Positions 1-64,000 of a stretch of DNA of 64,000 bases are shown one piece after another. Location: positions 1-64,000 of the forward strand of contig SIRW01000090.1 in assembly GCA_004366205.1 (NCBI GenBank). The letters run 5' to 3'. Position 1 is the first letter of the stretch. Every line of letters begins with the position of its first letter. Made by a program: the position numbers and the translations under genes. Source of the stretch: Actinomycetota bacterium. Lineage in GTDB: Bacteria > Actinomycetota > Acidimicrobiia > Acidimicrobiales > CADCSY01. The notes below the pieces were generated by a model that made no database searches, was not told the origin of the DNA, and worked only from the letters and a program-made list of their open reading frames with translations.

Positions 1-2
1 AC

Positions 3-386
3 TTCGCCCGGCTCGGCGTGGGCGCCACGGGCTCGTGGATCGGTCAGCGCCATCAGGGCCGCGGCATCGGCACCGAGATGCGGGCCGCCATCCTCCACCT
101 GGCGTTCGCCGGCCTCGGGGCGCGGCGCTGCGAGAGCGGCTACCTCGACGGCAACGCCGCCTCGGCGGCCGTGTCCCGCAAGCTCGGCTACCGCGAGAAC
201 GGCGACCGCTGGCACGTGGTCGAGGGCGAGCCCCGGCGTGAGGTGCTGCTCGTGATCGAACGCGACGACTGGGAGGCGCGGCGCCGCGACGACATCGTCA
301 TCGAAGGGCTCGGGCCGTACCTCGAGCTGTTCGGGGTCGCGGCACCGGCGAGGCCTACGGCGCCGGTGGCGCCAGCGTCGACCTGA
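3..386 (+). CDS. GNAT family N-acetyltransferase, 5' end outside window
   Basis: Open frame from window edge; QRHQGRGIGTEMRAAILHLAF and GNAASAAVSRKLGYRENG are typical GNAT acetyl-CoA and C-terminal motifs. Confidence 0.85.
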   Translation, partial: FARLGVGATGSWIGQRHQGRGIGTEMRAAILHLAFAGLGARRCESGYLDGNAASAAVSRKLGYRENGDRWHVVEGEPRREVLLVIERDDWEARRRDDIVIEGLGPYLELFGVAAPARPTAPVAPAST

Positions 387-822
387 TGCGGCGCGCCACG
401 GCCGCCATGTGGGCCTCGTCGTCGTAGCGCTGTCGGGGCCAGAAGAACCCCCGCAGGCCGTCCTTCGGGCGTCGGGGGACGACGTGCACGTGCAAGTGCG
501 GGACGCTCTGGCTCACCCGGTTGTTCAACGCCACGAACGTGCCGGTCGCGCCGCACGCCGACTCCACGGCCGCGGCCAGGCGTTGCGCGGCGCCGAAGAA
601 CGGGGCGAGCTCGCCGGCCGGCAGGTCCAGGAGCGTCTCGTGGTGGGCGCGGGGCACCAGCAGGCTGTGGCCGGGGAACAGCGGGCGCGTGTCGAGGAAG
701 GCGAGGGCGCCGTCCTCGTCGAGCACTACGTGGGCGGGCTCGGTGCCCCCGACGATCCGGCAGAACACGCAGTCGTCGGCCACCCGCACCCCCGATCCCG
801 GCGACGCGCCGGTCGGGTGCAA
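355..822 (-). CDS. HIT family hydrolase
   Basis: CVFCRIV N-terminus and HLHVHVVPR histidine triad; start may be GTG near 783; converges with and overlaps the GNAT gene 3' end. Confidence 0.9.
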   Translation of the reverse strand: MHPTGASPGSGVRVADDCVFCRIVGGTEPAHVVLDEDGALAFLDTRPLFPGHSLLVPRAHHETLLDLPAGELAPFFGAAQRLAAAVESACGATGTFVALNNRVSQSVPHLHVHVVPRRPKDGLRGFFWPRQRYDDEAHMAAVARRIRSTLAPPAP

Positions 823-835
823 TCATGGCAGCCGC

Positions 836-1720
836 GTGCTGGCCGCCATCCCCTACACGACGTTCCCCCAGATCGACCTGGGGTTCATCTCGCTGCGCAC
901 CTTCGGGGTGATGGTGGCGCTCGGCGTGCTGGCCGGCGCCACGATCGCCGCCCGCTGGGCCGAGCGCTGGGGCATCCCGTCCGACGAGATGATCCGGGTC
1001 GCGACCCGCATGGTGATCGTCGGGATCATCGCCTCGCGCCTCACGTGGGTGCTCACGCACTGGGACCGCATCGAGTCACCGATCGACGTCATCGCCGTGT
1101 GGGAGGGCGGCCTGCAGTTCACCGGCGGGTTCATCGGCGGCGTGCTGGCCGGCATCCCGACGTTCCGGAAGTGGGCCCAGCTCACCCGCTGGCGGATGCT
1201 CGACGGCATGGCGCTGGCCCTCACCGTCGGCCTCGCGATCGGCCGCATCGGCTGCTACTCGGTGGGCGAGCACCTCGGCGAGCCCACGTCGTTCTTCCTC
1301 GCGACACGCTACGACGGCGGCACGACCCGCGAGCCCGTGCAGCAGTGGCTGGGCCAGGCCATCCACAACACGTCGCTGTACGAGATCCTCCACCTCACGG
1401 TCCTTGCCGCCGTCCTCGTGGCGCTGATGCTGTGGCGGCGGGCGGTCCCCTCCACCGCCATGGGGGTGTTCCTCGTCTGGTACGGCGCCGCCCGCTTCGG
1501 CACCGACTTCCTGCGGGCGTTCGACCGCACTGCCCTCGGCCTCACCGGCGCCCAGTGGGCGATGATCGCCGTGTTCGCCGCCGGGGTGTGGGTGCTCACG
1601 CGGGTGCGACCCCGGCTCGCCCGGGTCGAGGCCGCGTCCTCGGCGCCCCTGAGCCCCGGCGCCGGTGAGGGTTCGGCATCCAGCGGCACCGGGAAGGACG
1701 AACAGGACACCACGCCGTAG
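836..1720 (+). CDS. lgt: prolipoprotein diacylglyceryl transferase
   Basis: Multi-TM protein with [28 protein letters not shown] and C-terminal R.GTDFLR typical of Lgt; GTG start chosen. Confidence 0.8.
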
Positions 1721-1740
1721 ATCACCGGGAGGTGAGCGCC

Positions 1741-2250
1741 ATGGCGAAGGTCGCCTTCGTACTGGCCGACATGTTCGAGGACTCCGAGTTCCGGGTCCCC
1801 TACGACCGCATCCGTGAGGCCGGCCACGACGTCACCGTCGTGGGCATGGAGAGAGCCGAGGTCACCGGCAAGCAGGGGAAGGGGTCGTTCACGATCGAGG
1901 TCACGCCCGAGGAGGTCGACGCCGGCGACTTCGACGCCCTCGTGATCCCGGGTGGGTTCGCCCCCGACAAGCTGCGCACCCACGAGGGCATCGTCGGCTT
2001 CGTCGCCAAGTTCGGGGCCTCCAAGCCCATCGCCGCCATCTGCCACGCCGGTAGCCTGCTGATCGAGGCCCGGCTGGTTGACGGCAAGCGCATGACGTCG
2101 TGGGCGTCGATCCGCACCGACCTCGAGAACGCCGGCGCCACGTGGGTCGACGAGGAGGTCGTCGAGGACGGCAACCTCATCACCTCGCGCTCACCGAAGG
2201 ACCTCGACGCCTTCTGCGCCGCCATCCTCGCCCGCCTCGGACCGGCGTAG
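1741..2250 (+). CDS. DJ-1/PfpI family type 1 glutamine amidotransferase-like protein
   Basis: [12 protein letters not shown] and nucleophile elbow [10 protein letters not shown]. Confidence 0.9.
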
Positions 2251-2292
2251 CGCCGGCGGGCCGGGACACCCCCGCCACACCCCCCACCTCCC

Positions 2293-2346
2293 CCGTTCTG
2301 GGGGGCCCAGGTTCCACCCACGCGAAACCAGCGCCCCCCAGAACGG
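2293..2346. repeat. long-stem inverted repeat between convergent genes
   Basis: CCGTTCTGGGGGG ... CCCCCCAGAACGG, about 13 bp arms and a loop of about 25 nt. Confidence 0.7.
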
Positions 2347-2387
2347 CGAGGGGGGGCGGGTGGGTGGGTGGCTGTGGGGTGGGTGGC

Positions 2388-3260
2388 TCAGGTGAGGTCG
2401 GGGGCGACGAGGCCGTGGCGGCGGCGGACGCGCCGTTCGGCCGTGGCGAACAGGGTGTCCACGACGATGCCGATGCCGAGGATCACCGTCATCGTGGCCA
2501 GCAGGCCGGGCGCGTCGGCGAGCTCGCGGTTGACCTGCAGGAGGAACCCGATCGACGGCTGACCGGCGATCACGACCAGGAGCTCGCCGGCCATGAGGCT
2601 GCGCCAGGCGAACGCCCACCCCTGCTTGAGCCCGCCGAGAAGGGCCGGCGTCGACGCGGGCAGCACCACGTGGCGGTAGGCCGCCCACCCGCGAGCGCCG
2701 AGCACCCGGCCGGCGCGCACCAGCAGCGGCGCAACGTGGTCGGCGCCCGAGATCAACCCGTTGGCGATCGCCGGCGCCGCGCCCAGGACGACGACGAACA
2801 GGATCGCCTGCTCGGACAGCTCGAACAGCAGGATGGCGAGGGGGAACCAGGCGATCGACGGCATGGTCAACACGCCGGTCACGAGCGACCCGACCGCCGC
2901 GCGGGCGAGCCGGACCCGCGCCACGACGCACCCGACCGCCACCCCGATCACCACCGCGAGGGCGAAGCCCACCGCCGCCCGGCGCAGGGTGATCGAGGTG
3001 GCCTGCAGCAGCGTGCCGTCCGCCGCGAGCCGAGCCAGCTCGCCGGCGACGGCAGCCGGGCCGGGCAGCACGTACTCGGGCTTCCACCCGGACCACACGA
3101 CGGCCTGCCACAGCGCGACCGCCAGCGCCGCGGCCGTCGCCTTGGGCCACGCCGCCGACCAGAGTCGCCGGGCGGCACCCGAACCGGTCGGGGGCGCCAG
3201 CTCGAGGGCGTCGAGCCCGGCGAGCTCCTCGCCCAGGCGCTCGGCGTCAGTCGTGGGCAT
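2388..3260 (-). CDS. ABC transporter permease, sulfonate/taurine/nitrate type (SsuC/TauC-like)
   Basis: TM protein with permease signature (MTVILGIGIVVDTLF, GLKQGWAFAWRSLMAGELLV); adjacent ATPase and binding protein. Confidence 0.85.
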   Translation of the reverse strand: MPTTDAERLGEELAGLDALELAPPTGSGAARRLWSAAWPKATAAALAVALWQAVVWSGWKPEYVLPGPAAVAGELARLAADGTLLQATSITLRRAAVGFALAVVIGVAVGCVVARVRLARAAVGSLVTGVLTMPSIAWFPLAILLFELSEQAILFVVVLGAAPAIANGLISGADHVAPLLVRAGRVLGARGWAAYRHVVLPASTPALLGGLKQGWAFAWRSLMAGELLVVIAGQPSIGFLLQVNRELADAPGLLATMTVILGIGIVVDTLFATAERRVRRRHGLVAPDLT

Positions 3261-4077
3261 GGCGCCGCACCTCCGCCCGCAGCAGGTCGGTGACCTCGGC
3301 CGCCAGCTCGCCGACCTCGGGCGACTCGATCCGTCGGGGCCGCTCGATCGTGACGGGCAGGTCGGCGACGACCCGACCCGGCCGGCTGGACAGCACGACG
3401 ACGCGGTCGGCCAGGCGGGCTGCCTCGCGCACGTTGTGGGTGACGAACACGACCGTGAGGGCCCGGTCGCGCCACAACGACTCGAGCTCGTCGTGGAGCA
3501 GGTCGCGGGTCATGGCGTCGAGCGCTCCGAAGGGCTCGTCCATCAGCAGCAGGTCGGCGTCCTGGGCGAGGGCCCGGGCCAGCGCCGCCCGCTGGCGCAT
3601 GCCGCCCGACAGCTCGTGCGGCCGCTTGGCGGCGAAGCCCTCGAGGTGCACCATGCGCAGCAGGGCCCGGGCCCGCTCGCGGCGTTCGCGCCGCACCACG
3701 CCCCGCAACCGCAGGGCCAGCTCGACGTTGCGGGCGACGGTGAGCCACGGGAACAGCGCCGCCTCCTGGAACATGAGCGCAGCCCGGCTGCTGGTCGCCA
3801 CCCGGCCCCGCGTCGGGTGATCCAGGCCGGCGAGGAGGTGGAGCAGCGTCGTCTTGCCGCAGCCCGACGCCCCCACCACGCACACCAGGGCGCCCCGCCC
3901 GGCGGTGAGGTCGATCCCCTCGAGGGCGACCACGGCGTCCCGACCTCGGCCGTGGACCTTGGTCACGCCGGCGAGCACGAAGGCGGCGTCGCTCGGCTCG
4001 GGCCCTGCCGGTGCGCGCACGGCGACGGCCGGGCCGGCGACGACCGGCGCGACGGTGGGGCGGGGGGCAGGGGTCAT
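3247..4077 (-). CDS. ABC transporter ATP-binding protein (SsuB-like)
   Basis: Walker A GASGCGKTTL, signature LSGGMRQR, Walker B LLLMDEPFGALD; ATG chosen inside a longer shadow ORF. Confidence 0.9.
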   Translation of the reverse strand: MTPAPRPTVAPVVAGPAVAVRAPAGPEPSDAAFVLAGVTKVHGRGRDAVVALEGIDLTAGRGALVCVVGASGCGKTTLLHLLAGLDHPTRGRVATSSRAALMFQEAALFPWLTVARNVELALRLRGVVRRERRERARALLRMVHLEGFAAKRPHELSGGMRQRAALARALAQDADLLLMDEPFGALDAMTRDLLHDELESLWRDRALTVVFVTHNVREAARLADRVVVLSSRPGRVVADLPVTIERPRRIESPEVGELAAEVTDLLRAEVRRHAHD

Positions 4078-5135
4078 GGGGACACCTCCGGGTGGCCGCG
4101 CGCCCGCAGGACGTCGTTCAGCAGGCGCAGGTCGTGGATGCCGGCCAGGTCGGCCGGCCGGAGCAGGTCGACGGCGACGGCGTGGGCCGCGGCCTCGTGC
4201 AGGGTGGGGGCGAGCGGGTCCCACGTGAACGTGAGCGTCGACCAGGCCCGGTCGATCACCGCCGGCGGCAGGGCCTTGGTCGTGATGCGCTCGATCTCCG
4301 ACCCGACCAGGCCGCGCGCCCCCTGCGGGTCGGCGGCGATCCGCTCGATCGCCGTCACCAGGCCCTCGATGAGGGCCCGGACCCGCTCGGGGTGGCTGCC
4401 CAGGACGGCGCGGCGTACCACCAGCTGGGTCGTCACGAAGCGGCCGCCCGCCCACAGGTCGCGCTCGTCGACGAGCACCTCGGCACCGGCCTCGAGCACT
4501 AGCCGCGACACCCAGGGCTCGGGCAGCCACGCGCCGTCGATGAGCCTCTGCCGGTAGGCGTCGAGGGCCTCGGCGCCGGGCAGCGGCCGGATCGAAACGT
4601 CGCCCCCACCGGCCCGGTCGGCGTCCAGGCCGTGGCCGGCGAGCCACCAGCGCAGCGCCACGTCCTGGGTGTTGCCGAGGGCGGGCGTGGCGAGGCTTCG
4701 GCCCCGGAGGTCGGCGGCACCGCGGATGCCTGGGCGCACGACGAGCGCGGCGCCGCCCGACGTCACGCCGGCGACCACCCGGACGGCGTCGCCACCTGAG
4801 CGGGCATAGGCGTTCACCGCCGGGTTGGGACCGACGAGCGCGGCGTCGATCGACCCGCTGAAGAGCGCCTCGACGACGGCCGGTCCGCTGGCGAACAGCA
4901 CCGGTTCGAGGCCGGCCCCCACCTCGCCGAGCCCCCGGGCCAGGTCGCCCTCGGCCAGCCCAACCAGGGCCGGCGCGTGCGTGAGGGTCGCGAAGTAGCC
5001 GATCCGCACGGTGTCGCCCCCAGCACCGGCCCGCGCCGCACCCCCGCAGGCCGGTGCCGTGCCGGCCACGATCGCCAGCGCCAGGAGCAGCCAGACCGGT
5101 GACGACGGCCTCGCTCGACGGGTGATTCGGTCCAC
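4074..5135 (-). CDS. ABC transporter substrate-binding lipoprotein (SsuA/NMT1-like)
   Basis: Signal/lipobox-like ALAIVAGTAPACGG, then TVRIGYFATLTHAPALVG; 4-bp overlap with ATPase gene. Confidence 0.85.
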   Translation of the reverse strand: MDRITRRARPSSPVWLLLALAIVAGTAPACGGAARAGAGGDTVRIGYFATLTHAPALVGLAEGDLARGLGEVGAGLEPVLFASGPAVVEALFSGSIDAALVGPNPAVNAYARSGGDAVRVVAGVTSGGAALVVRPGIRGAADLRGRSLATPALGNTQDVALRWWLAGHGLDADRAGGGDVSIRPLPGAEALDAYRQRLIDGAWLPEPWVSRLVLEAGAEVLVDERDLWAGGRFVTTQLVVRRAVLGSHPERVRALIEGLVTAIERIAADPQGARGLVGSEIERITTKALPPAVIDRAWSTLTFTWDPLAPTLHEAAAHAVAVDLLRPADLAGIHDLRLLNDVLRARGHPEVSP

Positions 5136-5194
5136 TGGTTCCTCGGGTCGCTCGGGTCGGGACAGGGCAGGTCGGGACTGGGCAGCTCGATTCC

Positions 5195-5227
5195 TGTAAA
5201 ACTTGATCGAGAAAGTCAGGTTTTGCA
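5195..5227. promoter_or_regulatory. candidate operator in divergent ABC importer/cysH intergenic region
   Basis: TGtAAAACtTGA-N9-TCAgGTTTTgCA, an imperfect inverted repeat with 12-nt half-sites. Confidence 0.7.
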
Positions 5228-5274
5228 ACACTGCCCTTCGCCGCACCGCTCCGCAACCCGGAGGAACCCGATCC

Positions 5275-5949
5275 GTGACCAGCACCCGACCCACCGCCGC
5301 CGAGCTCGCCGAGGTGTCGGCCAGCTTCGAGACGGCGGATCCGGCCGCCATCGTCGCCTGGGCCGCCGGCCGCTTCGGCGAGGGCCTCGTCCTCACGTCG
5401 AGCTTCGAGGACGCCGTGCTGATCGACGTCGTCGCCCGCACGGCGCCCACCACCGAGGTCGTGCTGCTCGACACGCAGTACCACTTCGCCGAGACGCTCT
5501 GGTACGCCGAGGAGCTCCGGCGGCGCTACGGGCTGAACCTGCGCATCGTCGGACCCGCACCCGGCGTGGAGCCCGACAACCGCTGGCAGACCGACGTCGA
5601 GGGCTGCTGCGGCGTGCGCAAGGTCGAGCCGCTCGCCCGGGCGCTGGCCGGGAAGACCGCGTGGCTCACCGGCATCCGCCGGGCGGACGGGCCCACCCGG
5701 GCGACCGCTCCCATCGTCTCCTACGACATCGCCCGTGACGTCGTGAAGGTCAACCCGCTGGCAACGTGGACCGACGACGACCTGGCCACCTACGCCTTGG
5801 TGCACGACCTCCCCGCCCACCCCCTCACCGAACGGGGCTACCCGTCGATCGGCTGCTGGCCGTGCACCCGCCCGGTGGCCCCGGGTGAGGACCGGCGGGC
5901 GGGCCGCTGGGCCGGCCACGCCAAGACCGAGTGCGGGCTGCACACGTGA
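5275..5949 (+). CDS. cysH: assimilatory adenylyl-sulfate (APS) reductase
   Basis: PAPS reductase fold (TSSFEDAVLIDVV); CC (EGCCGVRKVEP) plus CxxC (GCWPCTRP) as in 4Fe-4S APS reductases; ECGLHT C-terminus. Confidence 0.9.
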   Translation: MTSTRPTAAELAEVSASFETADPAAIVAWAAGRFGEGLVLTSSFEDAVLIDVVARTAPTTEVVLLDTQYHFAETLWYAEELRRRYGLNLRIVGPAPGVEPDNRWQTDVEGCCGVRKVEPLARALAGKTAWLTGIRRADGPTRATAPIVSYDIARDVVKVNPLATWTDDDLATYALVHDLPAHPLTERGYPSIGCWPCTRPVAPGEDRRAGRWAGHAKTECGLHT

Positions 5950-6866
5950 GCGTCGTGAGCACCCCGACCAGCCGCCTCGGCCATCTCGACGCCCTCGAAG
6001 CCGAGGCCATCACGATCCTGCGCGAGGTCACGGCCGAGTGCGAGCGACCCGTCCTGCTCTTCTCCGGCGGCAAGGACTCCGCCGTGCTGCTGCACCTGGC
6101 CGCGAAGGCCTTCCGGCCCGGACCCCTGCCGTTCCCGGTGCTACACGTCGACACCGGCCACAACTTCCCGGAGGCCATCGAGTTCCGCGACCAGCGGGTC
6201 GCCGAGCTCGACGCCCGCCTCATCGTCGCCTCGGTGCAGGACTCGATCGAGCGCGGCCGGGTCCCCGACCCCGGCCCCACGGGCAGCCGCAACCGCCTCC
6301 AGAGCGTGACGCTGCTCGACGCCATCGCCGAGCACCGCGTCGACGCCGCCTTCGGAGGCGCCCGCCGCGACGAGGACCGGGCCCGGGCCAAGGAGCGGGT
6401 GCTCAGCTTCCGGGACGCCTTCGGGGGGTGGGACCCCCGCAACCAGCGCCCCGAGCCCTGGGGCGTGCTCAACGGGCGGGTCCGCCCCGGCGAGCACCTG
6501 CGGGCGTTCCCCATCTCGAACTGGACCGAGCTCGACGTGTGGCGCTACGTCGAGCGCGAGCGGATCGAGCTGCCGTCGCTCTACTTCCGGCACCGGCGCG
6601 AGGTGGTCGAGCGCGACGGGATGCTGCTCGCCACGGGCGGACCGGTCGTGGTCCGGCCCGGCGAGGTGCCGTTCGTCGAGACCGTGCGGTACCGCACGGT
6701 CGGCGACATGAGCTGCACCGGCGCCGTGCCCTCCGCGGCCGCCACCGTCGCCGAGGTGATCGCCGAGACCGTCGCCAGCCGCGTCAGCGAGCGGGGCGCC
6801 ACCCGCGCCGACGACGCCGTGAGCGACGCCGCCATGGAGGACCGCAAGCGGGAGGGCTACTTCTGA
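5946..6866 (+). CDS. cysD: sulfate adenylyltransferase subunit 2
   Basis: LLFSGGKDSAVLLHLAAKAF, HVDTGHNFPE, FGGARRDEDRARAKER; overlaps cysH by 4 bp. Confidence 0.95.
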   Translation: MSVVSTPTSRLGHLDALEAEAITILREVTAECERPVLLFSGGKDSAVLLHLAAKAFRPGPLPFPVLHVDTGHNFPEAIEFRDQRVAELDARLIVASVQDSIERGRVPDPGPTGSRNRLQSVTLLDAIAEHRVDAAFGGARRDEDRARAKERVLSFRDAFGGWDPRNQRPEPWGVLNGRVRPGEHLRAFPISNWTELDVWRYVERERIELPSLYFRHRREVVERDGMLLATGGPVVVRPGEVPFVETVRYRTVGDMSCTGAVPSAAATVAEVIAETVASRVSERGATRADDAVSDAAMEDRKREGYF

Positions 6867-8149
6867 TGACGATCACCGAGCCGGCACGCCCGGCCGTCGA
6901 CACGGCCGAGCGCACGCCGCTGCGGGTGGCGACCTGCGGGTCGGTGGACGACGGGAAGTCGACGCTGATCGGCCGGTTGCTGCACGACACCGGCGCCGTG
7001 CTCGACGACCAGCTCGCCGCCGTCGCGCGGGCCAGCGCCCGCCGGGGCGACCACCGCACCGACCTGGCGCTGCTCACCGACGGCCTGCGGGCCGAGCGCG
7101 AGCAGGGCATCACCATCGACGTGGCGTGGCGCTACTTCTCCACGCCGGCCCGCTCGTTCATCCTCGTCGACACGCCGGGGCACGCCCAGTACACCCGCAA
7201 CACCGTGACGGGCCTGTCGGCCGCCGACGTGGCCGTGGTGCTCGTCGACGCCCGCCACGGTGCGTCGCCCCAGACCCGCCGCCACGTGGCCGTTGCCGGG
7301 CTGCTGGCGCTCGATCACCTCGTCGTCGCCGTGAACAAGATGGACCTGGTCGGGTGGTCGGAGGAGGTCTTCCGGGTGGTCGCCAAGGACCTGGCCGACC
7401 ACGCCTCCCGGCTCGAGCGCCCCCTCCCCGTCACCTGCGTGCCGGTGTCGGCCCTGCACGGCGACAACGTGGTCGACCGCTCGCCCGCCGCCGGCTGGTA
7501 CGGCGGCCCTGCCCTCCTGGAGCTGCTGGAGGCGCTCGAGCCCGGGGCGGGCGCCGTGGAGGTCGGTGCCCGGCTGCCCGTGCAGTGGGTGATCCGCACG
7601 GGCAGCGAGCGGGCCTACGCCGGCCAGCTGGCGGGCGGGCCGCTGCACCCGGGCGACCGGGTCGTGGTCCTGCCCGCGGGGACCGAGACGACGGTGACGG
7701 CGGTCGAGCTCGGCGGCGCACCGCTCGCCCGCGCCGTGCCGGGCCAGGCGGTGGCCGTCCGGCTCGCCGACGCCGTCGACGCCGGCCGGGGCGACACCAT
7801 CGCCGTCACCGCCGGCCGGCCGCCCGCGCCCACGGCGACCTTCGACGCGGACGTGTGCTGGATGGGCGACCGGCCGCTGGGCCCGACCAGCCGCTGGCTG
7901 GTCAAGCACGGCACCCGGACCACCCGGGCGATCGCCGAGTCGGTGCTGCACCGCCTCGACGTCGACGCGCTCACCCCCGAGGCCGGCGCCGCCCTCGAGC
8001 GCAACGACCTCGGCCGGGTGCGGTTCCGCACCGCCGACCCGCTCGTCGCCGACCCCTACGAGCTCAGCCCCGCGACCGGGCGGTTCGTCGTGATCGACGA
8101 GGTCGACAACGCCACGGCCGGTGCCGGACTGTTGCGGGGTGTGCGGTGA
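6866..8149 (+). CDS. cysN: sulfate adenylyltransferase subunit 1 (GTPase)
   Basis: CGSVDDGKSTLIGRLL P-loop, EREQGITIDVAWRYF, DTPGHAQYTRNTVTG, NKMDLV; no CysC domain. Confidence 0.95.
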   Translation: MTITEPARPAVDTAERTPLRVATCGSVDDGKSTLIGRLLHDTGAVLDDQLAAVARASARRGDHRTDLALLTDGLRAEREQGITIDVAWRYFSTPARSFILVDTPGHAQYTRNTVTGLSAADVAVVLVDARHGASPQTRRHVAVAGLLALDHLVVAVNKMDLVGWSEEVFRVVAKDLADHASRLERPLPVTCVPVSALHGDNVVDRSPAAGWYGGPALLELLEALEPGAGAVEVGARLPVQWVIRTGSERAYAGQLAGGPLHPGDRVVVLPAGTETTVTAVELGGAPLARAVPGQAVAVRLADAVDAGRGDTIAVTAGRPPAPTATFDADVCWMGDRPLGPTSRWLVKHGTRTTRAIAESVLHRLDVDALTPEAGAALERNDLGRVRFRTADPLVADPYELSPATGRFVVIDEVDNATAGAGLLRGVR

Positions 8150-9903
8150 GCGGCGGGGCGCAGGTCGAGGCGGTCAAGGCCGGCAGCCGCCATCTGCGCG
8201 GCGACCTGGCCACCGAGCTCGACGACGGCGCCGACCACTTCAGCGCCGAGGGCGTCACCGTGCTCAAGTTCCACGGGATCTACCAGCAGGACGACCGCGA
8301 CGTCCGCCGGGAGCGGACGGCCAGGCGCCTACCGCTCGCGTACTCCTGCATGGTGCGCGCCGCCGTCCCCGGTGGTGTGCTGCCGGCCGAGCAGTGGCTC
8401 GCCGTCGACCGGGTCGCCGACGAGGTCGGCGACGGCAGCCTGCGGCTCACCACCCGCCAGGGCGTGCAGTACCACTTCGTCGCCAAGGACGGCCTGCGGC
8501 CGCTCATCGGCGCGCTCAACCGCAACCTCGTCACCACGCTGGCGGCGTGCGGCGACGTCGTGCGCAACACCATGGGGTGCCCGGCGGTGCTGCCGGGCCG
8601 GGCCGTGCTGGGGGCTACGGCGGCGGCCATCGCCGAGCGCTTCCGGCCGCGCACCCGGGCGTACTGGGAGCTGTGGGTCGACGGTGAGCGGGCCGTCACC
8701 GCCGAGGCGGGCCCGGACCCCGACCACTCAGACGAGGACGAAGACGAGCCGATCTACGGCGACACGTACCTGCCCCGCAAGTTCAAGATCGGGTTGGCCT
8801 GGCCCGGCGACAACTGCGTCGACGTCTACAGCCAGGACATCGGCATCGTGCCCACGCTGGCGGCGGGCACGACCGGCGAGGTGACGGGCTTCGTGGTGCT
8901 GGCGGGCGGCGGGCTGGGCATGAGCCACGCCCGGGAGGACGACACCTACCCGCGGCTGGCGACCCCCGTCGGCTGGGTCGAGCCCGACGGGCTGCTCGAC
9001 GTGTGCGAGGCGATCGTCACGACCCAACGGGACCACGGCAACCGCGAGGACCGCCAGCGGGCGCGCCTCAAGTACCTGATCGACGACCGGGGCGAGGCGT
9101 GGTTCCGCGCCGAGGTCGAGCGGCGCCTCGGCCGGCCGCTCGCCGGCGCCCCGCTGCTGCCCCCCTGGGCCACCAGCGACGACCACCTGGGCTGGCACGA
9201 GCAGTCCGACGGCCGTTGGACGCTCGGTGTACCGGTGGAGTCCGGCCGCCTGCGGGACGGCGACAGCGCTCGGCCGCGGGCGGCGCTCCGCGCCCTCGTG
9301 GGCGCGGTCGTCCCCGAGGTGCGCATCACCCCCCGCCAGGACCTGCTGCTGTGCGGCATCGCCGCGGTCGATCGCGCCGAGGTCGAGGCGGTGCTGCGGT
9401 CGCACGGCGTGGTGCTCGCCGACCAGCTGGGCGGGGTGGCCCGCCACGCCATGGCGTGCCCGGCCCTGCCCACCTGCGGCCAGGCGCTGGCCGAGGCCGA
9501 GCGGGCCCTGCCCGGTGTCGTCGACGACCTCACCAAGGCCACCGAGGCCGCTGGGCTCGCCGGCATCCCGCTGCGGGTCAACATGACCGGCTGCCCGAAC
9601 GGCTGCGCCCGTCCCTACACGGCCGAGATCGGCGTGGTGGGCCGCACCAAGCGCACGTACGACCTGTACGTGGGCGGGTCCGCCGGCGGCGAGCGCCTCG
9701 CCGAGCGGCTCATCGCCGACGTACCCCTCGAGCACCTGCCCGCCGCCCTCGGGCCGCTCCTCGAGCGCTACCGGGCCGAGGCCGAGCCCGGCGAGGCGTT
9801 CGGTGACTTCTGCCACCGGGTCGGCGTGGCGACGCTCGCGACGCTGGTGCCCGAGCCCGAGCGGCGCCGCCGCCGGGTCGCGGCCGATGGCGGGGAGGGA
9901 TAG
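8146..9903 (+). CDS. nitrite/sulfite reductase (siroheme, 4Fe-4S), probably sulfite reductase
   Basis: LRLTTRQGVQYHFV, CPALPTCGQALAE and TGCPNGCARPYTAEIG siroheme/4Fe-4S ligand motifs; operon context. Confidence 0.92.
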   Translation: MSGGAQVEAVKAGSRHLRGDLATELDDGADHFSAEGVTVLKFHGIYQQDDRDVRRERTARRLPLAYSCMVRAAVPGGVLPAEQWLAVDRVADEVGDGSLRLTTRQGVQYHFVAKDGLRPLIGALNRNLVTTLAACGDVVRNTMGCPAVLPGRAVLGATAAAIAERFRPRTRAYWELWVDGERAVTAEAGPDPDHSDEDEDEPIYGDTYLPRKFKIGLAWPGDNCVDVYSQDIGIVPTLAAGTTGEVTGFVVLAGGGLGMSHAREDDTYPRLATPVGWVEPDGLLDVCEAIVTTQRDHGNREDRQRARLKYLIDDRGEAWFRAEVERRLGRPLAGAPLLPPWATSDDHLGWHEQSDGRWTLGVPVESGRLRDGDSARPRAALRALVGAVVPEVRITPRQDLLLCGIAAVDRAEVEAVLRSHGVVLADQLGGVARHAMACPALPTCGQALAEAERALPGVVDDLTKATEAAGLAGIPLRVNMTGCPNGCARPYTAEIGVVGRTKRTYDLYVGGSAGGERLAERLIADVPLEHLPAALGPLLERYRAEAEPGEAFGDFCHRVGVATLATLVPEPERRRRRVAADGGEG

Positions 9904-10538
9904 TGGCGGCGCCCGTGTTCCCCGTCGCCCTGCGCCTCGAGGGGCGCTCGTGCCTCGTCGTCGGCGGCGGCCGCATCGCCGCCCGCAAGGCCGAGGGCCT
10001 GCTCGAGTGCGGGGCGGCCGTGACGATCGTGGCGCCGGAGATCGGCCCCGAGGCGGCGGCGCTCGCCGCGTGGGGGGTGCGCCTCGAGCGCCGGCCCTAC
10101 GAGCGGGGCGAGGTGGCGGGCCACTGGCTGGCGGTCGCCGCCACCGACGACCCGGCGGTGAACCACGCCGTGTTCGTCGACGGCGAGGCCGCCCGTGTGT
10201 GGGTGAACGCCGCGGATGACCCGGCAAACTGCTCGTACACGCTGCCGGCCGTCGCCCGCTCCGGCGACGTCACGCTCGCGGTGTCCACCGCCGGCGCCTC
10301 GCCCGCGCTCGCCCAGTGGCTGCGCGACCGCTGCGCCGCGGAGCTCGCGACCGCCGGGCGCATGACCCGCACGCTCGTGCACCTCCGCGGGGCGGTCCGC
10401 GCGGCCGGCCGCTCGACCGAGGGCCTGCCCTGGCGCGCGCTGATCGAGGACCTCGCCGGCGACGACGCCCGAGGCGACGAGCGCGCCGCCCGCCGCCGCG
10501 CCGGCGAGTGGATCGCCGCCCTGGGGCTCCAGCAGTGA
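9903..10538 (+). CDS. precorrin-2 dehydrogenase / sirohydrochlorin ferrochelatase (CysG N-domain type)
   Basis: FPVALRLEGRSCLVVGGGRIAARKAEGLLECGAAVTIVAP and STAGASPALAQWLRDR. Confidence 0.9.
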   Translation: MAAPVFPVALRLEGRSCLVVGGGRIAARKAEGLLECGAAVTIVAPEIGPEAAALAAWGVRLERRPYERGEVAGHWLAVAATDDPAVNHAVFVDGEAARVWVNAADDPANCSYTLPAVARSGDVTLAVSTAGASPALAQWLRDRCAAELATAGRMTRTLVHLRGAVRAAGRSTEGLPWRALIEDLAGDDARGDERAARRRAGEWIAALGLQQ

Positions 10539-11293
10539 CCGTGCACCTCGTGGGCTGCGGGCCCGGCGACGCCGAGTTGCTCACCGTGCGCGCCGCCCGG
10601 CTGATCGCCACCGCCGACGTCGTGGTGCACGACCGTCTCGTGGGCCCCGGCGTGCTCGCCCTGGCCCGGCCCGGGGCCGAGCGCATCGACGTGGGCAAGG
10701 CCCCCGGGGCGTCGCGCTCCCAGGAGCTCATCAACGCCCTCCTGGTCGAGCTCGGCCGCGGGGGCGGCGAGGTCGTGCGGCTCAAGGGCGGCGACCCGTT
10801 CGTGTTCGGTCGGGGTGGCGAGGAGGCCATGGCGCTGGCGGCCGCCGGCGTCCCGTTCACCGTCGTCCCGGGGATCACCTCCGCGGTCGCCGTGCCCGCC
10901 GCGGCCGGGGTTCCCGTCACCCACCGGGGCGTGGCGGCTTCGTTCACGGTCGTGACCGGCAACCGGGCGCCCGGGCAACCCCCGGTCGACTGGGAAGCCC
11001 TCGCCCGCGTGGGCGGCACGATCGTCGTGCTCATGGGCGTCGCCGAGCGGGCCGCCATCGCCGAACGTCTGCTCGGCGGTGGCCTCGATCCCACCACCCC
11101 GGTGTGCGCGGTCATGGCCGGCACCTCGACCGAGCAGCACGTCGTGCGCACCACCCTGGCCGGGTTGGGCGCCGCCGACGTGACCAACCCCGCCACGATC
11201 GTCATCGGTGCCGTCGCCGCCCTCGACCTCGGCACCTGGTCCCCCACCGCGTCCCCCGCTGCCGCCACCCTCGCCACCCCCACCCGCCCCTGA
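10535..11293 (+). CDS. cobA: uroporphyrinogen-III C-methyltransferase
   Basis: VHLVGCGPGDAELLTVRAARLIATADVVVHDRLV and RLKGGDPFVFGRGGEE. Confidence 0.95.
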   Translation: MTVHLVGCGPGDAELLTVRAARLIATADVVVHDRLVGPGVLALARPGAERIDVGKAPGASRSQELINALLVELGRGGGEVVRLKGGDPFVFGRGGEEAMALAAAGVPFTVVPGITSAVAVPAAAGVPVTHRGVAASFTVVTGNRAPGQPPVDWEALARVGGTIVVLMGVAERAAIAERLLGGGLDPTTPVCAVMAGTSTEQHVVRTTLAGLGAADVTNPATIVIGAVAALDLGTWSPTASPAAATLATPTRP

Positions 11294-11295
11294 CC

Positions 11296-11352
11296 CGCCG
11301 AATACCGGACCGAAGTGGCGCGCTGCGCGCCACTCGCGCCCACTATTCGGCG
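11296..11352. repeat. nested inverted repeat (hairpin), possible terminator or repeat element
   Basis: Outer CGCCGAATA...TATTCGGCG and inner AGTGGCGCG-CTG-CGCGCCACT. Confidence 0.75.
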
Positions 11353-11472
11353 AGGCGGTGCCGGCGGCGTGGGAACGCCCGGCGGTCAGACGCCGCGGCG
11401 GACGACGATGTGGCGCTCGGCGCGGTCGACCTCCTCGAGGCCGCGCTCGGCATGACCGGAGCCTCCCACGCC

Positions 11473-11495
11473 ATGCGGACGGATGTGGTCCGCAT
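11473..11495. promoter_or_regulatory. candidate operator upstream of gamma-carbonic anhydrase gene
   Basis: ATGCGGAC-GGATGTG-GTCCGCAT perfect 8-bp inverted repeat 23 bp upstream of the ATG. Confidence 0.45.
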
Positions 11496-11518
11496 CGCCG
11501 CGGGTACGGTCGGAGGTC

Positions 11519-12037
11519 ATGGCTGTCTACGCCCTGGGCGACCGCGTGCCCGACATCCACCCCGACGCCTACGTACACCCCGACGCCACCGTGATCGGTG
11601 ACGTCCGCATCGGCGCCGAGGCCACGGTCTGGCCCGGTGCGGTGCTGCGGGGCGACTACGGCCGCATCGAGGTGGGGGCGCGCACGTCGGTGCAGGACGG
11701 CACGGTCGTCCACGCCACCGCCGAGCTGGCCACGGTCATCGGCCGCGACTGCGTGATCGGCCACGTCGCGCACCTCGAGGGCTGCACGATCGAGGACGGC
11801 TCGCTCGTGGGGTCGGGCTCGGTCGTGCTGCACCGGGCGGTGGTGCGAAGCGGCGCGCTGGTCGGCGCCAACGCCGTCGTCCCCAACGGCATGGAGGTCC
11901 CGGGCGGGGCCATGGCCCTCGGCATCCCGGCCACCATCCGCGAGGGCGCCGTCGAGCCCGGGCGCTTCGACCGGGGCGTGCAGACCTACGTCGAGAACGG
12001 CCGCCGCTACCGCGAGCAGCTGCGGCGCATCGACTGA
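11519..12037 (+). CDS. gamma-carbonic anhydrase family / hexapeptide-repeat protein
   Basis: Left-handed beta-helix hexapeptides (ATVIGDVRIGAEATVWPGAVLRGDYGRIEVGARTSVQDGTVVH). Confidence 0.9.
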   Translation: MAVYALGDRVPDIHPDAYVHPDATVIGDVRIGAEATVWPGAVLRGDYGRIEVGARTSVQDGTVVHATAELATVIGRDCVIGHVAHLEGCTIEDGSLVGSGSVVLHRAVVRSGALVGANAVVPNGMEVPGGAMALGIPATIREGAVEPGRFDRGVQTYVENGRRYREQLRRID

Positions 12038-12112
12038 GACCGCCGGCGGTCCACCAGGCTCCGGACCGCACCGCCACCCGGGAGCGGCGGCGGGTCCGGT
12101 CCCGGCGGCGGG

Positions 12113-12961
12113 CTACCTCTCGATGGGGACGTCGATCAGCGAGCCGTACTCGGTCCAGGAGCCGTCGTAGTTGCGGACGTTGCCGTACCCGAGGATCTGG
12201 GTGAGCACGAACCACGTGTGGGCGCTGCGCTCGCCGATGCGGCAGTAGGCGACGATCTCCTTGTCCGGCGTGATGTCCTCGCCCTCGTAGAGGGCCTTCA
12301 GCTGGTCCTCGGGGAGGAAGCGGCCGGTCTCGGGGTCGACCGCCTTGCCCCATGGCACGTTCCGCGCGCCGGGGATGTGGCCGGGGACCATGGCGGCCTC
12401 GTTGGGCAGGTGGTCCGGAGCGAGGCGCTCGCCGCGATACTCCTCGGGCGAGCGCACGTCGACGAGCCCGGTGCCCGACGGCGCCCCCACGAACTCGGCG
12501 AGCACCTGATCGCGCCGGGCCCGGATCGACTCGTCGGCCTCCTTGGCGGTGTACCCGCTCGTGGGCTCCACCTTGGTCGCCTCGGAGGTCAGCTCGCGGC
12601 CCTCCTTCTCCCAGGCGATGCGGCCGCCGTCCATGAGGCTCACCTTCTCGTGGCCGTAGACCTTGAAGTACCAGAAGGCGTAGGCGGCGAACCAGTTGTT
12701 CGAGCCGCCGTAGAGCACGACGTGGTGGTCGTTGGTGATGCCCCGGCTGTCCATCAGCTGCTCGAAGCCCTCCTTGGACAGGAAGGTGCGCCGAAGCGGG
12801 TCCTGGAAGTCGAGCTGCCAGTCGAAGCCGACGGCGCCGGGGATGTGGTTCTCGTTGTACTTGCTGGCGTCCTCGTCGACCTCGGCGATCACCACGTTCG
12901 GGTCGTCGAGGTGCTCCTGCACCCAGTCGGTGCTGACGAGCGATTCGGGATGTGCGGGCAT
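12113..12961 (-). CDS. thiosulfate/3-mercaptopyruvate sulfurtransferase (two rhodanese domains)
   Basis: LVSTDWVQEHLDDPNVVIAEVDED, HIPGAVGFDWQ, VDVRSPEEYRGE, active-site loop AYCRIGERSAHT. Confidence 0.92.
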   Translation of the reverse strand: MPAHPESLVSTDWVQEHLDDPNVVIAEVDEDASKYNENHIPGAVGFDWQLDFQDPLRRTFLSKEGFEQLMDSRGITNDHHVVLYGGSNNWFAAYAFWYFKVYGHEKVSLMDGGRIAWEKEGRELTSEATKVEPTSGYTAKEADESIRARRDQVLAEFVGAPSGTGLVDVRSPEEYRGERLAPDHLPNEAAMVPGHIPGARNVPWGKAVDPETGRFLPEDQLKALYEGEDITPDKEIVAYCRIGERSAHTWFVLTQILGYGNVRNYDGSWTEYGSLIDVPIER

Positions 12962-13033
12962 GGGTGGTCTCTCCTGACGGATCGGGCAGAGGTGGTGGGG
13001 GCGTGCGCGCTCGCCGGTACACACCTTACAGGC

Positions 13034-13060
13034 AATTCCCGACCAAGTCACTAGGGATTT
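13034..13060. promoter_or_regulatory. candidate Rrf2-like operator in sulfurtransferase/ferritin-like divergent region
   Basis: AATTCCC-GACCAAGTCACTA-GGGATTT inverted repeat. Confidence 0.4.
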
Positions 13061-13081
13061 GGCGCTCGGTAGGCTCGGGCC

Positions 13082-13624
13082 ATGGCCGAGTTCCTCACCG
13101 ACATCGAGACGATCCGCCGCCGGGCCCGGGAGAAGATGGACGAGGGCCCCATCACCGACGCCTACGGCGCCGACCGTGAGCGGGTGATCGAGGTGCTCAA
13201 CGAGGTGCTCGCCACCGAGATCGTCTGCTACCTGCGCTACAAGCGCCACTACTTCACCGCCACCGGCATCCACGCCGCCCCCGTCGCCGCCGAGTTCCTC
13301 GAGCACGCCAACCAGGAGCTGGCGCACGCCGACCTGGCGGCCATGCGCATCACCCAGCTCCAGGGCGAGCCCGACTTCAACCCGGCTGGCCTCGTGACGC
13401 GCAGCCACGCCGAGTACGTCGAGGGCGAGTCCCTCGTGGACATGATCAAAGAGGACCTGGTGGCCGAGCGCATCGCCATCGCCTCGTACCACGAGATCGC
13501 CCAGTGGCTCGGCGACAAGGACCCGACCACCCGGCGCATCATCGAGGAGATCCTCGCCACCGAGGAGGAGCACGCCGACGACCTGCTCGGCCTGCTCGAG
13601 GACCTGGGCGAGCCCGCCGGCTGA
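13082..13624 (+). CDS. ferritin-like/bacterioferritin-type protein
   Basis: Four-helix ferritin pattern: EVLATEIVCYLRYKRHYF, EFLEHANQELAHAD, LVAERIAIASYHEI, ILATEEEHADDL. Confidence 0.85.
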   Translation: MAEFLTDIETIRRRAREKMDEGPITDAYGADRERVIEVLNEVLATEIVCYLRYKRHYFTATGIHAAPVAAEFLEHANQELAHADLAAMRITQLQGEPDFNPAGLVTRSHAEYVEGESLVDMIKEDLVAERIAIASYHEIAQWLGDKDPTTRRIIEEILATEEEHADDLLGLLEDLGEPAG

Positions 13625-13644
13625 GCGGCACGGCCGGTCGCCGG

Positions 13645-14349
13645 TCAGATGAGGGGGGCGGCGTGGACGGTGAGGCCGTAGCGGAGGTGGGTGGTGTCGT
13701 TGAAGCGCCGGATGATCCAACGCTCCTTCGTGACCACGATGTGGCTGATCGAGGCGTTGTCGGCGCCGATGAAGGCGAACGGCCGTGACGCCGCGGCCTC
13801 GCGGATGATCTGACCGATGACGCCGCCATGCGTGAACACCGCCACCCGCTGGTCGGGGTGGGCGGCGGCGATGCGCTCCACGCCGGCCCGCACGCGCGCC
13901 GCGAAGTGGTCGGCGGGCTCGGCGCCGGGGATGACGTCCCAGCGCTCCTCGGACCACATGCGCAGCGCGACGGGGTCGCCCTCGGCGACCTTCTGGCGGT
14001 AGAGCCCGCCCTCCCAGTCTCCGAGGTGCACCTCGCGCAGGTCGGCCTCGACCGCCGGCTCGATGCCGAGCCGCTCGACGAGCGGTGCGGCGGTCTCCGC
14101 GGTGCGCCGCAGCGTCGTCACGTAGATGGCGTCGACGCCCTCACCGGCGAGGCGCTCGGAGACGAGCCGGGCCTGCTCCTGGCCGGTGGTCGAGAGCGCC
14201 GGATCGCCGTGGCCGTCGACGAGGGGGAACGACTCGCCGGCGACGGCGGGCTCGGACTCGCCGTGGCGGACGAGCAGCAGCTCGGTGGCGCCCGGGGGCG
14301 GGGCGAATCGGTGCTGGCGGTACTGGCGGGGGGCGTCGTCGTCGGTCAC
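13645..14349 (-). CDS. histidine phosphatase family protein
   Basis: LLLVRHGESE and VAVFTHGGVIG. Confidence 0.92.
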   Translation of the reverse strand: MTDDDAPRQYRQHRFAPPPGATELLLVRHGESEPAVAGESFPLVDGHGDPALSTTGQEQARLVSERLAGEGVDAIYVTTLRRTAETAAPLVERLGIEPAVEADLREVHLGDWEGGLYRQKVAEGDPVALRMWSEERWDVIPGAEPADHFAARVRAGVERIAAAHPDQRVAVFTHGGVIGQIIREAAASRPFAFIGADNASISHIVVTKERWIIRRFNDTTHLRYGLTVHAAPLI

Positions 14350-14420
14350 GCTCCGGCAGCGTAGAGGCCCGACCGGTGGGCATCCGCCTGGCTGTCACAC
14401 CTGGTCCCTACGCTGCTGGC

Positions 14421-15050
14421 ATGCGATCCGGGGGCGGGCCCCGATACGGCCTCGACATCGAGACCGACACGAGCGCGAACGGGCTCGACCCCGCGGTCGC
14501 CACCGTGATCGCCGTCGCCGTCGCCGGGCCGGACGGCGACACGGTGCTCACCGGCGACGAGCCCGAGCTGCTGGCCCGGCTCGACGACCACCTCGCGGCC
14601 CTCGAACCCGGCGTGCTCGTGACGTGGAACGGCGCGTGCTTCGATCTGCCGTTCCTCGCCCACCGGGCGGGACACCGGGGCGTGCCGCTCGGCCTCGAGG
14701 TGCTCGCCGACCCCGCCATCCCGTGCAGCCGGCGCGACGCCGTGCTCGTCGGCCACCGCGGCCGCTGGTACGGGCACACGCACCTCGACGCGTACCAGGT
14801 CTACCGCCGGTGGACCCGCACCCTGGGGGTGACCGGCGCGCTCAAGGCGGTCGCCCGGTCGGCGGGCCTGCGCCCGGTGGAGGTCGACCGCGAGCGGTTG
14901 CACGAGCTCGACGCCGCCACGCTGCGGGCCTACGTGGCGAGCGACGCCCGACTGGCAGTGGAGCTCGCCGGGCGCTGCTGGGACCTCGCCCTCGCCTACG
15001 CCGACGACCGCGCCGCACCGCACGCGCTCCCGCTCCTCCGCCCCGCCTGA
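14421..15050 (+). CDS. ribonuclease H-like 3'-5' exonuclease (DnaQ-type)
   Basis: GLDIETD, VTWNGACFDLPFLAHRA, LRAYVASDARLAVELA fit the DEDD exonuclease core. Confidence 0.75.
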   Translation: MRSGGGPRYGLDIETDTSANGLDPAVATVIAVAVAGPDGDTVLTGDEPELLARLDDHLAALEPGVLVTWNGACFDLPFLAHRAGHRGVPLGLEVLADPAIPCSRRDAVLVGHRGRWYGHTHLDAYQVYRRWTRTLGVTGALKAVARSAGLRPVEVDRERLHELDAATLRAYVASDARLAVELAGRCWDLALAYADDRAAPHALPLLRPA

Positions 15051-15079
15051 CCCGGGTGGGAGGAGGCTGACGGCGCGCT

Positions 15080-16012
15080 TCAGCGGTAGCGGGCGAGGAT
15101 GCGGCGGGCGGCGTCGGCGCCGGCGGTGCGGTCCGCCTCGGGCTCGACCACCCACGCCTCGGGGCCGAGGCGCAGCAGGAGCCGCTCGAGCCACGCCTGG
15201 CCCCCGACGGCGAAGCGCACCGTGCGGGAGCCGTCGTCGTGCTCCTCGAGCACCTCGTTGGGGTAGGTCTCGACCACCCACGTGCCGTCGGGCGGCACCC
15301 GGATGGTGACCGCCCGGGTGTCGGGGCTGGAGCGGAAGGCGGGTCCGGGCCGGTCGGGTACCGGTCCGGGGGTGAAGATGTCGCCGGAGGGCCGCACCTC
15401 GCGTATCCGGTCGACGCGGAACAGGCGCCGGTCCTCGACCCGGTGGCAGTACGCCTCGACGTACCAGTGGCCCTCCAGGGAGAGCACCTGGTGGGGGTCG
15501 ACGGCCCGGGTCGTCATCTCGTCGCGGCTCGCCGAGTAGTAGTCGATCTCGATGCGCTCCCGCCGCTCGGCCGCCTGGCGGACGGCGGCGAGGTGGACGG
15601 GCGCGTCGAGCTCGATCTCCACCGATCCGTGATCGCCGAGCGCCCCCTCCAGCTTCCGGAGGGCCCGGTCGAGGGCCCCCCCGGACTCGGTTCCGGGCAC
15701 GGCGAGGAGCGCCCGCCCGGCGGCCAGCACGGCGAAGCCCTCCGCGGGCGTGAGCCGCATCGGCCGCCGGAAGTAGTCGGGGATGCGCGCCTCGACCCCG
15801 TCGTCGTGCAGGAGCACCTCGATCAGGCGGTCAGGCGTGTACGGCGGGAGCCCGCACATGGCGACGAGCTCGAGCTCGCGGACGATCTCGGCCTCGGTCA
15901 TGCCGAAGCGCTGGCCGATCTCGTCGAACGTCGCCGAGCCCCGTTCCGCCAGCCAGGGGATCATGGCGAGGAGGCGGCGGAGGCGGTCCCCGGCCGCCAG
16001 CTGCGGGCTCAC
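15080..16012 (-). CDS. pafC: WYL-domain transcriptional regulator PafC-like
   Basis: N-terminal HTH (DEIGQRFGMTEAEIVREL), WYL-type core (EIDYYSASRDEMTTRAVDPHQVLSLEGHWYVEAYCHRVEDRRLFRVDRI); GTGA overlap with pafB. Confidence 0.88.
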   Translation of the reverse strand: MSPQLAAGDRLRRLLAMIPWLAERGSATFDEIGQRFGMTEAEIVRELELVAMCGLPPYTPDRLIEVLLHDDGVEARIPDYFRRPMRLTPAEGFAVLAAGRALLAVPGTESGGALDRALRKLEGALGDHGSVEIELDAPVHLAAVRQAAERRERIEIDYYSASRDEMTTRAVDPHQVLSLEGHWYVEAYCHRVEDRRLFRVDRIREVRPSGDIFTPGPVPDRPGPAFRSSPDTRAVTIRVPPDGTWVVETYPNEVLEEHDDGSRTVRFAVGGQAWLERLLLRLGPEAWVVEPEADRTAGADAARRILARYR

Positions 16013-16944
16013 GACGCCGCTCCGCCGGCTGCGGCCGCGACCTGTTCGAGCCACGCCACGATCTCCTCACGCAGGTCGTCGGGGCCGACCACCTCGGCGT
16101 GGTCGAGCAGCCCGAGCACCCACGACCGAAAGCCCGGCCGGTGCACCACCGGCAGGCGGAGGACGAGCCCGCCGTCTGCCCGCTCCTCCACGTCCGCCGC
16201 CGGCCCGAGCTCGGCGCGGACCTGCGGCCCGAGCACGGCGTCGACCAGCACCTCGGCCACGACCGCCTCGCCGGCACCGATCTCCCACGGTTGGCGGGGA
16301 AGCACCGAGGCGGGGTCCGCGCCGGCGGGCACCTCGTAGGAGCCGGGCTCACCGACCTCGATGGGCGGCACCATCCGGTCGACCCGGAAGGTGCGCACCT
16401 CGCCCCGATCGTGGGCGTGGCCGATCGCGTACCAGAACCCGTCCCGGAAGACGAGGCCGTGGAGGTCGACGCGCCGGCGGCCGCTGTCCTTGTAGCCGAA
16501 CGTCACCGTGGCGCGCCGGCGGTGAGCGTCGTGCAGCGCCACCAGCTCGGGGAGCGCCGGCAGGGCGGCGAGCGGCGTGACGTCCACCGGCGCCGCCGAG
16601 CCGAGCTTCCACAGCGCCTCCCCTCGCCCCTCGCCCCCCTCCAGGTGGACCCCGGCGAGGGCCAGGTGCAGCGCGATCCGCTCGTCCTCGCTGAGGTCGA
16701 GGTCGGGCAGGTAGTACCGGTCGGGGGGGATGCGGTAGCCGACCTGGTCCTGACCCTCGATCGCCTCGGTCTCGACCGGGACGCCCTCCTCGCGCAGCAC
16801 CCGCTTGTCGCGCTCGAAAGCCTGGCGAGCGGCCTCGCCGGCGGGGTACCCGGGCACGCGGTCGAGGATCTCGGTGATCGTCAACGGCACGCGGGTGTCG
16901 AGCAGGACGGCGACGAGGTTCGTGAGTCGTTCCACCCGCTCCAT
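16009..16944 (-). CDS. pafB: WYL-domain transcriptional regulator PafB-like
   Basis: MERVERLTNLVAVLLDTRVPLTITEILDRVPGYP..FERDKRVLREEGVPVE; WYL-type core VTFGYKDSGRRRVDLHGLVFRDGFWYAIGHAHDRGEVRTFRVDRM. Confidence 0.9.
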   Translation of the reverse strand: MERVERLTNLVAVLLDTRVPLTITEILDRVPGYPAGEAARQAFERDKRVLREEGVPVETEAIEGQDQVGYRIPPDRYYLPDLDLSEDERIALHLALAGVHLEGGEGRGEALWKLGSAAPVDVTPLAALPALPELVALHDAHRRRATVTFGYKDSGRRRVDLHGLVFRDGFWYAIGHAHDRGEVRTFRVDRMVPPIEVGEPGSYEVPAGADPASVLPRQPWEIGAGEAVVAEVLVDAVLGPQVRAELGPAADVEERADGGLVLRLPVVHRPGFRSWVLGLLDHAEVVGPDDLREEIVAWLEQVAAAAGGAAS

Positions 16945-17111
16945 CGCCCGGGCATGGTACGACGCACGACCCCTTGTGCGGCACGGGGCCCCCGGCGTAG
17001 CCTGCGCCCACCGGGCCGTCCCGGACCTCGACGCCCTGCGTCGCCTGCCGGCGGTCGCCGCGCCTCGCCCGCCTGCCGGGCCGCCGCCGCCGAGCCCGTC
17101 GAGGTCCTGCC

Positions 17112-18560
17112 ATGCCGTCCACCCGTCCCTCCGTCCCGCGCCGGGCCTGGCCCGCCGGCGTGGGCGCCGTGCTGCTGGCCGTCGCCCTGGTCAGCGGGCT
17201 CCCCTCCCTCGCCAGCCCGGCGGGCGCCGAGCGGTCAGCCGGGTTCCACGCCGAGGTGCTCGGCCGCTCGGCGTGGTACGGCAGCCACGAGATCGCCGGT
17301 GTCGGCCCGGTGTGGAGCCTCGACCCCGCCGAGCGGGCACCGCGCCGGTCGCACCGCTACGTGGCCGCCCCCGGGGCCGACACCGAAGCGTTGCCGCCGG
17401 TCGTACGCCGGGCGCTGGCCTGGGCGGTCGCCACACCGGGGGCCACGGAGGATCCGGTCACGGCGGCGGCGGTGGGGCTCGTCCTCCACGACCTCACGGG
17501 TGCGGCCTATCCCGCGGGACCGCTCGACCTCCACCGCCTCGGGCCCGCCGACGTGGACGGCTTCGACGCAGCGGCGGGCGCGGTCCTCGAGGTGGCCCGG
17601 ACGCTGCGGGCCGAGGCCCTCACCAGGGCCCTGCTGGAACCGCCGTTCACGCTCACGGTCGGCTGGGTTCCCGCCGAGGTGTCCGACGTCGATGCCGGCC
17701 CGCCCGATGGCGTCGCGGCAACGGCGACGGCGGGACCGGCTGAAGGCGCCCCCGTCACGGCGACGGCCGGTGACGGCGGTGACGTCCGGGTGCGGCTCGT
17801 GGACGCCGCCGGCCGGGGCCTGGCGGGCGTGGACGTCCAGGTCCTGGTCGAGCACGGGAACGGTCCTGAGGGGGCGGTCGCCGTCACGACCGGCGGCGGG
17901 ACCGCTGTGGTCCCGCTCCAGCTGCTCGAGGGCACCACCAGGGTCCGGGTCGCCGCCACGGTGCCGGACGGCCTCGAGCTGTTCGTGCCCACCCGCCGGC
18001 CTGCGTCGCGCGTGGTGCGGCCGGCGGTCACCCGCCTCTCGAGCGACCTCGAGATCCAGGCGGCCGCGGCCAGCGGCGCCGTCGCCGCCGGCCCCGACGC
18101 CACGGACGGCACCGGCACGGACGGCACCGGCACAGCAGGCGCCGCCGGCGGCGAACCGGGCAGCGACAGCGGCGCCGCCACGGATCCCGACACCGGCGGC
18201 GAACCGCGCAGCGACAGCGGCGCCGTCACGGAACGCGACACCGGCGGCGCCGCCGCGGGGGGTGCCGGCGGAGGCGTGGCCGGGGGCCCGGGGGGCGACG
18301 AGCGCGGCGGCGCGCAGGCCGATGAACCGCCGGCCGGCGGCATCGCGGCACCCGCGCCGCCGGCGCGGGTGCCGGCCTCGGTGGGCACGACCCGGCCGGC
18401 GCTGCCCGTGACCGGCACCGGCGTCGCCACCCTCCGCCTCGCCCTCGGCGGCATCGGGCTCCTTCTGGTCGGTGACGCCCTCCGGCTGGCCGCCGGCCGG
18501 CCGGCGCCGGTCAGCCCTCGAGGTAGCCGTCGTCGGGGCCCAATGGTGGTTCGCCGGTGA
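17112..18560 (+). CDS. secreted, LPXTG-type cell-wall-anchored surface protein
   Basis: N-terminal signal peptide; C-terminal LPVTG (18402-18416), then hydrophobic TM and Arg-rich tail; Gly/Ser/Asp-rich linker with repeats. Confidence 0.8.
   Translation: MPSTRPSVPRRAWPAGVGAVLLAVALVSGLPSLASPAGAERSAGFHAEVLGRSAWYGSHEIAGVGPVWSLDPAERAPRRSHRYVAAPGADTEALPPVVRRALAWAVATPGATEDPVTAAAVGLVLHDLTGAAYPAGPLDLHRLGPADVDGFDAAAGAVLEVARTLRAEALTRALLEPPFTLTVGWVPAEVSDVDAGPPDGVAATATAGPAEGAPVTATAGDGGDVRVRLVDAAGRGLAGVDVQVLVEHGNGPEGAVAVTTGGGTAVVPLQLLEGTTRVRVAATVPDGLELFVPTRRPASRVVRPAVTRLSSDLEIQAAAASGAVAAGPDATDGTGTDGTGTAGAAGGEPGSDSGAATDPDTGGEPRSDSGAVTERDTGGAAAGGAGGGVAGGPGGDERGGAQADEPPAGGIAAPAPPARVPASVGTTRPALPVTGTGVATLRLALGGIGLLLVGDALRLAAGRPAPVSPRGSRRRGPMVVRR
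18147..18242 (+). repeat. 48-bp in-frame tandem repeat (2 units) in the surface-protein linker
   Basis: GGEPGSDSGAATDPDT / GGEPRSDSGAVTERDT. Confidence 0.85.
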
Positions 18561-18789
18561 GGCCCATGGCGGCCTCCTCCGCGGGGCGGGGGGCCCGTTC
18601 CCGGGCGACGTCAACGGTCGTGACGTGGGGGACCTCGCGCGCGACGTACTCCTCCAGCGGCTCGGGCGTGGCCTGCTCGGCGCCGGTCACGCCGTAGTCG
18701 TCGACCGCCAGCGGCCGCTCCGGCGGGTACTCCTCGGGCAACCTGTCGTCGTCGAGGACCTCGGATCGCTCGTCCCGTGCGTCGCTCAT
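18511..18789 (-). CDS. DUF5709 family small acidic protein
   Basis: LPEEYPPERPLAVDDYGVTGAEQATPEPLEEYVAREVP resembles DUF5709. Confidence 0.75.
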   Translation of the reverse strand: MSDARDERSEVLDDDRLPEEYPPERPLAVDDYGVTGAEQATPEPLEEYVAREVPHVTTVDVARERAPRPAEEAAMGLTGEPPLGPDDGYLEG

Positions 18790-18818
18790 GGGCCGCGCCT
18801 ACCCGGCCGGCCCGGGCG

Positions 18819-19562
18819 CTACGCCTCGGCCGGCGGTTCCTCGCCCATCGCCGCGTAGAGGTGCTCCACGAGCCGTCGGAGGCGAGCCACCTCCGCCGCC
18901 AGCTCCTCAAGCCGGGCCTCCGACCTCGCGGACCCGACGCCGACGTCCGGCGACGGCGACGAGCCCCATTCGACCGCCTCGCCTGGGTCTGGGGTCGCGC
19001 CGGCAGGAGGGCCGGCCACGGCCTGGCCGGCACCGGTGCCGGTCGGCGGGACCGCGCCCGAGCTCGGGGCGGCGCCGAGGAGGTGGGTCCAGCGGTCGTC
19101 CTTCTGGCCGGGACGGCGACCGACGAGGGCGGCGAGCGGAGGCTCCCGGCCCGCCAGCGACCGCAGCGTCGCCTCCAGGTCGGCGATCGACGCGAACGGG
19201 TAGAGGCGCTCGGTCCGTTGCCGCAGCTCGCCGGCGGTCTGGGGACCGCGGAGCATCAGGACGGTGAGCAGCGCCAGCTCGTCGGGCCCGAGTCCGAGCG
19301 CGTCGTCGAGCACGTGCCGGTAGCGGATCGTCCTGCCGCCGTGGGAGGGATGCACGAAGCGCACCAGCCGCTTGGCCTTGAGCCCGTCGAGGGCATCCAG
19401 GACCGTCCGGTCGTCGTAGGCCACCACCGGGTCGCGGCTCGAGCTCTGGTTGCATGCGGCACGCAGCGCGTTGAGGGTGAGCGGGTACGTCTCGGGGACG
19501 GTCACGGCCTTCTCCGCGAGGCAGCCGGCGACGCGCACCTCCTCGGCGGTCAGCGGGTCCAC
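18819..19562 (-). CDS. YceH family (DUF480) protein
   Basis: LTAEEVRVAGCLAEKAVTVPETYPLTLNALRAACNQSSSRDPV is the DUF480 winged-helix signature. Confidence 0.93.
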   Translation of the reverse strand: MDPLTAEEVRVAGCLAEKAVTVPETYPLTLNALRAACNQSSSRDPVVAYDDRTVLDALDGLKAKRLVRFVHPSHGGRTIRYRHVLDDALGLGPDELALLTVLMLRGPQTAGELRQRTERLYPFASIADLEATLRSLAGREPPLAALVGRRPGQKDDRWTHLLGAAPSSGAVPPTGTGAGQAVAGPPAGATPDPGEAVEWGSSPSPDVGVGSARSEARLEELAAEVARLRRLVEHLYAAMGEEPPAEA

Positions 19563-19688
19563 GAGCCGACGATACCCGGGGCGCGAACCAGGCCCTTTTT
19601 CGTCGATCCGCGCTCGTTTTGTTGCGGTCCGGTTACGCTTTGGCGAACCCCGGGGCTCGGCCCCACCGCCTCCTCGCACCCCCCCTCG

Positions 19689-20660
19689 ATGCCCCGCGTC
19701 CTCCCCCTGCGCCTCGGCTCGCTCGCGCTGGCCGTCGCCGTCACCACCGGCTGGCCGGCCGCCGGCGCCGTCGAAGACCACCACCGCCAGCTGGCGACCG
19801 TCGCCTCGCACAAGAGCGAGGTGCTCGCCGACCTGAAGCAGGTCAGCGTCCGTCTCGCCGGCGAGCTCGTCTCGGTGGAGGCCCGCACGGCGCTCACCGC
19901 CGCCCAGGCCGCCGCCACCGACCTGGCCCGAGCGCTGCCCGCAGCGCCCCGACCAGCGTGGGCGCACGAGCCCCTCGGCGATCCCGTGCCCGCCCGCGCC
20001 GGCGGCGGTGAGGCGCCCCCCGCCAAGGACATCGGGCTGGCCCTCGCGCGCGAGCGCGCCCAGGTGGCGGCCCTGCTCGATGAGATCGACCTCGAGGCGC
20101 GGCAGCTGCTGGCCGAGATCGAGATGCTCGAGGCCGAGGCCGCGGCGCGGGGCACGGTGCTGGCCGTGGGCCGGGGTCGGGGCGGCCCACCGGTCGACGT
20201 CCCGGCTGCGGCGCGGGCCCGCACGGTGCGCGCCGGCGCCGAGTCATCAGCGGTTGCCGGCGCCGCCCACGAGGCCCCCGAGTTCGTGTGGCCGGCGGAA
20301 GGGGTCACCACCTCGGAGTTCGGGCACCGCTGGGGCCGCCTGCACGCCGGCATCGACATCGCCGCCGACATCGGGACCCCGATCGTCGCCTCGTCCGGGG
20401 GCGTCGTCCGCTTCGCCGGCTGGATGCGGGGCTACGGCGTCACGACGATCATCGACCACGACAGCGCGACGGCCACGCTCTACGCCCACCAGAACGAGCT
20501 GTTCGTGAGCGAGGGCCAGCGCGTCGAGCAGGGCGAGCGCATCGGAACGGTCGGCGCTACCGGCGTCTCGACGGGCCCGCACCTGCACTTCGAGACCCAC
20601 GTGGAGGGCGTCGCCCGGGATCCCCGGCTGGTGCTGCCCCCGAAGCCCGGCCGCGGCTGA
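19689..20660 (+). CDS. M23 family metallopeptidase, secreted
   Basis: Signal peptide, coiled region, GHRWGRLHAGIDIAADIGTPIVASSGGVV and GVSTGPHLHFE. Confidence 0.93.
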   Translation: MPRVLPLRLGSLALAVAVTTGWPAAGAVEDHHRQLATVASHKSEVLADLKQVSVRLAGELVSVEARTALTAAQAAATDLARALPAAPRPAWAHEPLGDPVPARAGGGEAPPAKDIGLALARERAQVAALLDEIDLEARQLLAEIEMLEAEAAARGTVLAVGRGRGGPPVDVPAAARARTVRAGAESSAVAGAAHEAPEFVWPAEGVTTSEFGHRWGRLHAGIDIAADIGTPIVASSGGVVRFAGWMRGYGVTTIIDHDSATATLYAHQNELFVSEGQRVEQGERIGTVGATGVSTGPHLHFETHVEGVARDPRLVLPPKPGRG

Positions 20661-20783
20661 ACCCGGCGGGCGGGGTCCCCCACCCCCGACCGGCGAACGG
20701 CTTTCATGGTCGGCGGTGGTCCCCACCCCTGCCATCCACCGACCCACCGGCGCCCGGCGAGGGGCGTCGAGCGAGGGGGTTCC

Positions 20784-22166
20784 GTGCCCGAGCTGTCCCG
20801 TCCCGTCACCGACGACGCCGGGGAGGTCGCACCGCCGGTCGGCCGTCGCGTCGTGCTCGACACGTCGGCGCTGATCTCCGACCCCGAGGCGCTGTTCGCC
20901 TTCCCCGGTGACGAGGCCGTGATCCCCCTCACCGTCGTGGAGGAGCTCGACCACCACAAGACCCGCGTCGACGACGTCGGGCGGGCCGCCCGTGAGGTCA
21001 TCAGGCGGATCGAGGAGCTGCGGTGCGCCCACGGCGGCGACATCCGCCGGGCGGTCCCCCTGCCGGGTGGCGGCACCCTGCGGATCGAGACCAGCGGCCT
21101 GCACCTCGACGAGCTCCGGGCGCACGGGCTCGATCCCGCCAAGGCCGACAACCGAATCCTGGCCGCCGCCCTCGGCGCGGCCGGCGGCGGCACCGTCACC
21201 CTCGTCTCGAACGACGCAGCCCTGCGGATCAAAGCCGCCCAGCTCGGCATCGAGGCCCGGGAGCACCAGCGGGGTCCCGCCCGACCAGCCGGCGTGCCGG
21301 CCGCCGGCTGGTCGAGCCTCGAGGTGAGCTCCGCGCTCATCGACCGGATCTACGAGGCGGGCTCCGCCCCGATCGCCGAGCTGGCCGCCAGCGACGCCGC
21401 CTCCTGCTCCGAGCTGGCGGCCAACGAGTACGCCGTGCTCCGGGCCGGCAGCCAGTCCGCGCTCGCCCGCCGCCGCAACGGGTGCCTGACCGCCTTGGGC
21501 CGGTCCGCGGAGGCGTGGGGCCTGCGTCCCCGCGGCAAGGAGCAGCAGTTCGCCCTCGACCTGCTCCTCGACCCTGACGTGCGGGTCGTCGCCCTCGACG
21601 GGCTCGCCGGCACCGGCAAGACGATCCTGGCCTTGGCCGCGGGCCTCGAGCAGGTGATGGAGCGCCCGGTGTACGACAAGGTCGCCGTCTACCGGCCGGT
21701 CGTGCCCGTCGGCAAGGCCGAGCTCGGCTACCTGCCCGGCACGCTCGCCGAGAAGCTCGACCCGTGGATGGCGGCGATCACCGACGCGCTGGTCGCCATG
21801 ACCGAGCGCCGGAGCCACGCCGACGCGCTCGCCACCCTCGACGAGCTCACCGGCCGGGGGAAGCTGACGATGGAGGCGGTGACGTTCTTGCGCGGCCGGT
21901 CGCTGCTCGGCACCTACGTCCTGGTCGACGAGGCCCAGAACCTCGAGCCCACCACGTTGAAGACGATCCTCACCCGGGTCGGTGAGGGCACCAAGGTCGT
22001 GCTCACCGGCGACACGAGCCAGATCGACGCGCCCTACGTCTCTGAGCGGACGAACGCCATCTCGGTGCTCATCGACGCCTTCGCCGGGCAGGCGTGCTTC
22101 GGGCACGTGCGGCTCACGGCCTGCGAGCGCAGCGAAGTGGCGTCGCTCGCCGCCGAGCTGCTGTAG
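20784..22166 (+). CDS. PhoH family protein with N-terminal PIN domain
   Basis: VVLDTSALISDPEALF (PIN), GLAGTGKTILALAAGLEQ, YRPVVPVGKAELGYLPGTLAEKLDPWM, VDEAQNL, TGDTSQID. Confidence 0.95.
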   Translation: MPELSRPVTDDAGEVAPPVGRRVVLDTSALISDPEALFAFPGDEAVIPLTVVEELDHHKTRVDDVGRAAREVIRRIEELRCAHGGDIRRAVPLPGGGTLRIETSGLHLDELRAHGLDPAKADNRILAAALGAAGGGTVTLVSNDAALRIKAAQLGIEAREHQRGPARPAGVPAAGWSSLEVSSALIDRIYEAGSAPIAELAASDAASCSELAANEYAVLRAGSQSALARRRNGCLTALGRSAEAWGLRPRGKEQQFALDLLLDPDVRVVALDGLAGTGKTILALAAGLEQVMERPVYDKVAVYRPVVPVGKAELGYLPGTLAEKLDPWMAAITDALVAMTERRSHADALATLDELTGRGKLTMEAVTFLRGRSLLGTYVLVDEAQNLEPTTLKTILTRVGEGTKVVLTGDTSQIDAPYVSERTNAISVLIDAFAGQACFGHVRLTACERSEVASLAAELL

Positions 22167-22183
22167 CGGCGAGCGCCGTCCCG

Positions 22184-22519
22184 TCAGGCGACGGCCACCA
22201 GCGCCGCGACCGTGAGCACGGTGAGCACGCCGAACATGGCTGCCGGCCCGGCCTCCCGGCGGGCGAGGAAGTACCCGGGGCTCTGGATCACCGTGTACAG
22301 GAGCATCCCGAGCGCCACGAGGAGCAGCTCCGGGCCCCCTCCGGTGAGCACGACCCCGCCGGCGACGACGAGCAGCCCGGCCGCCAGCAGCTCGGCGGTG
22401 ATGTGCAGCCCGATCTCCGCCGGCGCCCGGTCCGCTCGGCGCAGCACCCCGGCGCGCAGCTCGACGGCCCACCACCCGAGCATGAGCAGGCCGACGGCGA
22501 TGGCGAACCAGGCGCTCAC
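22184..22519 (-). CDS. small integral membrane protein, unknown function
   Basis: 3-4 hydrophobic segments; GTG start; 2-bp gap to next gene. Confidence 0.6.
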   Translation of the reverse strand: MSAWFAIAVGLLMLGWWAVELRAGVLRRADRAPAEIGLHITAELLAAGLLVVAGGVVLTGGGPELLLVALGMLLYTVIQSPGYFLARREAGPAAMFGVLTVLTVAALVAVA

Positions 22520-22521
22520 CG

Positions 22522-22956
22522 TCACGCGCGCCGGGGGCCCGAACCCACCGCCAGCGCCACGATCGCGAGTCCGTAGGCCGCGAAGAGCGGCTGCAACCAG
22601 GACACCAGCCCGATGAAGCCGACCTGCACCACGATCCAGCCGACCAGCACCACGCCCACGACGAGGTGACCGCCGTCCGCCCACGGCCGGCGGGCGGCGG
22701 CGCCGAGGGCGACCGCGACCGGCAGCACGCCGATGAGCACGCCGAGCGCCGTCCCGGCGAGCACGGGACTGGCCAGAGGCAGCTCCGCCGTCGACGGGCC
22801 CAGGTCGGTCCACCCCGTCAGGAGACCGAGGGCCCCGCCGAGCGCACCGACAGCGAGGAGCGCCTCGAGCCCGACCAGCGCTCGGATCCGGGCGGGAAGC
22901 CGCTCGTGGTCCCGGTGCTCGGGCAGGGCCGGGGCGCTCTCCGCCGCCGTGCTCAC
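22522..22956 (-). CDS. integral membrane protein, unknown function
   Basis: Four hydrophobic segments; overlaps the CoA-binding gene by 4 bp. Confidence 0.6.
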   Translation of the reverse strand: MSTAAESAPALPEHRDHERLPARIRALVGLEALLAVGALGGALGLLTGWTDLGPSTAELPLASPVLAGTALGVLIGVLPVAVALGAAARRPWADGGHLVVGVVLVGWIVVQVGFIGLVSWLQPLFAAYGLAIVALAVGSGPRRA

Positions 22957-23426
22957 GCCACCCTCGCCAGCGAGCCGTTGAGCTGGCGCGCCTTGCGGTG
23001 CAGGCGGTGGAACCAGCCGACGGGCTGGAGGAACATCAACGGGCAGGCGCCCGGGACGACCGCCACGCCGGCGGCCTCGCACAGCCGCACGGCTTCGTGC
23101 GAGAGCGCACCGGGGCCGCCGATGCCCTTGAACAGCCACACGCGCTCGACGCCTCGCTCGATGCACGACCGCACGACGTCCACCGCCGCGTCCGGACCGA
23201 CCACGACGACGACACCGTCCAGGGGCCCGGGGACGGCGGCGAGGCCGGGGGGGCACGGGACGCCGTCGATCGTCCCGGCGGTCGGATGGACCGGGACGGC
23301 GTCGTACCCGCGGTCACGGAAGGCCTGGTAGATCGTGCGGCCGAAGCTGTCCTTGCGGTCCGCGACGCCCACCACGGCGATGCGCCGCTGCGCCAGGAAC
23401 TCCTCGACGACCTCAGGATCGATCAT
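22953..23426 (-). CDS. CoA-binding domain protein (YccU type)
   Basis: RIAVVGVADRKDSFGRTIYQAFRDRGYDAVPVHP and ACPLMFLQPVGWFHRLHR. Confidence 0.92.
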   Translation of the reverse strand: MIDPEVVEEFLAQRRIAVVGVADRKDSFGRTIYQAFRDRGYDAVPVHPTAGTIDGVPCPPGLAAVPGPLDGVVVVVGPDAAVDVVRSCIERGVERVWLFKGIGGPGALSHEAVRLCEAAGVAVVPGACPLMFLQPVGWFHRLHRKARQLNGSLARVA

Positions 23427-23611
23427 CCGACCACCTCCGGAGCGCGTGACCCCGGCGCGCACGGTGGCTGCCCGGAGCCGCTTGCCGTCCCCATGGTGCG
23501 CCTCCGGCGAACCGACCGACAGGGCCCTAGGTCACATCGTGACGTTCGCCCCTACTGCGGCGGGCAGCGTGGTGCGACGCTTGGGGTCCACCCAACTGAC
23601 CGGGAGGCCCC

Positions 23612-24013
23612 GTGCACCTGACCGAGCACGCACCGTTCGTCCGGCACGCCATCGCCGCAGGCGCCGCCCTGATGGCCGCCGTCTACGTCCTCATCGCCAC
23701 GAACGTGATCACGGTGATGGAAGATCAGGCCACCGCCAGCCCCGTGCCGCCGATCGTCGCTGCCGCCCTCCTCGGCACCTTCGCGACGGCCCTGTTGGTC
23801 TCGCACCGGCGCGCCGTGCTCGCGGGCGGCGCCGGTCTGCAGGTCGTGATGATCCTCCTGTACCTCCTGGTCGGGACCGAGCGGGTGCCGGCCTTCGAGC
23901 CGTGGGGCGTCGGATTGAAGGTCGCCCAGCTCGTTGTCCTGGCGCTGCTGCTCGCCCTGCTCCTCCCCCGGCGCCACCCTGCAGGCGGCGGGACGGCCCG
24001 CCTCGCCCACTGA
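23612..24013 (+). CDS. integral membrane protein, unknown function
   Basis: Four TM segments, GTG start, isolated gene. Confidence 0.6.
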   Translation: MHLTEHAPFVRHAIAAGAALMAAVYVLIATNVITVMEDQATASPVPPIVAAALLGTFATALLVSHRRAVLAGGAGLQVVMILLYLLVGTERVPAFEPWGVGLKVAQLVVLALLLALLLPRRHPAGGGTARLAH

Positions 24014-24032
24014 CCCCTCGGCCGGCGGGCCG

Positions 24033-25778
24033 TCACAGCCGGCTGAGGAAGTCCCGGGCGATCGGCGCCGCCACGGCGCCGCCGAACCCCGCGTCCTCGA
24101 CGACCACGGCGAAGGCCAGGTCACCCCGGAAGCCGATGAACCAGGCGTGGGTGCGGGGCGGCACCGCCGTGCCGAACTCGGCCGTGCCGGTCTTGCCGGC
24201 GACGACCTGGCCGGGGATCCGGGCGCTGGTCCCCGTCCCGGTCTCCACCGCGTCGACCATCAACGCGCCGAGCGTGAGCATGGTGGCAGGGTCGAGCGGG
24301 GCCAGCTGCGCCTCCACCGCCGGCGGTTGGCCGGTCACGAAGGTCGGCGGGTTCCAGCCCCCACCGGCGACGGCGGCGGCCACCGAGGCCAGGTGCAGGG
24401 GGCTCGTCTCGACCCGGCCCTGTCCGATGGCCGCCATGACCTGCTCGACGACGGAAGCGGGCTCCGGGAAGCTCCCGCCGGGCCCTCCGAGTCCTGTCGG
24501 GTCGCCGTGGTTGAACCCGAACGACTCGGCGGCGGCGACGAGCTCCTCGGCACCGAGCTCGGCGGCCAGCTCCACGAAGGTCGTGTTGCACGACTCCGAG
24601 AACGCGACCCGGAAGGGGACGTCGCCGTGCCCGGTGCTGCCGGCGTTGCTCACCCGGCGGCCACCCACGGTGGTGGTGGCCGGGCACGGCACGACCTGCT
24701 CCGGGGTGACGCCGCTCCTCAGCAGGGCGGCGGTGGTCACGACCTTGAAGGTGGAACCCGGCGGGTAGCGCCCCAGCACGGCCCGGTTGAACCCGGCGGT
24801 CGGCCGGCTGACGACGGCCCGGACCGCGCCGGTCCCGGCCTCGACGGCGACGAGCGAGGCGGCCCGCTCGCCGCCGAGCGCGGCCTCGGCCGCCGCTTGC
24901 ACCCGCAAGTCGATCGTGGTCGTGACCGGCTCGGGCACCTCGGCGGGGAACCGGTGCAGGGTGATGGGCGGCGCGTCGCCGGCGAGCAGCAGGACGGCGC
25001 CCCCGGGACGGCCGGCGAGGCGCCGCTCGAGCGCCCGCTGGAGGGCGCTGCGCCCGGCCCGGTCTCCGGGCAGGTAGGGCTCGCCGAGCGCAGCGGCGGC
25101 CTCCTCGTCGAGCTCACCGACGCTGCCGACGACGTGGTTGCGAACCACGACCGACGCCGCCGAGTCCGTGCCCGAGATCGGGGTGCCGTCGGCCGCCAGC
25201 AGCGGCGCCCGCTCCGGCCACGCCCGCTCCCGCCCGAGCGCGGCGCCCTCCTCGCCCAGGGCGGGGTGCAGGGCGGCCGGCGACCATCGCACCAGCCACT
25301 CGGTCCCCGTCTCGCCGACGCCGTCACCGTCGAGCGCACCGGTGCGCACCAGGTTGAGGTGCCCGGAGTAGCGCCACGTGCCCAAGCCGGCGAGGTCGAG
25401 CTCGGCGGTGAAGGGCACCCGGCCCCGGTCCTCCGCCCGCAGGGCCTCGCCGGCCTCGAACCGCATCGACCGCACGTCGAGGGCGGCGACGAACGCGTCG
25501 AGGCCAGCAGCGACGGCCTCCCGGTCGCCGGTGCTGAGCCGGGTCAGCTCGTCCTCGTCGCGCGCCGCCAGCGCGGCCAGCCACGCCTCGGCGGCCTCGG
25601 CGACGGGCCCGGGATCCGGCGGCGTCGCCGCCCGGCCGGCGAGGTTGGAGCCCGGCAGCAGCGTCACGAGTCCGATCAGCAGCGTGGCGGCGACGAGCGC
25701 GCCGGCGACGGCGACGAGCGTCGCGTTGGGCTCGGGGCCCGGTGCCGGGGGGTCGTGGGGGGTCGCCGTGTCGTTCAC
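24033..25778 (-). CDS. class B penicillin-binding protein / transpeptidase
   Basis: STFK (SxxK), SCN (SxN), KTG (AGKTGTAEFG); N-terminal TM and NTF2/MecA_N-like segment. Confidence 0.9.
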   Translation of the reverse strand: MNDTATPHDPPAPGPEPNATLVAVAGALVAATLLIGLVTLLPGSNLAGRAATPPDPGPVAEAAEAWLAALAARDEDELTRLSTGDREAVAAGLDAFVAALDVRSMRFEAGEALRAEDRGRVPFTAELDLAGLGTWRYSGHLNLVRTGALDGDGVGETGTEWLVRWSPAALHPALGEEGAALGRERAWPERAPLLAADGTPISGTDSAASVVVRNHVVGSVGELDEEAAAALGEPYLPGDRAGRSALQRALERRLAGRPGGAVLLLAGDAPPITLHRFPAEVPEPVTTTIDLRVQAAAEAALGGERAASLVAVEAGTGAVRAVVSRPTAGFNRAVLGRYPPGSTFKVVTTAALLRSGVTPEQVVPCPATTTVGGRRVSNAGSTGHGDVPFRVAFSESCNTTFVELAAELGAEELVAAAESFGFNHGDPTGLGGPGGSFPEPASVVEQVMAAIGQGRVETSPLHLASVAAAVAGGGWNPPTFVTGQPPAVEAQLAPLDPATMLTLGALMVDAVETGTGTSARIPGQVVAGKTGTAEFGTAVPPRTHAWFIGFRGDLAFAVVVEDAGFGGAVAAPIARDFLSRL

Positions 25779-25883
25779 GTCGTCGGTCGTCTGCGGACGG
25801 AACGTGCAGTATGGCGGCACCGTCGCCTGTCGCGGCGGCACGCACGGGGCGGCCCGCGCCGCTCGCGCCCGCTGTCCGCCCCG

Positions 25884-27815
25884 TCAGCCCGTGCGGCCGG
25901 TTGCCGCCTCGCACTCGGCCTCGGCGGCGATGGCGGCGAGCACGGCACGGGCCTCGGCGGGGTCCTTGGTGCGGCGCATCGGGGGCAGGCTGCGCACGAG
26001 CGTCCAGCGGTAGCCGGCGCTGGCGAGCCGGCGGTCGAGCACCGCCACCACGCCGCGGTCGCTGGCCGAGCGGATGAGCCGGCCGGCGCCCTGGGCGAGG
26101 AGGATGGCGGCACGGGGCAGGTCGACGGCCTCGAAGGCGTTGCGGCGCTGCCGGGTGGCGGCCTCGCGCCGGGCCTGGGCGAGGGGGTCGTCGGGCCGGC
26201 TGAACGGCAACCGGTCGATCGTGACCAGCGAGCACGTGCGTCCGGGGGCGTCGAAGCCCTGCCAGAACCCCATGGTGGCGAACAGCGACGCCGACTCGTC
26301 CGCCAGGAACTCCGACACCAGCAGCGGCCGGGGCATCCGGTCCTGCACCAGCACCGGCCCGGGCGCGCGGCCGTCGGCGTGCTCGGCCGCCGCCTCCATC
26401 GCCCGGCGGCTGGTGAACAGCGCCAGCGTCCGCCCCCCTGCTGCGGCGATGAGCTCGGTGAGCTCGGCGCGCATGGCGTCCTCATAGCCGGCGGCCCGGG
26501 GATCGGGCAGGTGGGCGGCGCAGTAGAGGAGGGCCTGGTGCTCGTAGTCGAACGGGCTGCCGACGTCGAGCGTGTCGTGGTCGGACCCGGGGACCAGCCC
26601 GAGGCGCTCGGCGACGGGTGCGAAGCTGCCGCCCACCCGCAGGGTGGCGCTGGTGAGCACGACGGTCGCCTGGCCGAACAGGCCGGCGGCGAGGTCGCCC
26701 GCCACCGACACCGGCGCCACCCGGAGCTGGAGGGGCGGGCCGGCCTCGACCCACGCGACGCGCTCGGCGTCGAGCTCCGCCAGTGAGCGCAGGTCCTCGA
26801 GCAGGCCGGTGCTCAGTTGCAGCAGGCGCTCCTTGCGCGTGGCCCCCTCGCCGTCGACGTCCAGGGAACGCACCGCCGCTTGGGCGGTGGCGACGGTCTC
26901 GGCGGCCCCGGCGAGCACCCCCGTGATCGGGTCGGCGGACGGGTCCACCCGCTCGCCGGTGAAGGATTCGAGCACGTCGCCCACCCGCCGGCCGGCAGCG
27001 TCGAGCGCGGCGTGACTCTGCTCCTCGGCCGTGAACAGGCCCCGGAAGCCCCGCGCCAGGTTGGCGAACCGGCCCGGGCCCACGGCGGCGCCGAGGCTGT
27101 CGGCCATGACGTCCTCGAAGGCGTGGGCCTCGTCGACGACCACCACGTCGTGCTCGGGCAGGACCGAGCCAGCGGAGGCCAGGTGCACGCCGTAGAGGTG
27201 GCTGTTGACGACGACGATGTCGGCGGCGGCGGCACGGTGACGGGCGGCCTCGGCGAAGCAGTCGTCGCCGTGCCGGCAGCGGTGGGCCCCGGGGCACTCC
27301 CCCACGCCCACCGACACCGCCCCCCATTCGGGGTTGGACAGCGCCCAGGGCAGATCGGCCCGGTCGCCCGTGTCGGTCGTCGCCGCCCACGCCGCCAGCT
27401 CCCGGACCCGGGACCCACCCAGCCCGCCGTCGTCGAGGAGGGTCCCCTGGCGCGCCTCGCCGGTGAGCTCCGCGAGCGCGGCACGACACAGGTAGTTCGA
27501 GCGGCCCTTCAGCAGCGCGGCCTCGAAGGGCACCCCCAGGTGGCGCTCGAGGAGGGGGAGGTCGACGTGCACGAGCTGCTCCTGGAGCGCCTTGGTGGCC
27601 GTGGTCACCACGACAGAACTACCCAGGAGGACGCAGGGGACGAGGTAGGCGAACGACTTGCCGGTGCCCGTCCCTGCCTCCACCATGACGTGGCGGCGGT
27701 CGACGATCGCCCGGGCGACCGCCTCGGCCATGGCCACCTGCCCGGGGCGGGGCTCGGCGCCGGGCAGCCCGTTGATGAACCGTTCGAACTCGGCGCGCAC
27801 GTCGTCTGGGGTCAC
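25884..27815 (-). CDS. ATP-dependent DNA helicase, DinG/XPD-like
   Basis: EAGTGTGKSFAYLVP, VDEAHAFED, Cys ligands CRAAL/CPGAHRCRHGDDC, QGAGRLIRSASDRGVVAVLDRR. Confidence 0.92.
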   Translation of the reverse strand: MTPDDVRAEFERFINGLPGAEPRPGQVAMAEAVARAIVDRRHVMVEAGTGTGKSFAYLVPCVLLGSSVVVTTATKALQEQLVHVDLPLLERHLGVPFEAALLKGRSNYLCRAALAELTGEARQGTLLDDGGLGGSRVRELAAWAATTDTGDRADLPWALSNPEWGAVSVGVGECPGAHRCRHGDDCFAEAARHRAAAADIVVVNSHLYGVHLASAGSVLPEHDVVVVDEAHAFEDVMADSLGAAVGPGRFANLARGFRGLFTAEEQSHAALDAAGRRVGDVLESFTGERVDPSADPITGVLAGAAETVATAQAAVRSLDVDGEGATRKERLLQLSTGLLEDLRSLAELDAERVAWVEAGPPLQLRVAPVSVAGDLAAGLFGQATVVLTSATLRVGGSFAPVAERLGLVPGSDHDTLDVGSPFDYEHQALLYCAAHLPDPRAAGYEDAMRAELTELIAAAGGRTLALFTSRRAMEAAAEHADGRAPGPVLVQDRMPRPLLVSEFLADESASLFATMGFWQGFDAPGRTCSLVTIDRLPFSRPDDPLAQARREAATRQRRNAFEAVDLPRAAILLAQGAGRLIRSASDRGVVAVLDRRLASAGYRWTLVRSLPPMRRTKDPAEARAVLAAIAAEAECEAATGRTG

Positions 27816-27881
27816 GCCCGGAGGATAGGTGCGACGTGTGTCACAGCCCGACCGGCCGGATCACGGCAGGAGATGACGCGT

Positions 27882-27916
27882 ATCTGTCGAATCCATTAGA
27901 CAGATCGTGAACGATC
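27882..27916. promoter_or_regulatory. overlapping inverted repeats in whiB/helicase divergent region
   Basis: ATCTGTC-N10-GACAGAT (27882-27905) and GATCGT-GA-ACGATC (27903-27916). Confidence 0.5.
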
Positions 27917-27959
27917 GCGCATACTCCTTCCGTCCCCGAAGCCCGAGGTGCCTTCCCCG

Positions 27960-28262
27960 ATGGCAGAGGTCGTCTCCCTCCATCCCGCCCCCCAGACGGA
28001 CTGGATGGCCCACGCAGCCTGCAAGGGCCAGACCCACCTGTTCTTCCCCCCGCACGGCGAGCGTGAAGAGGCCCGGCTGATCCGCGAGGCCAAGGCCGCC
28101 GCCGTGTGCCGGATCTGCCCCGTCGTGCTGGAGTGCCGCGACTACGCCCGCACGAACCGGGAGCAGGGTTGGTGGGGTGGCGAGAACGACGACAGCCGGG
28201 CCGCCGCCCGCCGCCGGGCCCTGCGCGCACCCCAGCGCGTGGCCGTCGCCGCCGAAGCCTGA
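27960..28262 (+). CDS. WhiB family transcriptional regulator
   Basis: DWMAHAACKG...FFP...AAAVCRICPVVLECRDYA...GWWGG, four-Cys WhiB core. Confidence 0.95.
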   Translation: MAEVVSLHPAPQTDWMAHAACKGQTHLFFPPHGEREEARLIREAKAAAVCRICPVVLECRDYARTNREQGWWGGENDDSRAAARRRALRAPQRVAVAAEA

Positions 28263-28295
28263 CACAGGGCCGCCGGCGAGCGGCCCCCGACCACG

Positions 28296-29534
28296 TCAGT
28301 CCCGGTCGGCGGGTTCCCGGTTCCCGGGCGCGGCAGCCTTCGCCTCGTACATCCGGCTGTCGGCTCGCTGCAGCAGCGTCGAGGCCTGCTCCGGCGAGGT
28401 GGCCAGCGCCCACCCGATGCTGGCGGTGACCCGGGCGGCCACGCCGGGGACACCCACGAGGCTCGCGAGCTCGACCTCCTCGGCGATGGCCCCGCGGATG
28501 CGCCCGGCGATCACCTCGAGCTCCTCGGGGCCCTCGAGGCCCTCGCAGAGCACGGCGAACTCGTCGCCCCCGAGCCGGGCCACGGTGTCCTGGGCCCGGA
28601 CGGCTGCCCGGAGGCGGCGGGCCAGCACCACCAGCACGTGGTCGCCGGCGTGGTGCCCCCACGTGTCGTTCACGGCCTTGAACCCGTCGAGGTCGGCGAA
28701 CAGCAGCCCCAGCATGCCGCCCGAGCGGTCGAGACGGGCCGTCGCCAGGTCGAGGCGGTCCCGCAACAGGGCGCGGTTCGCCAGCCCGGTGAGGGGGTCG
28801 TGGAGCGCGAGGTGGGCCAGCCGGGCCTCGGCCTGGGCCCGCTCGATGGCGATGGCCGCCAGGTCGCGGGCCACGACCACCGCCTCCCGGTCGCCGAGCG
28901 TCGGGGGCTCGACGATCACCGAGCCGAGCCGGCGGGAGCCGTCGGCCGAGAGCACCGGGAGCACGCCCCGGCTGCGCTCGTCGCGGCCGGCGCCGTCGTG
29001 GTCGACGAGCACGGCGCAGCGCTCATTCGGCTCGAGCTCGTGCGCCACGAACCCCTCGATGGCCGACAGCGTCGTGGCGAGGGGCGCACCGGTCGCGATC
29101 ATCCGCAGGATCCGGGCCTGGCCGTCGACGCGGCGCTCGGCTCGCACCCGGTCGGTCACGTCTCGGATCGTGACGACGATGCCCTCCACCTCGGGGTCGT
29201 CGAGCAGGTTGTTGGCCACGGCCTCGACGTGGAGGTAGTGCCCGTCGCGGTGGCGGAGGCGGAAGGTGACGGGCTGCTCGGCCCGACCCGGGCGGGCGAC
29301 GACCTCGGCGAAGTACGACCAGGCGGCGTCGGCGTCGTCGGGGTGGATGAGCTCGGCGGCGTTGCGGCCGATCATCGTGCCGAACGGGTAGCCCAGCAGG
29401 TCCAGGCCCGACAGGGCCGAGTACCGGATCCGGCCGGACCCGTCGAGCACGGTGACGATGTCGTGGCTGTGACGACCCAGGATCAGGTGCCGCCGCGCCT
29501 CCTCGGCCACGTCGGCGCCTTCCACGTCGGGCAT
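28296..29534 (-). CDS. PAS-GGDEF diguanylate cyclase
   Basis: PAS core (HSHDIVTVLDGSGRIRYSALSG..LLGYPFGTMIG), RLGGDEFAVL GGDEF motif. Confidence 0.92.
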   Translation of the reverse strand: MPDVEGADVAEEARRHLILGRHSHDIVTVLDGSGRIRYSALSGLDLLGYPFGTMIGRNAAELIHPDDADAAWSYFAEVVARPGRAEQPVTFRLRHRDGHYLHVEAVANNLLDDPEVEGIVVTIRDVTDRVRAERRVDGQARILRMIATGAPLATTLSAIEGFVAHELEPNERCAVLVDHDGAGRDERSRGVLPVLSADGSRRLGSVIVEPPTLGDREAVVVARDLAAIAIERAQAEARLAHLALHDPLTGLANRALLRDRLDLATARLDRSGGMLGLLFADLDGFKAVNDTWGHHAGDHVLVVLARRLRAAVRAQDTVARLGGDEFAVLCEGLEGPEELEVIAGRIRGAIAEEVELASLVGVPGVAARVTASIGWALATSPEQASTLLQRADSRMYEAKAAAPGNREPADRD

Positions 29535-29637
29535 GGCCCGCGGCCGGTTCCGGAACGTGGGCGGCACGGGATCCCGCCCCTCCCCGCCGCGCCCCGCGTC
29601 AGCGGGACCGCCCGTCCGGCCGGCCGCCACGACGCCC

Positions 29638-32121
29638 ATGATGCCCCACGCCCCGCCCCGTTGCCGGGCGACGCCCACCGGTGGCTACCATGTCGCCGCG
29701 CTGCGGCCGGGCCGACCCGGAGCGCGCGGCCCACTCCATCCCCTGGAGGCCCTCCTGCTCGTCCTGGTCTCCCTGCACGCAGCTGCTGCCGTCGTCGCGC
29801 TGGCCCTCGGCCCGCGCCTGGGTCGGCGCGTCTTGTTGGTGTGCGGGCTCGCCCCGCTCGCCACGTCGATCTGGGCGGCGGCGCAGGCCCCCGGTGTCCT
29901 CGACGGCGCAGCCGTCACCCAGCGCGCCTCGTGGGTGCCGGCGCTCGGGGTCGAGGCCACGTTCCGGCTCGACGGCTTCGCCCTGCTCATGGTCGCCCTC
30001 GTCTCGGGCATCGGCACGCTGATCTTCGCCTACGCCGCCGCCTACTTCTCCGACCAGCCCCACCTGGGCCGGTTCGCGGCGACGCTCGTCGCCTTCGCGG
30101 GGTCGATGCTCGGCCTCGTCCTGGCCGACAACATCCTGCTGCTGTTCGTGTTCTGGGAGCTGACGTCGATCACGTCCTACCTGCTCATCGGCTTCGAGGA
30201 CACCAAGGGCCCCGCCCGCGCCGCCGCCCTCCAGGCGATGCTGATCACCGGTGGGGGCGGCCTCGCCCTGCTGGGCGGCCTCGTGCTCCTGGGCCAGGCG
30301 GCCGGGACCTTCGAGCTGTCGGAGATCCTCGCCGCCACCCCCGGTGGCACCGCGGTGGAGGTCGCGCTGGTGCTCGTGCTGCTCGGCGCCTTCACCAAGT
30401 CGGCCCAGGCGCCGTTCCACAGCTGGCTGCCGGGCGCCATGGCCGCACCCACCCCGGTGAGCGCGTACCTGCACTCCGCCACGATGGTGAAGGCGGGCGT
30501 GTACCTGATCGCCCGCATGGCGCCCGGGTTCGCCGAGACCGGGCTGTGGCGGCCGCTCGTGCTCACGGTCGGCGCCGCGACGATGCTGGTCGGTGGCTAC
30601 CGGGCGCTCCGCCAGCGCGACCTGAAGCTCCTGCTCGCCTACGGCACCGTCAGCCAGCTGGGGTTCATGGTCGTGCTGCTGGGCGCCGGCCGTCCCGACA
30701 CCACCTTCGCCGGCGCCGCCCTGCTGCTCGCCCACGGGGCGTTCAAGGCGGCGCTGTTCATGGTGGTGGGCGTCATCGACCATCAGGCCCACACGCGCGA
30801 CCTGCGGGAGCTCTCCGGGCTGGGCCGGCGGCTTCGGGGCCTGGCCGTGCTCTCGGTCGTGGCAGGCGCGTCGATGGCGGGCCTGCCGCCGCTGTTCGGG
30901 TTCATCGCCAAGGAGGCGGCCTTCGAGGGCCTCCTGCACCTCGAGCTGGGGACCGGCGGCACCCTCGTGATCGCCGCCGTCGTCGCCGGATCGGCGCTGA
31001 CGTTCGCCTACACCGCCCGCTTCCTCTGGGGTGCCTTCGCCACCAAGCCCGCCGCCACCGGCGAGGGGCTCACCGGCCCCGCCGTGCCCCGGCCGGCGTG
31101 GACGTTCGTGACGCCGGCCGCCCTGCTCGCCGCGCTCACCGCGGTCACGGGCCTGCTACCCGCTCCCCTCAACCCGCTCGTGGGCCAGGCCGGGGTGGCG
31201 CTCGACCCGACGCTCGACCCGCCGAACCTCTACCTCTGGCACGGGCTCAACACGGCGTTGCTGCTGTCGGCCGTCACCATGGCCGTGGGCACCACCTTGT
31301 TCCTGTTGCGCGACCGGATCGAGCGCTGGCAGGCGGGCGCGCCCGGCCTGCCGAGCGCCGAAGGCGGCTACAACGCCTCGGTGGCCGGCGTCATGCGCCT
31401 GGCGACCCGGGTCACCGCCGTTGTCCAGAACGGGTCGCTGCCCACGTACCTGACCGTCATCATCTTGACGATCCTGATCCTGCCCGGTGTGCCGCTCGCG
31501 GCCCGGGCGTCGCTGCCCGAGGGCCTCGTGTGGTGGGACCGCCCGCTCCAGGCGGGCGTGGCGGTGCTCGTCGTGGTGGCGGCCCTGGCCACGGCCGTCG
31601 CCCGCCGCCGCTTCGCCGCCGTGCTGTTCCTCGGCGCCGTGGGCTACGGGGTCGCCGTGCTGTTCGTGGTCCAGGGCGCGCCCGACCTGGCGCTCACCCA
31701 GTTCCTCGTCGAGACCCTGGCCGTGGTGCTGTTCGTGTTCGTGCTGCGCAGCCTGCCCGAGCGCTTCCACCACGTGCGCTGGCTGCCCGTCGACGCGAGC
31801 CGCGTCGCGGTGTCCGCCGCCGTCGGCGTGTTCGTCGCCGGCTTCGCGCTGCTCGCCGCCGCCGCCCGCACCGAGCCCAGCGTCTCGGCGGCGTACCTGG
31901 AGCAGTCGCTGCCGGAAGCTGGGGGCCGCAACGTCGTCAACGTGATCCTGGTCGACTTCCGGGCCCTCGACACGCTCGGCGAGATCACCGTGCTGGCCGT
32001 CGCCGCCGTCGGCATCGTGAGCCTGGTCGGCATCCGCCGGCGCCGGGGGCAGGCCGGGACCGGCACGCCCAGCGCCGTGCACCCTGGCCACGAGGGCGAG
32101 CGCGAGGAGGCCACCCGGTGA
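29638..32121 (+). CDS. mrpA: monovalent cation/H+ antiporter subunit A
   Basis: NuoL-like core (FHSWLPGAMAAPTPVSAYLHSATMVKAGVYL) plus DUF4040/MbhE-like C-terminus; start uncertain. Confidence 0.92.
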   Translation: MMPHAPPRCRATPTGGYHVAALRPGRPGARGPLHPLEALLLVLVSLHAAAAVVALALGPRLGRRVLLVCGLAPLATSIWAAAQAPGVLDGAAVTQRASWVPALGVEATFRLDGFALLMVALVSGIGTLIFAYAAAYFSDQPHLGRFAATLVAFAGSMLGLVLADNILLLFVFWELTSITSYLLIGFEDTKGPARAAALQAMLITGGGGLALLGGLVLLGQAAGTFELSEILAATPGGTAVEVALVLVLLGAFTKSAQAPFHSWLPGAMAAPTPVSAYLHSATMVKAGVYLIARMAPGFAETGLWRPLVLTVGAATMLVGGYRALRQRDLKLLLAYGTVSQLGFMVVLLGAGRPDTTFAGAALLLAHGAFKAALFMVVGVIDHQAHTRDLRELSGLGRRLRGLAVLSVVAGASMAGLPPLFGFIAKEAAFEGLLHLELGTGGTLVIAAVVAGSALTFAYTARFLWGAFATKPAATGEGLTGPAVPRPAWTFVTPAALLAALTAVTGLLPAPLNPLVGQAGVALDPTLDPPNLYLWHGLNTALLLSAVTMAVGTTLFLLRDRIERWQAGAPGLPSAEGGYNASVAGVMRLATRVTAVVQNGSLPTYLTVIILTILILPGVPLAARASLPEGLVWWDRPLQAGVAVLVVVAALATAVARRRFAAVLFLGAVGYGVAVLFVVQGAPDLALTQFLVETLAVVLFVFVLRSLPERFHHVRWLPVDASRVAVSAAVGVFVAGFALLAAAARTEPSVSAAYLEQSLPEAGGRNVVNVILVDFRALDTLGEITVLAVAAVGIVSLVGIRRRRGQAGTGTPSAVHPGHEGEREEATR

Positions 32122-32606
32122 GGCCCGAGGACCGCTCGCTGATCCTCGACACGTGCGTGCGCGCCGTGTTCCACACGATCCTGCTGCTGTCGCTCTACCT
32201 GCTGCTCTCCGGGCACAACCAGCCCGGCGGCGGGTTCGTGGGCGGCCTCGTGGCCGGCGCCGCCTTCGTGCTGCGGTACGTGGCGGGCGGCGCCGACGAG
32301 GTCCACCGCATGGCGCCGTTTCGCCCGCAGCTGCTGCTGGGCAGCGGGGTGGTGCTGGCCGCGCTCACCGGGGTCGGATCGTGGCTGGCGGGCGGTGAGC
32401 TCCTCGAGCACGGCAAGATCGACCTGCACCTCCCCGTGCTCGGGGATGTCCACGCGTCCTCCACCCTCGCGTTCGACATCGGCGTGTTCCTCGTCGTCGC
32501 CGGGCTGGTCCTCACCCTGCTCGAGAGCCTCGGCGACGTCGCCGAGACCGAGGAGCAGGCAGCCGCCGAGCGCGAGGCCGGCGCCGGAACCGGAGCGGCG
32601 CCGTGA
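32118..32606 (+). CDS. mrpB: Na+/H+ antiporter subunit B
   Basis: SGHNQPGGGFVGGLVAGAAFVLRYVA; GTG overlap. Confidence 0.93.
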   Translation: MRPEDRSLILDTCVRAVFHTILLLSLYLLLSGHNQPGGGFVGGLVAGAAFVLRYVAGGADEVHRMAPFRPQLLLGSGVVLAALTGVGSWLAGGELLEHGKIDLHLPVLGDVHASSTLAFDIGVFLVVAGLVLTLLESLGDVAETEEQAAAEREAGAGTGAAP

Positions 32607-33031
32607 TCCTCGTCCTCGCCATCGTGGTCGGCGTGCTCTACGCCGTCGGCACCTACCTGCTGCTGCAGCGCACGCTCACGCGCATCGTCATGGGGCTGGC
32701 CATGCTCGGCCACGGCGCCAACATCCTGCTGCTCATGTCGGGGGGTCGGGCGGGCCCGCCGCCGCTCATCGAGAACGGCCCGCCCGCGGGTGCCGCCGAC
32801 CCCCTCCCCCAGGCGATGGCCCTCACCGCCATCGTCATCACCTTCGGGATCATGGCGTTCCTGCTCGGCCTGGCGTACCGGAGCTGGCGGCTCACCCACG
32901 ACGACGAGGTCGAGGACGACCTCGAGGATCGCCGCATCGCCCGCCTGGCGACGGACCTCCGCCACGAGGAGGACCTCGACATCGCCCGCACGGTCTACGG
33001 CCGCGAGCACCTGGAGGAGGACCGGACGTGA
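32603..33031 (+). CDS. mrpC: Na+/H+ antiporter subunit C (NuoK-like)
   Basis: LGHGANILLLMSGG, DPLPQAMALTAIVITFGIMAF. Confidence 0.95.
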   Translation: MILVLAIVVGVLYAVGTYLLLQRTLTRIVMGLAMLGHGANILLLMSGGRAGPPPLIENGPPAGAADPLPQAMALTAIVITFGIMAFLLGLAYRSWRLTHDDEVEDDLEDRRIARLATDLRHEEDLDIARTVYGREHLEEDRT

Positions 33032-34578
33032 ACGTGCTCGTGCCGCTGCCGATCGTGCTGCCCCTCATCGGAGCCGGCCTGTGCATCGCCCTGCGGTCGC
33101 TCGCCGCCCAGCGGGTCGTCGCCGTGGCGGCCGTCACCGGGGCCCTCGGCGCGGCCGGTGCGGCGCTGGCGGGCGTCGAGCGGCACGGGCCCGTCGCCGT
33201 CGCCGTGGGCGGCTGGCCGGCGCCCCGGGGCATCGTGCTCGTCGGTGACCTGCTCGCCCTCCTGCTCCTCGTCGTGTCGCTGGCGACGGTGCTGGCGGTG
33301 CTCGTGTACGCCGTCGGCCAGCGGGGCACCGACGAGGCGTCGGGCTTCTTCCACCCGCTCTACCTGGTCCTGACCGCCGGTGTGGCGGCGTCGTTCCTCA
33401 CCGGCGACCTGTTCAACCTGTTCGTCGCCATCGAGGTCATGCTCTCGGCCAGCTACGTGCTGATCACCCTCGGCGGCCGGCGGTCCCAGGTGCGCTCGGG
33501 CATGACCTACGTGGTCATCAACCTGCTGGCCTCCACCGTGCTGGTCACGGTGATCGGGCTGATCTACGCGGCGACCGGCACCGTGAACATGGCCGACGCC
33601 GCCCTGCGGCTCGACGCCGTGCCCGACGCCGTGCGCACCTCGCTCGGTGTGCTGCTCCTGGTGACGTTCGGCATCAAGGCCGCCATCTTCCCGCTGTTCT
33701 TCTGGCTGCCCGACTCGTACCCGACGGCGCCCACCGCCGTGACCGCCGTGTTCGCCGGGTTGCTCACCAAGGTCGGCGTCTACACGATCATCCGGACCCA
33801 GGGCCTGCTGTTCCCCCACGACCGCGCCTCCACCCTGATCCTCGTGCTCGCCGGGCTGACCATGGTCGTGGGCGTGTTCGGCGCCATCGCCCAGGACGAC
33901 ATCAAGCGCATTCTGAGCTTCCACATCGTGTCGCAGATCGGCTACATGATCTTCGGGCTCGGGCTCTTCACCGTCGCCGGCCTGGCCGGCGCCATCTTCT
34001 TCGTCGCCCACCAGATACCCGTGAAGACGGCGCTGTTCCTCGTGGGAGGCATGGTTGAGACCGGCACCGGCACCTCGGCGCTCAACCGGCTCGGCGGCCT
34101 GATCCGCACCGCGCCCGCGGCGGCTGCCCTGTTCCTGCTCGGCGCGCTCAGCCTGGCGGGCCTGCCGCCGTTCTCGGGGTTCTTCGGCAAGCTCGCCCTG
34201 GTGCAGGCCGGGCTCGCCGCCGAGGCGTGGGTGATCACCGGTGTCAGCCTGTTCGTCAGCATCCTCACCCTGTTCTCGATGACGAAGATCTGGGCGGGCG
34301 CCTTCTGGGGCGAGCAGCGCGCCGAACCCGCCCCGGCGCCCCGGACCGCCGACGCCGCCGGCGCCGTCGCCACGACCGGTGGCGCCGCGGCTGCGCCCGA
34401 GGGCGGCCCCGGTGCGCTCCGGCCGATCCCCCGGCTGATGACCTGGGCAACGGCCGGGCTGGTCGGCGTCACGCTGTTCGTCGCCGTGGCGGCCCAGCCG
34501 ATCTACGAGCTCAGCGAGCGGGCGGCGGGCGAGCTGCTCGACCGCACGGCCTACCTCGAGGCGGTGCTCGAACAATGA
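33028..34578 (+). CDS. mrpD: Na+/H+ antiporter subunit D (NuoN-like)
   Basis: FGIKAAIFPLFFWLPDSYPTAPTAVTAVFAGLLTKVGVYTIIRT. Confidence 0.95.
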   Translation: MNVLVPLPIVLPLIGAGLCIALRSLAAQRVVAVAAVTGALGAAGAALAGVERHGPVAVAVGGWPAPRGIVLVGDLLALLLLVVSLATVLAVLVYAVGQRGTDEASGFFHPLYLVLTAGVAASFLTGDLFNLFVAIEVMLSASYVLITLGGRRSQVRSGMTYVVINLLASTVLVTVIGLIYAATGTVNMADAALRLDAVPDAVRTSLGVLLLVTFGIKAAIFPLFFWLPDSYPTAPTAVTAVFAGLLTKVGVYTIIRTQGLLFPHDRASTLILVLAGLTMVVGVFGAIAQDDIKRILSFHIVSQIGYMIFGLGLFTVAGLAGAIFFVAHQIPVKTALFLVGGMVETGTGTSALNRLGGLIRTAPAAAALFLLGALSLAGLPPFSGFFGKLALVQAGLAAEAWVITGVSLFVSILTLFSMTKIWAGAFWGEQRAEPAPAPRTADAAGAVATTGGAAAAPEGGPGALRPIPRLMTWATAGLVGVTLFVAVAAQPIYELSERAAGELLDRTAYLEAVLEQ

Positions 34579-35111
34579 GGCGGCGGCTTCGGATCGGGCT
34601 CGTGCTGTGGCTGCTCGTCGTGTGGCTGGGGCTGTGGGAGGACGTGCGCCCCGCTGCGGTCCTCGGCGGGCTCGCCGTCGCCGTCCTGCTCGTGCTGGTG
34701 TTCCCCAGCCGCGCACCGCGGACCGACACCGGTCGCTTCCGGCCCCTCGCCGCGCTCGGGCTCCTCGCCTACTTCCTCTGGAAGCTGGTGCAGTCGAACC
34801 TCGTCGTGGCGTGGGAGGTGCTCACCCCCGGGGAGGGCATCAACGAAGGCGTCGTCGCCGTGCCGATCGTCAGCGCGTCCGACGCGGTCATCACCGTGCT
34901 GGCCAACGCCATCTCGCTCACGCCCGGAACGCTCACCCTCGACATCGACCGAGGGCCGACGACCGTGCTGTACGTCCACGTCCTGCACCTGCGCTCGATC
35001 GAGGAGGTGCGCCGCGACGTGCTCGTCCTCGAGCGCTACGTGCTGCGGGCCATCGGCACGCCCGAGGGTGTCGCCGCCGTCGACCGAGTCCTCGCCGAGG
35101 GGGTGGCGTGA
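34575..35111 (+). CDS. mrpE: Na+/H+ antiporter subunit E
   Basis: ANAISLTPGTLTLDIDRGPTTVLYVHVLHLRS. Confidence 0.93.
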   Translation: MRRRLRIGLVLWLLVVWLGLWEDVRPAAVLGGLAVAVLLVLVFPSRAPRTDTGRFRPLAALGLLAYFLWKLVQSNLVVAWEVLTPGEGINEGVVAVPIVSASDAVITVLANAISLTPGTLTLDIDRGPTTVLYVHVLHLRSIEEVRRDVLVLERYVLRAIGTPEGVAAVDRVLAEGVA

Positions 35112-35374
35112 TGGAGACCGTCGCCACGATCTGCTTCGTGATGCTGGGCATCGCCGCCCTGCTGTTCCTGGTGCGGCTGCTGCGGGGCCCGTCGCTCGCC
35201 GACCGGCTGGTCGCCCTCGAGTCGATCACGCTCATGGTGGTCATCGGCATCGGCGTGTACACCGCCGCCCTCGGCGGCGGCTACTTCCTGAACGTGCTCG
35301 TCACCGCGGCGATCGTGGGCTTCGTGGCCGCCCTCACGGTGTCGCGCTTCATCGAGCGGCGAGGTGCCCGGTGA
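35111..35374 (+). CDS. mrpF: Na+/H+ antiporter subunit F
   Basis: RLLRGPSLADRLVALESITLMVV; position in operon. Confidence 0.92.
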   Translation: METVATICFVMLGIAALLFLVRLLRGPSLADRLVALESITLMVVIGIGVYTAALGGGYFLNVLVTAAIVGFVAALTVSRFIERRGAR

Positions 35375-35736
35375 ACAGCGCCACCGACTGGATCGCCGCC
35401 GTCCTGCTGCTGGGCGGCTGCGGGTTCGCCCTCGTCGCCGGGATCGGCCTGCAGCGGTTCCCCGACGTGTTCGCCCGCATGCACGCGGCCACCAAGGCCG
35501 TGACCCTCGGCCTGGTGATGGTGCTGCTCGGCGCGGCGCTCCAGGTCGACTTCATCGGCGATGCCGCCAAGCTGCTGCTCGTCGCCGCCCTGCAGTTCAT
35601 CACCGCGCCGGTCGCCGCCCACATGATCGGCCGGGCCGCGTACCGCTCCGGCACCGAGCTCAGCCCGGCCACCAGCGTCGACGAGCTCGCCGAGGTCCGC
35701 CGCCACCAAGGCGGCGGCGGCCCGCCACCTTCCTGA
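35371..35736 (+). CDS. mrpG: Na+/H+ antiporter subunit G
   Basis: GIGLQRFPDVFARMHAATKAVTLGL. Confidence 0.93.
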   Translation: MNSATDWIAAVLLLGGCGFALVAGIGLQRFPDVFARMHAATKAVTLGLVMVLLGAALQVDFIGDAAKLLLVAALQFITAPVAAHMIGRAAYRSGTELSPATSVDELAEVRRHQGGGGPPPS

Positions 35737-35766
35737 TCCACCCAGCGCGGGACCCGCCTGCCCTCA

Positions 35767-35790
35767 TTGGTATGGTGCTTGGTATGGCAA
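35767..35790 (+). promoter_or_regulatory. direct-repeat operator/promoter of TA module overlapping antitoxin start
   Basis: TTGGTATGG-TGC-TTGGTATGG, 9-bp perfect direct repeat on a 12-bp period; second copy contains the ATG at 35784. Confidence 0.6.
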
Positions 35791-36041
35791 CACGGAAGGT
35801 CACGGTCACGCTCGACGAAGACCAGGTTCACCAGATCCGCGCCCTCGTCGCCGCCGGCACCGCCGCGAGCATCTCCGGGTTCGTCCAGCACGCCGTAGCG
35901 GTCGCGCTCGACGATGTGGCGGGATGGGGCGCCATGCTCGCCAAGGCCCTGCAGGAGACGGGCGGGCCGCTCACCGACGACGAGCGCGCCTGGGCCGACC
36001 GGTTGCTCGCCGCCCCCGCCGATCAGCACCCAGCCGCCTGA
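35784..36041 (+). CDS. ribbon-helix-helix (CopG-like) antitoxin
   Basis: MATRKVTVTLDEDQVHQIRALVAAGTAASISGFVQHAVAVALDD; overlaps the PIN gene (TGATG). Confidence 0.8.
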   Translation: MATRKVTVTLDEDQVHQIRALVAAGTAASISGFVQHAVAVALDDVAGWGAMLAKALQETGGPLTDDERAWADRLLAAPADQHPAA

Positions 36042-36418
36042 TGGCGGGCGTGACGCTCGATGCCGGCGCGCTGATCGCCATCGACCGCAACCACCGACGC
36101 ATGGTGGCGCTTCTTGCCCGGGCGGCCGAGACGAAGGCACCGGTGACGGTGCCGGCGTCGGCGCTCGCCCAAGCGATCAGGCGTCCGGAGCGGCAGGTGC
36201 GGCTCGCCCGGCTGATCCGACAGCCGGCCACCTCCGTTCGAGCGCTCGATCGGGTCGATGCGACCAGCATCGGACGCCTGCTCGCTGCGAGCGGATCGAC
36301 GGACGTGGTCGACGCCCACGTGGTGATCTGCGCTCGACGTGCTGGCCAGCGCGTCGTCACGTCCGATCCGGACGACCTCCGCGCACTCGATCCAGAGCTC
36401 GATCTGACGACCATCTGA
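36041..36418 (+). CDS. PIN domain toxin (VapC-like)
   Basis: VTLDAGALIAIDRN, DATSIGRLLAASGSTDVVDAHVVICAR, VVTSDPDDLRAL. Confidence 0.85.
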   Translation: MAGVTLDAGALIAIDRNHRRMVALLARAAETKAPVTVPASALAQAIRRPERQVRLARLIRQPATSVRALDRVDATSIGRLLAASGSTDVVDAHVVICARRAGQRVVTSDPDDLRALDPELDLTTI

Positions 36419-36470
36419 CCCAGCGCCCGCACACCACCGTGCATGTCCACGGCGCCGACATCCCGGGGAG

Positions 36471-37946
36471 TCACCCGTCGAGCACGAGCGTGGCGATGGG
36501 ATCGAGGACGTGGTCGACGATGGCGACGTTGGCGAGGCCGAGCACCAGGAGCCCCACGGCGAGCACGAGGACGGGCGTGAGGATGCCGGCGCCGGCCTCG
36601 GTTGCCTTGGCGACGGCGGGGTCGGGCTCGGGGATCACGTGCACCTGCTCGAAGACGCGCAGGAAGTAGCCGAGGGTGAGCAGGCTGCTCACGACGATGA
36701 CAGCGGCGAGCAGCCACTGGTCCGCCTCGAGGCTGCCGAGCACCAGGTACCACTTGCTGAAGAACCCCGCCGTCGGGGGCACGCCGATCATCGACAGGGT
36801 GGCGACGGTGAACCCGGCCATCGTCCAGGGCATGCGCCGGCCGAGGCCCGCGAACCGCCTGATCGACTTCACCCCGGCCTGCTGGATGACGCCGCCGGCC
36901 ACGAAGAACAGGCACGCCTTCATGAAGGCGTGGTTCACCACGTGCAGCAGCGCGCCGGCGAGCGCCAGCGGCGTGGCCAGCCCGATGCCGAGGCCGATGT
37001 AGCCGATCTGGGCGACGGTGCTGTAGGCGAGCAGCCGCTTGAAGTCGTCCTGGCGGATCGCCATCACCGAGCCGAACACGACCCCGGCCGCCCCGAACCA
37101 AGTGATGATCGTCATGATCGGCAGGTCGGCGAGCACGACCTCGATGCCGAACACGGTGAGCAGCACCCGGATGAGCGCGTAGGCCGCCACCTTCACCTGG
37201 ATGGCGGCGAGCAGGGCGGCGACGGCGGGCGGTGCGTGGCTGTGGGCGTCCGGCAGCCACACGTGCAGCGGGAACAGCGCCATCTTGATGCCGAGCGCGA
37301 CGGTGATCAGCACGGCCGCGGCGACGACCGTCGGCGAGCCGGCGATGGGCGGGAGGCGCTCGGCGGCGTCGGCCATGTTGAGCGTGCCGGTCGTGAAGTA
37401 CACGAACCCGACGCCGAGCAGGTAGAAGCCCCCGCCGATCGTGGCGAACAGCAGGTACCGGAAGCTGGCGAGCGCCGCCTTCGGTCCGCCGAGGGCGACG
37501 AGCCCGTAGGTCGCGAGGGCGTAGACCTCGAGGAACACGAACAGGTTGAACAGGTCGCCGGTCATCGCCACGCCGAACAGGCCGGTGAGCAGCAGCAGGG
37601 TCAGCGCGTGCACGGGCACGGCGCGCACGGGCTCCTCGCCGTAGCCGGCACGCGGCGGGTAGAGCACGACGAGCAGGCCGATGAAGGCGATCACCACCGC
37701 CAGGAACGCCGAGAGAGGGTCGAGCACGAACTCGATGCCGATCGGCGGCGCCCACCCCCCCACGTGGTGGCGGACGCCGCCGTCGTCGAGCACGTGCACC
37801 AGCGCGACGGCAGCGACCGCCGTGGCGGCGGCGGTGGCGACGAGAGCGACCGCCCGGGCCGCCGCCGGGCGCCACAGCCCGCCGAGCGCCGCCAGCATGG
37901 CGGCGGTCAGCATGCCCGCGGGGAGGAGGATCGGGAGGTCGTCCAC
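36471..37946 (-). CDS. MrpD/MbhH-type proton-translocating antiporter-like subunit (second system, D1)
   Basis: GIKMALFPLHVWLPDAHSHAPPAVAALLAAIQVKVAAYALIRV, RQDDFKRLLAYSTVAQIGYIGLGIG. Confidence 0.92.
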   Translation of the reverse strand: MDDLPILLPAGMLTAAMLAALGGLWRPAAARAVALVATAAATAVAAVALVHVLDDGGVRHHVGGWAPPIGIEFVLDPLSAFLAVVIAFIGLLVVLYPPRAGYGEEPVRAVPVHALTLLLLTGLFGVAMTGDLFNLFVFLEVYALATYGLVALGGPKAALASFRYLLFATIGGGFYLLGVGFVYFTTGTLNMADAAERLPPIAGSPTVVAAAVLITVALGIKMALFPLHVWLPDAHSHAPPAVAALLAAIQVKVAAYALIRVLLTVFGIEVVLADLPIMTIITWFGAAGVVFGSVMAIRQDDFKRLLAYSTVAQIGYIGLGIGLATPLALAGALLHVVNHAFMKACLFFVAGGVIQQAGVKSIRRFAGLGRRMPWTMAGFTVATLSMIGVPPTAGFFSKWYLVLGSLEADQWLLAAVIVVSSLLTLGYFLRVFEQVHVIPEPDPAVAKATEAGAGILTPVLVLAVGLLVLGLANVAIVDHVLDPIATLVLDG

Positions 37947-38315
37947 CTAGGTGTCCATCCGGCGGGCCAGCTCCTCCTCGTCGAGGGTGCCGTGCGTGCG
38001 GTGGATGGAGACGAGCAGGGCGAGCGCGACGCCCTTCACGGCGACGGTGACGACGATGGCGGTGAGGATGAGCAGGTGCGGGAGCGGGTTCATGTACGCC
38101 GCGGCCTCGACGCCGATCTCGGGGTCGATCACCGGCACGGTGCCGTCGGCCTTGACGCTGCCCTCGATGAAGAAGATGAACACGGCGGTGTTGAAGATGG
38201 CGAGCCCGATGAGCTTCTGCACGAGGTTGCGCTCGACGAGCACAGCGGTGAGCCCGACGGCGAGCAGGGCGACGACCAGCAGGTAGACGTAGCGGGCCTC
38301 GACGAGCTCGAGCAC
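37947..38315 (-). CDS. MrpC/MbhG-type subunit (NuoK-like), second system
   Basis: VERNLVQKLIGLAIFNTAVFIFFIEGS, NPLPHLLILTAIVVTVAVKGVALALL. Confidence 0.9.
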   Translation of the reverse strand: MLELVEARYVYLLVVALLAVGLTAVLVERNLVQKLIGLAIFNTAVFIFFIEGSVKADGTVPVIDPEIGVEAAAYMNPLPHLLILTAIVVTVAVKGVALALLVSIHRTHGTLDEEELARRMDT

Positions 38316-38749
38316 TACAGCCTCCGGCCCACGAGCGAGTCGAAGATCCACAGCAGGGCCCCGAACACGGCGAGGCCGATGGCCACCTCGGCGACGAGGA
38401 TGCCCAGGTAGCGGAGCCGGCTGGGTTCGAGGTCGGTCCCGGGGACGGCCGCGTAGTCGAGGAACGCGCCGCCGGTGACGAGCGGCAGCAGGCCCAGGGC
38501 CACGAAGGCGAACATCCCGACGAGCATGGCGACGGGCCCCACGAGCAGCGGGAAGCGGCGGTAGCTCTCCTCCTCGCCGACGGTGATGCGCAGCAGGGCG
38601 ACGCCGACGGTGAGGATGACGCCACCGGCGAACCCGCCGCCGGGCCCGTAGTGGCCGTGGGCGATCACGTAGATGCCGAACACGAGCACGAACGGCACGA
38701 AGAGCGAGCCGATGACCCGAACGACGACGCTGTCGTGGTGGCCGATCAC
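38315..38749 (-). CDS. MrpB/MbhF-type subunit, second system
   Basis: FGIYVIAHGHYGPGGGFAGGVILTVGVALLRI. Confidence 0.9.
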   Translation of the reverse strand: MIGHHDSVVVRVIGSLFVPFVLVFGIYVIAHGHYGPGGGFAGGVILTVGVALLRITVGEEESYRRFPLLVGPVAMLVGMFAFVALGLLPLVTGGAFLDYAAVPGTDLEPSRLRYLGILVAEVAIGLAVFGALLWIFDSLVGRRL

Positions 38750-39279
38750 GACTCGGGCCTCCGGCGGGCGAGCACCACGACGACGGCCAGCGCCGCGGTC
38801 ACGACGACGAGGGTCTCGCCCAGCGTGTCGAGCGAGCGGTAGTCGGCGAGCACGGCGGTGACGACGTTGGGCGTCTCGGTGTCGGCGAGCGACCGCTCCA
38901 GGTAGTAGGGCGCGACGTGCTGGTGGGCGGGGGCGTCGGGGTCGCCCCGGTCGGGCAGGTCGCTGCTGGCGAACAGCATGAGCAGCACGAAGGCGCCGAC
39001 CAGCGGGAAGGCGACCCACGCGGCGCGGCGGCTCATGCCTTCGCCGGCCCGGCCGGTGACCGTGACGGCCGCCAGCAGCACGACGCCGACGAACGCCGAT
39101 CCGAGCACGGTCTCGACGAAGGCCACGTCGACCGCGCCCATCCCGGCGAAGAGCAGGGCGGCGAAGAGGCTGAACACGGCGAGCATGGCCACGGTCGCGA
39201 CGAGGTCGCGGATCTTCACCGCCAGCACGGCGCTGGCCAGCAGGGCGACGAGCAGGAGGAGGTCGACCTGCCAGATCAC
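38746..39279 (-). CDS. MbhD/MbhE-type subunit (DUF4040 plus MrpA C-terminal-like), second system
   Basis: KIRDLVATVAMLAVFSLFAALLFAGMGAVDVAFVETVLG; VVTAVLADYRSLDTLGETLVVVTAALAV matches the MrpA C-terminal pattern. Confidence 0.88.
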   Translation of the reverse strand: MIWQVDLLLLVALLASAVLAVKIRDLVATVAMLAVFSLFAALLFAGMGAVDVAFVETVLGSAFVGVVLLAAVTVTGRAGEGMSRRAAWVAFPLVGAFVLLMLFASSDLPDRGDPDAPAHQHVAPYYLERSLADTETPNVVTAVLADYRSLDTLGETLVVVTAALAVVVVLARRRPES

Positions 39280-39578
39280 GGCGGGGTCTCCGAGAGCGGG
39301 CGGTGCCCGGACCGCATGGCAGCCCGGGCCACGGCGTGCATGGCGGTGGCGTTGGCGATCAGGGCGAAGAAGGCGATGAACAGCAGGCGGGGCGTTGCGG
39401 CGGCCAGTCCGTGGTGCACGGCCAAGCCGAGGACGACGAGGAACAGCCCGAGGGTCTCGGACTTGGCCACGGCGTGGGCCCGGGTGAAGAAGTCGGGAAG
39501 GCGGATCGACCCGATGGCGCTCACGGTGAGGAAGGCGGTGCCCACCACGAGCAGACCGGCGGCGACGGCGGTGCTCAC
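39276..39578 (-). CDS. MrpG-type subunit, second system
   Basis: IGSIRLPDFFTRAHAVAKSETLGLFLVVLGL. Confidence 0.9.
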   Translation of the reverse strand: MSTAVAAGLLVVGTAFLTVSAIGSIRLPDFFTRAHAVAKSETLGLFLVVLGLAVHHGLAAATPRLLFIAFFALIANATAMHAVARAAMRSGHRPLSETPP

Positions 39579-39841
39579 TCCCCGCCCTCCTCCTCAAGGT
39601 GCTTGGCGAAGGCGACCGGGAACAGGAACGCCAAGAGCGCGTAGGCCAGGGCCAGGTCGACGAACATGTCGACCCGGTCATAGACGAGCCCGAGCACGAG
39701 CAGCAGCACCACGCTGTTGGCGGCGGCCAGGGCGACGCCGAGGAGGCGGTCGGGCGTGGTCGGCCCGATGGCGGCCCGGGAGAGGGCGACCAGCACGAGG
39801 ACGGCGATGACGGCCGCCACGGCGACGAGCAGCGTGGTCAC
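39575..39841 (-). CDS. MrpF-type subunit, second system
   Basis: AIGPTTPDRLLGVALAAANSVVLLLVLG. Confidence 0.88.
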   Translation of the reverse strand: MTTLLVAVAAVIAVLVLVALSRAAIGPTTPDRLLGVALAAANSVVLLLVLGLVYDRVDMFVDLALAYALLAFLFPVAFAKHLEEEGGE

Positions 39842-40413
39842 CCGGGGGCCTCCTCGGTGCCCTCCTCGGGGGCCTCGATGACGACCGGCGTGCCGGGTTC
39901 TTCGAGGAAGATGGCGCCGACCCGCCGGAACAGCGTGCCGTTGAGCACGTCGGCGCCCGCGCGGGGCGAGAACATGTGGAAGGTGAACACGTCGTCCTCG
40001 ACGTCGATGGTGACCGTGCCGGGGATGAGCGTGATGGTGTTGGCGGCGATGGTCCGGGCGATCGGGCTCTTGAGCCCCACCCGCACCCGGGCCGAGGTCG
40101 GCTCGATGGGCATGGTGGGGCTGAGCACGACGACGGCGATCTGCACGCTGGCGGCGACGATCCGGGTGATGAGCCAACCCAGGTAGGCCACGGCGTTCCA
40201 CGCGCAGCGCGGCAGGCGCCGGACCGGGATGGCGGCGGGGTGCATCACGCCGGTGGTCATGTCGAGGGTCAGCGCGGTCGACACGGCCGCCGCCATGACG
40301 CCCATGGCGACGAACAACGGGTCGGTCCGCCCGGAGAGCAGGAGCCAGAACCCCAACAGCGCGAGGAACTGGAGGGGGATGGCGGTGGGGTGGCGGACGT
40401 CGGGGGACCTCAC
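39838..40413 (-). CDS. MrpE-type subunit, second system
   Basis: AANTITLIPGTVTIDVEDDVFTFHMFSPRAG. Confidence 0.9.
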   Translation of the reverse strand: MRSPDVRHPTAIPLQFLALLGFWLLLSGRTDPLFVAMGVMAAAVSTALTLDMTTGVMHPAAIPVRRLPRCAWNAVAYLGWLITRIVAASVQIAVVVLSPTMPIEPTSARVRVGLKSPIARTIAANTITLIPGTVTIDVEDDVFTFHMFSPRAGADVLNGTLFRRVGAIFLEEPGTPVVIEAPEEGTEEAPG

Positions 40414-42107
40414 GGCAGCAGGCTCACGGTCAGGGTGGCGACGAAGGTCCCCAGCACGACGGCGCCGAGCACCCACGTCGGGGTGAGGCCGCGGGGGGCG
40501 GCCGCACCGGAGCCGGTGCGGGCAACCCGTCGCCGCTCGGGCAGCGCCCGGAGCCGCTCGACCACCTGCCGCCAGCCGGCGGGCTCGGCGCCGATCCGGC
40601 GCCGGGGAGCCAGGCGGGCGAGGCGGGGCGGCAGGTCCCGGTAGAACCAGTCGGTGTCAACGGTGACCACGGCCTTCCCGGCCAGGTGCGGGCGCAGCAG
40701 CCAGAACCCGACGGCGGTGAAGGCGAGCAGGTTCACGGCGTCGGTGACCCGGGCGAGCGTGTAGGGCTCGAACACCACCTCGTGGGGCAGGTGGTCGTAC
40801 AGCAGCGGCCCGGGGGCGAGGCCGATGGCGACGTTGATGCCGGCGAGGACGATCATGGCGACGTACATGCTGGTGGGCAAAGCCCGGACGGGCACATCGG
40901 GCCCGGCGGGCCGCGGTCCGAACCACGTGTAGTACGGGAGCTTGAGCGCGGTCGACAGGAACGTGCCGATCGACGCCAGCTTCAGCAGCCACACGACCGC
41001 CTGGTAGTCGGCCTCGTAGGCGGCGTGCACCACCATCTCCTTGCTGGGGAAGCCGCTCAGCAGGGGCACGCCCGAGATCGAGAACGCCGCGACCACATAG
41101 ACGGCGAGCACCACGGGCATGGCCCGCGCCAGACCACCCAGGTCGGTGAGCCGGCTGCGACCCGTGGCCTGCAGCACCGCGCCGGTGCCCATCAGCAGCA
41201 GCCCTTTGTAGAGGATGTGGGCGAAGGCGTGGGCCGTGGCGGCGTTCACGGCCGTCTCGGTGCCGATGCCAATGGCGGCCACCATGAAGCCGACCTGGCT
41301 GACGATGTGGTACGCCAGCAGCCGCCGGATGTCGTTCTGCATCATGGCGTAGACGACGCCGTAGAGGGCCATGGCGACGCCGGCCCACACGAGCAGCTCG
41401 GTGCCCGGGAACCCGCGGGCCAGCGCGTAGACGGCCGCCTTGGTGGTGAAGGCGCTCAGGAACACGGTGCCCGCCACCGTGGCCTCGGGGTAGGAGTCGG
41501 CCAGCCAGCTGTGCAGCGGCGGCACGGCGGCGGTCAGCACGAACCCGACGAGGACGAGCGCCGCCGCCCCGCCCATCTCGAAGGCTCCGAAGGTCAGCGA
41601 GCCCGTGCCGGCGTACCACCAGAGGATCCCGCCGAGCAGGACGATGCCGCCGGTGAGGTGCACGAAGAGGTAGCGGGTGCCGGCGCTCTGCGACCGGGCG
41701 GTGCCCCGGGCCCAGATCAGCACGACCGAGGTGACCACCTTGAGCTCCCAGAACACGAAGAGCGTGAGCAGGTCGCCCGCGTAGACGATGCCGAGGGCGC
41801 TGCCGGCGTAGAGCAGGCCGGCGACCTGCTGGGCCGGGTCGGTGATGCGCAGGCCGAAGACGGCGAACAGGATCGCCGCCAGGGCGAACACGTAGGCGAA
41901 GGCCTGGGACAGGCGGTCGACGCGCAGGGGCTCGAGCTCGAGGCCGTAGAACGTCCAGGTGACGGACGTCCCGGGCTCGACCTGCCACACGGCCACCGCC
42001 GCGAGCAGCGGCACAGCGACGAAGCTCGCGGCCCGCAGGCGCGCCGGGGCCACGGCGACCACGAGGGCGCCGGCCAGGAGCACGACCGCCGGCGTCAGCT
42101 CAGGCAC
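40410..42107 (-). CDS. NuoL/M/N-like antiporter subunit (second system, D2)
   Basis: VPPLHSWLADSYPEATVAGTVFLSAFTTKAAVYALARGF, MMQNDIRRLLAYHIVSQVGFMVAAIG. Confidence 0.9.
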   Translation of the reverse strand: MPELTPAVVLLAGALVVAVAPARLRAASFVAVPLLAAVAVWQVEPGTSVTWTFYGLELEPLRVDRLSQAFAYVFALAAILFAVFGLRITDPAQQVAGLLYAGSALGIVYAGDLLTLFVFWELKVVTSVVLIWARGTARSQSAGTRYLFVHLTGGIVLLGGILWWYAGTGSLTFGAFEMGGAAALVLVGFVLTAAVPPLHSWLADSYPEATVAGTVFLSAFTTKAAVYALARGFPGTELLVWAGVAMALYGVVYAMMQNDIRRLLAYHIVSQVGFMVAAIGIGTETAVNAATAHAFAHILYKGLLLMGTGAVLQATGRSRLTDLGGLARAMPVVLAVYVVAAFSISGVPLLSGFPSKEMVVHAAYEADYQAVVWLLKLASIGTFLSTALKLPYYTWFGPRPAGPDVPVRALPTSMYVAMIVLAGINVAIGLAPGPLLYDHLPHEVVFEPYTLARVTDAVNLLAFTAVGFWLLRPHLAGKAVVTVDTDWFYRDLPPRLARLAPRRRIGAEPAGWRQVVERLRALPERRRVARTGSGAAAPRGLTPTWVLGAVVLGTFVATLTVSLLP

Positions 42108-42372
42108 GACCCTCGTCCCCTCGGCCCGCAGCCGGTTCGACGCCCGCGGCGGCGGTTCCCGCCCGAGCGGAGGCACCGGCGGGCGGCTCGGGGTCGGACC
42201 GGGTCAGACCGAGCCGTCCGAACACCTTGCCGACCATGGCGTAGGCGGCGCAGCCCACCAACCCGAACACCGGGATGACACCCGGCAGGCTCACCCCCGT
42301 GACCAGCCACTCGAACAGGCCGGCGCCGGCGAGAGCGGCCACGACGAGGCCGGCGACCGCGGCGCGGCTCAC
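42100..42372 (-). CDS. small two-TM membrane protein embedded in second Mrp-like operon
   Basis: Two hydrophobic segments; overlaps both neighbours (4 bp and 8 bp), implying translational coupling. Confidence 0.7.
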   Translation of the reverse strand: MSRAAVAGLVVAALAGAGLFEWLVTGVSLPGVIPVFGLVGCAAYAMVGKVFGRLGLTRSDPEPPAGASARAGTAAAGVEPAAGRGDEGRA

Positions 42373-43922
42373 CGCCCGCCTCCGGTGACGGCCGCGGCGA
42401 CGGCGTCGGCCAGGGTGCCCACGCCGAACAGGTCGCCGAACCCGAGCAGCAGCGCGAGGAGGGCCGTCACCGCCAACGGGACGACGAGCAGCGGGCGGGC
42501 CTCGCGCTCGGGGAACTCGAGGTGCCCGTGGTGGTCGTGGTCACCCGAGTCGTGGCCGGCCCCGTGCCCGTTTCCGGGCAGGGCCATGGCTTCGAGGGGC
42601 TTCCGGTAAAAGGCGCGCACCACGATCGGCAGCAGGTAGCCGGCGGTCAGCAGGCCGCTGCCCAGCAGCACGGCGGCGAACGCCCACTCGCCGGCGTCGA
42701 TGGCGCCCGCGCCCAGGAACCACTTGCTCACGAACCCGCCCACCGGCGGCACCCCGGCCAGGCCGAGCGAGGCCACGGCGAAGGCCGCCATGGTCACCGG
42801 CATCCTCCGGCCCACGCCGTCGAGCTGGCTCACGTGGTCGAGGTGGGCGTGAGCGTGGAGGGTCCCGGCGCAGAAGAACAGGGTGATCTTCAGTGCGGCG
42901 TGGTTCGTGATGTGCAGGAACGCTCCCGCCCAGGCGTCGGGCGCGACGAGGCACAGGCCCAGCACGATGATCGACAGGTGGGCGACGGTCGAGTAGGCCA
43001 GCCGCCGCTTGAGGTTGTCCTGCCGGAACGCCAGCAGCGACGCCACCACGATCGTGACGGCGGCGAAGGTGGCCAGCACGGTGGCGGCACCGACGTCGAC
43101 CAGGGTCTCGGGCCCGATCACCCAGCCGATGGCCCGGGCGAATCCGAACACGCCGGCCTTCACGACGGCGACGGCGTGGAGCAGGGCGCTGACGGGGGTC
43201 GGCGCCACCATGGCCGAGGGCAGCCAGCCGTGCAGGGGCATCACCGCCCCCTTGGTGCCGAACGCCAGAGCGAAGAGCAGCGCCAGCCCGACGATCGCCG
43301 GCGAGCTGACCTCACCGGCGAGGAAGCCGCCAGGGGTGAAGTCGTGCCCGGGTGCGAGCGCCTGCACGGCCGCGGTGGCGAAGAGGAGGGCCACCCCGCC
43401 GCCGAGCAGGTAGCCGAGGTACTTGCGCCCGGCGGCGCGCGCCTCGTCGGTCTCGGCGTGGGCGACCAGGAAGTAGGTGGCGGCGGTGAGCAGCTCGTAG
43501 AAGACGAAGAACGTGACGAGGTTGGCGGCGAGCGCGAGCCCGATCGTCGCCGACAGGCACAGGGCGAAGGACGCGAAGTAGCGGGTCTGGCGGCGCTCGT
43601 CGAGGCTGCGCACGTAGCCGATCGAGTACACCGACGTGATCAGCCAGAGCACGCTGGCGGACAGGGCGAACACCATGCCGGCGGCATCGGCGCGCAGCGC
43701 CAGGTCCACGCCCGCCACGATCGGGAAGAGGGTGACCTCGGGCTCGTCGCCGTCGAGCACGGGTCCGAGCAGCGCCAGGACGACCGCGAGCTTCACCAGG
43801 GCGGCGAGCAGCGTCCAGCCCTCGCGCAGGTTCGGCCAGCGGCGGGAGAGGCCGATGAGCACCGCGGCCACGGGCGACACCACCACGGCCACGACCAGCA
43901 GCGTCGAGGGGGTGAGGGGCAT
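42369..43922 (-). CDS. NuoL/M/N-like antiporter subunit (second system, D3) with His-rich insertion
   Basis: FGTKGAVMPLHGWLPSAMVAPTPVSALLHAVAVVKAGVFGFAR; GNGHGAGHDSGDHDHHGHLEFPE near C-terminus. Confidence 0.9.
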   Translation of the reverse strand: MPLTPSTLLVVAVVVSPVAAVLIGLSRRWPNLREGWTLLAALVKLAVVLALLGPVLDGDEPEVTLFPIVAGVDLALRADAAGMVFALSASVLWLITSVYSIGYVRSLDERRQTRYFASFALCLSATIGLALAANLVTFFVFYELLTAATYFLVAHAETDEARAAGRKYLGYLLGGGVALLFATAAVQALAPGHDFTPGGFLAGEVSSPAIVGLALLFALAFGTKGAVMPLHGWLPSAMVAPTPVSALLHAVAVVKAGVFGFARAIGWVIGPETLVDVGAATVLATFAAVTIVVASLLAFRQDNLKRRLAYSTVAHLSIIVLGLCLVAPDAWAGAFLHITNHAALKITLFFCAGTLHAHAHLDHVSQLDGVGRRMPVTMAAFAVASLGLAGVPPVGGFVSKWFLGAGAIDAGEWAFAAVLLGSGLLTAGYLLPIVVRAFYRKPLEAMALPGNGHGAGHDSGDHDHHGHLEFPEREARPLLVVPLAVTALLALLLGFGDLFGVGTLADAVAAAVTGGGR

Positions 43923-43996
43923 GCCGGGGGCCTGGGAGGCAGCGGGGTCGGGGGCGGGGACGGGACTCGGTCGGGGGTGAGGCTAGTCGGGGCCGC

Positions 43997-45379
43997 TCAC
44001 GGACCTGACAGCGAGCCGGCGGCGGCGGGCCCGGCCGAGCCCGCCGGGGCGTCCTGCAAGGGCACGCGCCCGGCCCGCCAGCCTGCCAGCACCGGCTCGA
44101 CGATGCGCCAGGACTCCTCGGCCTCGTCGCCGCGGATCGACAGGATGGGGTTGCCGACGAGCACCTCGCGCAGCACGGTGGCGTAGGCGGGGAGCCCCGG
44201 ATCACCGAGGTCGGTGTCGAGCTCGGCGTCGCGCAGGCTGAACGGGTCACCGGGGCCGTTGACCGTCAGCCGCAGCGCCACCCGGTCGGGGCCGAGCTGC
44301 AGGCGGAGCTCGTTCGGGTGCGGCTGCTGGTCGCAGAACGCCAGGTGGGGCACGGGCCGGAACCGCACGACGACCTCCCTGCGGTCGGCGGCGAGCGCCT
44401 TTCCGGTGCGGAGCGTGAACGGCACCCCCGCCCAGCGCCAGTTCTCGACGGTCAGCCGGACCTGGGCGAAGGTCTCGGTGCCGCGGCCGGGATCGACGCC
44501 CTCCTCCTCGACGTAGGCCGGGACGGCCCGGCCGTCGACCTCCCCGGCCGTGTAGCGCCCGCGCACGGTGCTGCGCTCGACCTCGCCGGCGTCGAGGTGC
44601 GCCACGGCACGCAGCACGTCGTACTTGCGGTCGCGCAGGTCCCGCTCGTCGAGCGTCGCCGGCGGCTCCATGGCGAGCAACGCCAGCAGCTGCAGCAGGT
44701 GGTTCTGGACCATGTCGACGAGCGCGCCGGCGCCGTCGTAGTAGGACGCCCGGCCCTCGAGGGCCAGGGTCTCGTCCCACACGACGTCGACCGCCTCGAT
44801 GTGGTCGCGGTTCCAGACGGGCTCGAGGATGCGGTTCGCGAAGCGCAGGCCGACGAGGTTCTGCACGGTCTGCTTGCCGAGGAAGTGGTCCACCCGGAAC
44901 ACGGCCTCCTCGGGCAGCGCCCGGTGGACCAGGGCGTTGAGCTCGCGGGCGTGGTCCTCGCTCTCGCCGAAGGGCTTCTCCACGACGAGCCGGGTGCCGG
45001 CCGGGAGCCCGGCCCGCTCGAGCGCCTCGATGGCAGGCCCGTACACCGCCGGTGGCAGGGCGAGGTAGGCGATCAGGTCGTCGCCGGCCCCGGCGAGCAC
45101 CCGGGCGACGTCGTCGGGATCGGCGGCGTCGGCGGGCTCGAACGAGACGAGCTCGACGGTGGCGGCCCGCTCGTTGGGCTCGAGGTCGCCGGCGTGCCGT
45201 TCGAGGCGCTCCGCCACCCACTCGCGGTAGCGGTCGGTGTCGCTGTCCCGGCGGGCGGTGGCCACCACCCGGAAGCCGTCGGGCAGGTCGCCGGAGCGGC
45301 GGAGGTGCGCCACCGCGGGCAGGAGGAACCGGCCGGTGAGGTCGCCGTAGCCGCCGAAGATCACGAATGTGCAGGCCAT
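43997..45379 (-). CDS. zwf: glucose-6-phosphate dehydrogenase family protein (divergent)
   Basis: VFRVDHFLGKQTVQNLVGLRFANRILEPVWN, VVEKPFGESEDHARELN, RTGKAL; divergent nucleotide-binding motif VIFGGYGDLTGRFLLPAVAHL. Confidence 0.85.
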   Translation of the reverse strand: MACTFVIFGGYGDLTGRFLLPAVAHLRRSGDLPDGFRVVATARRDSDTDRYREWVAERLERHAGDLEPNERAATVELVSFEPADAADPDDVARVLAGAGDDLIAYLALPPAVYGPAIEALERAGLPAGTRLVVEKPFGESEDHARELNALVHRALPEEAVFRVDHFLGKQTVQNLVGLRFANRILEPVWNRDHIEAVDVVWDETLALEGRASYYDGAGALVDMVQNHLLQLLALLAMEPPATLDERDLRDRKYDVLRAVAHLDAGEVERSTVRGRYTAGEVDGRAVPAYVEEEGVDPGRGTETFAQVRLTVENWRWAGVPFTLRTGKALAADRREVVVRFRPVPHLAFCDQQPHPNELRLQLGPDRVALRLTVNGPGDPFSLRDAELDTDLGDPGLPAYATVLREVLVGNPILSIRGDEAEESWRIVEPVLAGWRAGRVPLQDAPAGSAGPAAAGSLSGP

Positions 45380-45557
45380 CGGTCGCACCGTACCCCTGGG
45401 TCGTTCGACCCACCCCGAGTGGGCCATCTGACTAGTCCGTCCCGGCGGTCGGGGAAATGGCTCAAGTGGAGGGTGGGACCGAGCCGAAGCACCTCTCGAC
45501 ACCACGCTCCGTGGTCACCCGACCCGACCGCAGCTCCCGCAGCACAAGGAGTCCCCG

Positions 45558-46217
45558 ATGAAGAACAAGCTCGCAGCCCTGGTCGCCGCCGCCACGCTGA
45601 TCGGCCTGAGCGGCATGGCCCTCGCCGACTCCGACGACACCGACGAGCTCGACGACCCCGACGCCACCGAGGAGATCCTCGACGACGGCGCCGGGGACGG
45701 CGGCGCCGGGGACAGCAGCGCCGGGCAGGACGGCGACGGCGGTACCGATGACGGCGGCGCCGGCGACGGCGAGGGGGACGGCGGCACCGACGACGGCGGC
45801 GACGGCGGCGCCGGGAACGAGGGCGACGACGGCGCCGGCGACACGGTCGACACCATCGAGGGCGGCGAGGACGGCGACGGCGACGACGTGCAGAGCCTGC
45901 ACGAGGGCGACCGCCCGGACAACCACGGCAAGACGGTCTCGGAGGCCGCCAGGGACAAGGACGCCTGGCAGGAGCACGGCTGCCAGAACCACGGCGACTT
46001 CGTGTCCCACGTGGCCCGCACCGGCGAGCCCGGCTGCTCCCGCGGCAACGGCGGCGACGCCCCCGCCGATACCGGCGGCGAGACCGATGCCGACACCGGT
46101 GAGGGCGAGGTTGCCACGGCCGGCAGCGGCGGCACGCACCCCGGCAAGGGCAACGGCGCCGGCAAGGGCAGCGGCGCCGGCAAGGGCAACGGCGCCGGCA
46201 AGGGCAACGGCCGCTGA
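45558..46217 (+). CDS. secreted low-complexity Asp/Gly-rich protein with Lys/Gly repeat tail
   Basis: Signal peptide MKNKLAALVAAATLIGLSGMALA; acidic D/G tract; GCQNHGDFVSHVARTGEPGC module; (GKGNGA)n tail. Confidence 0.75.
   Translation: MKNKLAALVAAATLIGLSGMALADSDDTDELDDPDATEEILDDGAGDGGAGDSSAGQDGDGGTDDGGAGDGEGDGGTDDGGDGGAGNEGDDGAGDTVDTIEGGEDGDGDDVQSLHEGDRPDNHGKTVSEAARDKDAWQEHGCQNHGDFVSHVARTGEPGCSRGNGGDAPADTGGETDADTGEGEVATAGSGGTHPGKGNGAGKGSGAGKGNGAGKGNGR
46143..46214 (+). repeat. 18-bp tandem repeat, 4 units, encoding GKG(N/S)G(A/R)
   Basis: ggcaagggcaacggcgcc x4 with minor changes. Confidence 0.9.
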
Positions 46218-46254
46218 GCGGCGCCGCCGGCGACCGCTGACGCCGGTCCCACCT

Positions 46255-46281
46255 CGGGCCCCCGCCGCAGGCGGGGGCCCG
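46255..46281 (+). terminator. strong hairpin terminator-like element
   Basis: CGGGCCCCCGCC-GCA-GGCGGGGGCCCG, perfect 12-bp stem and 3-nt loop, no U tract. Confidence 0.6.
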
Positions 46282-46348
46282 CCCGCGCCGGCCGCAGGAC
46301 GGGGCCTGGGCTGGCCCGCTCCGGCCCTCGCCCGGTAGGAAGGCGGCC

Positions 46349-47377
46349 ATGAAGGTCGACCTGATGACGACCGGCGCCCCGCTGCGCCGCATCCAGCAGC
46401 TCGCTCGGGACGCCGAGGCGGCCGGGTTCTCGGGCCTGGTGATCACCGAGGCGGGCCGCACCGCGTACCTGTCGTGCGCCGCCGCGGCCCTCGCCGCGGA
46501 TCTCGACCTGGCCACGGGCATCGCCGTGGCCTTTCCTCGCAGCCCCATGGTCACCGCCCAGATCGCCTGGGAGCTGGCGGAGACGTCGGGCGGACGGTTC
46601 CGGTTGGGGCTCGGAACGCAGGTGCGGGCGCACGTGGAGCGCCGCTACGCCAGCACCTTCGACCCGCCCGGGCCCCGGCTGCGCGAGTACGTCGAGGCGG
46701 TGCGGGCTGCGTTCCGGGCGTTCCGTGGCGACGAGAAGCTGGCCTTCGACGGCGAGTACTACCAGCTCTCGCTGCTGCCGAGGCAGTGGTCGCCGGGTCC
46801 CATCGACGTCGCCGACCCGCCGATCGACGTGGCCGCCGTGAACCCGTGGATGCTGCGGATGGCCGGAGCGGTCGCCGACGGCGTGCACGTGCACCCGCTC
46901 AACACCCCGACCTACCTGGAAGCCACCGTTCGGCCCGAGGTCGCCGCCGGCGCCGAGGCCGCAGGCCGATCGACGGCCGACGTGCAGCTGATCGTCCCGG
47001 CGTTCACCGCCGTGGGCGACACCGACGAGGAGCAGGCGCGCTGGTGGGAGATGGCCCGCATGCAGGTCGCGTTCTACGGCTCGACCCCCAACTACGCCTT
47101 CGTGTTCGAGCAGGTGGGCCACGAGGGCACCACCGAGCGGATCCGGGAGCGGCAAAAGGCCGGCGACCTGGCCGGCATGGCCGGCGCCGTCCCTGACGAG
47201 CTGCTCGAGCACTTCGTCGTGCGGGGCACGTGGGACGAGCTGGCGGGCCTGCTCCGCGACCGGTACCAGGGGGTGGCCGACCGGGTCGTGCTCTACTTCG
47301 CGGGCATGGCCTGGCAGGGCGAGCCGGCGAGCCTGGCCCGGTGGGGCGACGCGATCCGCCCGCTCGTCGCCGCCTGA
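46349..47377 (+). CDS. LLM class (F420-dependent type) oxidoreductase
   Basis: ARDAEAAGFSGLVITEAGRTAYLSCAAAALA, GIAVAFPRSPMVTAQIAWELAETSGGRFRLGLGTQVRAHVERRY. Confidence 0.92.
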   Translation: MKVDLMTTGAPLRRIQQLARDAEAAGFSGLVITEAGRTAYLSCAAAALAADLDLATGIAVAFPRSPMVTAQIAWELAETSGGRFRLGLGTQVRAHVERRYASTFDPPGPRLREYVEAVRAAFRAFRGDEKLAFDGEYYQLSLLPRQWSPGPIDVADPPIDVAAVNPWMLRMAGAVADGVHVHPLNTPTYLEATVRPEVAAGAEAAGRSTADVQLIVPAFTAVGDTDEEQARWWEMARMQVAFYGSTPNYAFVFEQVGHEGTTERIRERQKAGDLAGMAGAVPDELLEHFVVRGTWDELAGLLRDRYQGVADRVVLYFAGMAWQGEPASLARWGDAIRPLVAA

Positions 47378-47393
47378 GTTGGCGGGACCGGGA

Positions 47394-48074
47394 TCAGGGA
47401 GCGGTGTCGAACCGGTAGCCGGCTCCCCGGACGGTCGTGATCCCCGCGGTCCCGGCCCGGTCCAGCTTCTGCCGCAGCCGGCGAACGTGCTCGGTCACGG
47501 TGGACTCGCTCTGCCACTCCGGGGACGAGCGCCAGACCGCACGGAGGAGCTCGGCCCGGCTCCAGGACCGGCCCGGCGTACCGGCGAGCGTGGCCAGCAG
47601 GTCGAACTCCTTGGCGGTGAGCTCGACGGGCCTCCCGTCCACGGTCACCGTGCGGGCGTCGCGGTCGATCACGAGGCCCCCGTGGCGCAGCAGGCCTGCC
47701 GGCCGGTGGCGGCGCACCACCGACCGCACCCGCGCCGCCAGCTCCCGCGGCGGAAAGGGCTTCACCACGTAGTCGTCGGCGCCCAGGTCGAGACCCTCGA
47801 CGCGCTCGTGCTCCTCACCCCGCGCCGTCAGCAGGATGACGGGCACCCCGTAGCGGGAGCGGATCAGGCCGAGTAGCTCGAGACCGTCGCCGTCGGGCAT
47901 CACCACGTCGAGCAGCACCACGTCCGGCCGGGCGCGCTCCAGGTGCGCCCGGGCCGCGGAGGCGGTGGCCGCCTCGCTGACGTCGAAGCCCTCGAGCCGC
48001 AGGACGTCGGCGACGGTGCTGCGGACGTCGGCGCGGTCGTCCACCACGAGCACGGCGCCTCCCAGCTGCACCAT
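47394..48074 (-). CDS. OmpR/PhoB-type response regulator
   Basis: VLVVDDRADVR, VVLLDVVMPDGDGLELL, K in DDYVVKPF; winged-helix C-terminus VTEHVRRLRQKLDRAGTAGITTVRGAGYRFD. Confidence 0.95.
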   Translation of the reverse strand: MVQLGGAVLVVDDRADVRSTVADVLRLEGFDVSEAATASAARAHLERARPDVVLLDVVMPDGDGLELLGLIRSRYGVPVILLTARGEEHERVEGLDLGADDYVVKPFPPRELAARVRSVVRRHRPAGLLRHGGLVIDRDARTVTVDGRPVELTAKEFDLLATLAGTPGRSWSRAELLRAVWRSSPEWQSESTVTEHVRRLRQKLDRAGTAGITTVRGAGYRFDTAP

Positions 48075-48085
48075 ACGGGGCGCAG

Positions 48086-48187
48086 GCTACGCCGGTGCGA
48101 GCGCCCGCCGTTGCATCGTCACAGCAGGACCGTCCCGGCCCCGCTCCCGGCAGCTACGCCGGTGCGAGCGCCCGCCGTTGCAGCGTC
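48086..48187. repeat. 35-bp direct repeat pair (48086-48120 and 48153-48187)
   Basis: GCTACGCCGGTGCGAGCGCCCGCCGTTGCA(T/G)CGTC, one mismatch; second copy is the 3' end of the CAP-domain gene. Confidence 0.9.
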
Positions 48188-49071
48188 GCGGCGATGCCGG
48201 CCGCCGCGAGCAGGGCGACGACGCCGAGCCCCGCCGCCAGCGCCGAGCCGCCCACCGGGGCGGTGGCGACGGTCGAGCGCCGGACCCCGGCGGTCCCGCT
48301 GCGGGCAGCCGGCGGGTCGGCAGGAAGCCGCAGGGTCACGCCGCGCGCGGCGAGGGCGCCGGGCGCCGCCCGCTCCTGGGTCGCGCCCGGGTCGCTCCCA
48401 GCCCGCCCGTCCGCGGCGGGCGCCTGGGGCGGTGGTGGCATCACCGTGGCGGGCGAGGACGACGCCGCCGGCGCGGCCGGCGCCGACGAGGGGGCCGGCG
48501 CCGGCGCGGCCGACTCGAGGAAGCCCTGGGTCACGAAGTACCGGCCGTCGCTGTCGCGGACGACCCCGATGCCCACGGCGTCGAAGCGGGGGCTCAGGAT
48601 GTTGGCCCGGTGGCCTTCGCTGGCCATGAGCCGGCGGTGGGCGTCGTCCACGTCGGGGTTGAGCGCCACGTTCTCGCCGAGCGAGCGGGCACCGAGGCGC
48701 TGGCGGGTCTGGGCGGTGAAGTACTCGTCGTTGTGCCAGATCGTGCCGGCGTCGGCCATGCGGGCGCTGTGCTCCTCGGCGATCACCCGCACGTCGTCGC
48801 GCCAGGCGAGCGCCGGCAGCCCGGCGGCCGCCCGGTCGCGGTTGACCAGCTCGAGCAGCCGGTCCGCCGCCTGCCGTACGACCCCCGGATCCGGCGGTTG
48901 CTCCCCCTGCCTCGCGGGCGGCGCCTCCTGCTCCTCGGGCGGCTCCTCCGGGCGGCACGAGCCCACGACCGAGGTCACCAGGTCGCACGCGTGGGCGTGC
49001 GGGGCGCCGGCCACCCCGAGGGCGGCGCCGGCCAGCATCGTCATCCCCAGGAACCTCACGATCCGTGCCAT
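48154..49071 (-). CDS. secreted CAP (SCP/PR1) domain protein with C-terminal TM
   Basis: LVNRDRAAAGLPALAWRDDVRVIAEEHSARMADAGTIWHN, LGENVALNPDVDDAHRRLMASEGHRANIL; Pro/Ala-rich linker; C-terminal TM. Confidence 0.92.
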   Translation of the reverse strand: MARIVRFLGMTMLAGAALGVAGAPHAHACDLVTSVVGSCRPEEPPEEQEAPPARQGEQPPDPGVVRQAADRLLELVNRDRAAAGLPALAWRDDVRVIAEEHSARMADAGTIWHNDEYFTAQTRQRLGARSLGENVALNPDVDDAHRRLMASEGHRANILSPRFDAVGIGVVRDSDGRYFVTQGFLESAAPAPAPSSAPAAPAASSSPATVMPPPPQAPAADGRAGSDPGATQERAAPGALAARGVTLRLPADPPAARSGTAGVRRSTVATAPVGGSALAAGLGVVALLAAAGIAATLQRRALAPA

Positions 49072-49193
49072 GGGGACGTTCTCGACACCCTCCGTGAGCC
49101 TGGTGAGTCAACAACCGCACAACTCGCCACGGACACGTGGCCCGATCGGGTGAGGCCCGGCGCGGGTGCCGGTGGTGGCGCTAGACCGGAGGC

Positions 49194-49853
49194 ATGGACC
49201 GACCCGATCCGCAGCCCGTGCAGATCGCCGACGGTCCCGCGGTGGTGGCCGGCGACCTCACCGTCCCGGGAGGCGCCAAAGGGCTGGTGATCTTCGCCCA
49301 CGGCAGCGGCAGCAGCCGCCACAGCGGACGCAACAAGTCAGTGGCGGCGGCGCTGAACGACGCGGGCCTGGCCACGCTGCTCATGGACCTGCTCACCCGG
49401 GACGAAGAGGCGGTCGACCTGCGGACCCGCGAGCACCGCTTCGACATCCCCCTGCTCGGCCGCCGGCTGGTCGCGGCCGTGGACTGGGCGGGGACCGACG
49501 ACCGCTGCCGGGATCTCGCCGTCGGCTGCTTCGGCGCAAGCACCGGCGCCGCCGCCGCGCTCATCGCCGCGGCCGAGCGGCCCGAGGTGGTCAGGGCCGT
49601 CGTCTCGCGCGGCGGCCGCCCCGACCTGGCCGGTGGTGCCCTGGCCGCCGTGCGCTGCCCCACCCTCCTCATCGTCGGCGGGGAGGACCGTGTCGTGCTG
49701 GACCTGAACCGGCAGGCGGCCGCGCACCTGAGGGCGCCGGTCGTGGTGGAGGTCGTACCGGGAGCCGGGCACCTCTTCGAGGAGCCGGGAGCGCTCGATC
49801 AGGTCGCGATGCTGACCGCCGCCTGGTTCACCCGCCACCTGGACAGCGGGTGA
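49194..49853 (+). CDS. alpha/beta hydrolase, dienelactone hydrolase-like
   Basis: GLVIFAHGSGSSRHSGRN, CFGASTGAAAALIAA, PGAGHLFEEPGAL. Confidence 0.9.
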   Translation: MDRPDPQPVQIADGPAVVAGDLTVPGGAKGLVIFAHGSGSSRHSGRNKSVAAALNDAGLATLLMDLLTRDEEAVDLRTREHRFDIPLLGRRLVAAVDWAGTDDRCRDLAVGCFGASTGAAAALIAAAERPEVVRAVVSRGGRPDLAGGALAAVRCPTLLIVGGEDRVVLDLNRQAAAHLRAPVVVEVVPGAGHLFEEPGALDQVAMLTAAWFTRHLDSG

Positions 49854-50057
49854 GCAGGCCCGGGGCTCAGGTCGCGGGCAGCAGCGGGTCCGGGTCGCCG
49901 GCTTCGACGTCGTGAGGCTCGTGCCAGCGGATGACGGCACCCAGGCGCCGGAACGTCGCCAGGACCCCAGGGCGCGCGGAGCGCGCGTGCGGCGTGCGCA
50001 TGACCGACACCTTCCCACATCCAGGACCGGGCAACCGCGCAGAAGGCGTGAAAGCGG

Positions 50058-50543
50058 TCACCCCGTGCGGTGCTCGTCGGGGCCGCCGTCCAGGTTCGTG
50101 CTGCCCTCCCGCAGCACGAACGAGATGCGCCCCTCCGCCTCCAGCACGCCGTAGGCGACGTCGGCCAGGTCGGCGATGCCGTGCTCCCGGGCGCTGCCGA
50201 GCAGGTCGTCGACCGAGATCCGCTCGCGCCGCAGCGCCGCGTCGTTCACCCGGCCGTCGTGCACCAGCACCACCGGGGTGCCCTCGATGCCCCGCCGCAG
50301 GAACCTCGAGCGCAGCGCCAGCCACGAGAACAGAAGCACCCACAGCACGATCGTCGACACGGCCAGCACGGCGCCCGTCGCCGAGCTGTCGTCGAGGGTG
50401 ACGGCGCTCTCGATCAGGTCGCCGAGCACCACGAGCAGCAGCAGCTCGAAGGCGCTCATCTCCGAGAGCGTCCGCTTGCCCATGGCCCGGGTCACACCCC
50501 AGAGCAGCAGGAACAGCACGCTGGCCCGGATCACGATCTCCAC
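50058..50543 (-). CDS. DUF421 (YetF-like) membrane protein
   Basis: GKRTLSEMSAFELLLLVVLGDLIESAV, DGRVNDAALRRERISVDDLLGSAREHGIADLADVAYGVLEAEGRISF. Confidence 0.9.
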   Translation of the reverse strand: MEIVIRASVLFLLLWGVTRAMGKRTLSEMSAFELLLLVVLGDLIESAVTLDDSSATGAVLAVSTIVLWVLLFSWLALRSRFLRRGIEGTPVVLVHDGRVNDAALRRERISVDDLLGSAREHGIADLADVAYGVLEAEGRISFVLREGSTNLDGGPDEHRTG

Positions 50544-50553
50544 GGGACCCTCC

Positions 50554-51102
50554 TCACGGCAGCACCCACGTCGCCAGCTCCAGCTCGACCTGCCCGCCCG
50601 CGGCGTCGGCGACGGTGACCGTCGCCCGCTGACGGCCCGCGGCGCCCGGCGCCGCTCGCAGCCCGATGCGCACCCGGGCCTGCTCACCGGTAACGGCGAA
50701 GTGCCACCGCACGAGGTCGCCGTCGACCTGCTCGGCCGCAGGCGCAGGCACGGGATCGACACCGGTGAACGAGCCCAGGTACCCGGCGGGCAGGGCGACG
50801 GTGAGCCGACCACCCAGGCCGCCGCGGCGGCGGGCCGAGACCTCGATCGAGGCATCCATGCTTCCCCGGGTCACCGACGCGTGGGTGACGGCGACCTCGA
50901 GGCCGGCGCCGGCCGCCCGCACCTCGTGGCGCCGCACGCCGAGGGTGCCGGTGGCGCCAGCGGCGACGAAGACCGCCAGCAGCACGACAGCGGCGCGCCG
51001 GACGAGGACCGTGCGGGTCCGGACGGTGTGCGCCGCGCCGTCCGGCGCGGTCGGTGTGCTCGGCGGCACGGCGGAACCATTCCCCCGCGCGGACGCGGGC
51101 AA
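50554..51102 (-). CDS. hypothetical membrane-anchored protein
   Basis: One N-terminal TM, beta-rich remainder; fits gap between genes. Confidence 0.55.
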   Translation of the reverse strand: MPASARGNGSAVPPSTPTAPDGAAHTVRTRTVLVRRAAVVLLAVFVAAGATGTLGVRRHEVRAAGAGLEVAVTHASVTRGSMDASIEVSARRRGGLGGRLTVALPAGYLGSFTGVDPVPAPAAEQVDGDLVRWHFAVTGEQARVRIGLRAAPGAAGRQRATVTVADAAGGQVELELATWVLP

Positions 51103-51112
51103 CCCCTGGGCC

Positions 51113-51589
51113 TCAGCGCCGGTAGACGAGCGCCCGCCACTCGCCGGTGAGCGGCAGGGGGCTCAGCAGCTCACCGGACCGGAGGAGCCAGTCGAGCGTG
51201 TCCGCGTGCGGCGTGTCGGGCGGCGCGGCGACGATGAGGCCGTGCCGGGGGCTGTCCTGGAGCACGGCCCAGCGCCCCGGCAGCGGGTGGGACCGCTCGG
51301 CGAGCAGGGCGGCGGCTCGCGATCCCGCCCCGTGCTGGATGCCGAGGGCCACGTGCTCGACCCCCTTGCGGGTGCGCTCGTGGGGCATCCAGGTGCACAC
51401 CGGAACCGACGGCCCCCGGCCCGAGAACACGCCGAGGGTGCGGTCGTCGGGCGGAGCGAGCTCGGCGGGCAACCCCGGTTGCAGGTTCAGCCAGCCGCGG
51501 GTGGCGGCCACCTCGGCCATGGCGACGAGCACGTCGGTGCGCTCGTCGTGCCAGAAGGTGATGACCTCCGGCGGCCGGCGGCGCATCAC
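51113..51589 (-). CDS. hypothetical protein
   Basis: MRRRPPEVITFWHDERTDVLVAMAEVAATRGWLNLQP; overlaps DoxX gene start/stop. Confidence 0.6.
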   Translation of the reverse strand: MMRRRPPEVITFWHDERTDVLVAMAEVAATRGWLNLQPGLPAELAPPDDRTLGVFSGRGPSVPVCTWMPHERTRKGVEHVALGIQHGAGSRAAALLAERSHPLPGRWAVLQDSPRHGLIVAAPPDTPHADTLDWLLRSGELLSPLPLTGEWRALVYRR

Positions 51590-52098
51590 GAGCTCCGGCC
51601 CGGCCGCCAGCACGCGCCGAGCAGGAAGGCGGCGCCCCCGCCGCCCGCCCCGGCGGCGATGGCGAGACCGGTCCAGCCGGCGAGCCCGTCGAGGCCGAGG
51701 AGGTGGTCGAGGCTGATCCGCCCCGCGCCGAGCGCGCCGAGGGCGACGCCCAGCACGGTGAGCACCATGACGTACTCCCAGCCCTCGCCGGGCCGGAAGA
51801 TGAAGAACCCGTTGCCGCGGTGGTTGATGATCCAAGCGACGAGCATGACCCCGACGACGGCTGCTGCGGCCAGCGGGGTCAGCAGGCCGGCAAGCAGCAG
51901 GGCGCCGGCGGCCAGCTCGGTGACGCTGGCGAGCCAGGCGTGCAGGCGGGCCGGCCGCATCCCCAGGCTGGCGAACCACCCGGCGGTGCCGTCGATGCGC
52001 CCGCCTCCGAAGATGTGGTTCCAGCCGTGGGCGATCATGACGGCACCGACCGCCAGTCGGAGCAGCAGCAGGGCGAGGTCGGTGGCGCCGGGGTCCAC
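51586..52098 (-). CDS. DoxX family membrane protein
   Basis: LLRLAVGAVMIAHGWNHIFGGG, TELAAGALLLAGLLTPLAAAAVVGVMLVA. Confidence 0.9.
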   Translation of the reverse strand: MDPGATDLALLLLRLAVGAVMIAHGWNHIFGGGRIDGTAGWFASLGMRPARLHAWLASVTELAAGALLLAGLLTPLAAAAVVGVMLVAWIINHRGNGFFIFRPGEGWEYVMVLTVLGVALGALGAGRISLDHLLGLDGLAGWTGLAIAAGAGGGGAAFLLGACWRPGRSS

Positions 52099-52162
52099 GG
52101 TTCCATCATCGCAGCCGCGCCCGGCCGCCACGGTCGGGGATCCCACCCCTCGACCCTTGACC

Positions 52163-52284
52163 GTTCTCGAGGCTCAGCGCACCGGAACCCGGCGCGCTCA
52201 GCCTCGAGTTCGCGCCGCCCGGGGTTCTCGAGGCTCAGCGCACCGGAACCCGGCGCGCTCAGCCTCGAGTTCGCGCCGCCCGGG
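52163..52284. repeat. perfect 61-bp tandem duplication, each unit containing a long hairpin
   Basis: Two identical units GTTCTCGAGGCTCAGCGCACCGGAACCCGGCGCGCTCAGCCTCGAGTTCGCGCCGCCCGGG; each folds CTCGAGGCT...AGCCTCGAG. Confidence 0.95.
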
Positions 52285-52291
52285 GCGGCGG

Positions 52292-52657
52292 TCAGCGGGG
52301 GCGGGCGCGGAAGCGGTCGAGCTGGCGGCGCTCCCGCTTGGTCGGCCGGCCGGTGCCGCGGGCCCGCACGAACGCCGGGGGCGCATCGTCCCGCACGACC
52401 GGCGGGCTGTGATCCCGGTAGCAGGCCAGGGCCCGCGGTGCGCCGACCCGCTTGTCGATGGCGTCGAGCACCTCGAGCACCCGGGTGCGCCCGGGGACGG
52501 TCGCCTCCACCCGGTCGCCGACCCGGACGGTCGTCGCCGGCTTGGCGGGCGCGCCGTTGACGCGCACGTGGCCGCCCCGGCATGCGCCCGTCGCGGCCGA
52601 GCGGGTCTTGTAGATCCGCACCGCCCAGAGCCACCGGTCGACGCGCGCCTCGGCCAC
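52292..52657 (-). CDS. S4 domain RNA-binding protein, Hsp15-like
   Basis: RVDRWLWAVRIYKTRSAATGACRGGHVRVNGAPAKPATTVRVGDRVEA. Confidence 0.92.
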   Translation of the reverse strand: MAEARVDRWLWAVRIYKTRSAATGACRGGHVRVNGAPAKPATTVRVGDRVEATVPGRTRVLEVLDAIDKRVGAPRALACYRDHSPPVVRDDAPPAFVRARGTGRPTKRERRQLDRFRARPR

Positions 52658-52693
52658 GCTCCATCGTCGCGCGCCGTCGTAGGCTCGGTGCCC

Positions 52694-52963
52694 ATGTGCC
52701 GGAACATCACGACGCTCCGAGGGCTCGAGCCGCCCGCCACCAGCGAGGAGATCGAGGCGGCCGCCCGGCAGTACGTCCGGAAGGTGAGCGGCGTGGCCAA
52801 GCCCTCGGGGGCGACCGGCGAGGCGTTCGAGCTCGCGGTGCGGCGCATCGCCGCCGCCACCACCGATCTGCTCGACACGCTGCCCGCCCGGCGCCAGCCT
52901 CGCAGGACGCTCCCCCCGCTGCGGCGCCCCGAGGTGCGCGCCCGGCTCGACCTCGACCGCTGA
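52694..52963 (+). CDS. DUF2277 family protein
   Basis: MCRNITTLRGLEPPATSEEIEAAARQYVRKVSG. Confidence 0.92.
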   Translation: MCRNITTLRGLEPPATSEEIEAAARQYVRKVSGVAKPSGATGEAFELAVRRIAAATTDLLDTLPARRQPRRTLPPLRRPEVRARLDLDR

Positions 52964-53068
52964 CCGGCGCCACGACCCACGTGATCGGCGGGCCGGCCGG
53001 GCGTCACCCGGCATGCGGCACCGCGGGTTCGGGTACCTCCGCCGGTAGCGTCCACCGGGAGGATCCGC

Positions 53069-53347
53069 ATGCGCGCCGAGGTACAGCACAACGTCGAGGC
53101 GTCCCGCTACGAGCTGGTCCACGACGGCCGGGTCGTCGGCGTCGCCGACTACCGCGTGCGGGACGGCGCCGTGGTGTTCCCCCACACCGAGGTCGATCCC
53201 GCCCTCCGGGGGCAAGGCCTCGCCGCCCAGCTCGTGCGCCACGCCCTCGACGACGTCCGGAGCACGGGCCGGCGCGTCGTGCCCTCGTGCTGGTACGTGG
53301 CCCGGTTCATCGACGACAACCCCGAGTACGCCGACCTCGTCGCCTGA
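53069..53347 (+). CDS. GNAT-related N-acetyltransferase, YjdJ/YidJ type
   Basis: FPHTEVDPALRGQGLAAQLVRHALDDVRSTGRRVVPSCWYVARFI. Confidence 0.9.
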   Translation: MRAEVQHNVEASRYELVHDGRVVGVADYRVRDGAVVFPHTEVDPALRGQGLAAQLVRHALDDVRSTGRRVVPSCWYVARFIDDNPEYADLVA

Positions 53348-53366
53348 AGGCGACCCGCCCCGCGGA

Positions 53367-55166
53367 TCAGCGGTAGGCGGCCGCCTGGATGCGGTAGAGC
53401 TCGGCGTACCGACCGCCCCCGGCGAGGAGCTCGTCGTGCGTGCCGACCTCGACCACGCGGGCGCCGTCCAGCACGACGATGAGATCGGCCATCCGAACGG
53501 TCGAGAACCGATGGGAGACGAGCACGGTGATCCGGCCGTTGGTCCCGGCCCCGGGATCGCGCCTGGCGGCGTCGGCGTAGCGCTCGAACAGGGCGTGCTC
53601 CGTCTCGGCGTCGAGCGCCGCGGTGGGCTCGTCGAGCACGAGGAGCAGCGGGGCGTCCCGCATGAAGCCGCGGGCCAGTGCGAGCTTCTGCCACTGACCG
53701 AACGACACCTCCACGCCGCCGGGCCACGTCGGACCGAGCTGCGTCGCCAGCCCGGCGGTCAGGCGCTCCACCACGTCGCCGGCGCCGGCCCGACCCACCG
53801 CCGTGACCACCGCCGGCTCGTCGTTCAGGCGGGGGATGTCGCCGACGCCGATCGTGTGGCGGGCGACGAGCTCGAAGCGGAAGAAGTCCTGGAAGGCGCC
53901 GGCGAGCCGGGCACGCCACTCGTCGGGACGGATCGAGCAAAGGTCGACACCGTCGACCGTGATCCGACCCCTGGTCGGGCGGTAGTACTGGCAGAGGAGC
54001 TTCACGAGCGTCGTCTTCCCCGCCCCGTTCTCACCGACGACGGCGACGACCGCGCCGGCGGGGAGGTGCAGGTCGACGTCCTCGAGCACGAGCCGGTCGG
54101 TGCCGGGATAGGCGAACGAGACGCCCTCGAGCTGGATGCCCTCGGTCAGCCGGTCCGGCGCGGGCTGATCGGCGTCGACGACGAGGCCGGCTGCGTAGTC
54201 CTCCAGCCAGGCGAGCCGCTTGGAGCCGTCGAGCCAGATTCCGCGCAGGAAGCCGACCTCGCCGACGGTGGCCGCGATGTAGGCGGACAGCCGGGCGCCG
54301 GCGGCGAGCACGAGGAGCACGGCACCGGGTGAGGCATCGTGCCCCGACGACACGAAGACGATGGCGCCGACGTAGGCCAGCCCGAACACGGTCCAGGCCA
54401 CCGTGTGGGACACGGCGCTGCCCCACCGGGCGGCCGCCACCGGGGCGTACCAGCGCTCCCAGGCGGCGCGCCGGTCGGCGACGAGGCGCTCGCCGATGCC
54501 GGTGACGCGCACCTCCTTGCCGGGCGCGGCGGTCGTGGCGGTCTGGAACAGGTGCCGGGCGAGGCGCTCAGCCTGGGCGCCGCGCTCCTCGGCGGCCCGC
54601 TCGACACCCGGCCGCCAGGTGGAGGACAGCACCGTGGGCGCGGCGAACAGACCGAGCAGCGCCAGGGCGGGGTGGACCGACACCAGCAGACCGATGGTCA
54701 CGCTCAGACGCAGGATCCAGCCCGCGGTGGTGAACAGCGACATGTACAGGTGGTCGAGCACGAAGACCTGGTCGCGCAACACGGCAAGCCGGTCCAAGTG
54801 GTCCGGCCGCTCGTGGTGCTCGATGCTCGACACCGACGCCTGCAGCCGGGCGACGTGCGACTCGAGCGCGATGGTCACCCGGTCGCGGAAGCGCCGCTGC
54901 GTGCGGTCGCTCATCACCCGCAGGAACCACGTCGCGGTGGCCGAGACCCCCAGGCCCAGGGCGGCCACGTGGACCATCGTGCGGTTCGCCTCGAGCACCC
55001 CGTCGGCGAGGAGCATCAGCCACAGGGCCAGCAGGGCGTCAGGCAAGGCGGCGAGCAGCGACAGGCCGAACGCCACGACGAGCAGGCGGGGCTCGGCCTC
55101 GTAGCCCCGCTTGACCATCCGCCACATGGCGGGGATCGCCGGGGGTAGGTCGTCAGTCGAGGACAT
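53367..55166 (-). CDS. ABC exporter, fused TMD-NBD
   Basis: Walker A GENGAGKTTLVKLL, signature VSFGQWQKLALARG, LLLVLDEPTAALDAE; six-TM N-terminus. Confidence 0.93.
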   Translation of the reverse strand: MSSTDDLPPAIPAMWRMVKRGYEAEPRLLVVAFGLSLLAALPDALLALWLMLLADGVLEANRTMVHVAALGLGVSATATWFLRVMSDRTQRRFRDRVTIALESHVARLQASVSSIEHHERPDHLDRLAVLRDQVFVLDHLYMSLFTTAGWILRLSVTIGLLVSVHPALALLGLFAAPTVLSSTWRPGVERAAEERGAQAERLARHLFQTATTAAPGKEVRVTGIGERLVADRRAAWERWYAPVAAARWGSAVSHTVAWTVFGLAYVGAIVFVSSGHDASPGAVLLVLAAGARLSAYIAATVGEVGFLRGIWLDGSKRLAWLEDYAAGLVVDADQPAPDRLTEGIQLEGVSFAYPGTDRLVLEDVDLHLPAGAVVAVVGENGAGKTTLVKLLCQYYRPTRGRITVDGVDLCSIRPDEWRARLAGAFQDFFRFELVARHTIGVGDIPRLNDEPAVVTAVGRAGAGDVVERLTAGLATQLGPTWPGGVEVSFGQWQKLALARGFMRDAPLLLVLDEPTAALDAETEHALFERYADAARRDPGAGTNGRITVLVSHRFSTVRMADLIVVLDGARVVEVGTHDELLAGGGRYAELYRIQAAAYR

Positions 55167-56967
55167 CGAGCGCCACCTCCCCCGCCGGTTCGGCCTCGCC
55201 GCCGAAGCGGCTGGCCTGCAGGTCGAACATCGTGCGGTAGCGGCCGCCGCGCGCCAGCAGCTCGGCATGGGTGCCCAGCTCGACGACCCGACCGCCCTCG
55301 AGCACGCAGATGCGATCGGCGTGGCGCACGGTCGAGAACCGGTGCGAGATCAAGATGGTGGTGGCGTGGCGCGTGGCGGCGAGGATGCGGTCGAAGATCT
55401 CGGCTTCACCCCGCACGTCGAGCTGGGCCGTCGGTTCGTCGAGGATCACCAGGCGCGCGCCTTGGCGCACGGCGCACAGCGCCCGGGCCAGCGCCACTCG
55501 CTGCCACTGCCCGCCGGACAGGTCCGTGCCGCCGCTGTAGCCGCGCGCGAGCACGGTGCCGAGGTCGGCGAGACCGGCCGCTCCCGCCTCCTCCAGCGCG
55601 GCGAGCACCACGTCGTCCGGGGCCCCCGCCGGAGCAACGTTGTCGCGCAGGGGGAGCTCGAATCGGATGAAGTCCTGGAACACGGCCGCCTCCTGCCGCC
55701 GCCACGACGTCAGATCGAGCTCGCGCAGGTCGACCCCGTCGACCTCGATGCTGCCGGCCTGCGGGTCGTAGAGGCGGCACAGCAGCTTGGCGAGGGTGGT
55801 CTTGCCGGCGCCGTTCACCCCGACGATGGCCAGGCTCGAACCGGCGGGAACCTCGAGGTCGAGGCCGTCGAGGACGACCTCGCCCGTGGTCGGGTAGGCG
55901 AAGGTGACGTCGCGGAAGCGCACCGACCCGGCCGGCATGCCCGTCGCCGGGACCGGCGTGGCGGGCGCCGGCGCCAGCGCCCCGATCGGCGCCATCGACT
56001 CCCGCAACCGCAGGACCGCCGCGGCCGGTGCCGACGCGCCGTCGAGCGCCCACGACAAGCCGCCGAAGGCGATCATGGACGTGCCCACCGCCACCTGGGC
56101 GTACACGACCACCTGCCCGAGGTCGAGGCGGCCGTCAAGCGCGGCCGCAGCCAGCGACCAGAACACCACGACGTTGGCGACGGTCACCAGCAGGACGCTG
56201 CCGAGCACCGGCCGCTCGCGCAGCCGGGTGGCCTCCCACTGCAGGTCGAAGAGGCGACGCCGCCGGTCGACGAAGCGCTCGAGCGTCCAGTCCGCCAGCC
56301 CGAACAGCCGCAGCTCCTTCGCCGCCGGCGGGTCGACGGCGAGGCGGTAGGCGTACTCGGCGTGGCGCTGCGCCTCGCGCACAGGGTCGGTGTTGCGGTC
56401 CTTCCACACGCCGCTCTCCCGCAGCAGCCAGTGCGTCGCCAGCCACGCCCCCGCCAGCACCAGCGGCGCCCACCAGGCGTAGGTGGCGAGCACGATCGCC
56501 GCGCCCACGCCGCCGAGGAACTCGACCAGGCCCGAGGCGATGAAGTCCATCGAGATCGACAGGGGCGGGCCGGCGTGGCCGAGGTCGAAGTCCCTGGCCA
56601 TGGTCAGATCGTTCGTGAGCTCGGGGTCCTCGAGGTGCCCCATGCCCGGCGGCTCGACGCAGGTCGTGGTCAGCTCGTCGTACAGCCAGGCTGCGGTGCG
56701 GCTCCCGAGGTTGGCGCCGACCGCCTGGTGCAGGGGCGACAGGACCTGCAGCAGCACGAACACCACGCCGACCAAAGCGAGCGGCCCGCGCAGGCCCGCA
56801 CCCTGCTGGACCGCACCCACGAGCACCCCCATGGCCACGGCGAACAGCGCGGGAAGCGCGCCCCGAGCCACCAGGATGGACCACCACGCCACGGTGAGGC
56901 CGGGCGCCGCCTTCGGCAGCACGCCGAAGAACCGCCACTCGTTGCGCGCCCGCAGCCTGTCGATCAC
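55153..56967 (-). CDS. ABC exporter, fused TMD-NBD, partner of adjacent gene
   Basis: GVNGAGKTTLAKLL, LSGGQWQRVALARAL, LVILDEPTAQLD; 14-bp overlap with partner. Confidence 0.93.
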   Translation of the reverse strand: MIDRLRARNEWRFFGVLPKAAPGLTVAWWSILVARGALPALFAVAMGVLVGAVQQGAGLRGPLALVGVVFVLLQVLSPLHQAVGANLGSRTAAWLYDELTTTCVEPPGMGHLEDPELTNDLTMARDFDLGHAGPPLSISMDFIASGLVEFLGGVGAAIVLATYAWWAPLVLAGAWLATHWLLRESGVWKDRNTDPVREAQRHAEYAYRLAVDPPAAKELRLFGLADWTLERFVDRRRRLFDLQWEATRLRERPVLGSVLLVTVANVVVFWSLAAAALDGRLDLGQVVVYAQVAVGTSMIAFGGLSWALDGASAPAAAVLRLRESMAPIGALAPAPATPVPATGMPAGSVRFRDVTFAYPTTGEVVLDGLDLEVPAGSSLAIVGVNGAGKTTLAKLLCRLYDPQAGSIEVDGVDLRELDLTSWRRQEAAVFQDFIRFELPLRDNVAPAGAPDDVVLAALEEAGAAGLADLGTVLARGYSGGTDLSGGQWQRVALARALCAVRQGARLVILDEPTAQLDVRGEAEIFDRILAATRHATTILISHRFSTVRHADRICVLEGGRVVELGTHAELLARGGRYRTMFDLQASRFGGEAEPAGEVALDVLD

Positions 56968-57000
56968 GCCCCGCTCCTCCGTCCGGGTGCCCCGCCCCCG

Positions 57001-57378
57001 TCAGCCGTCTCGGCGATCGAGGAGCGTGATGCAGCTGGGCCGCGCCGGGTCACCACCGGCGAGCCGGTGCCGCACGGCGCGGACGGGTTCGACGATCACG
57101 CGGGCGGCGTCGCCGCGGCCGGCCACCTCGGCGGGGCCGTCGACGATCAGGCAGTAGTCCTCGACGGGGCCGGGCCACAGCAGGCTGACCGAGGACCGGG
57201 CAGCCACGTTCGCCGCGGTCGTCCGCCCCGCGGGGGCGACGAGCGTCCCACCCTCGAGGGTCACGGGCACCGACACGACGTGCGGCGTCCCGGTGTCGCC
57301 GACGGTGACCAGGAAGGCGGCTGCGCCGTAGCGGGCCAGCGCCGCCTGCAGATCCCGTAGCTCCACCTCGTCGCTCAT
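57001..57378 (-). CDS. pyridoxamine 5'-phosphate oxidase-like (split-barrel flavin-binding) protein
   Basis: AAFLVTVGDTGTPHVVSVPVTLEGGTL, VSLLWPGPVEDYCLIVDGPAEV. Confidence 0.8.
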   Translation of the reverse strand: MSDEVELRDLQAALARYGAAAFLVTVGDTGTPHVVSVPVTLEGGTLVAPAGRTTAANVAARSSVSLLWPGPVEDYCLIVDGPAEVAGRGDAARVIVEPVRAVRHRLAGGDPARPSCITLLDRRDG

Positions 57379-57520
57379 CGTCGGGATGCTACGTCGCCGG
57401 CACGCGGGCGAGCCGGTCCCCGGGGCGAACCGGGCGGCGCGTCAGCGAACGGCGGTCCAGCGTCGAGCACCCGGCCCGCCCGCTCGACGCCCGGCCCGCC
57501 GCCCGGCAGGATGGACCGCC

Positions 57521-57937
57521 ATGGTCGATCACCCGTCGACACCTGCCACCGGCGCGCTGACCCGGCCGGACCACGAGGCCAGCGTCGTCGTGGGCGCGCC
57601 GCCGGCGAAGGTCTGGTCGATGGTCGCCGAGGTCACCCGGATGGGCGAGTGGAGCCCGGTGTGCCACCGCTGCGAGTGGGTGGGTGAGCCCGCCGCACCC
57701 GAGGTCGGGGCCCGGTTCCGCGGCCACAACCGCATGAACGGCGTCCGCTGGTCCCGCGAGTGCGTGGTCACCGAGTCGTACCAGGTCGTGTCCATACCCA
57801 CCTGGCTTCGCGTCCTGCGCGCGGTGCCCAGCGTGAAGGCCAAGAGCGAGCGGGACGCGCGCGCCAACATCGGCCACACGCTCGAGCCGCTCGCGGAGGC
57901 CGCCGGTGGAGCGCCGGCAGCCGAGGCAGGCCGCTGA
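57521..57937 (+). CDS. SRPBCC family protein, probably with internal deletion
   Basis: ASVVVGAPPAKVWSMVAEVTRMGEWSPVCHRCEWVG...; lacks the central strands expected between RECVVTE and SYQVV. Confidence 0.75.
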   Translation: MVDHPSTPATGALTRPDHEASVVVGAPPAKVWSMVAEVTRMGEWSPVCHRCEWVGEPAAPEVGARFRGHNRMNGVRWSRECVVTESYQVVSIPTWLRVLRAVPSVKAKSERDARANIGHTLEPLAEAAGGAPAAEAGR

Positions 57938-58791
57938 TGCCGGTGCGGCTGGTCAACCGGGCGGGTCGCGCGGGCCTGCTGCTCGGCGAGGGCGTCGCCG
58001 ACCTCGAGCGGGCGTCCGGCGGCGCCCTACCGGCCGATCCCATGGCGGCGCTCGCCCACTGGGACGACGTGGCGGCGTTCGCCGCTCACGCGGACCAGGG
58101 CGCAGCGGAGGACGACCTCGACCCGCGGGAGCTGGGTCCGTGCGTACCGCGGCCCGCGAAGGTCTTCGCCGTCGCCCTCAACTACCGCACGCACGCCGAG
58201 GAGACGGGCATGGCGCTCCCCGAGCAGCCCTCGGTGTTCACCAAGTTCCCGAGCTGCCTCACCGGGCCGGCGGCCGAGGTCCGCCTGCCGTCGGCGTTCG
58301 TCGACTGGGAGGTCGAGCTCGTGGTCGTCGTCGGCCGGGGCGGCAGCCGCATCCCCGAGGGCCGTGCCCTCGACCACGTGGCCGGGTTCTGCGTGGGCCA
58401 GGACTTCTCCGAGCGGCGCCTGCAGATGGCGGGTGACCGCCCCCAGTTCAGCCTGGCCAAGTCGTACGACACGTTCGGGCCCATCGGGCCTGCGGTGGTG
58501 TCGCTCGACGCCCTCGCCGACCCGGGCGACCTCGCCATCCGCTGCGAGGTGGACGGCGAGGTCGTGCAGGACAGCCGCACGAGCGACCTGATCTTCCCGG
58601 TGCCCGAGCTGGTGAGCTACCTGTCGGGCGTCTGCACGCTCGAGCCCGGCGACCTGATCTTCACCGGCACGCCGTCGGGGGTGGGGGTCGCCCGCCGCCC
58701 ACCGCGCTTTCTCGAACCGGGTCAGACCGTCGTCAGCACCATCGAGGGGCTCGGCACGTTGACGAACCGCACGGTCGCTCGCGACGGCTGA
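57937..58791 (+). CDS. fumarylacetoacetate hydrolase family protein
   Basis: KVFAVALNYRTHAEETG, DWEVELVVVVGRGG, GFCVGQDFSERRLQ, GDLIFTGTPSGVG. Confidence 0.95.
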   Translation: MPVRLVNRAGRAGLLLGEGVADLERASGGALPADPMAALAHWDDVAAFAAHADQGAAEDDLDPRELGPCVPRPAKVFAVALNYRTHAEETGMALPEQPSVFTKFPSCLTGPAAEVRLPSAFVDWEVELVVVVGRGGSRIPEGRALDHVAGFCVGQDFSERRLQMAGDRPQFSLAKSYDTFGPIGPAVVSLDALADPGDLAIRCEVDGEVVQDSRTSDLIFPVPELVSYLSGVCTLEPGDLIFTGTPSGVGVARRPPRFLEPGQTVVSTIEGLGTLTNRTVARDG

Positions 58792-58805
58792 CCGCCGGAG
58801 CGAAA

Positions 58806-58823
58806 CCGGTCCTCCAGGACCGG
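58806..58823. promoter_or_regulatory. palindrome upstream of Eis-like gene
   Basis: CCGGTCCT-CC-AGGACCGG. Confidence 0.4.
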
Positions 58824-58847
58824 CGCTCGACCCCTACAGTCGCCGCC

Positions 58848-60020
58848 GTGATCACGATCGAGGAGTTGCGCCCCGGCGACGAGGAGGCCGCGCACCGGCT
58901 CGGCCAGCAGGCCTTCAACGCCACCGACCCCTACGACCCTGCCCGGCCCCGCATCGCGCCGGAGCGCCACCTCGCCGCGTACCTCGACGGCGCCATCGTC
59001 GGTCAGACGCGCCGCCACGAGTTCGGCCAGTACTTCGGCGGACGCCGCTTGGCATGCGCCGGGATCTCCGGCGTTGCCGTCGCGCCCGAGGCCCGCAACC
59101 GCAACCTGGCCCGCCGCCTGGTGACCGAGTCGCTCGAGCGCGCCGCCGGCGACGGCGAGGTGATCGCCGCCCTCTACCCCACCACTGCCGCCCTGTACCG
59201 CAGCGTGGGGTTCGAGGTGGCCGGCTGGTGGACGGAGCGAGGCGTGCCCATCGGCGAGCTCCCGCGCGATGACGGCACGGTCACGTGGGCGCGGGCCGAG
59301 CTCGACGACGAGCGACCGGTCGCCCTCTACGACCGCATGGCCCCCGACCACGACGGCTGGATCGACCCCCCCGCCGACTTCTGGCGGTGGCGGGCCCTGC
59401 ACGCCCGGCAGGACACCAAGACGAACCGCTACCTCTACGTCGGGGAGCGAGACGGCGAAGCCGTGGCCTCGGTGCAGTACGCCTACGGCCGCTCGGAGCG
59501 GGCCATGTACCGCATCGACGTCGAGCACGTGCACGCCGTCGACGGCCACGCCCTGCGCGCCGGGCTGGCCCTCCTCGGCGCCCACGGCACCACGGCCGAC
59601 GAGATCCGCACCACGCTGCCGGTCGACGTGCTCGAGCTGCACGTGGCCCACGCCCAGCGCACGTCGGTGCACTCCACCTGGCCGTGGATGCTCGCCTTCG
59701 TCGACCTCCCCGGGGCCATCGCCGCCCGGGGCTACCCCGCCGGGGTGAGCGGCGCGGTGCCCCTGGCCGTCGACGATCCGCACCGCCCCGCCAACAGCGG
59801 CGACTGGGTGTTCTCGGTCGCCGACGGTCATGGAACGCTCGAACGGGGCGGGGACGGCCGGGTGGCGGTCACGAGCACCGACCTGGCGTCGGTGTTCAGC
59901 GGTCACCGCGACCCGCTCCGCCTCGCTCGCGCCGGCCGCCTCGGTCACCCCACGGAGGCCGACCTCGGCGTGCTGCGGGCCGCCTTCGCCGGGCAGCCTT
60001 CGCTCACGATCTTCTTCTAG
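58848..60020 (+). CDS. GNAT family acetyltransferase, Eis-like
   Basis: ISGVAVAPEARNRNLARRLVTESLERA, ALYPTTAALYRSVGFEVAGWW; length and SCP2-like C-terminus fit Eis architecture. Confidence 0.88.
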   Translation: MITIEELRPGDEEAAHRLGQQAFNATDPYDPARPRIAPERHLAAYLDGAIVGQTRRHEFGQYFGGRRLACAGISGVAVAPEARNRNLARRLVTESLERAAGDGEVIAALYPTTAALYRSVGFEVAGWWTERGVPIGELPRDDGTVTWARAELDDERPVALYDRMAPDHDGWIDPPADFWRWRALHARQDTKTNRYLYVGERDGEAVASVQYAYGRSERAMYRIDVEHVHAVDGHALRAGLALLGAHGTTADEIRTTLPVDVLELHVAHAQRTSVHSTWPWMLAFVDLPGAIAARGYPAGVSGAVPLAVDDPHRPANSGDWVFSVADGHGTLERGGDGRVAVTSTDLASVFSGHRDPLRLARAGRLGHPTEADLGVLRAAFAGQPSLTIFF

Positions 60021-60078
60021 GCGCCGCCGGGCTGCCGCCATCCCGGCCGCCCGTCCCCGCGGGTGGGGCCCAGCTGCC

Positions 60079-60202
60079 GACTTTCCGGACCGTCGACGTC
60101 GCATGTCGACGGGCAGCGTCCGGTAAGCGTGGCGCCCGCTCGCCGTCGGCCTATTTTCGGGACGCTCGACGTGCCATGCGGTTGCCGAGCGCCCGGAAAG
60201 TC
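60079..60202. repeat. 124-bp double-hairpin inverted-repeat element between convergent genes
   Basis: Outer GACTTTCCGG...CCGGAAAGTC; two internal hairpins with related sequences. Confidence 0.8.
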
Positions 60203-60219
60203 ACCGGCGCGCCGGCAGC

Positions 60220-61182
60220 TCAGCTGACGGCGGCGCGGCCGAAGGTTCGGCGGTAGGCCTGGGGGGAGGTGCGGACGACCCGCTGGAAGTGCTGGCGCAG
60301 GGTGGCGGCGGAGCCGAACCCGCACCGCTCGGCGATGCGCTCGACGGGCTCGTCGGTCGACTCGAGCATCCGTTGGGCCAGCAGGACGCGCTGGTGGAGG
60401 ATCCATTGCAGCGGGGTCGTGCCGGTGGCAGCCCGGAAGCGGCGGGCGAACGTGCGGGGGCTCATCGCCGCCCGGTGGGCGAGGTCCTCGACGGTGAGCT
60501 GCTCGTGGAGGTTGGCCTGGAGCCACGAGAGCGTCTCGCTGAACAGGTCGGGGGCCGGCGGCGGCAGGGCGTGGTCGATGAACTGGGCCTGCCCACCGTC
60601 GCGGTGGGGAGGTACGACCATGCGCCGGGCCACGGCGTTGGCGATCTCGGCGCCGAAGTCGCTGCGCACGACGTGCAGGCACAAGTCGACGCTGGCAGCC
60701 GTGCCCGCCGAGGTCAGCACGTTGCCGTCCTCGACGTACAGGACGTCGGGGTCGAGGTCGACGCCCGGGTGCTCCGCCGCCAGGTCGGCGGCGTGCATCC
60801 AGTGGGTGGTGGCCCGGCGCCCCTCGAGCAGCCCGGCGCGGGCCAGCACGAAGGCCCCGGAGCACAACGACAGCACCCGGGCTCCCCGGCGGTGGGCGCG
60901 GCGTAGCTCGTCGAGCACGGCAGGCGGGCAGGCCCGGTCGTCGCCCGGCGCCACGACGACGGTGTCGGCCCAGCGCAGCGACTCGGGGCCGTGGGGCGTG
61001 TCGATGACGATGCCTGGGGTGCTCGTCGGGACCGGGCGGTCCCCGACGCTCGCGACCCGGAAGCGGTACCAGGGCACGCCGAGGTCGGATCGATCGATGC
61101 CGAAGACCTCGCACGCCACCGCCAGCTCGAAGATCGAGGTGTCCGGTGGCGCCAGGGCCACGACCCGGTGCCGAACAGGCAT
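60220..61182 (-). CDS. GlxA-type transcriptional regulator (DJ-1/PfpI domain plus AraC HTH)
   Basis: ALAPPDTSIFELAVACEVFG, LSLCSGAFVLARAGLLEGRRATTHW, AraC HTH AERCGFGSAATLRQHFQRVVRTSPQAYRRTF. Confidence 0.95.
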   Translation of the reverse strand: MPVRHRVVALAPPDTSIFELAVACEVFGIDRSDLGVPWYRFRVASVGDRPVPTSTPGIVIDTPHGPESLRWADTVVVAPGDDRACPPAVLDELRRAHRRGARVLSLCSGAFVLARAGLLEGRRATTHWMHAADLAAEHPGVDLDPDVLYVEDGNVLTSAGTAASVDLCLHVVRSDFGAEIANAVARRMVVPPHRDGGQAQFIDHALPPPAPDLFSETLSWLQANLHEQLTVEDLAHRAAMSPRTFARRFRAATGTTPLQWILHQRVLLAQRMLESTDEPVERIAERCGFGSAATLRQHFQRVVRTSPQAYRRTFGRAAVS

Positions 61183-61206
61183 GGCAGCATCATGACATAC
61201 CGCAGT

Positions 61207-61227
61207 GATCCTGCCAATGGCAGGATC
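61207..61227. promoter_or_regulatory. operator candidate upstream of GlxA-type regulator
   Basis: GATCCTGCCA-A-TGGCAGGATC, perfect 10-bp inverted repeat with 1-nt spacer. Confidence 0.7.
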
Positions 61228-61288
61228 CTTTCGCCCAGGGTCTCTTCTGCCACTCGTCGCCGCCGCCGGCACCTCGCAGGATGAGGCC

Positions 61289-61462
61289 ATGTTCACGGTC
61301 CACTGCGAGTCCCACGGTGCCACGGTCCTGCTGTGGCCCCGCAACATCGAGGCGATCGACACGACCGCGGACGGCTTGAGCGTCCGCTGGCGGTGCCACT
61401 GCGGGCACCGCGGCACGTGGTGGCCGGCCCGTCCGGCCCCTGTCGCCGGAGCCGTCTCATGA
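61289..61462 (+). CDS. small Cys/His-containing protein (57 aa), unknown
   Basis: MFTVHCESHGATVLLWPRNIEAIDTTADGLSVRWRCHCGHRGTWW; CHCGH zinc-ribbon-like residues. Confidence 0.6.
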   Translation: MFTVHCESHGATVLLWPRNIEAIDTTADGLSVRWRCHCGHRGTWWPARPAPVAGAVS

Positions 61463-61590
61463 CCGTGCACCCGCTGCAACAGGAGGCCATCGCGCGCTCC
61501 CGCTCCATCGGCGGCGCCGGGACCGACCGACCGAGGCCGGCCTCCCGAATCCGCCGGGTGATCCGGCGAGTCCTCGGCGGCGGGCGCCGG

Positions 61591-62166
61591 TCAGCCGGTG
61601 CGGCGGAAGCGCGCCGTGTACTCCCAGCGGAAGCCGCGCCGGTCGACGTACGCGAAGCCGCGCCGTTCGACGTCCCTGCGCAGGTCACTCAGGGCGATGA
61701 AGTCGCTGTCGCGCCGGGTCTCGGCGAAGAGGACCACGCCGCCGGCCCGGATGACGCGCCCCAGCTCGTCCAGGCAGCCGCCCGGGTCGGGGATCTCACC
61801 GAGCACCGCCACCACCAGGGCAGCATCGAAGCTCGCTGAGGCGAAGGGCAGGCGCGCCCCATCCCCCTGCACGAAGCCCACGTTGCGGGCTGGTACGAGG
61901 CGGCGGCGCGCCATCGCCAGCATCTCGACCTGGACGTCGAGGAGCGTCACGTGACCTGACGGGACCGCTCGGGCCAGCTCGGTGCTGAAGTAGCCGGGGC
62001 CGGGACCGATCTCGAGCACACGGGTGGCGCCGGCGAGGTCCAGTCGGGCCACGGTGCGGCGGGGCGACTGGATCAGCCGGCGCAGCGGGTTCAGGAGCGA
62101 GCGGGCCTTCGCCGCGGGGAACACCTTCCCCCGCCCGACACCGAGCTCCCTCGCCCCGGCCTCCAC
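61591..62166 (-). CDS. class I SAM-dependent methyltransferase
   Basis: TRVLEIGPGPGYFSTELARAVPSGHVTLLDVQVEMLAMARRRL, GDGARLPFASASFDAALVVAVLGEIPDP. Confidence 0.93.
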   Translation of the reverse strand: MEAGARELGVGRGKVFPAAKARSLLNPLRRLIQSPRRTVARLDLAGATRVLEIGPGPGYFSTELARAVPSGHVTLLDVQVEMLAMARRRLVPARNVGFVQGDGARLPFASASFDAALVVAVLGEIPDPGGCLDELGRVIRAGGVVLFAETRRDSDFIALSDLRRDVERRGFAYVDRRGFRWEYTARFRRTG

Positions 62167-62221
62167 GCTCGACACCCTGCCACGGCGCGCCGGCGCTCGG
62201 GGGCTTCGCGATACTGCCGCC

Positions 62222-62400
62222 GTGACCGCGACCCCGCACGCCCGGGCGCACCCCGAGGTGGAGGCCTTCCTCGGCTGGGTGCGGGCGCGCCACGGCGACG
62301 ACGTCGCGCTGGCCGAACCGGCTACGTCGCGCGAAGAGGGCTTCGACAGCACGATCCACCTGGTGCAGCTACGCGGCTCGTCGCTGCCCGCCGCGTGGCG
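62222..62400 (+). pseudogene. 5' fragment of a phosphotransferase (aminoglycoside/choline kinase-like) gene
   Basis: HPEVEAFLGWVRARHGDDVALAEPATSREEGFDSTIHLVQLRGSSLPAAWRRPL resembles the N-terminus of such kinases, then homology-like pattern stops. Confidence 0.45.
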
Positions 62401-62484
62401 ACGGCCGCTGGCTCGGCGTGACCCACCAGCGGGTGAGTGCCCTGCTGCGGAGTGGCCGCCGCCCGGCGGGAGGAAGCGTGAGCG

Positions 62485-63069
62485 TCACTCGTTGGCGGTA
62501 TGGGCGCGCCGCAGCCACTCGACGACGGTGCCGTCGACGTCATCGGGCTCCTCGAGCGGGATGCGCAGGTTGATCGTGTCGTTCCCGAGGTTCTTCGCCG
62601 GCTGGAGCGGTCCTTCTGGCGCCTGCCCGTCGATGCGTAGCCCGAGATCGACCCGCTTCTTCGTGGTCGGGCGGACGACGGCGAACTGGCGGCGCGCTGT
62701 GGAGAGGCCGACGTAGGTCTTGCGGGCCTGCACCTGCGTGCCGGGCAGCGTCACCGCCTCGGCCAGAACTCGTTCGAGCACGGCCCGGAGCTGGGGCCGG
62801 TCCTCGTACTGCGCGGCGATGAGCTCCTCGGCGCTGGCGATGAGGAACTCGGGGTAGCCGAACCGCTCCCACACCAGCAGCGTCTGGGGGTAGCCCGTGA
62901 CGCCCTGGTGCTCGAGCCAGGCGCGCAGCTCGGCTTCGCTCGAGGCGCCCGATCCGCGGACGCGATCGTTCCACTGCCTGAGGTGCTGGCCGGTGCGCCG
63001 CTCGAGCAGCTCAGCCGTCCGTTGGGCGAACTCCCGCCAGCTCTCCCGGTCACCCTGCGTGCCGGCCAT
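62485..63069 (-). CDS. DUF4287/DUF5655-type protein
   Basis: ELRAWLEHQGVTGYPQTLLVWERFGYPEF (DUF4287-like); TYVGLSTARRQFAVVRPTTKKRVDLGLRI (DUF5655-like). Confidence 0.8.
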   Translation of the reverse strand: MAGTQGDRESWREFAQRTAELLERRTGQHLRQWNDRVRGSGASSEAELRAWLEHQGVTGYPQTLLVWERFGYPEFLIASAEELIAAQYEDRPQLRAVLERVLAEAVTLPGTQVQARKTYVGLSTARRQFAVVRPTTKKRVDLGLRIDGQAPEGPLQPAKNLGNDTINLRIPLEEPDDVDGTVVEWLRRAHTANE

Positions 63070-63514
63070 GCGCTGTCCTCCCCGTCAACGTGTGCGGCTC
63101 GGCCGCGACGCTACGGGACCGGGCATCGGTCCGCACGGTTGCCAAGCACGGTCAGTGTTCCTCCGAGCTCGACGTCGTCATCGGCCACGACGTTGGACGC
63201 TGAGGGACTCAGGCAGCCGCCGTCGCCGGCCACCACCGCCACGAGCGCCTTCTCCGCCCGGCGGGGTCGAGCAGCCGGTTCGGGAAGTAGCTGCCCCGAA
63301 GCAGCTTCGGGATCACCAGCTCGATGCTGCCGACCCTCGTGTCTCACGCACCTCTCCCCGAGCAGATCGTTCTCATCGCCGTCGAGCAGCGAGAGCAGCC
63401 ACGCCCGCGCGCCCACGTTGTTGCTGTCGTGCGCCGGGTGCGCAGGGCCCACCGTCCTGCTGTTCTGGAGCGGGAGGTCGCCTTGCCGGTTGAGGCGCAT
63501 GACGCGTCGGGCCG

Positions 63515-64000
63515 TCAGTCGTGGAGGCGGCCGTCGGCGGCGAGGAGCATGGCGACGGCGTCGCCGAGGCGCAGGGGGCTGCCGTCCCAGCGGCAGGCGG
63601 CTGTGGTGTGGTCGATGCCGTCGGGCAAGGGGGGTGGTGGTGGGTCGCCGCGCTGGCCCGGTGGGGCGGGCCGGTCTGGCACTTCGGTGCCGCCGGGCCG
63701 GTAGAACCGCACGCCGTTGGGTGTGTGCCGGCAGTCGAAGCCGCCCTCGTGCACCAGCGTGTGGTGGTAGGGGCACAACAGGATGAGGTTGCCCAGCGCC
63801 GTCGGGCCGCCTTTCGCCCAGTGGGTCACGTGGTGGGCGTGCAGCCGGTGGCGCTGGCCGCACCCGGGGTAGCGGCAGCGGCCCCGGTACCGCCGTTCGA
63901 GCGCCCGGCGCATGGGGTCGGGCACGGTCTGGGAGCGCCGGCCGATGTCGAGCGGCTCGCCCTGGTGCTCGAGCAGCAGCCGCACCGCCGAGTCGCAGGT
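63515..64000 (-). CDS. HNH endonuclease / DUF222 (13E12-like) protein, 5' end outside window
   Basis: CRYPGCGQRHRLHAHHVTHWAKGGPTALGNLILLCPYHHTLVHEGG HNH motif. Confidence 0.9.
   Translation of the reverse strand, partial: TCDSAVRLLLEHQGEPLDIGRRSQTVPDPMRRALERRYRGRCRYPGCGQRHRLHAHHVTHWAKGGPTALGNLILLCPYHHTLVHEGGFDCRHTPNGVRFYRPGGTEVPDRPAPPGQRGDPPPPPLPDGIDHTTAACRWDGSPLRLGDAVAMLLAADGRLHD

Follow-up and report, generated by a model that had tools for sequence, protein, structure and literature searches.

The ten-gene block and its surroundings

The window analysed here, a stretch of 64,000 nucleotides from an actinobacterial genome, carries on its minus strand a block of ten open reading frames (43922-36471), which in reading direction encode D3, s, D2, MrpE, MrpF, MrpG, DE, MrpB, MrpC and D1 (Table 1). 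All frames are intact and none of the ten genes contains an internal stop. Along the block the junctions overlap by 4, 8, 4, 4, 4, 4, 4 and 1 bp, and C directly abuts D1 (0 bp). Because neighbouring genes overlap or abut, the ten genes very likely form a single operon, read as one transcript with coupled translation. A scan for promoters and terminators gave no signal beyond chance.

Table 1. Genes of the ten-gene block and the adjoining canonical mrp operon (positions within the window).
Feature	Position	Strand	Description
D3	42369..43922	-	antiporter-like subunit, 517 aa; own clade
s	42100..42372	-	small two-helix membrane protein, 90 aa; between D3 and D2
D2	40410..42107	-	antiporter-like subunit, 565 aa; NF009310/PRK12668, 636 bits (cut-off 564)
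MrpE	39838..40413	-	PF01899 (MNHE)
MrpF	39575..39841	-	PF04066 (MrpF_PhaF)
MrpG	39276..39578	-	PF03334 (PhaG_MnhG)
DE	38746..39279	-	MbhD+MbhE fusion (DUF4040); NF009159 above cut-off
MrpB (MnhB/MbhF)	38315..38749	-	PF04039
MrpC (NuoK/MbhG-like)	37947..38315	-	Oxidored_q2
D1	36471..37946	-	MrpD/MbhH-type antiporter subunit, 491 aa
canonical mrp operon	29533..35736	+	full-length MrpA, then B, C, D, E, F, G

Three separate antiporter-like subunits, as claimed in the initial annotation, are indeed present: D1, D2 and D3 all match the Pfam family Proton_antipo_M (220, 155 and 181 bits, respectively). The five genes mrpB, C, E, F and G have Pfam matches above the cut-off (MnhB in the case of MrpB), DE matches both MbhD and MbhE, and these assignments bear out the proposed Mbh-like order E-F-G-DE-B-C-D1. 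Also in agreement with that annotation, the block contains no full-length MrpA, and none of its three antiporter-like frames is fused to MbhD/E.

The cation module (C, DE, B, E, F, G) is complete, and all of its genes match Mrp families. DE matches the D and E subunits of MBS and MBH as well as the C-terminal part of MrpA, of which it is the counterpart; residues D152 and E156 of its DTLGE motif are kept. MrpC has neither of the two His residues aligned with the cation-cavity His of Anoxybacillus MrpC, so that the cation site may differ.

The canonical mrpA-G operon lies convergent to the block at a distance of 0.7 kb, and its full-length MrpA comprises Proton_antipo_M, MbhD and MbhE. It is separate from the ten-gene complex; the initial annotation had left it unlinked to the block. 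Between both operons (35820-36418, plus strand) a small ORF precedes an ORF with a weak PIN-domain match (22.9 bits, slightly below the cut-off); the two may be a VapBC-type pair. In the genome, antiporter genes were found in the window (five) and in two nuo clusters, which lie side by side on one other contig and contain three each, namely L, M and N.

Antiporter-like subunits and the small protein s

The phylogeny suggested as a check in the initial annotation placed D1, D2 and D3 in one clade each (support 100/99 or more), apart from MrpA and MrpD of the neighbouring operon. D2 stands beside MbsH' (94/87) and next to MrpA/NuoL (85/74), D1 groups weakly with MbhH and MbsH/NuoN (75/87) and D3 stands alone. 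The closest solved structures agree with the tree placement of D1 (MbhH, MrpD) and D2 (MbsH', MrpA); for D3 they form a mixed list. The AlphaFold model of D2 reached a pLDDT of 82.7, with residues 500-555 below 50, and therefore the long lateral helix of NuoL and MrpA is not confidently seen. In a Foldseek search with this model, proteins of MrpA, MrpD and NuoL type scored similarly, so that the search cannot separate the MrpA type from the MrpD type.

The paper on the Mrp structure describes the lysines of TM7 and TM12 as essential and absolutely conserved, and pairs the TM7 Lys with the Glu of TM5 (PMC7419157). The proton-channel residues, which the initial annotation had singled out, are complete in D1 and D3: both contain Glu TM5, Lys TM7 and Lys TM12, D3 additionally Lys TM8, and the three shared residues are kept in essentially every relative. 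Lys TM7 is present in 51/51 D1 sequences, in 92/92 D3 sequences and in all 78 NuoM, NuoN and canonical MrpD sequences from the same loci (221/221 in total). D2, on the other hand, lacks it in all 99 sequences compared (the window and about 98 relatives), though it keeps Glu TM5, Lys TM8 (one Arg) and Lys TM12. At the TM7 site the complex I class has Asn, as do nearly all Mrp loci having the D3-s-D2 block last; the window has Thr, and the remaining block-first loci have Ser or Gly. A misalignment is unlikely, since the neighbouring P-L-H-x-W-L motif anchors the alignment. TM13 of D2 also contains a lysine, which was rejected as a substitute for Lys TM7 since other subunits often have Lys or Arg near this position.

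D2 shows that antiporter-like subunits lacking Lys TM7 occur naturally, in many phyla and in two different complexes; it may be either proton-translocating or a passive end piece. With its family one can directly test whether proton pumping in the Mrp/complex I superfamily strictly depends on this lysine.

The protein s has no family match in Pfam or NCBIfam. It is encoded beside D2 in 79 of the best 80 loci, the exception being a locus that starts inside D2, and it is common to Mrp and complex I clusters. Although highly divergent (13-33% identity to s of the window), its relatives share a Lys, residue 49 in the window, in 92 of 94 sequences; both exceptions, one of them a second copy in locus L074, have Thr. 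Both L074 (about 12146) and L104 (about 7809) carry a second s-D2 pair immediately downstream of the first pair. In L040 and L041, D3 and D2 are divergent and the intervening small protein, which has a long acidic linker, shows no match to s. The model of s has helices at 3-26 and 32-56 (pTM 0.36, only the helices being trustworthy). K49 is located 18 residues into the second helix and, according to this model, probably nearer to one membrane face than to the membrane middle.

One could imagine that s supplies this second-helix Lys in trans for the lost TM7 Lys of D2, which would give a split proton channel common to Group 3 Mrp and green complex I. We rate this idea low because K49 is probably off mid-membrane. 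A search for natural fusions of s with D2 or D3, meant as a basis for modelling how they touch, found none. The protein s merits its own protein family. Both the D2 without TM7 Lys and the conserved s are apparently undescribed: our limited literature search yielded no description of either, and no priority is claimed.

Distribution and gene order of related loci

At E <= 1e-100, D2 was detected in 17 of the 299 genomes of the phylum. In the window's own family it occurs in 1 of 12 genomes, the other 11 being without D2. A scan with one genome per species gave at least 600 stretches, of which 594 encode D2 relatives. For comparison we used the best 80 of these at least 594 relatives, which are the top-scoring ones and not a random sample, together with the loci of the phylum. 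The best 80 loci belong to Actinomycetota, Chloroflexota, Pseudomonadota, Desulfobacterota, Acidobacteriota, Planctomycetota, Gemmatimonadota, Bacteroidota, Verrucomicrobiota, Spirochaetota and archaea, among others.

Sorted by gene order, the resulting 96 D2 neighbourhoods do not bear out the initial description of the operon as atypical. The ten-gene order of the window is found in 13 loci besides the window, all of them actinobacterial, and a block-swapped order, E-F-G-DE-B-C-D1-D3-s-D2, in 36 loci of many phyla, archaea included (minor variants and cut parts counted). With gene content and order conserved across so many phyla, the block is not due to chance. Redox genes are absent among the ten in both orders. 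In 31 loci D3-s-D2 is followed by NuoM/NuoN-like genes, and the remaining 16 show cut or other arrangements around D2. Upstream genes were checked in two loci of the NuoM/N class, L075 (NuoF, NuoH, a ferredoxin-like protein of NuoI type and NuoK) and L061 (NuoJ and NuoK). Beyond rhizobia, D3-s-D2 with NuoM/N-like genes was seen in Desulfobacterota, Planctomycetota, Acidobacteriota and Verrucomicrobiota; loci of this kind include L060-L065, L067, L069, L070, L075, L079-L081, L083 and L087, among others.

In a tree of D3 and D2 computed by a quick method, the 14 loci with the window's order (window included) form one clade (support 100 by this method), which is nested among loci of the other Mrp order. 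Because of this placement, the window's order would be explained most simply by a single block move within Actinomycetota. The complex I contexts are strongly clustered on the same tree and do not form a single clade; they require three changes.

Function of the ten-gene operon and comparison with known systems

Our preferred reading, to which we assign a probability of roughly 0.78, is a stand-alone Group 3 Mrp-type cation/proton antiporter, in which D3-s-D2 extends the chain of antiporter-like subunits. By definition, Group 3 Mrp systems have no mrpA and only mrpD, which can occur in several copies (PMC8415708, PMC5703873), and their gene order is irregular (PMC5703873). The operon shows all of this: mrpB, C, E, F and G are present, mrpA is missing, several genes are mrpD-like and the order is irregular. 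The full-length MrpA of Groups 1 and 2 is confined to the neighbouring operon. Against the antiporter reading count the D2 without Lys TM7, the MrpC without either cation-cavity His and the occurrence of the D3-s-D2 triplet inside a redox complex elsewhere.

The initial annotation had also considered that the operon might supply the membrane arm to a redox complex encoded at another site. The corresponding pump would be redox-driven, like MBH, MBS or green complex I, and would have its peripheral-arm genes elsewhere in the genome. The gene order E-F-G-DE-B-C-D1 matches MBH, D2 stands with MbsH' (MBS complex) in the tree, and nuoM/nuoN-like genes follow the triplet in about 30 loci, with nuo genes upstream in both that were checked, so that for other organisms the suggestion finds backing in complex I clusters. 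Such a pump, however, requires a NuoH/MbhM anchor. The operon has no PF00146 gene and the only two in the genome, like the only two of NuoD type (PF00346), lie inside the two nuo clusters. The proposed genome-wide search for orphan NuoB/D-like or NiFe subunits led only to these clusters and to two NiFe large subunits with their small subunits, one group 1-like and one group 3-like; they account for the further PF01058 and PF00374 matches, and the extra NuoB-like genes, considered as the missing arm, proved to be the hydrogenase small subunits. The NiFe large subunit with NuoH/MbhM anchor typical of an Mbh-type Group 4 hydrogenase is not encoded by the operon, and neither a Group 4 hydrogenase nor a spare anchor was found in the 119 contigs of the genome. 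Furthermore, no conserved ten-gene block carries a redox gene. A missing redox gene is conceivable because the assembly consists of 119 contigs, and we consider a redox-driven pump unlikely. As no redox arm was found, the stand-alone antiporter is the best reading, in line with the free-standing multi-pump antiporter that the initial annotation had offered.

Alternatively, the operon might encode two units, a seven-gene Mrp (E-F-G-DE-B-C-D1) resembling that of P. furiosus and a separate proton-conducting D3-s-D2 unit. The seven-gene form does stand alone in P. furiosus (PMC8415708) and the triplet is mobile as a block, being first or last in Mrp operons or within nuo clusters. Yet in Mrp operons and nuo clusters alike it is found with a chain of antiporter-like subunits, green complex I contains it as the replacement of NuoL in a single complex (PMC9040806), and the overlaps of 4-8 bp also speak for one unit, which makes this alternative improbable. 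A decayed or redundant duplicate of the neighbouring canonical Mrp, as might be suspected from the complete MrpA-G operon next door and the absence of D2 from the rest of the family, is contradicted by the intact frames and the separate, fully supported clades of D1, D2 and D3, and is very improbable.

For the Group 3 antiporter we infer one complex. By analogy with the solved structures of Mrp and MBH, D1 is predicted to lie next to the cation module (C, DE, B, E, F, G). The missing antiporter domain of MrpA would be replaced by D3, s and D2, which would lengthen the chain of antiporter-like membrane subunits from two to three. Inward flow of H+ through this chain would drive the exchanged ion, probably sodium or potassium, outward. 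In the Mrp structure, 2 H+ per Na+ are explained by two coupled antiporter-like subunits (PMC7419157); with translocation by all three subunits the number could rise from 2 to as many as 3 H+ per cation, which would favour extrusion against a steep gradient. Neither biochemistry nor an assay of the ten-gene form was found in the literature.

MBH and MBS of P. furiosus (6cfw, 6u8y) contain homologues of D1 (MbhH/MbsH), D2 (MbsH'), C, DE and B, but they possess in addition a hydrogenase or sulfane-reductase module and a NuoH-type anchor, both of which the ten-gene operon lacks. Green complex I of rhizobia and others has two MrpD-like subunits in place of NuoL (PMC9040806), which are homologous to D3 and D2 and have s between them. 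There the triplet is part of an NADH-type redox complex, whereas here it is combined with mrp instead of nuo genes and no redox module, and both nuo clusters of the genome have their own NuoL.

The Group 3 Mrp of 'Ca. Nitrospira alkalitolerans' is described with two further NuoM/NuoL-like genes, interpreted as MrpA/D-like (PMC7784846). In that description the extra subunits follow mrpD and no small gene between them is mentioned, whereas in the ten-gene operon they come first and enclose s. The stand-alone Mrp of P. furiosus, mrpEFGBB'CD (PMC8415708), shares with our operon the lack of mrpA, the order E-F-G-(MbhD+E fusion)-B-C-D and the absence of redox genes, but has one antiporter-like subunit instead of three plus s. 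The initial annotation had asked whether a described Mrp class has the same gene set and order, and Group 3 largely corresponds to this. The ten-gene operon is another member of this known and very widespread class.
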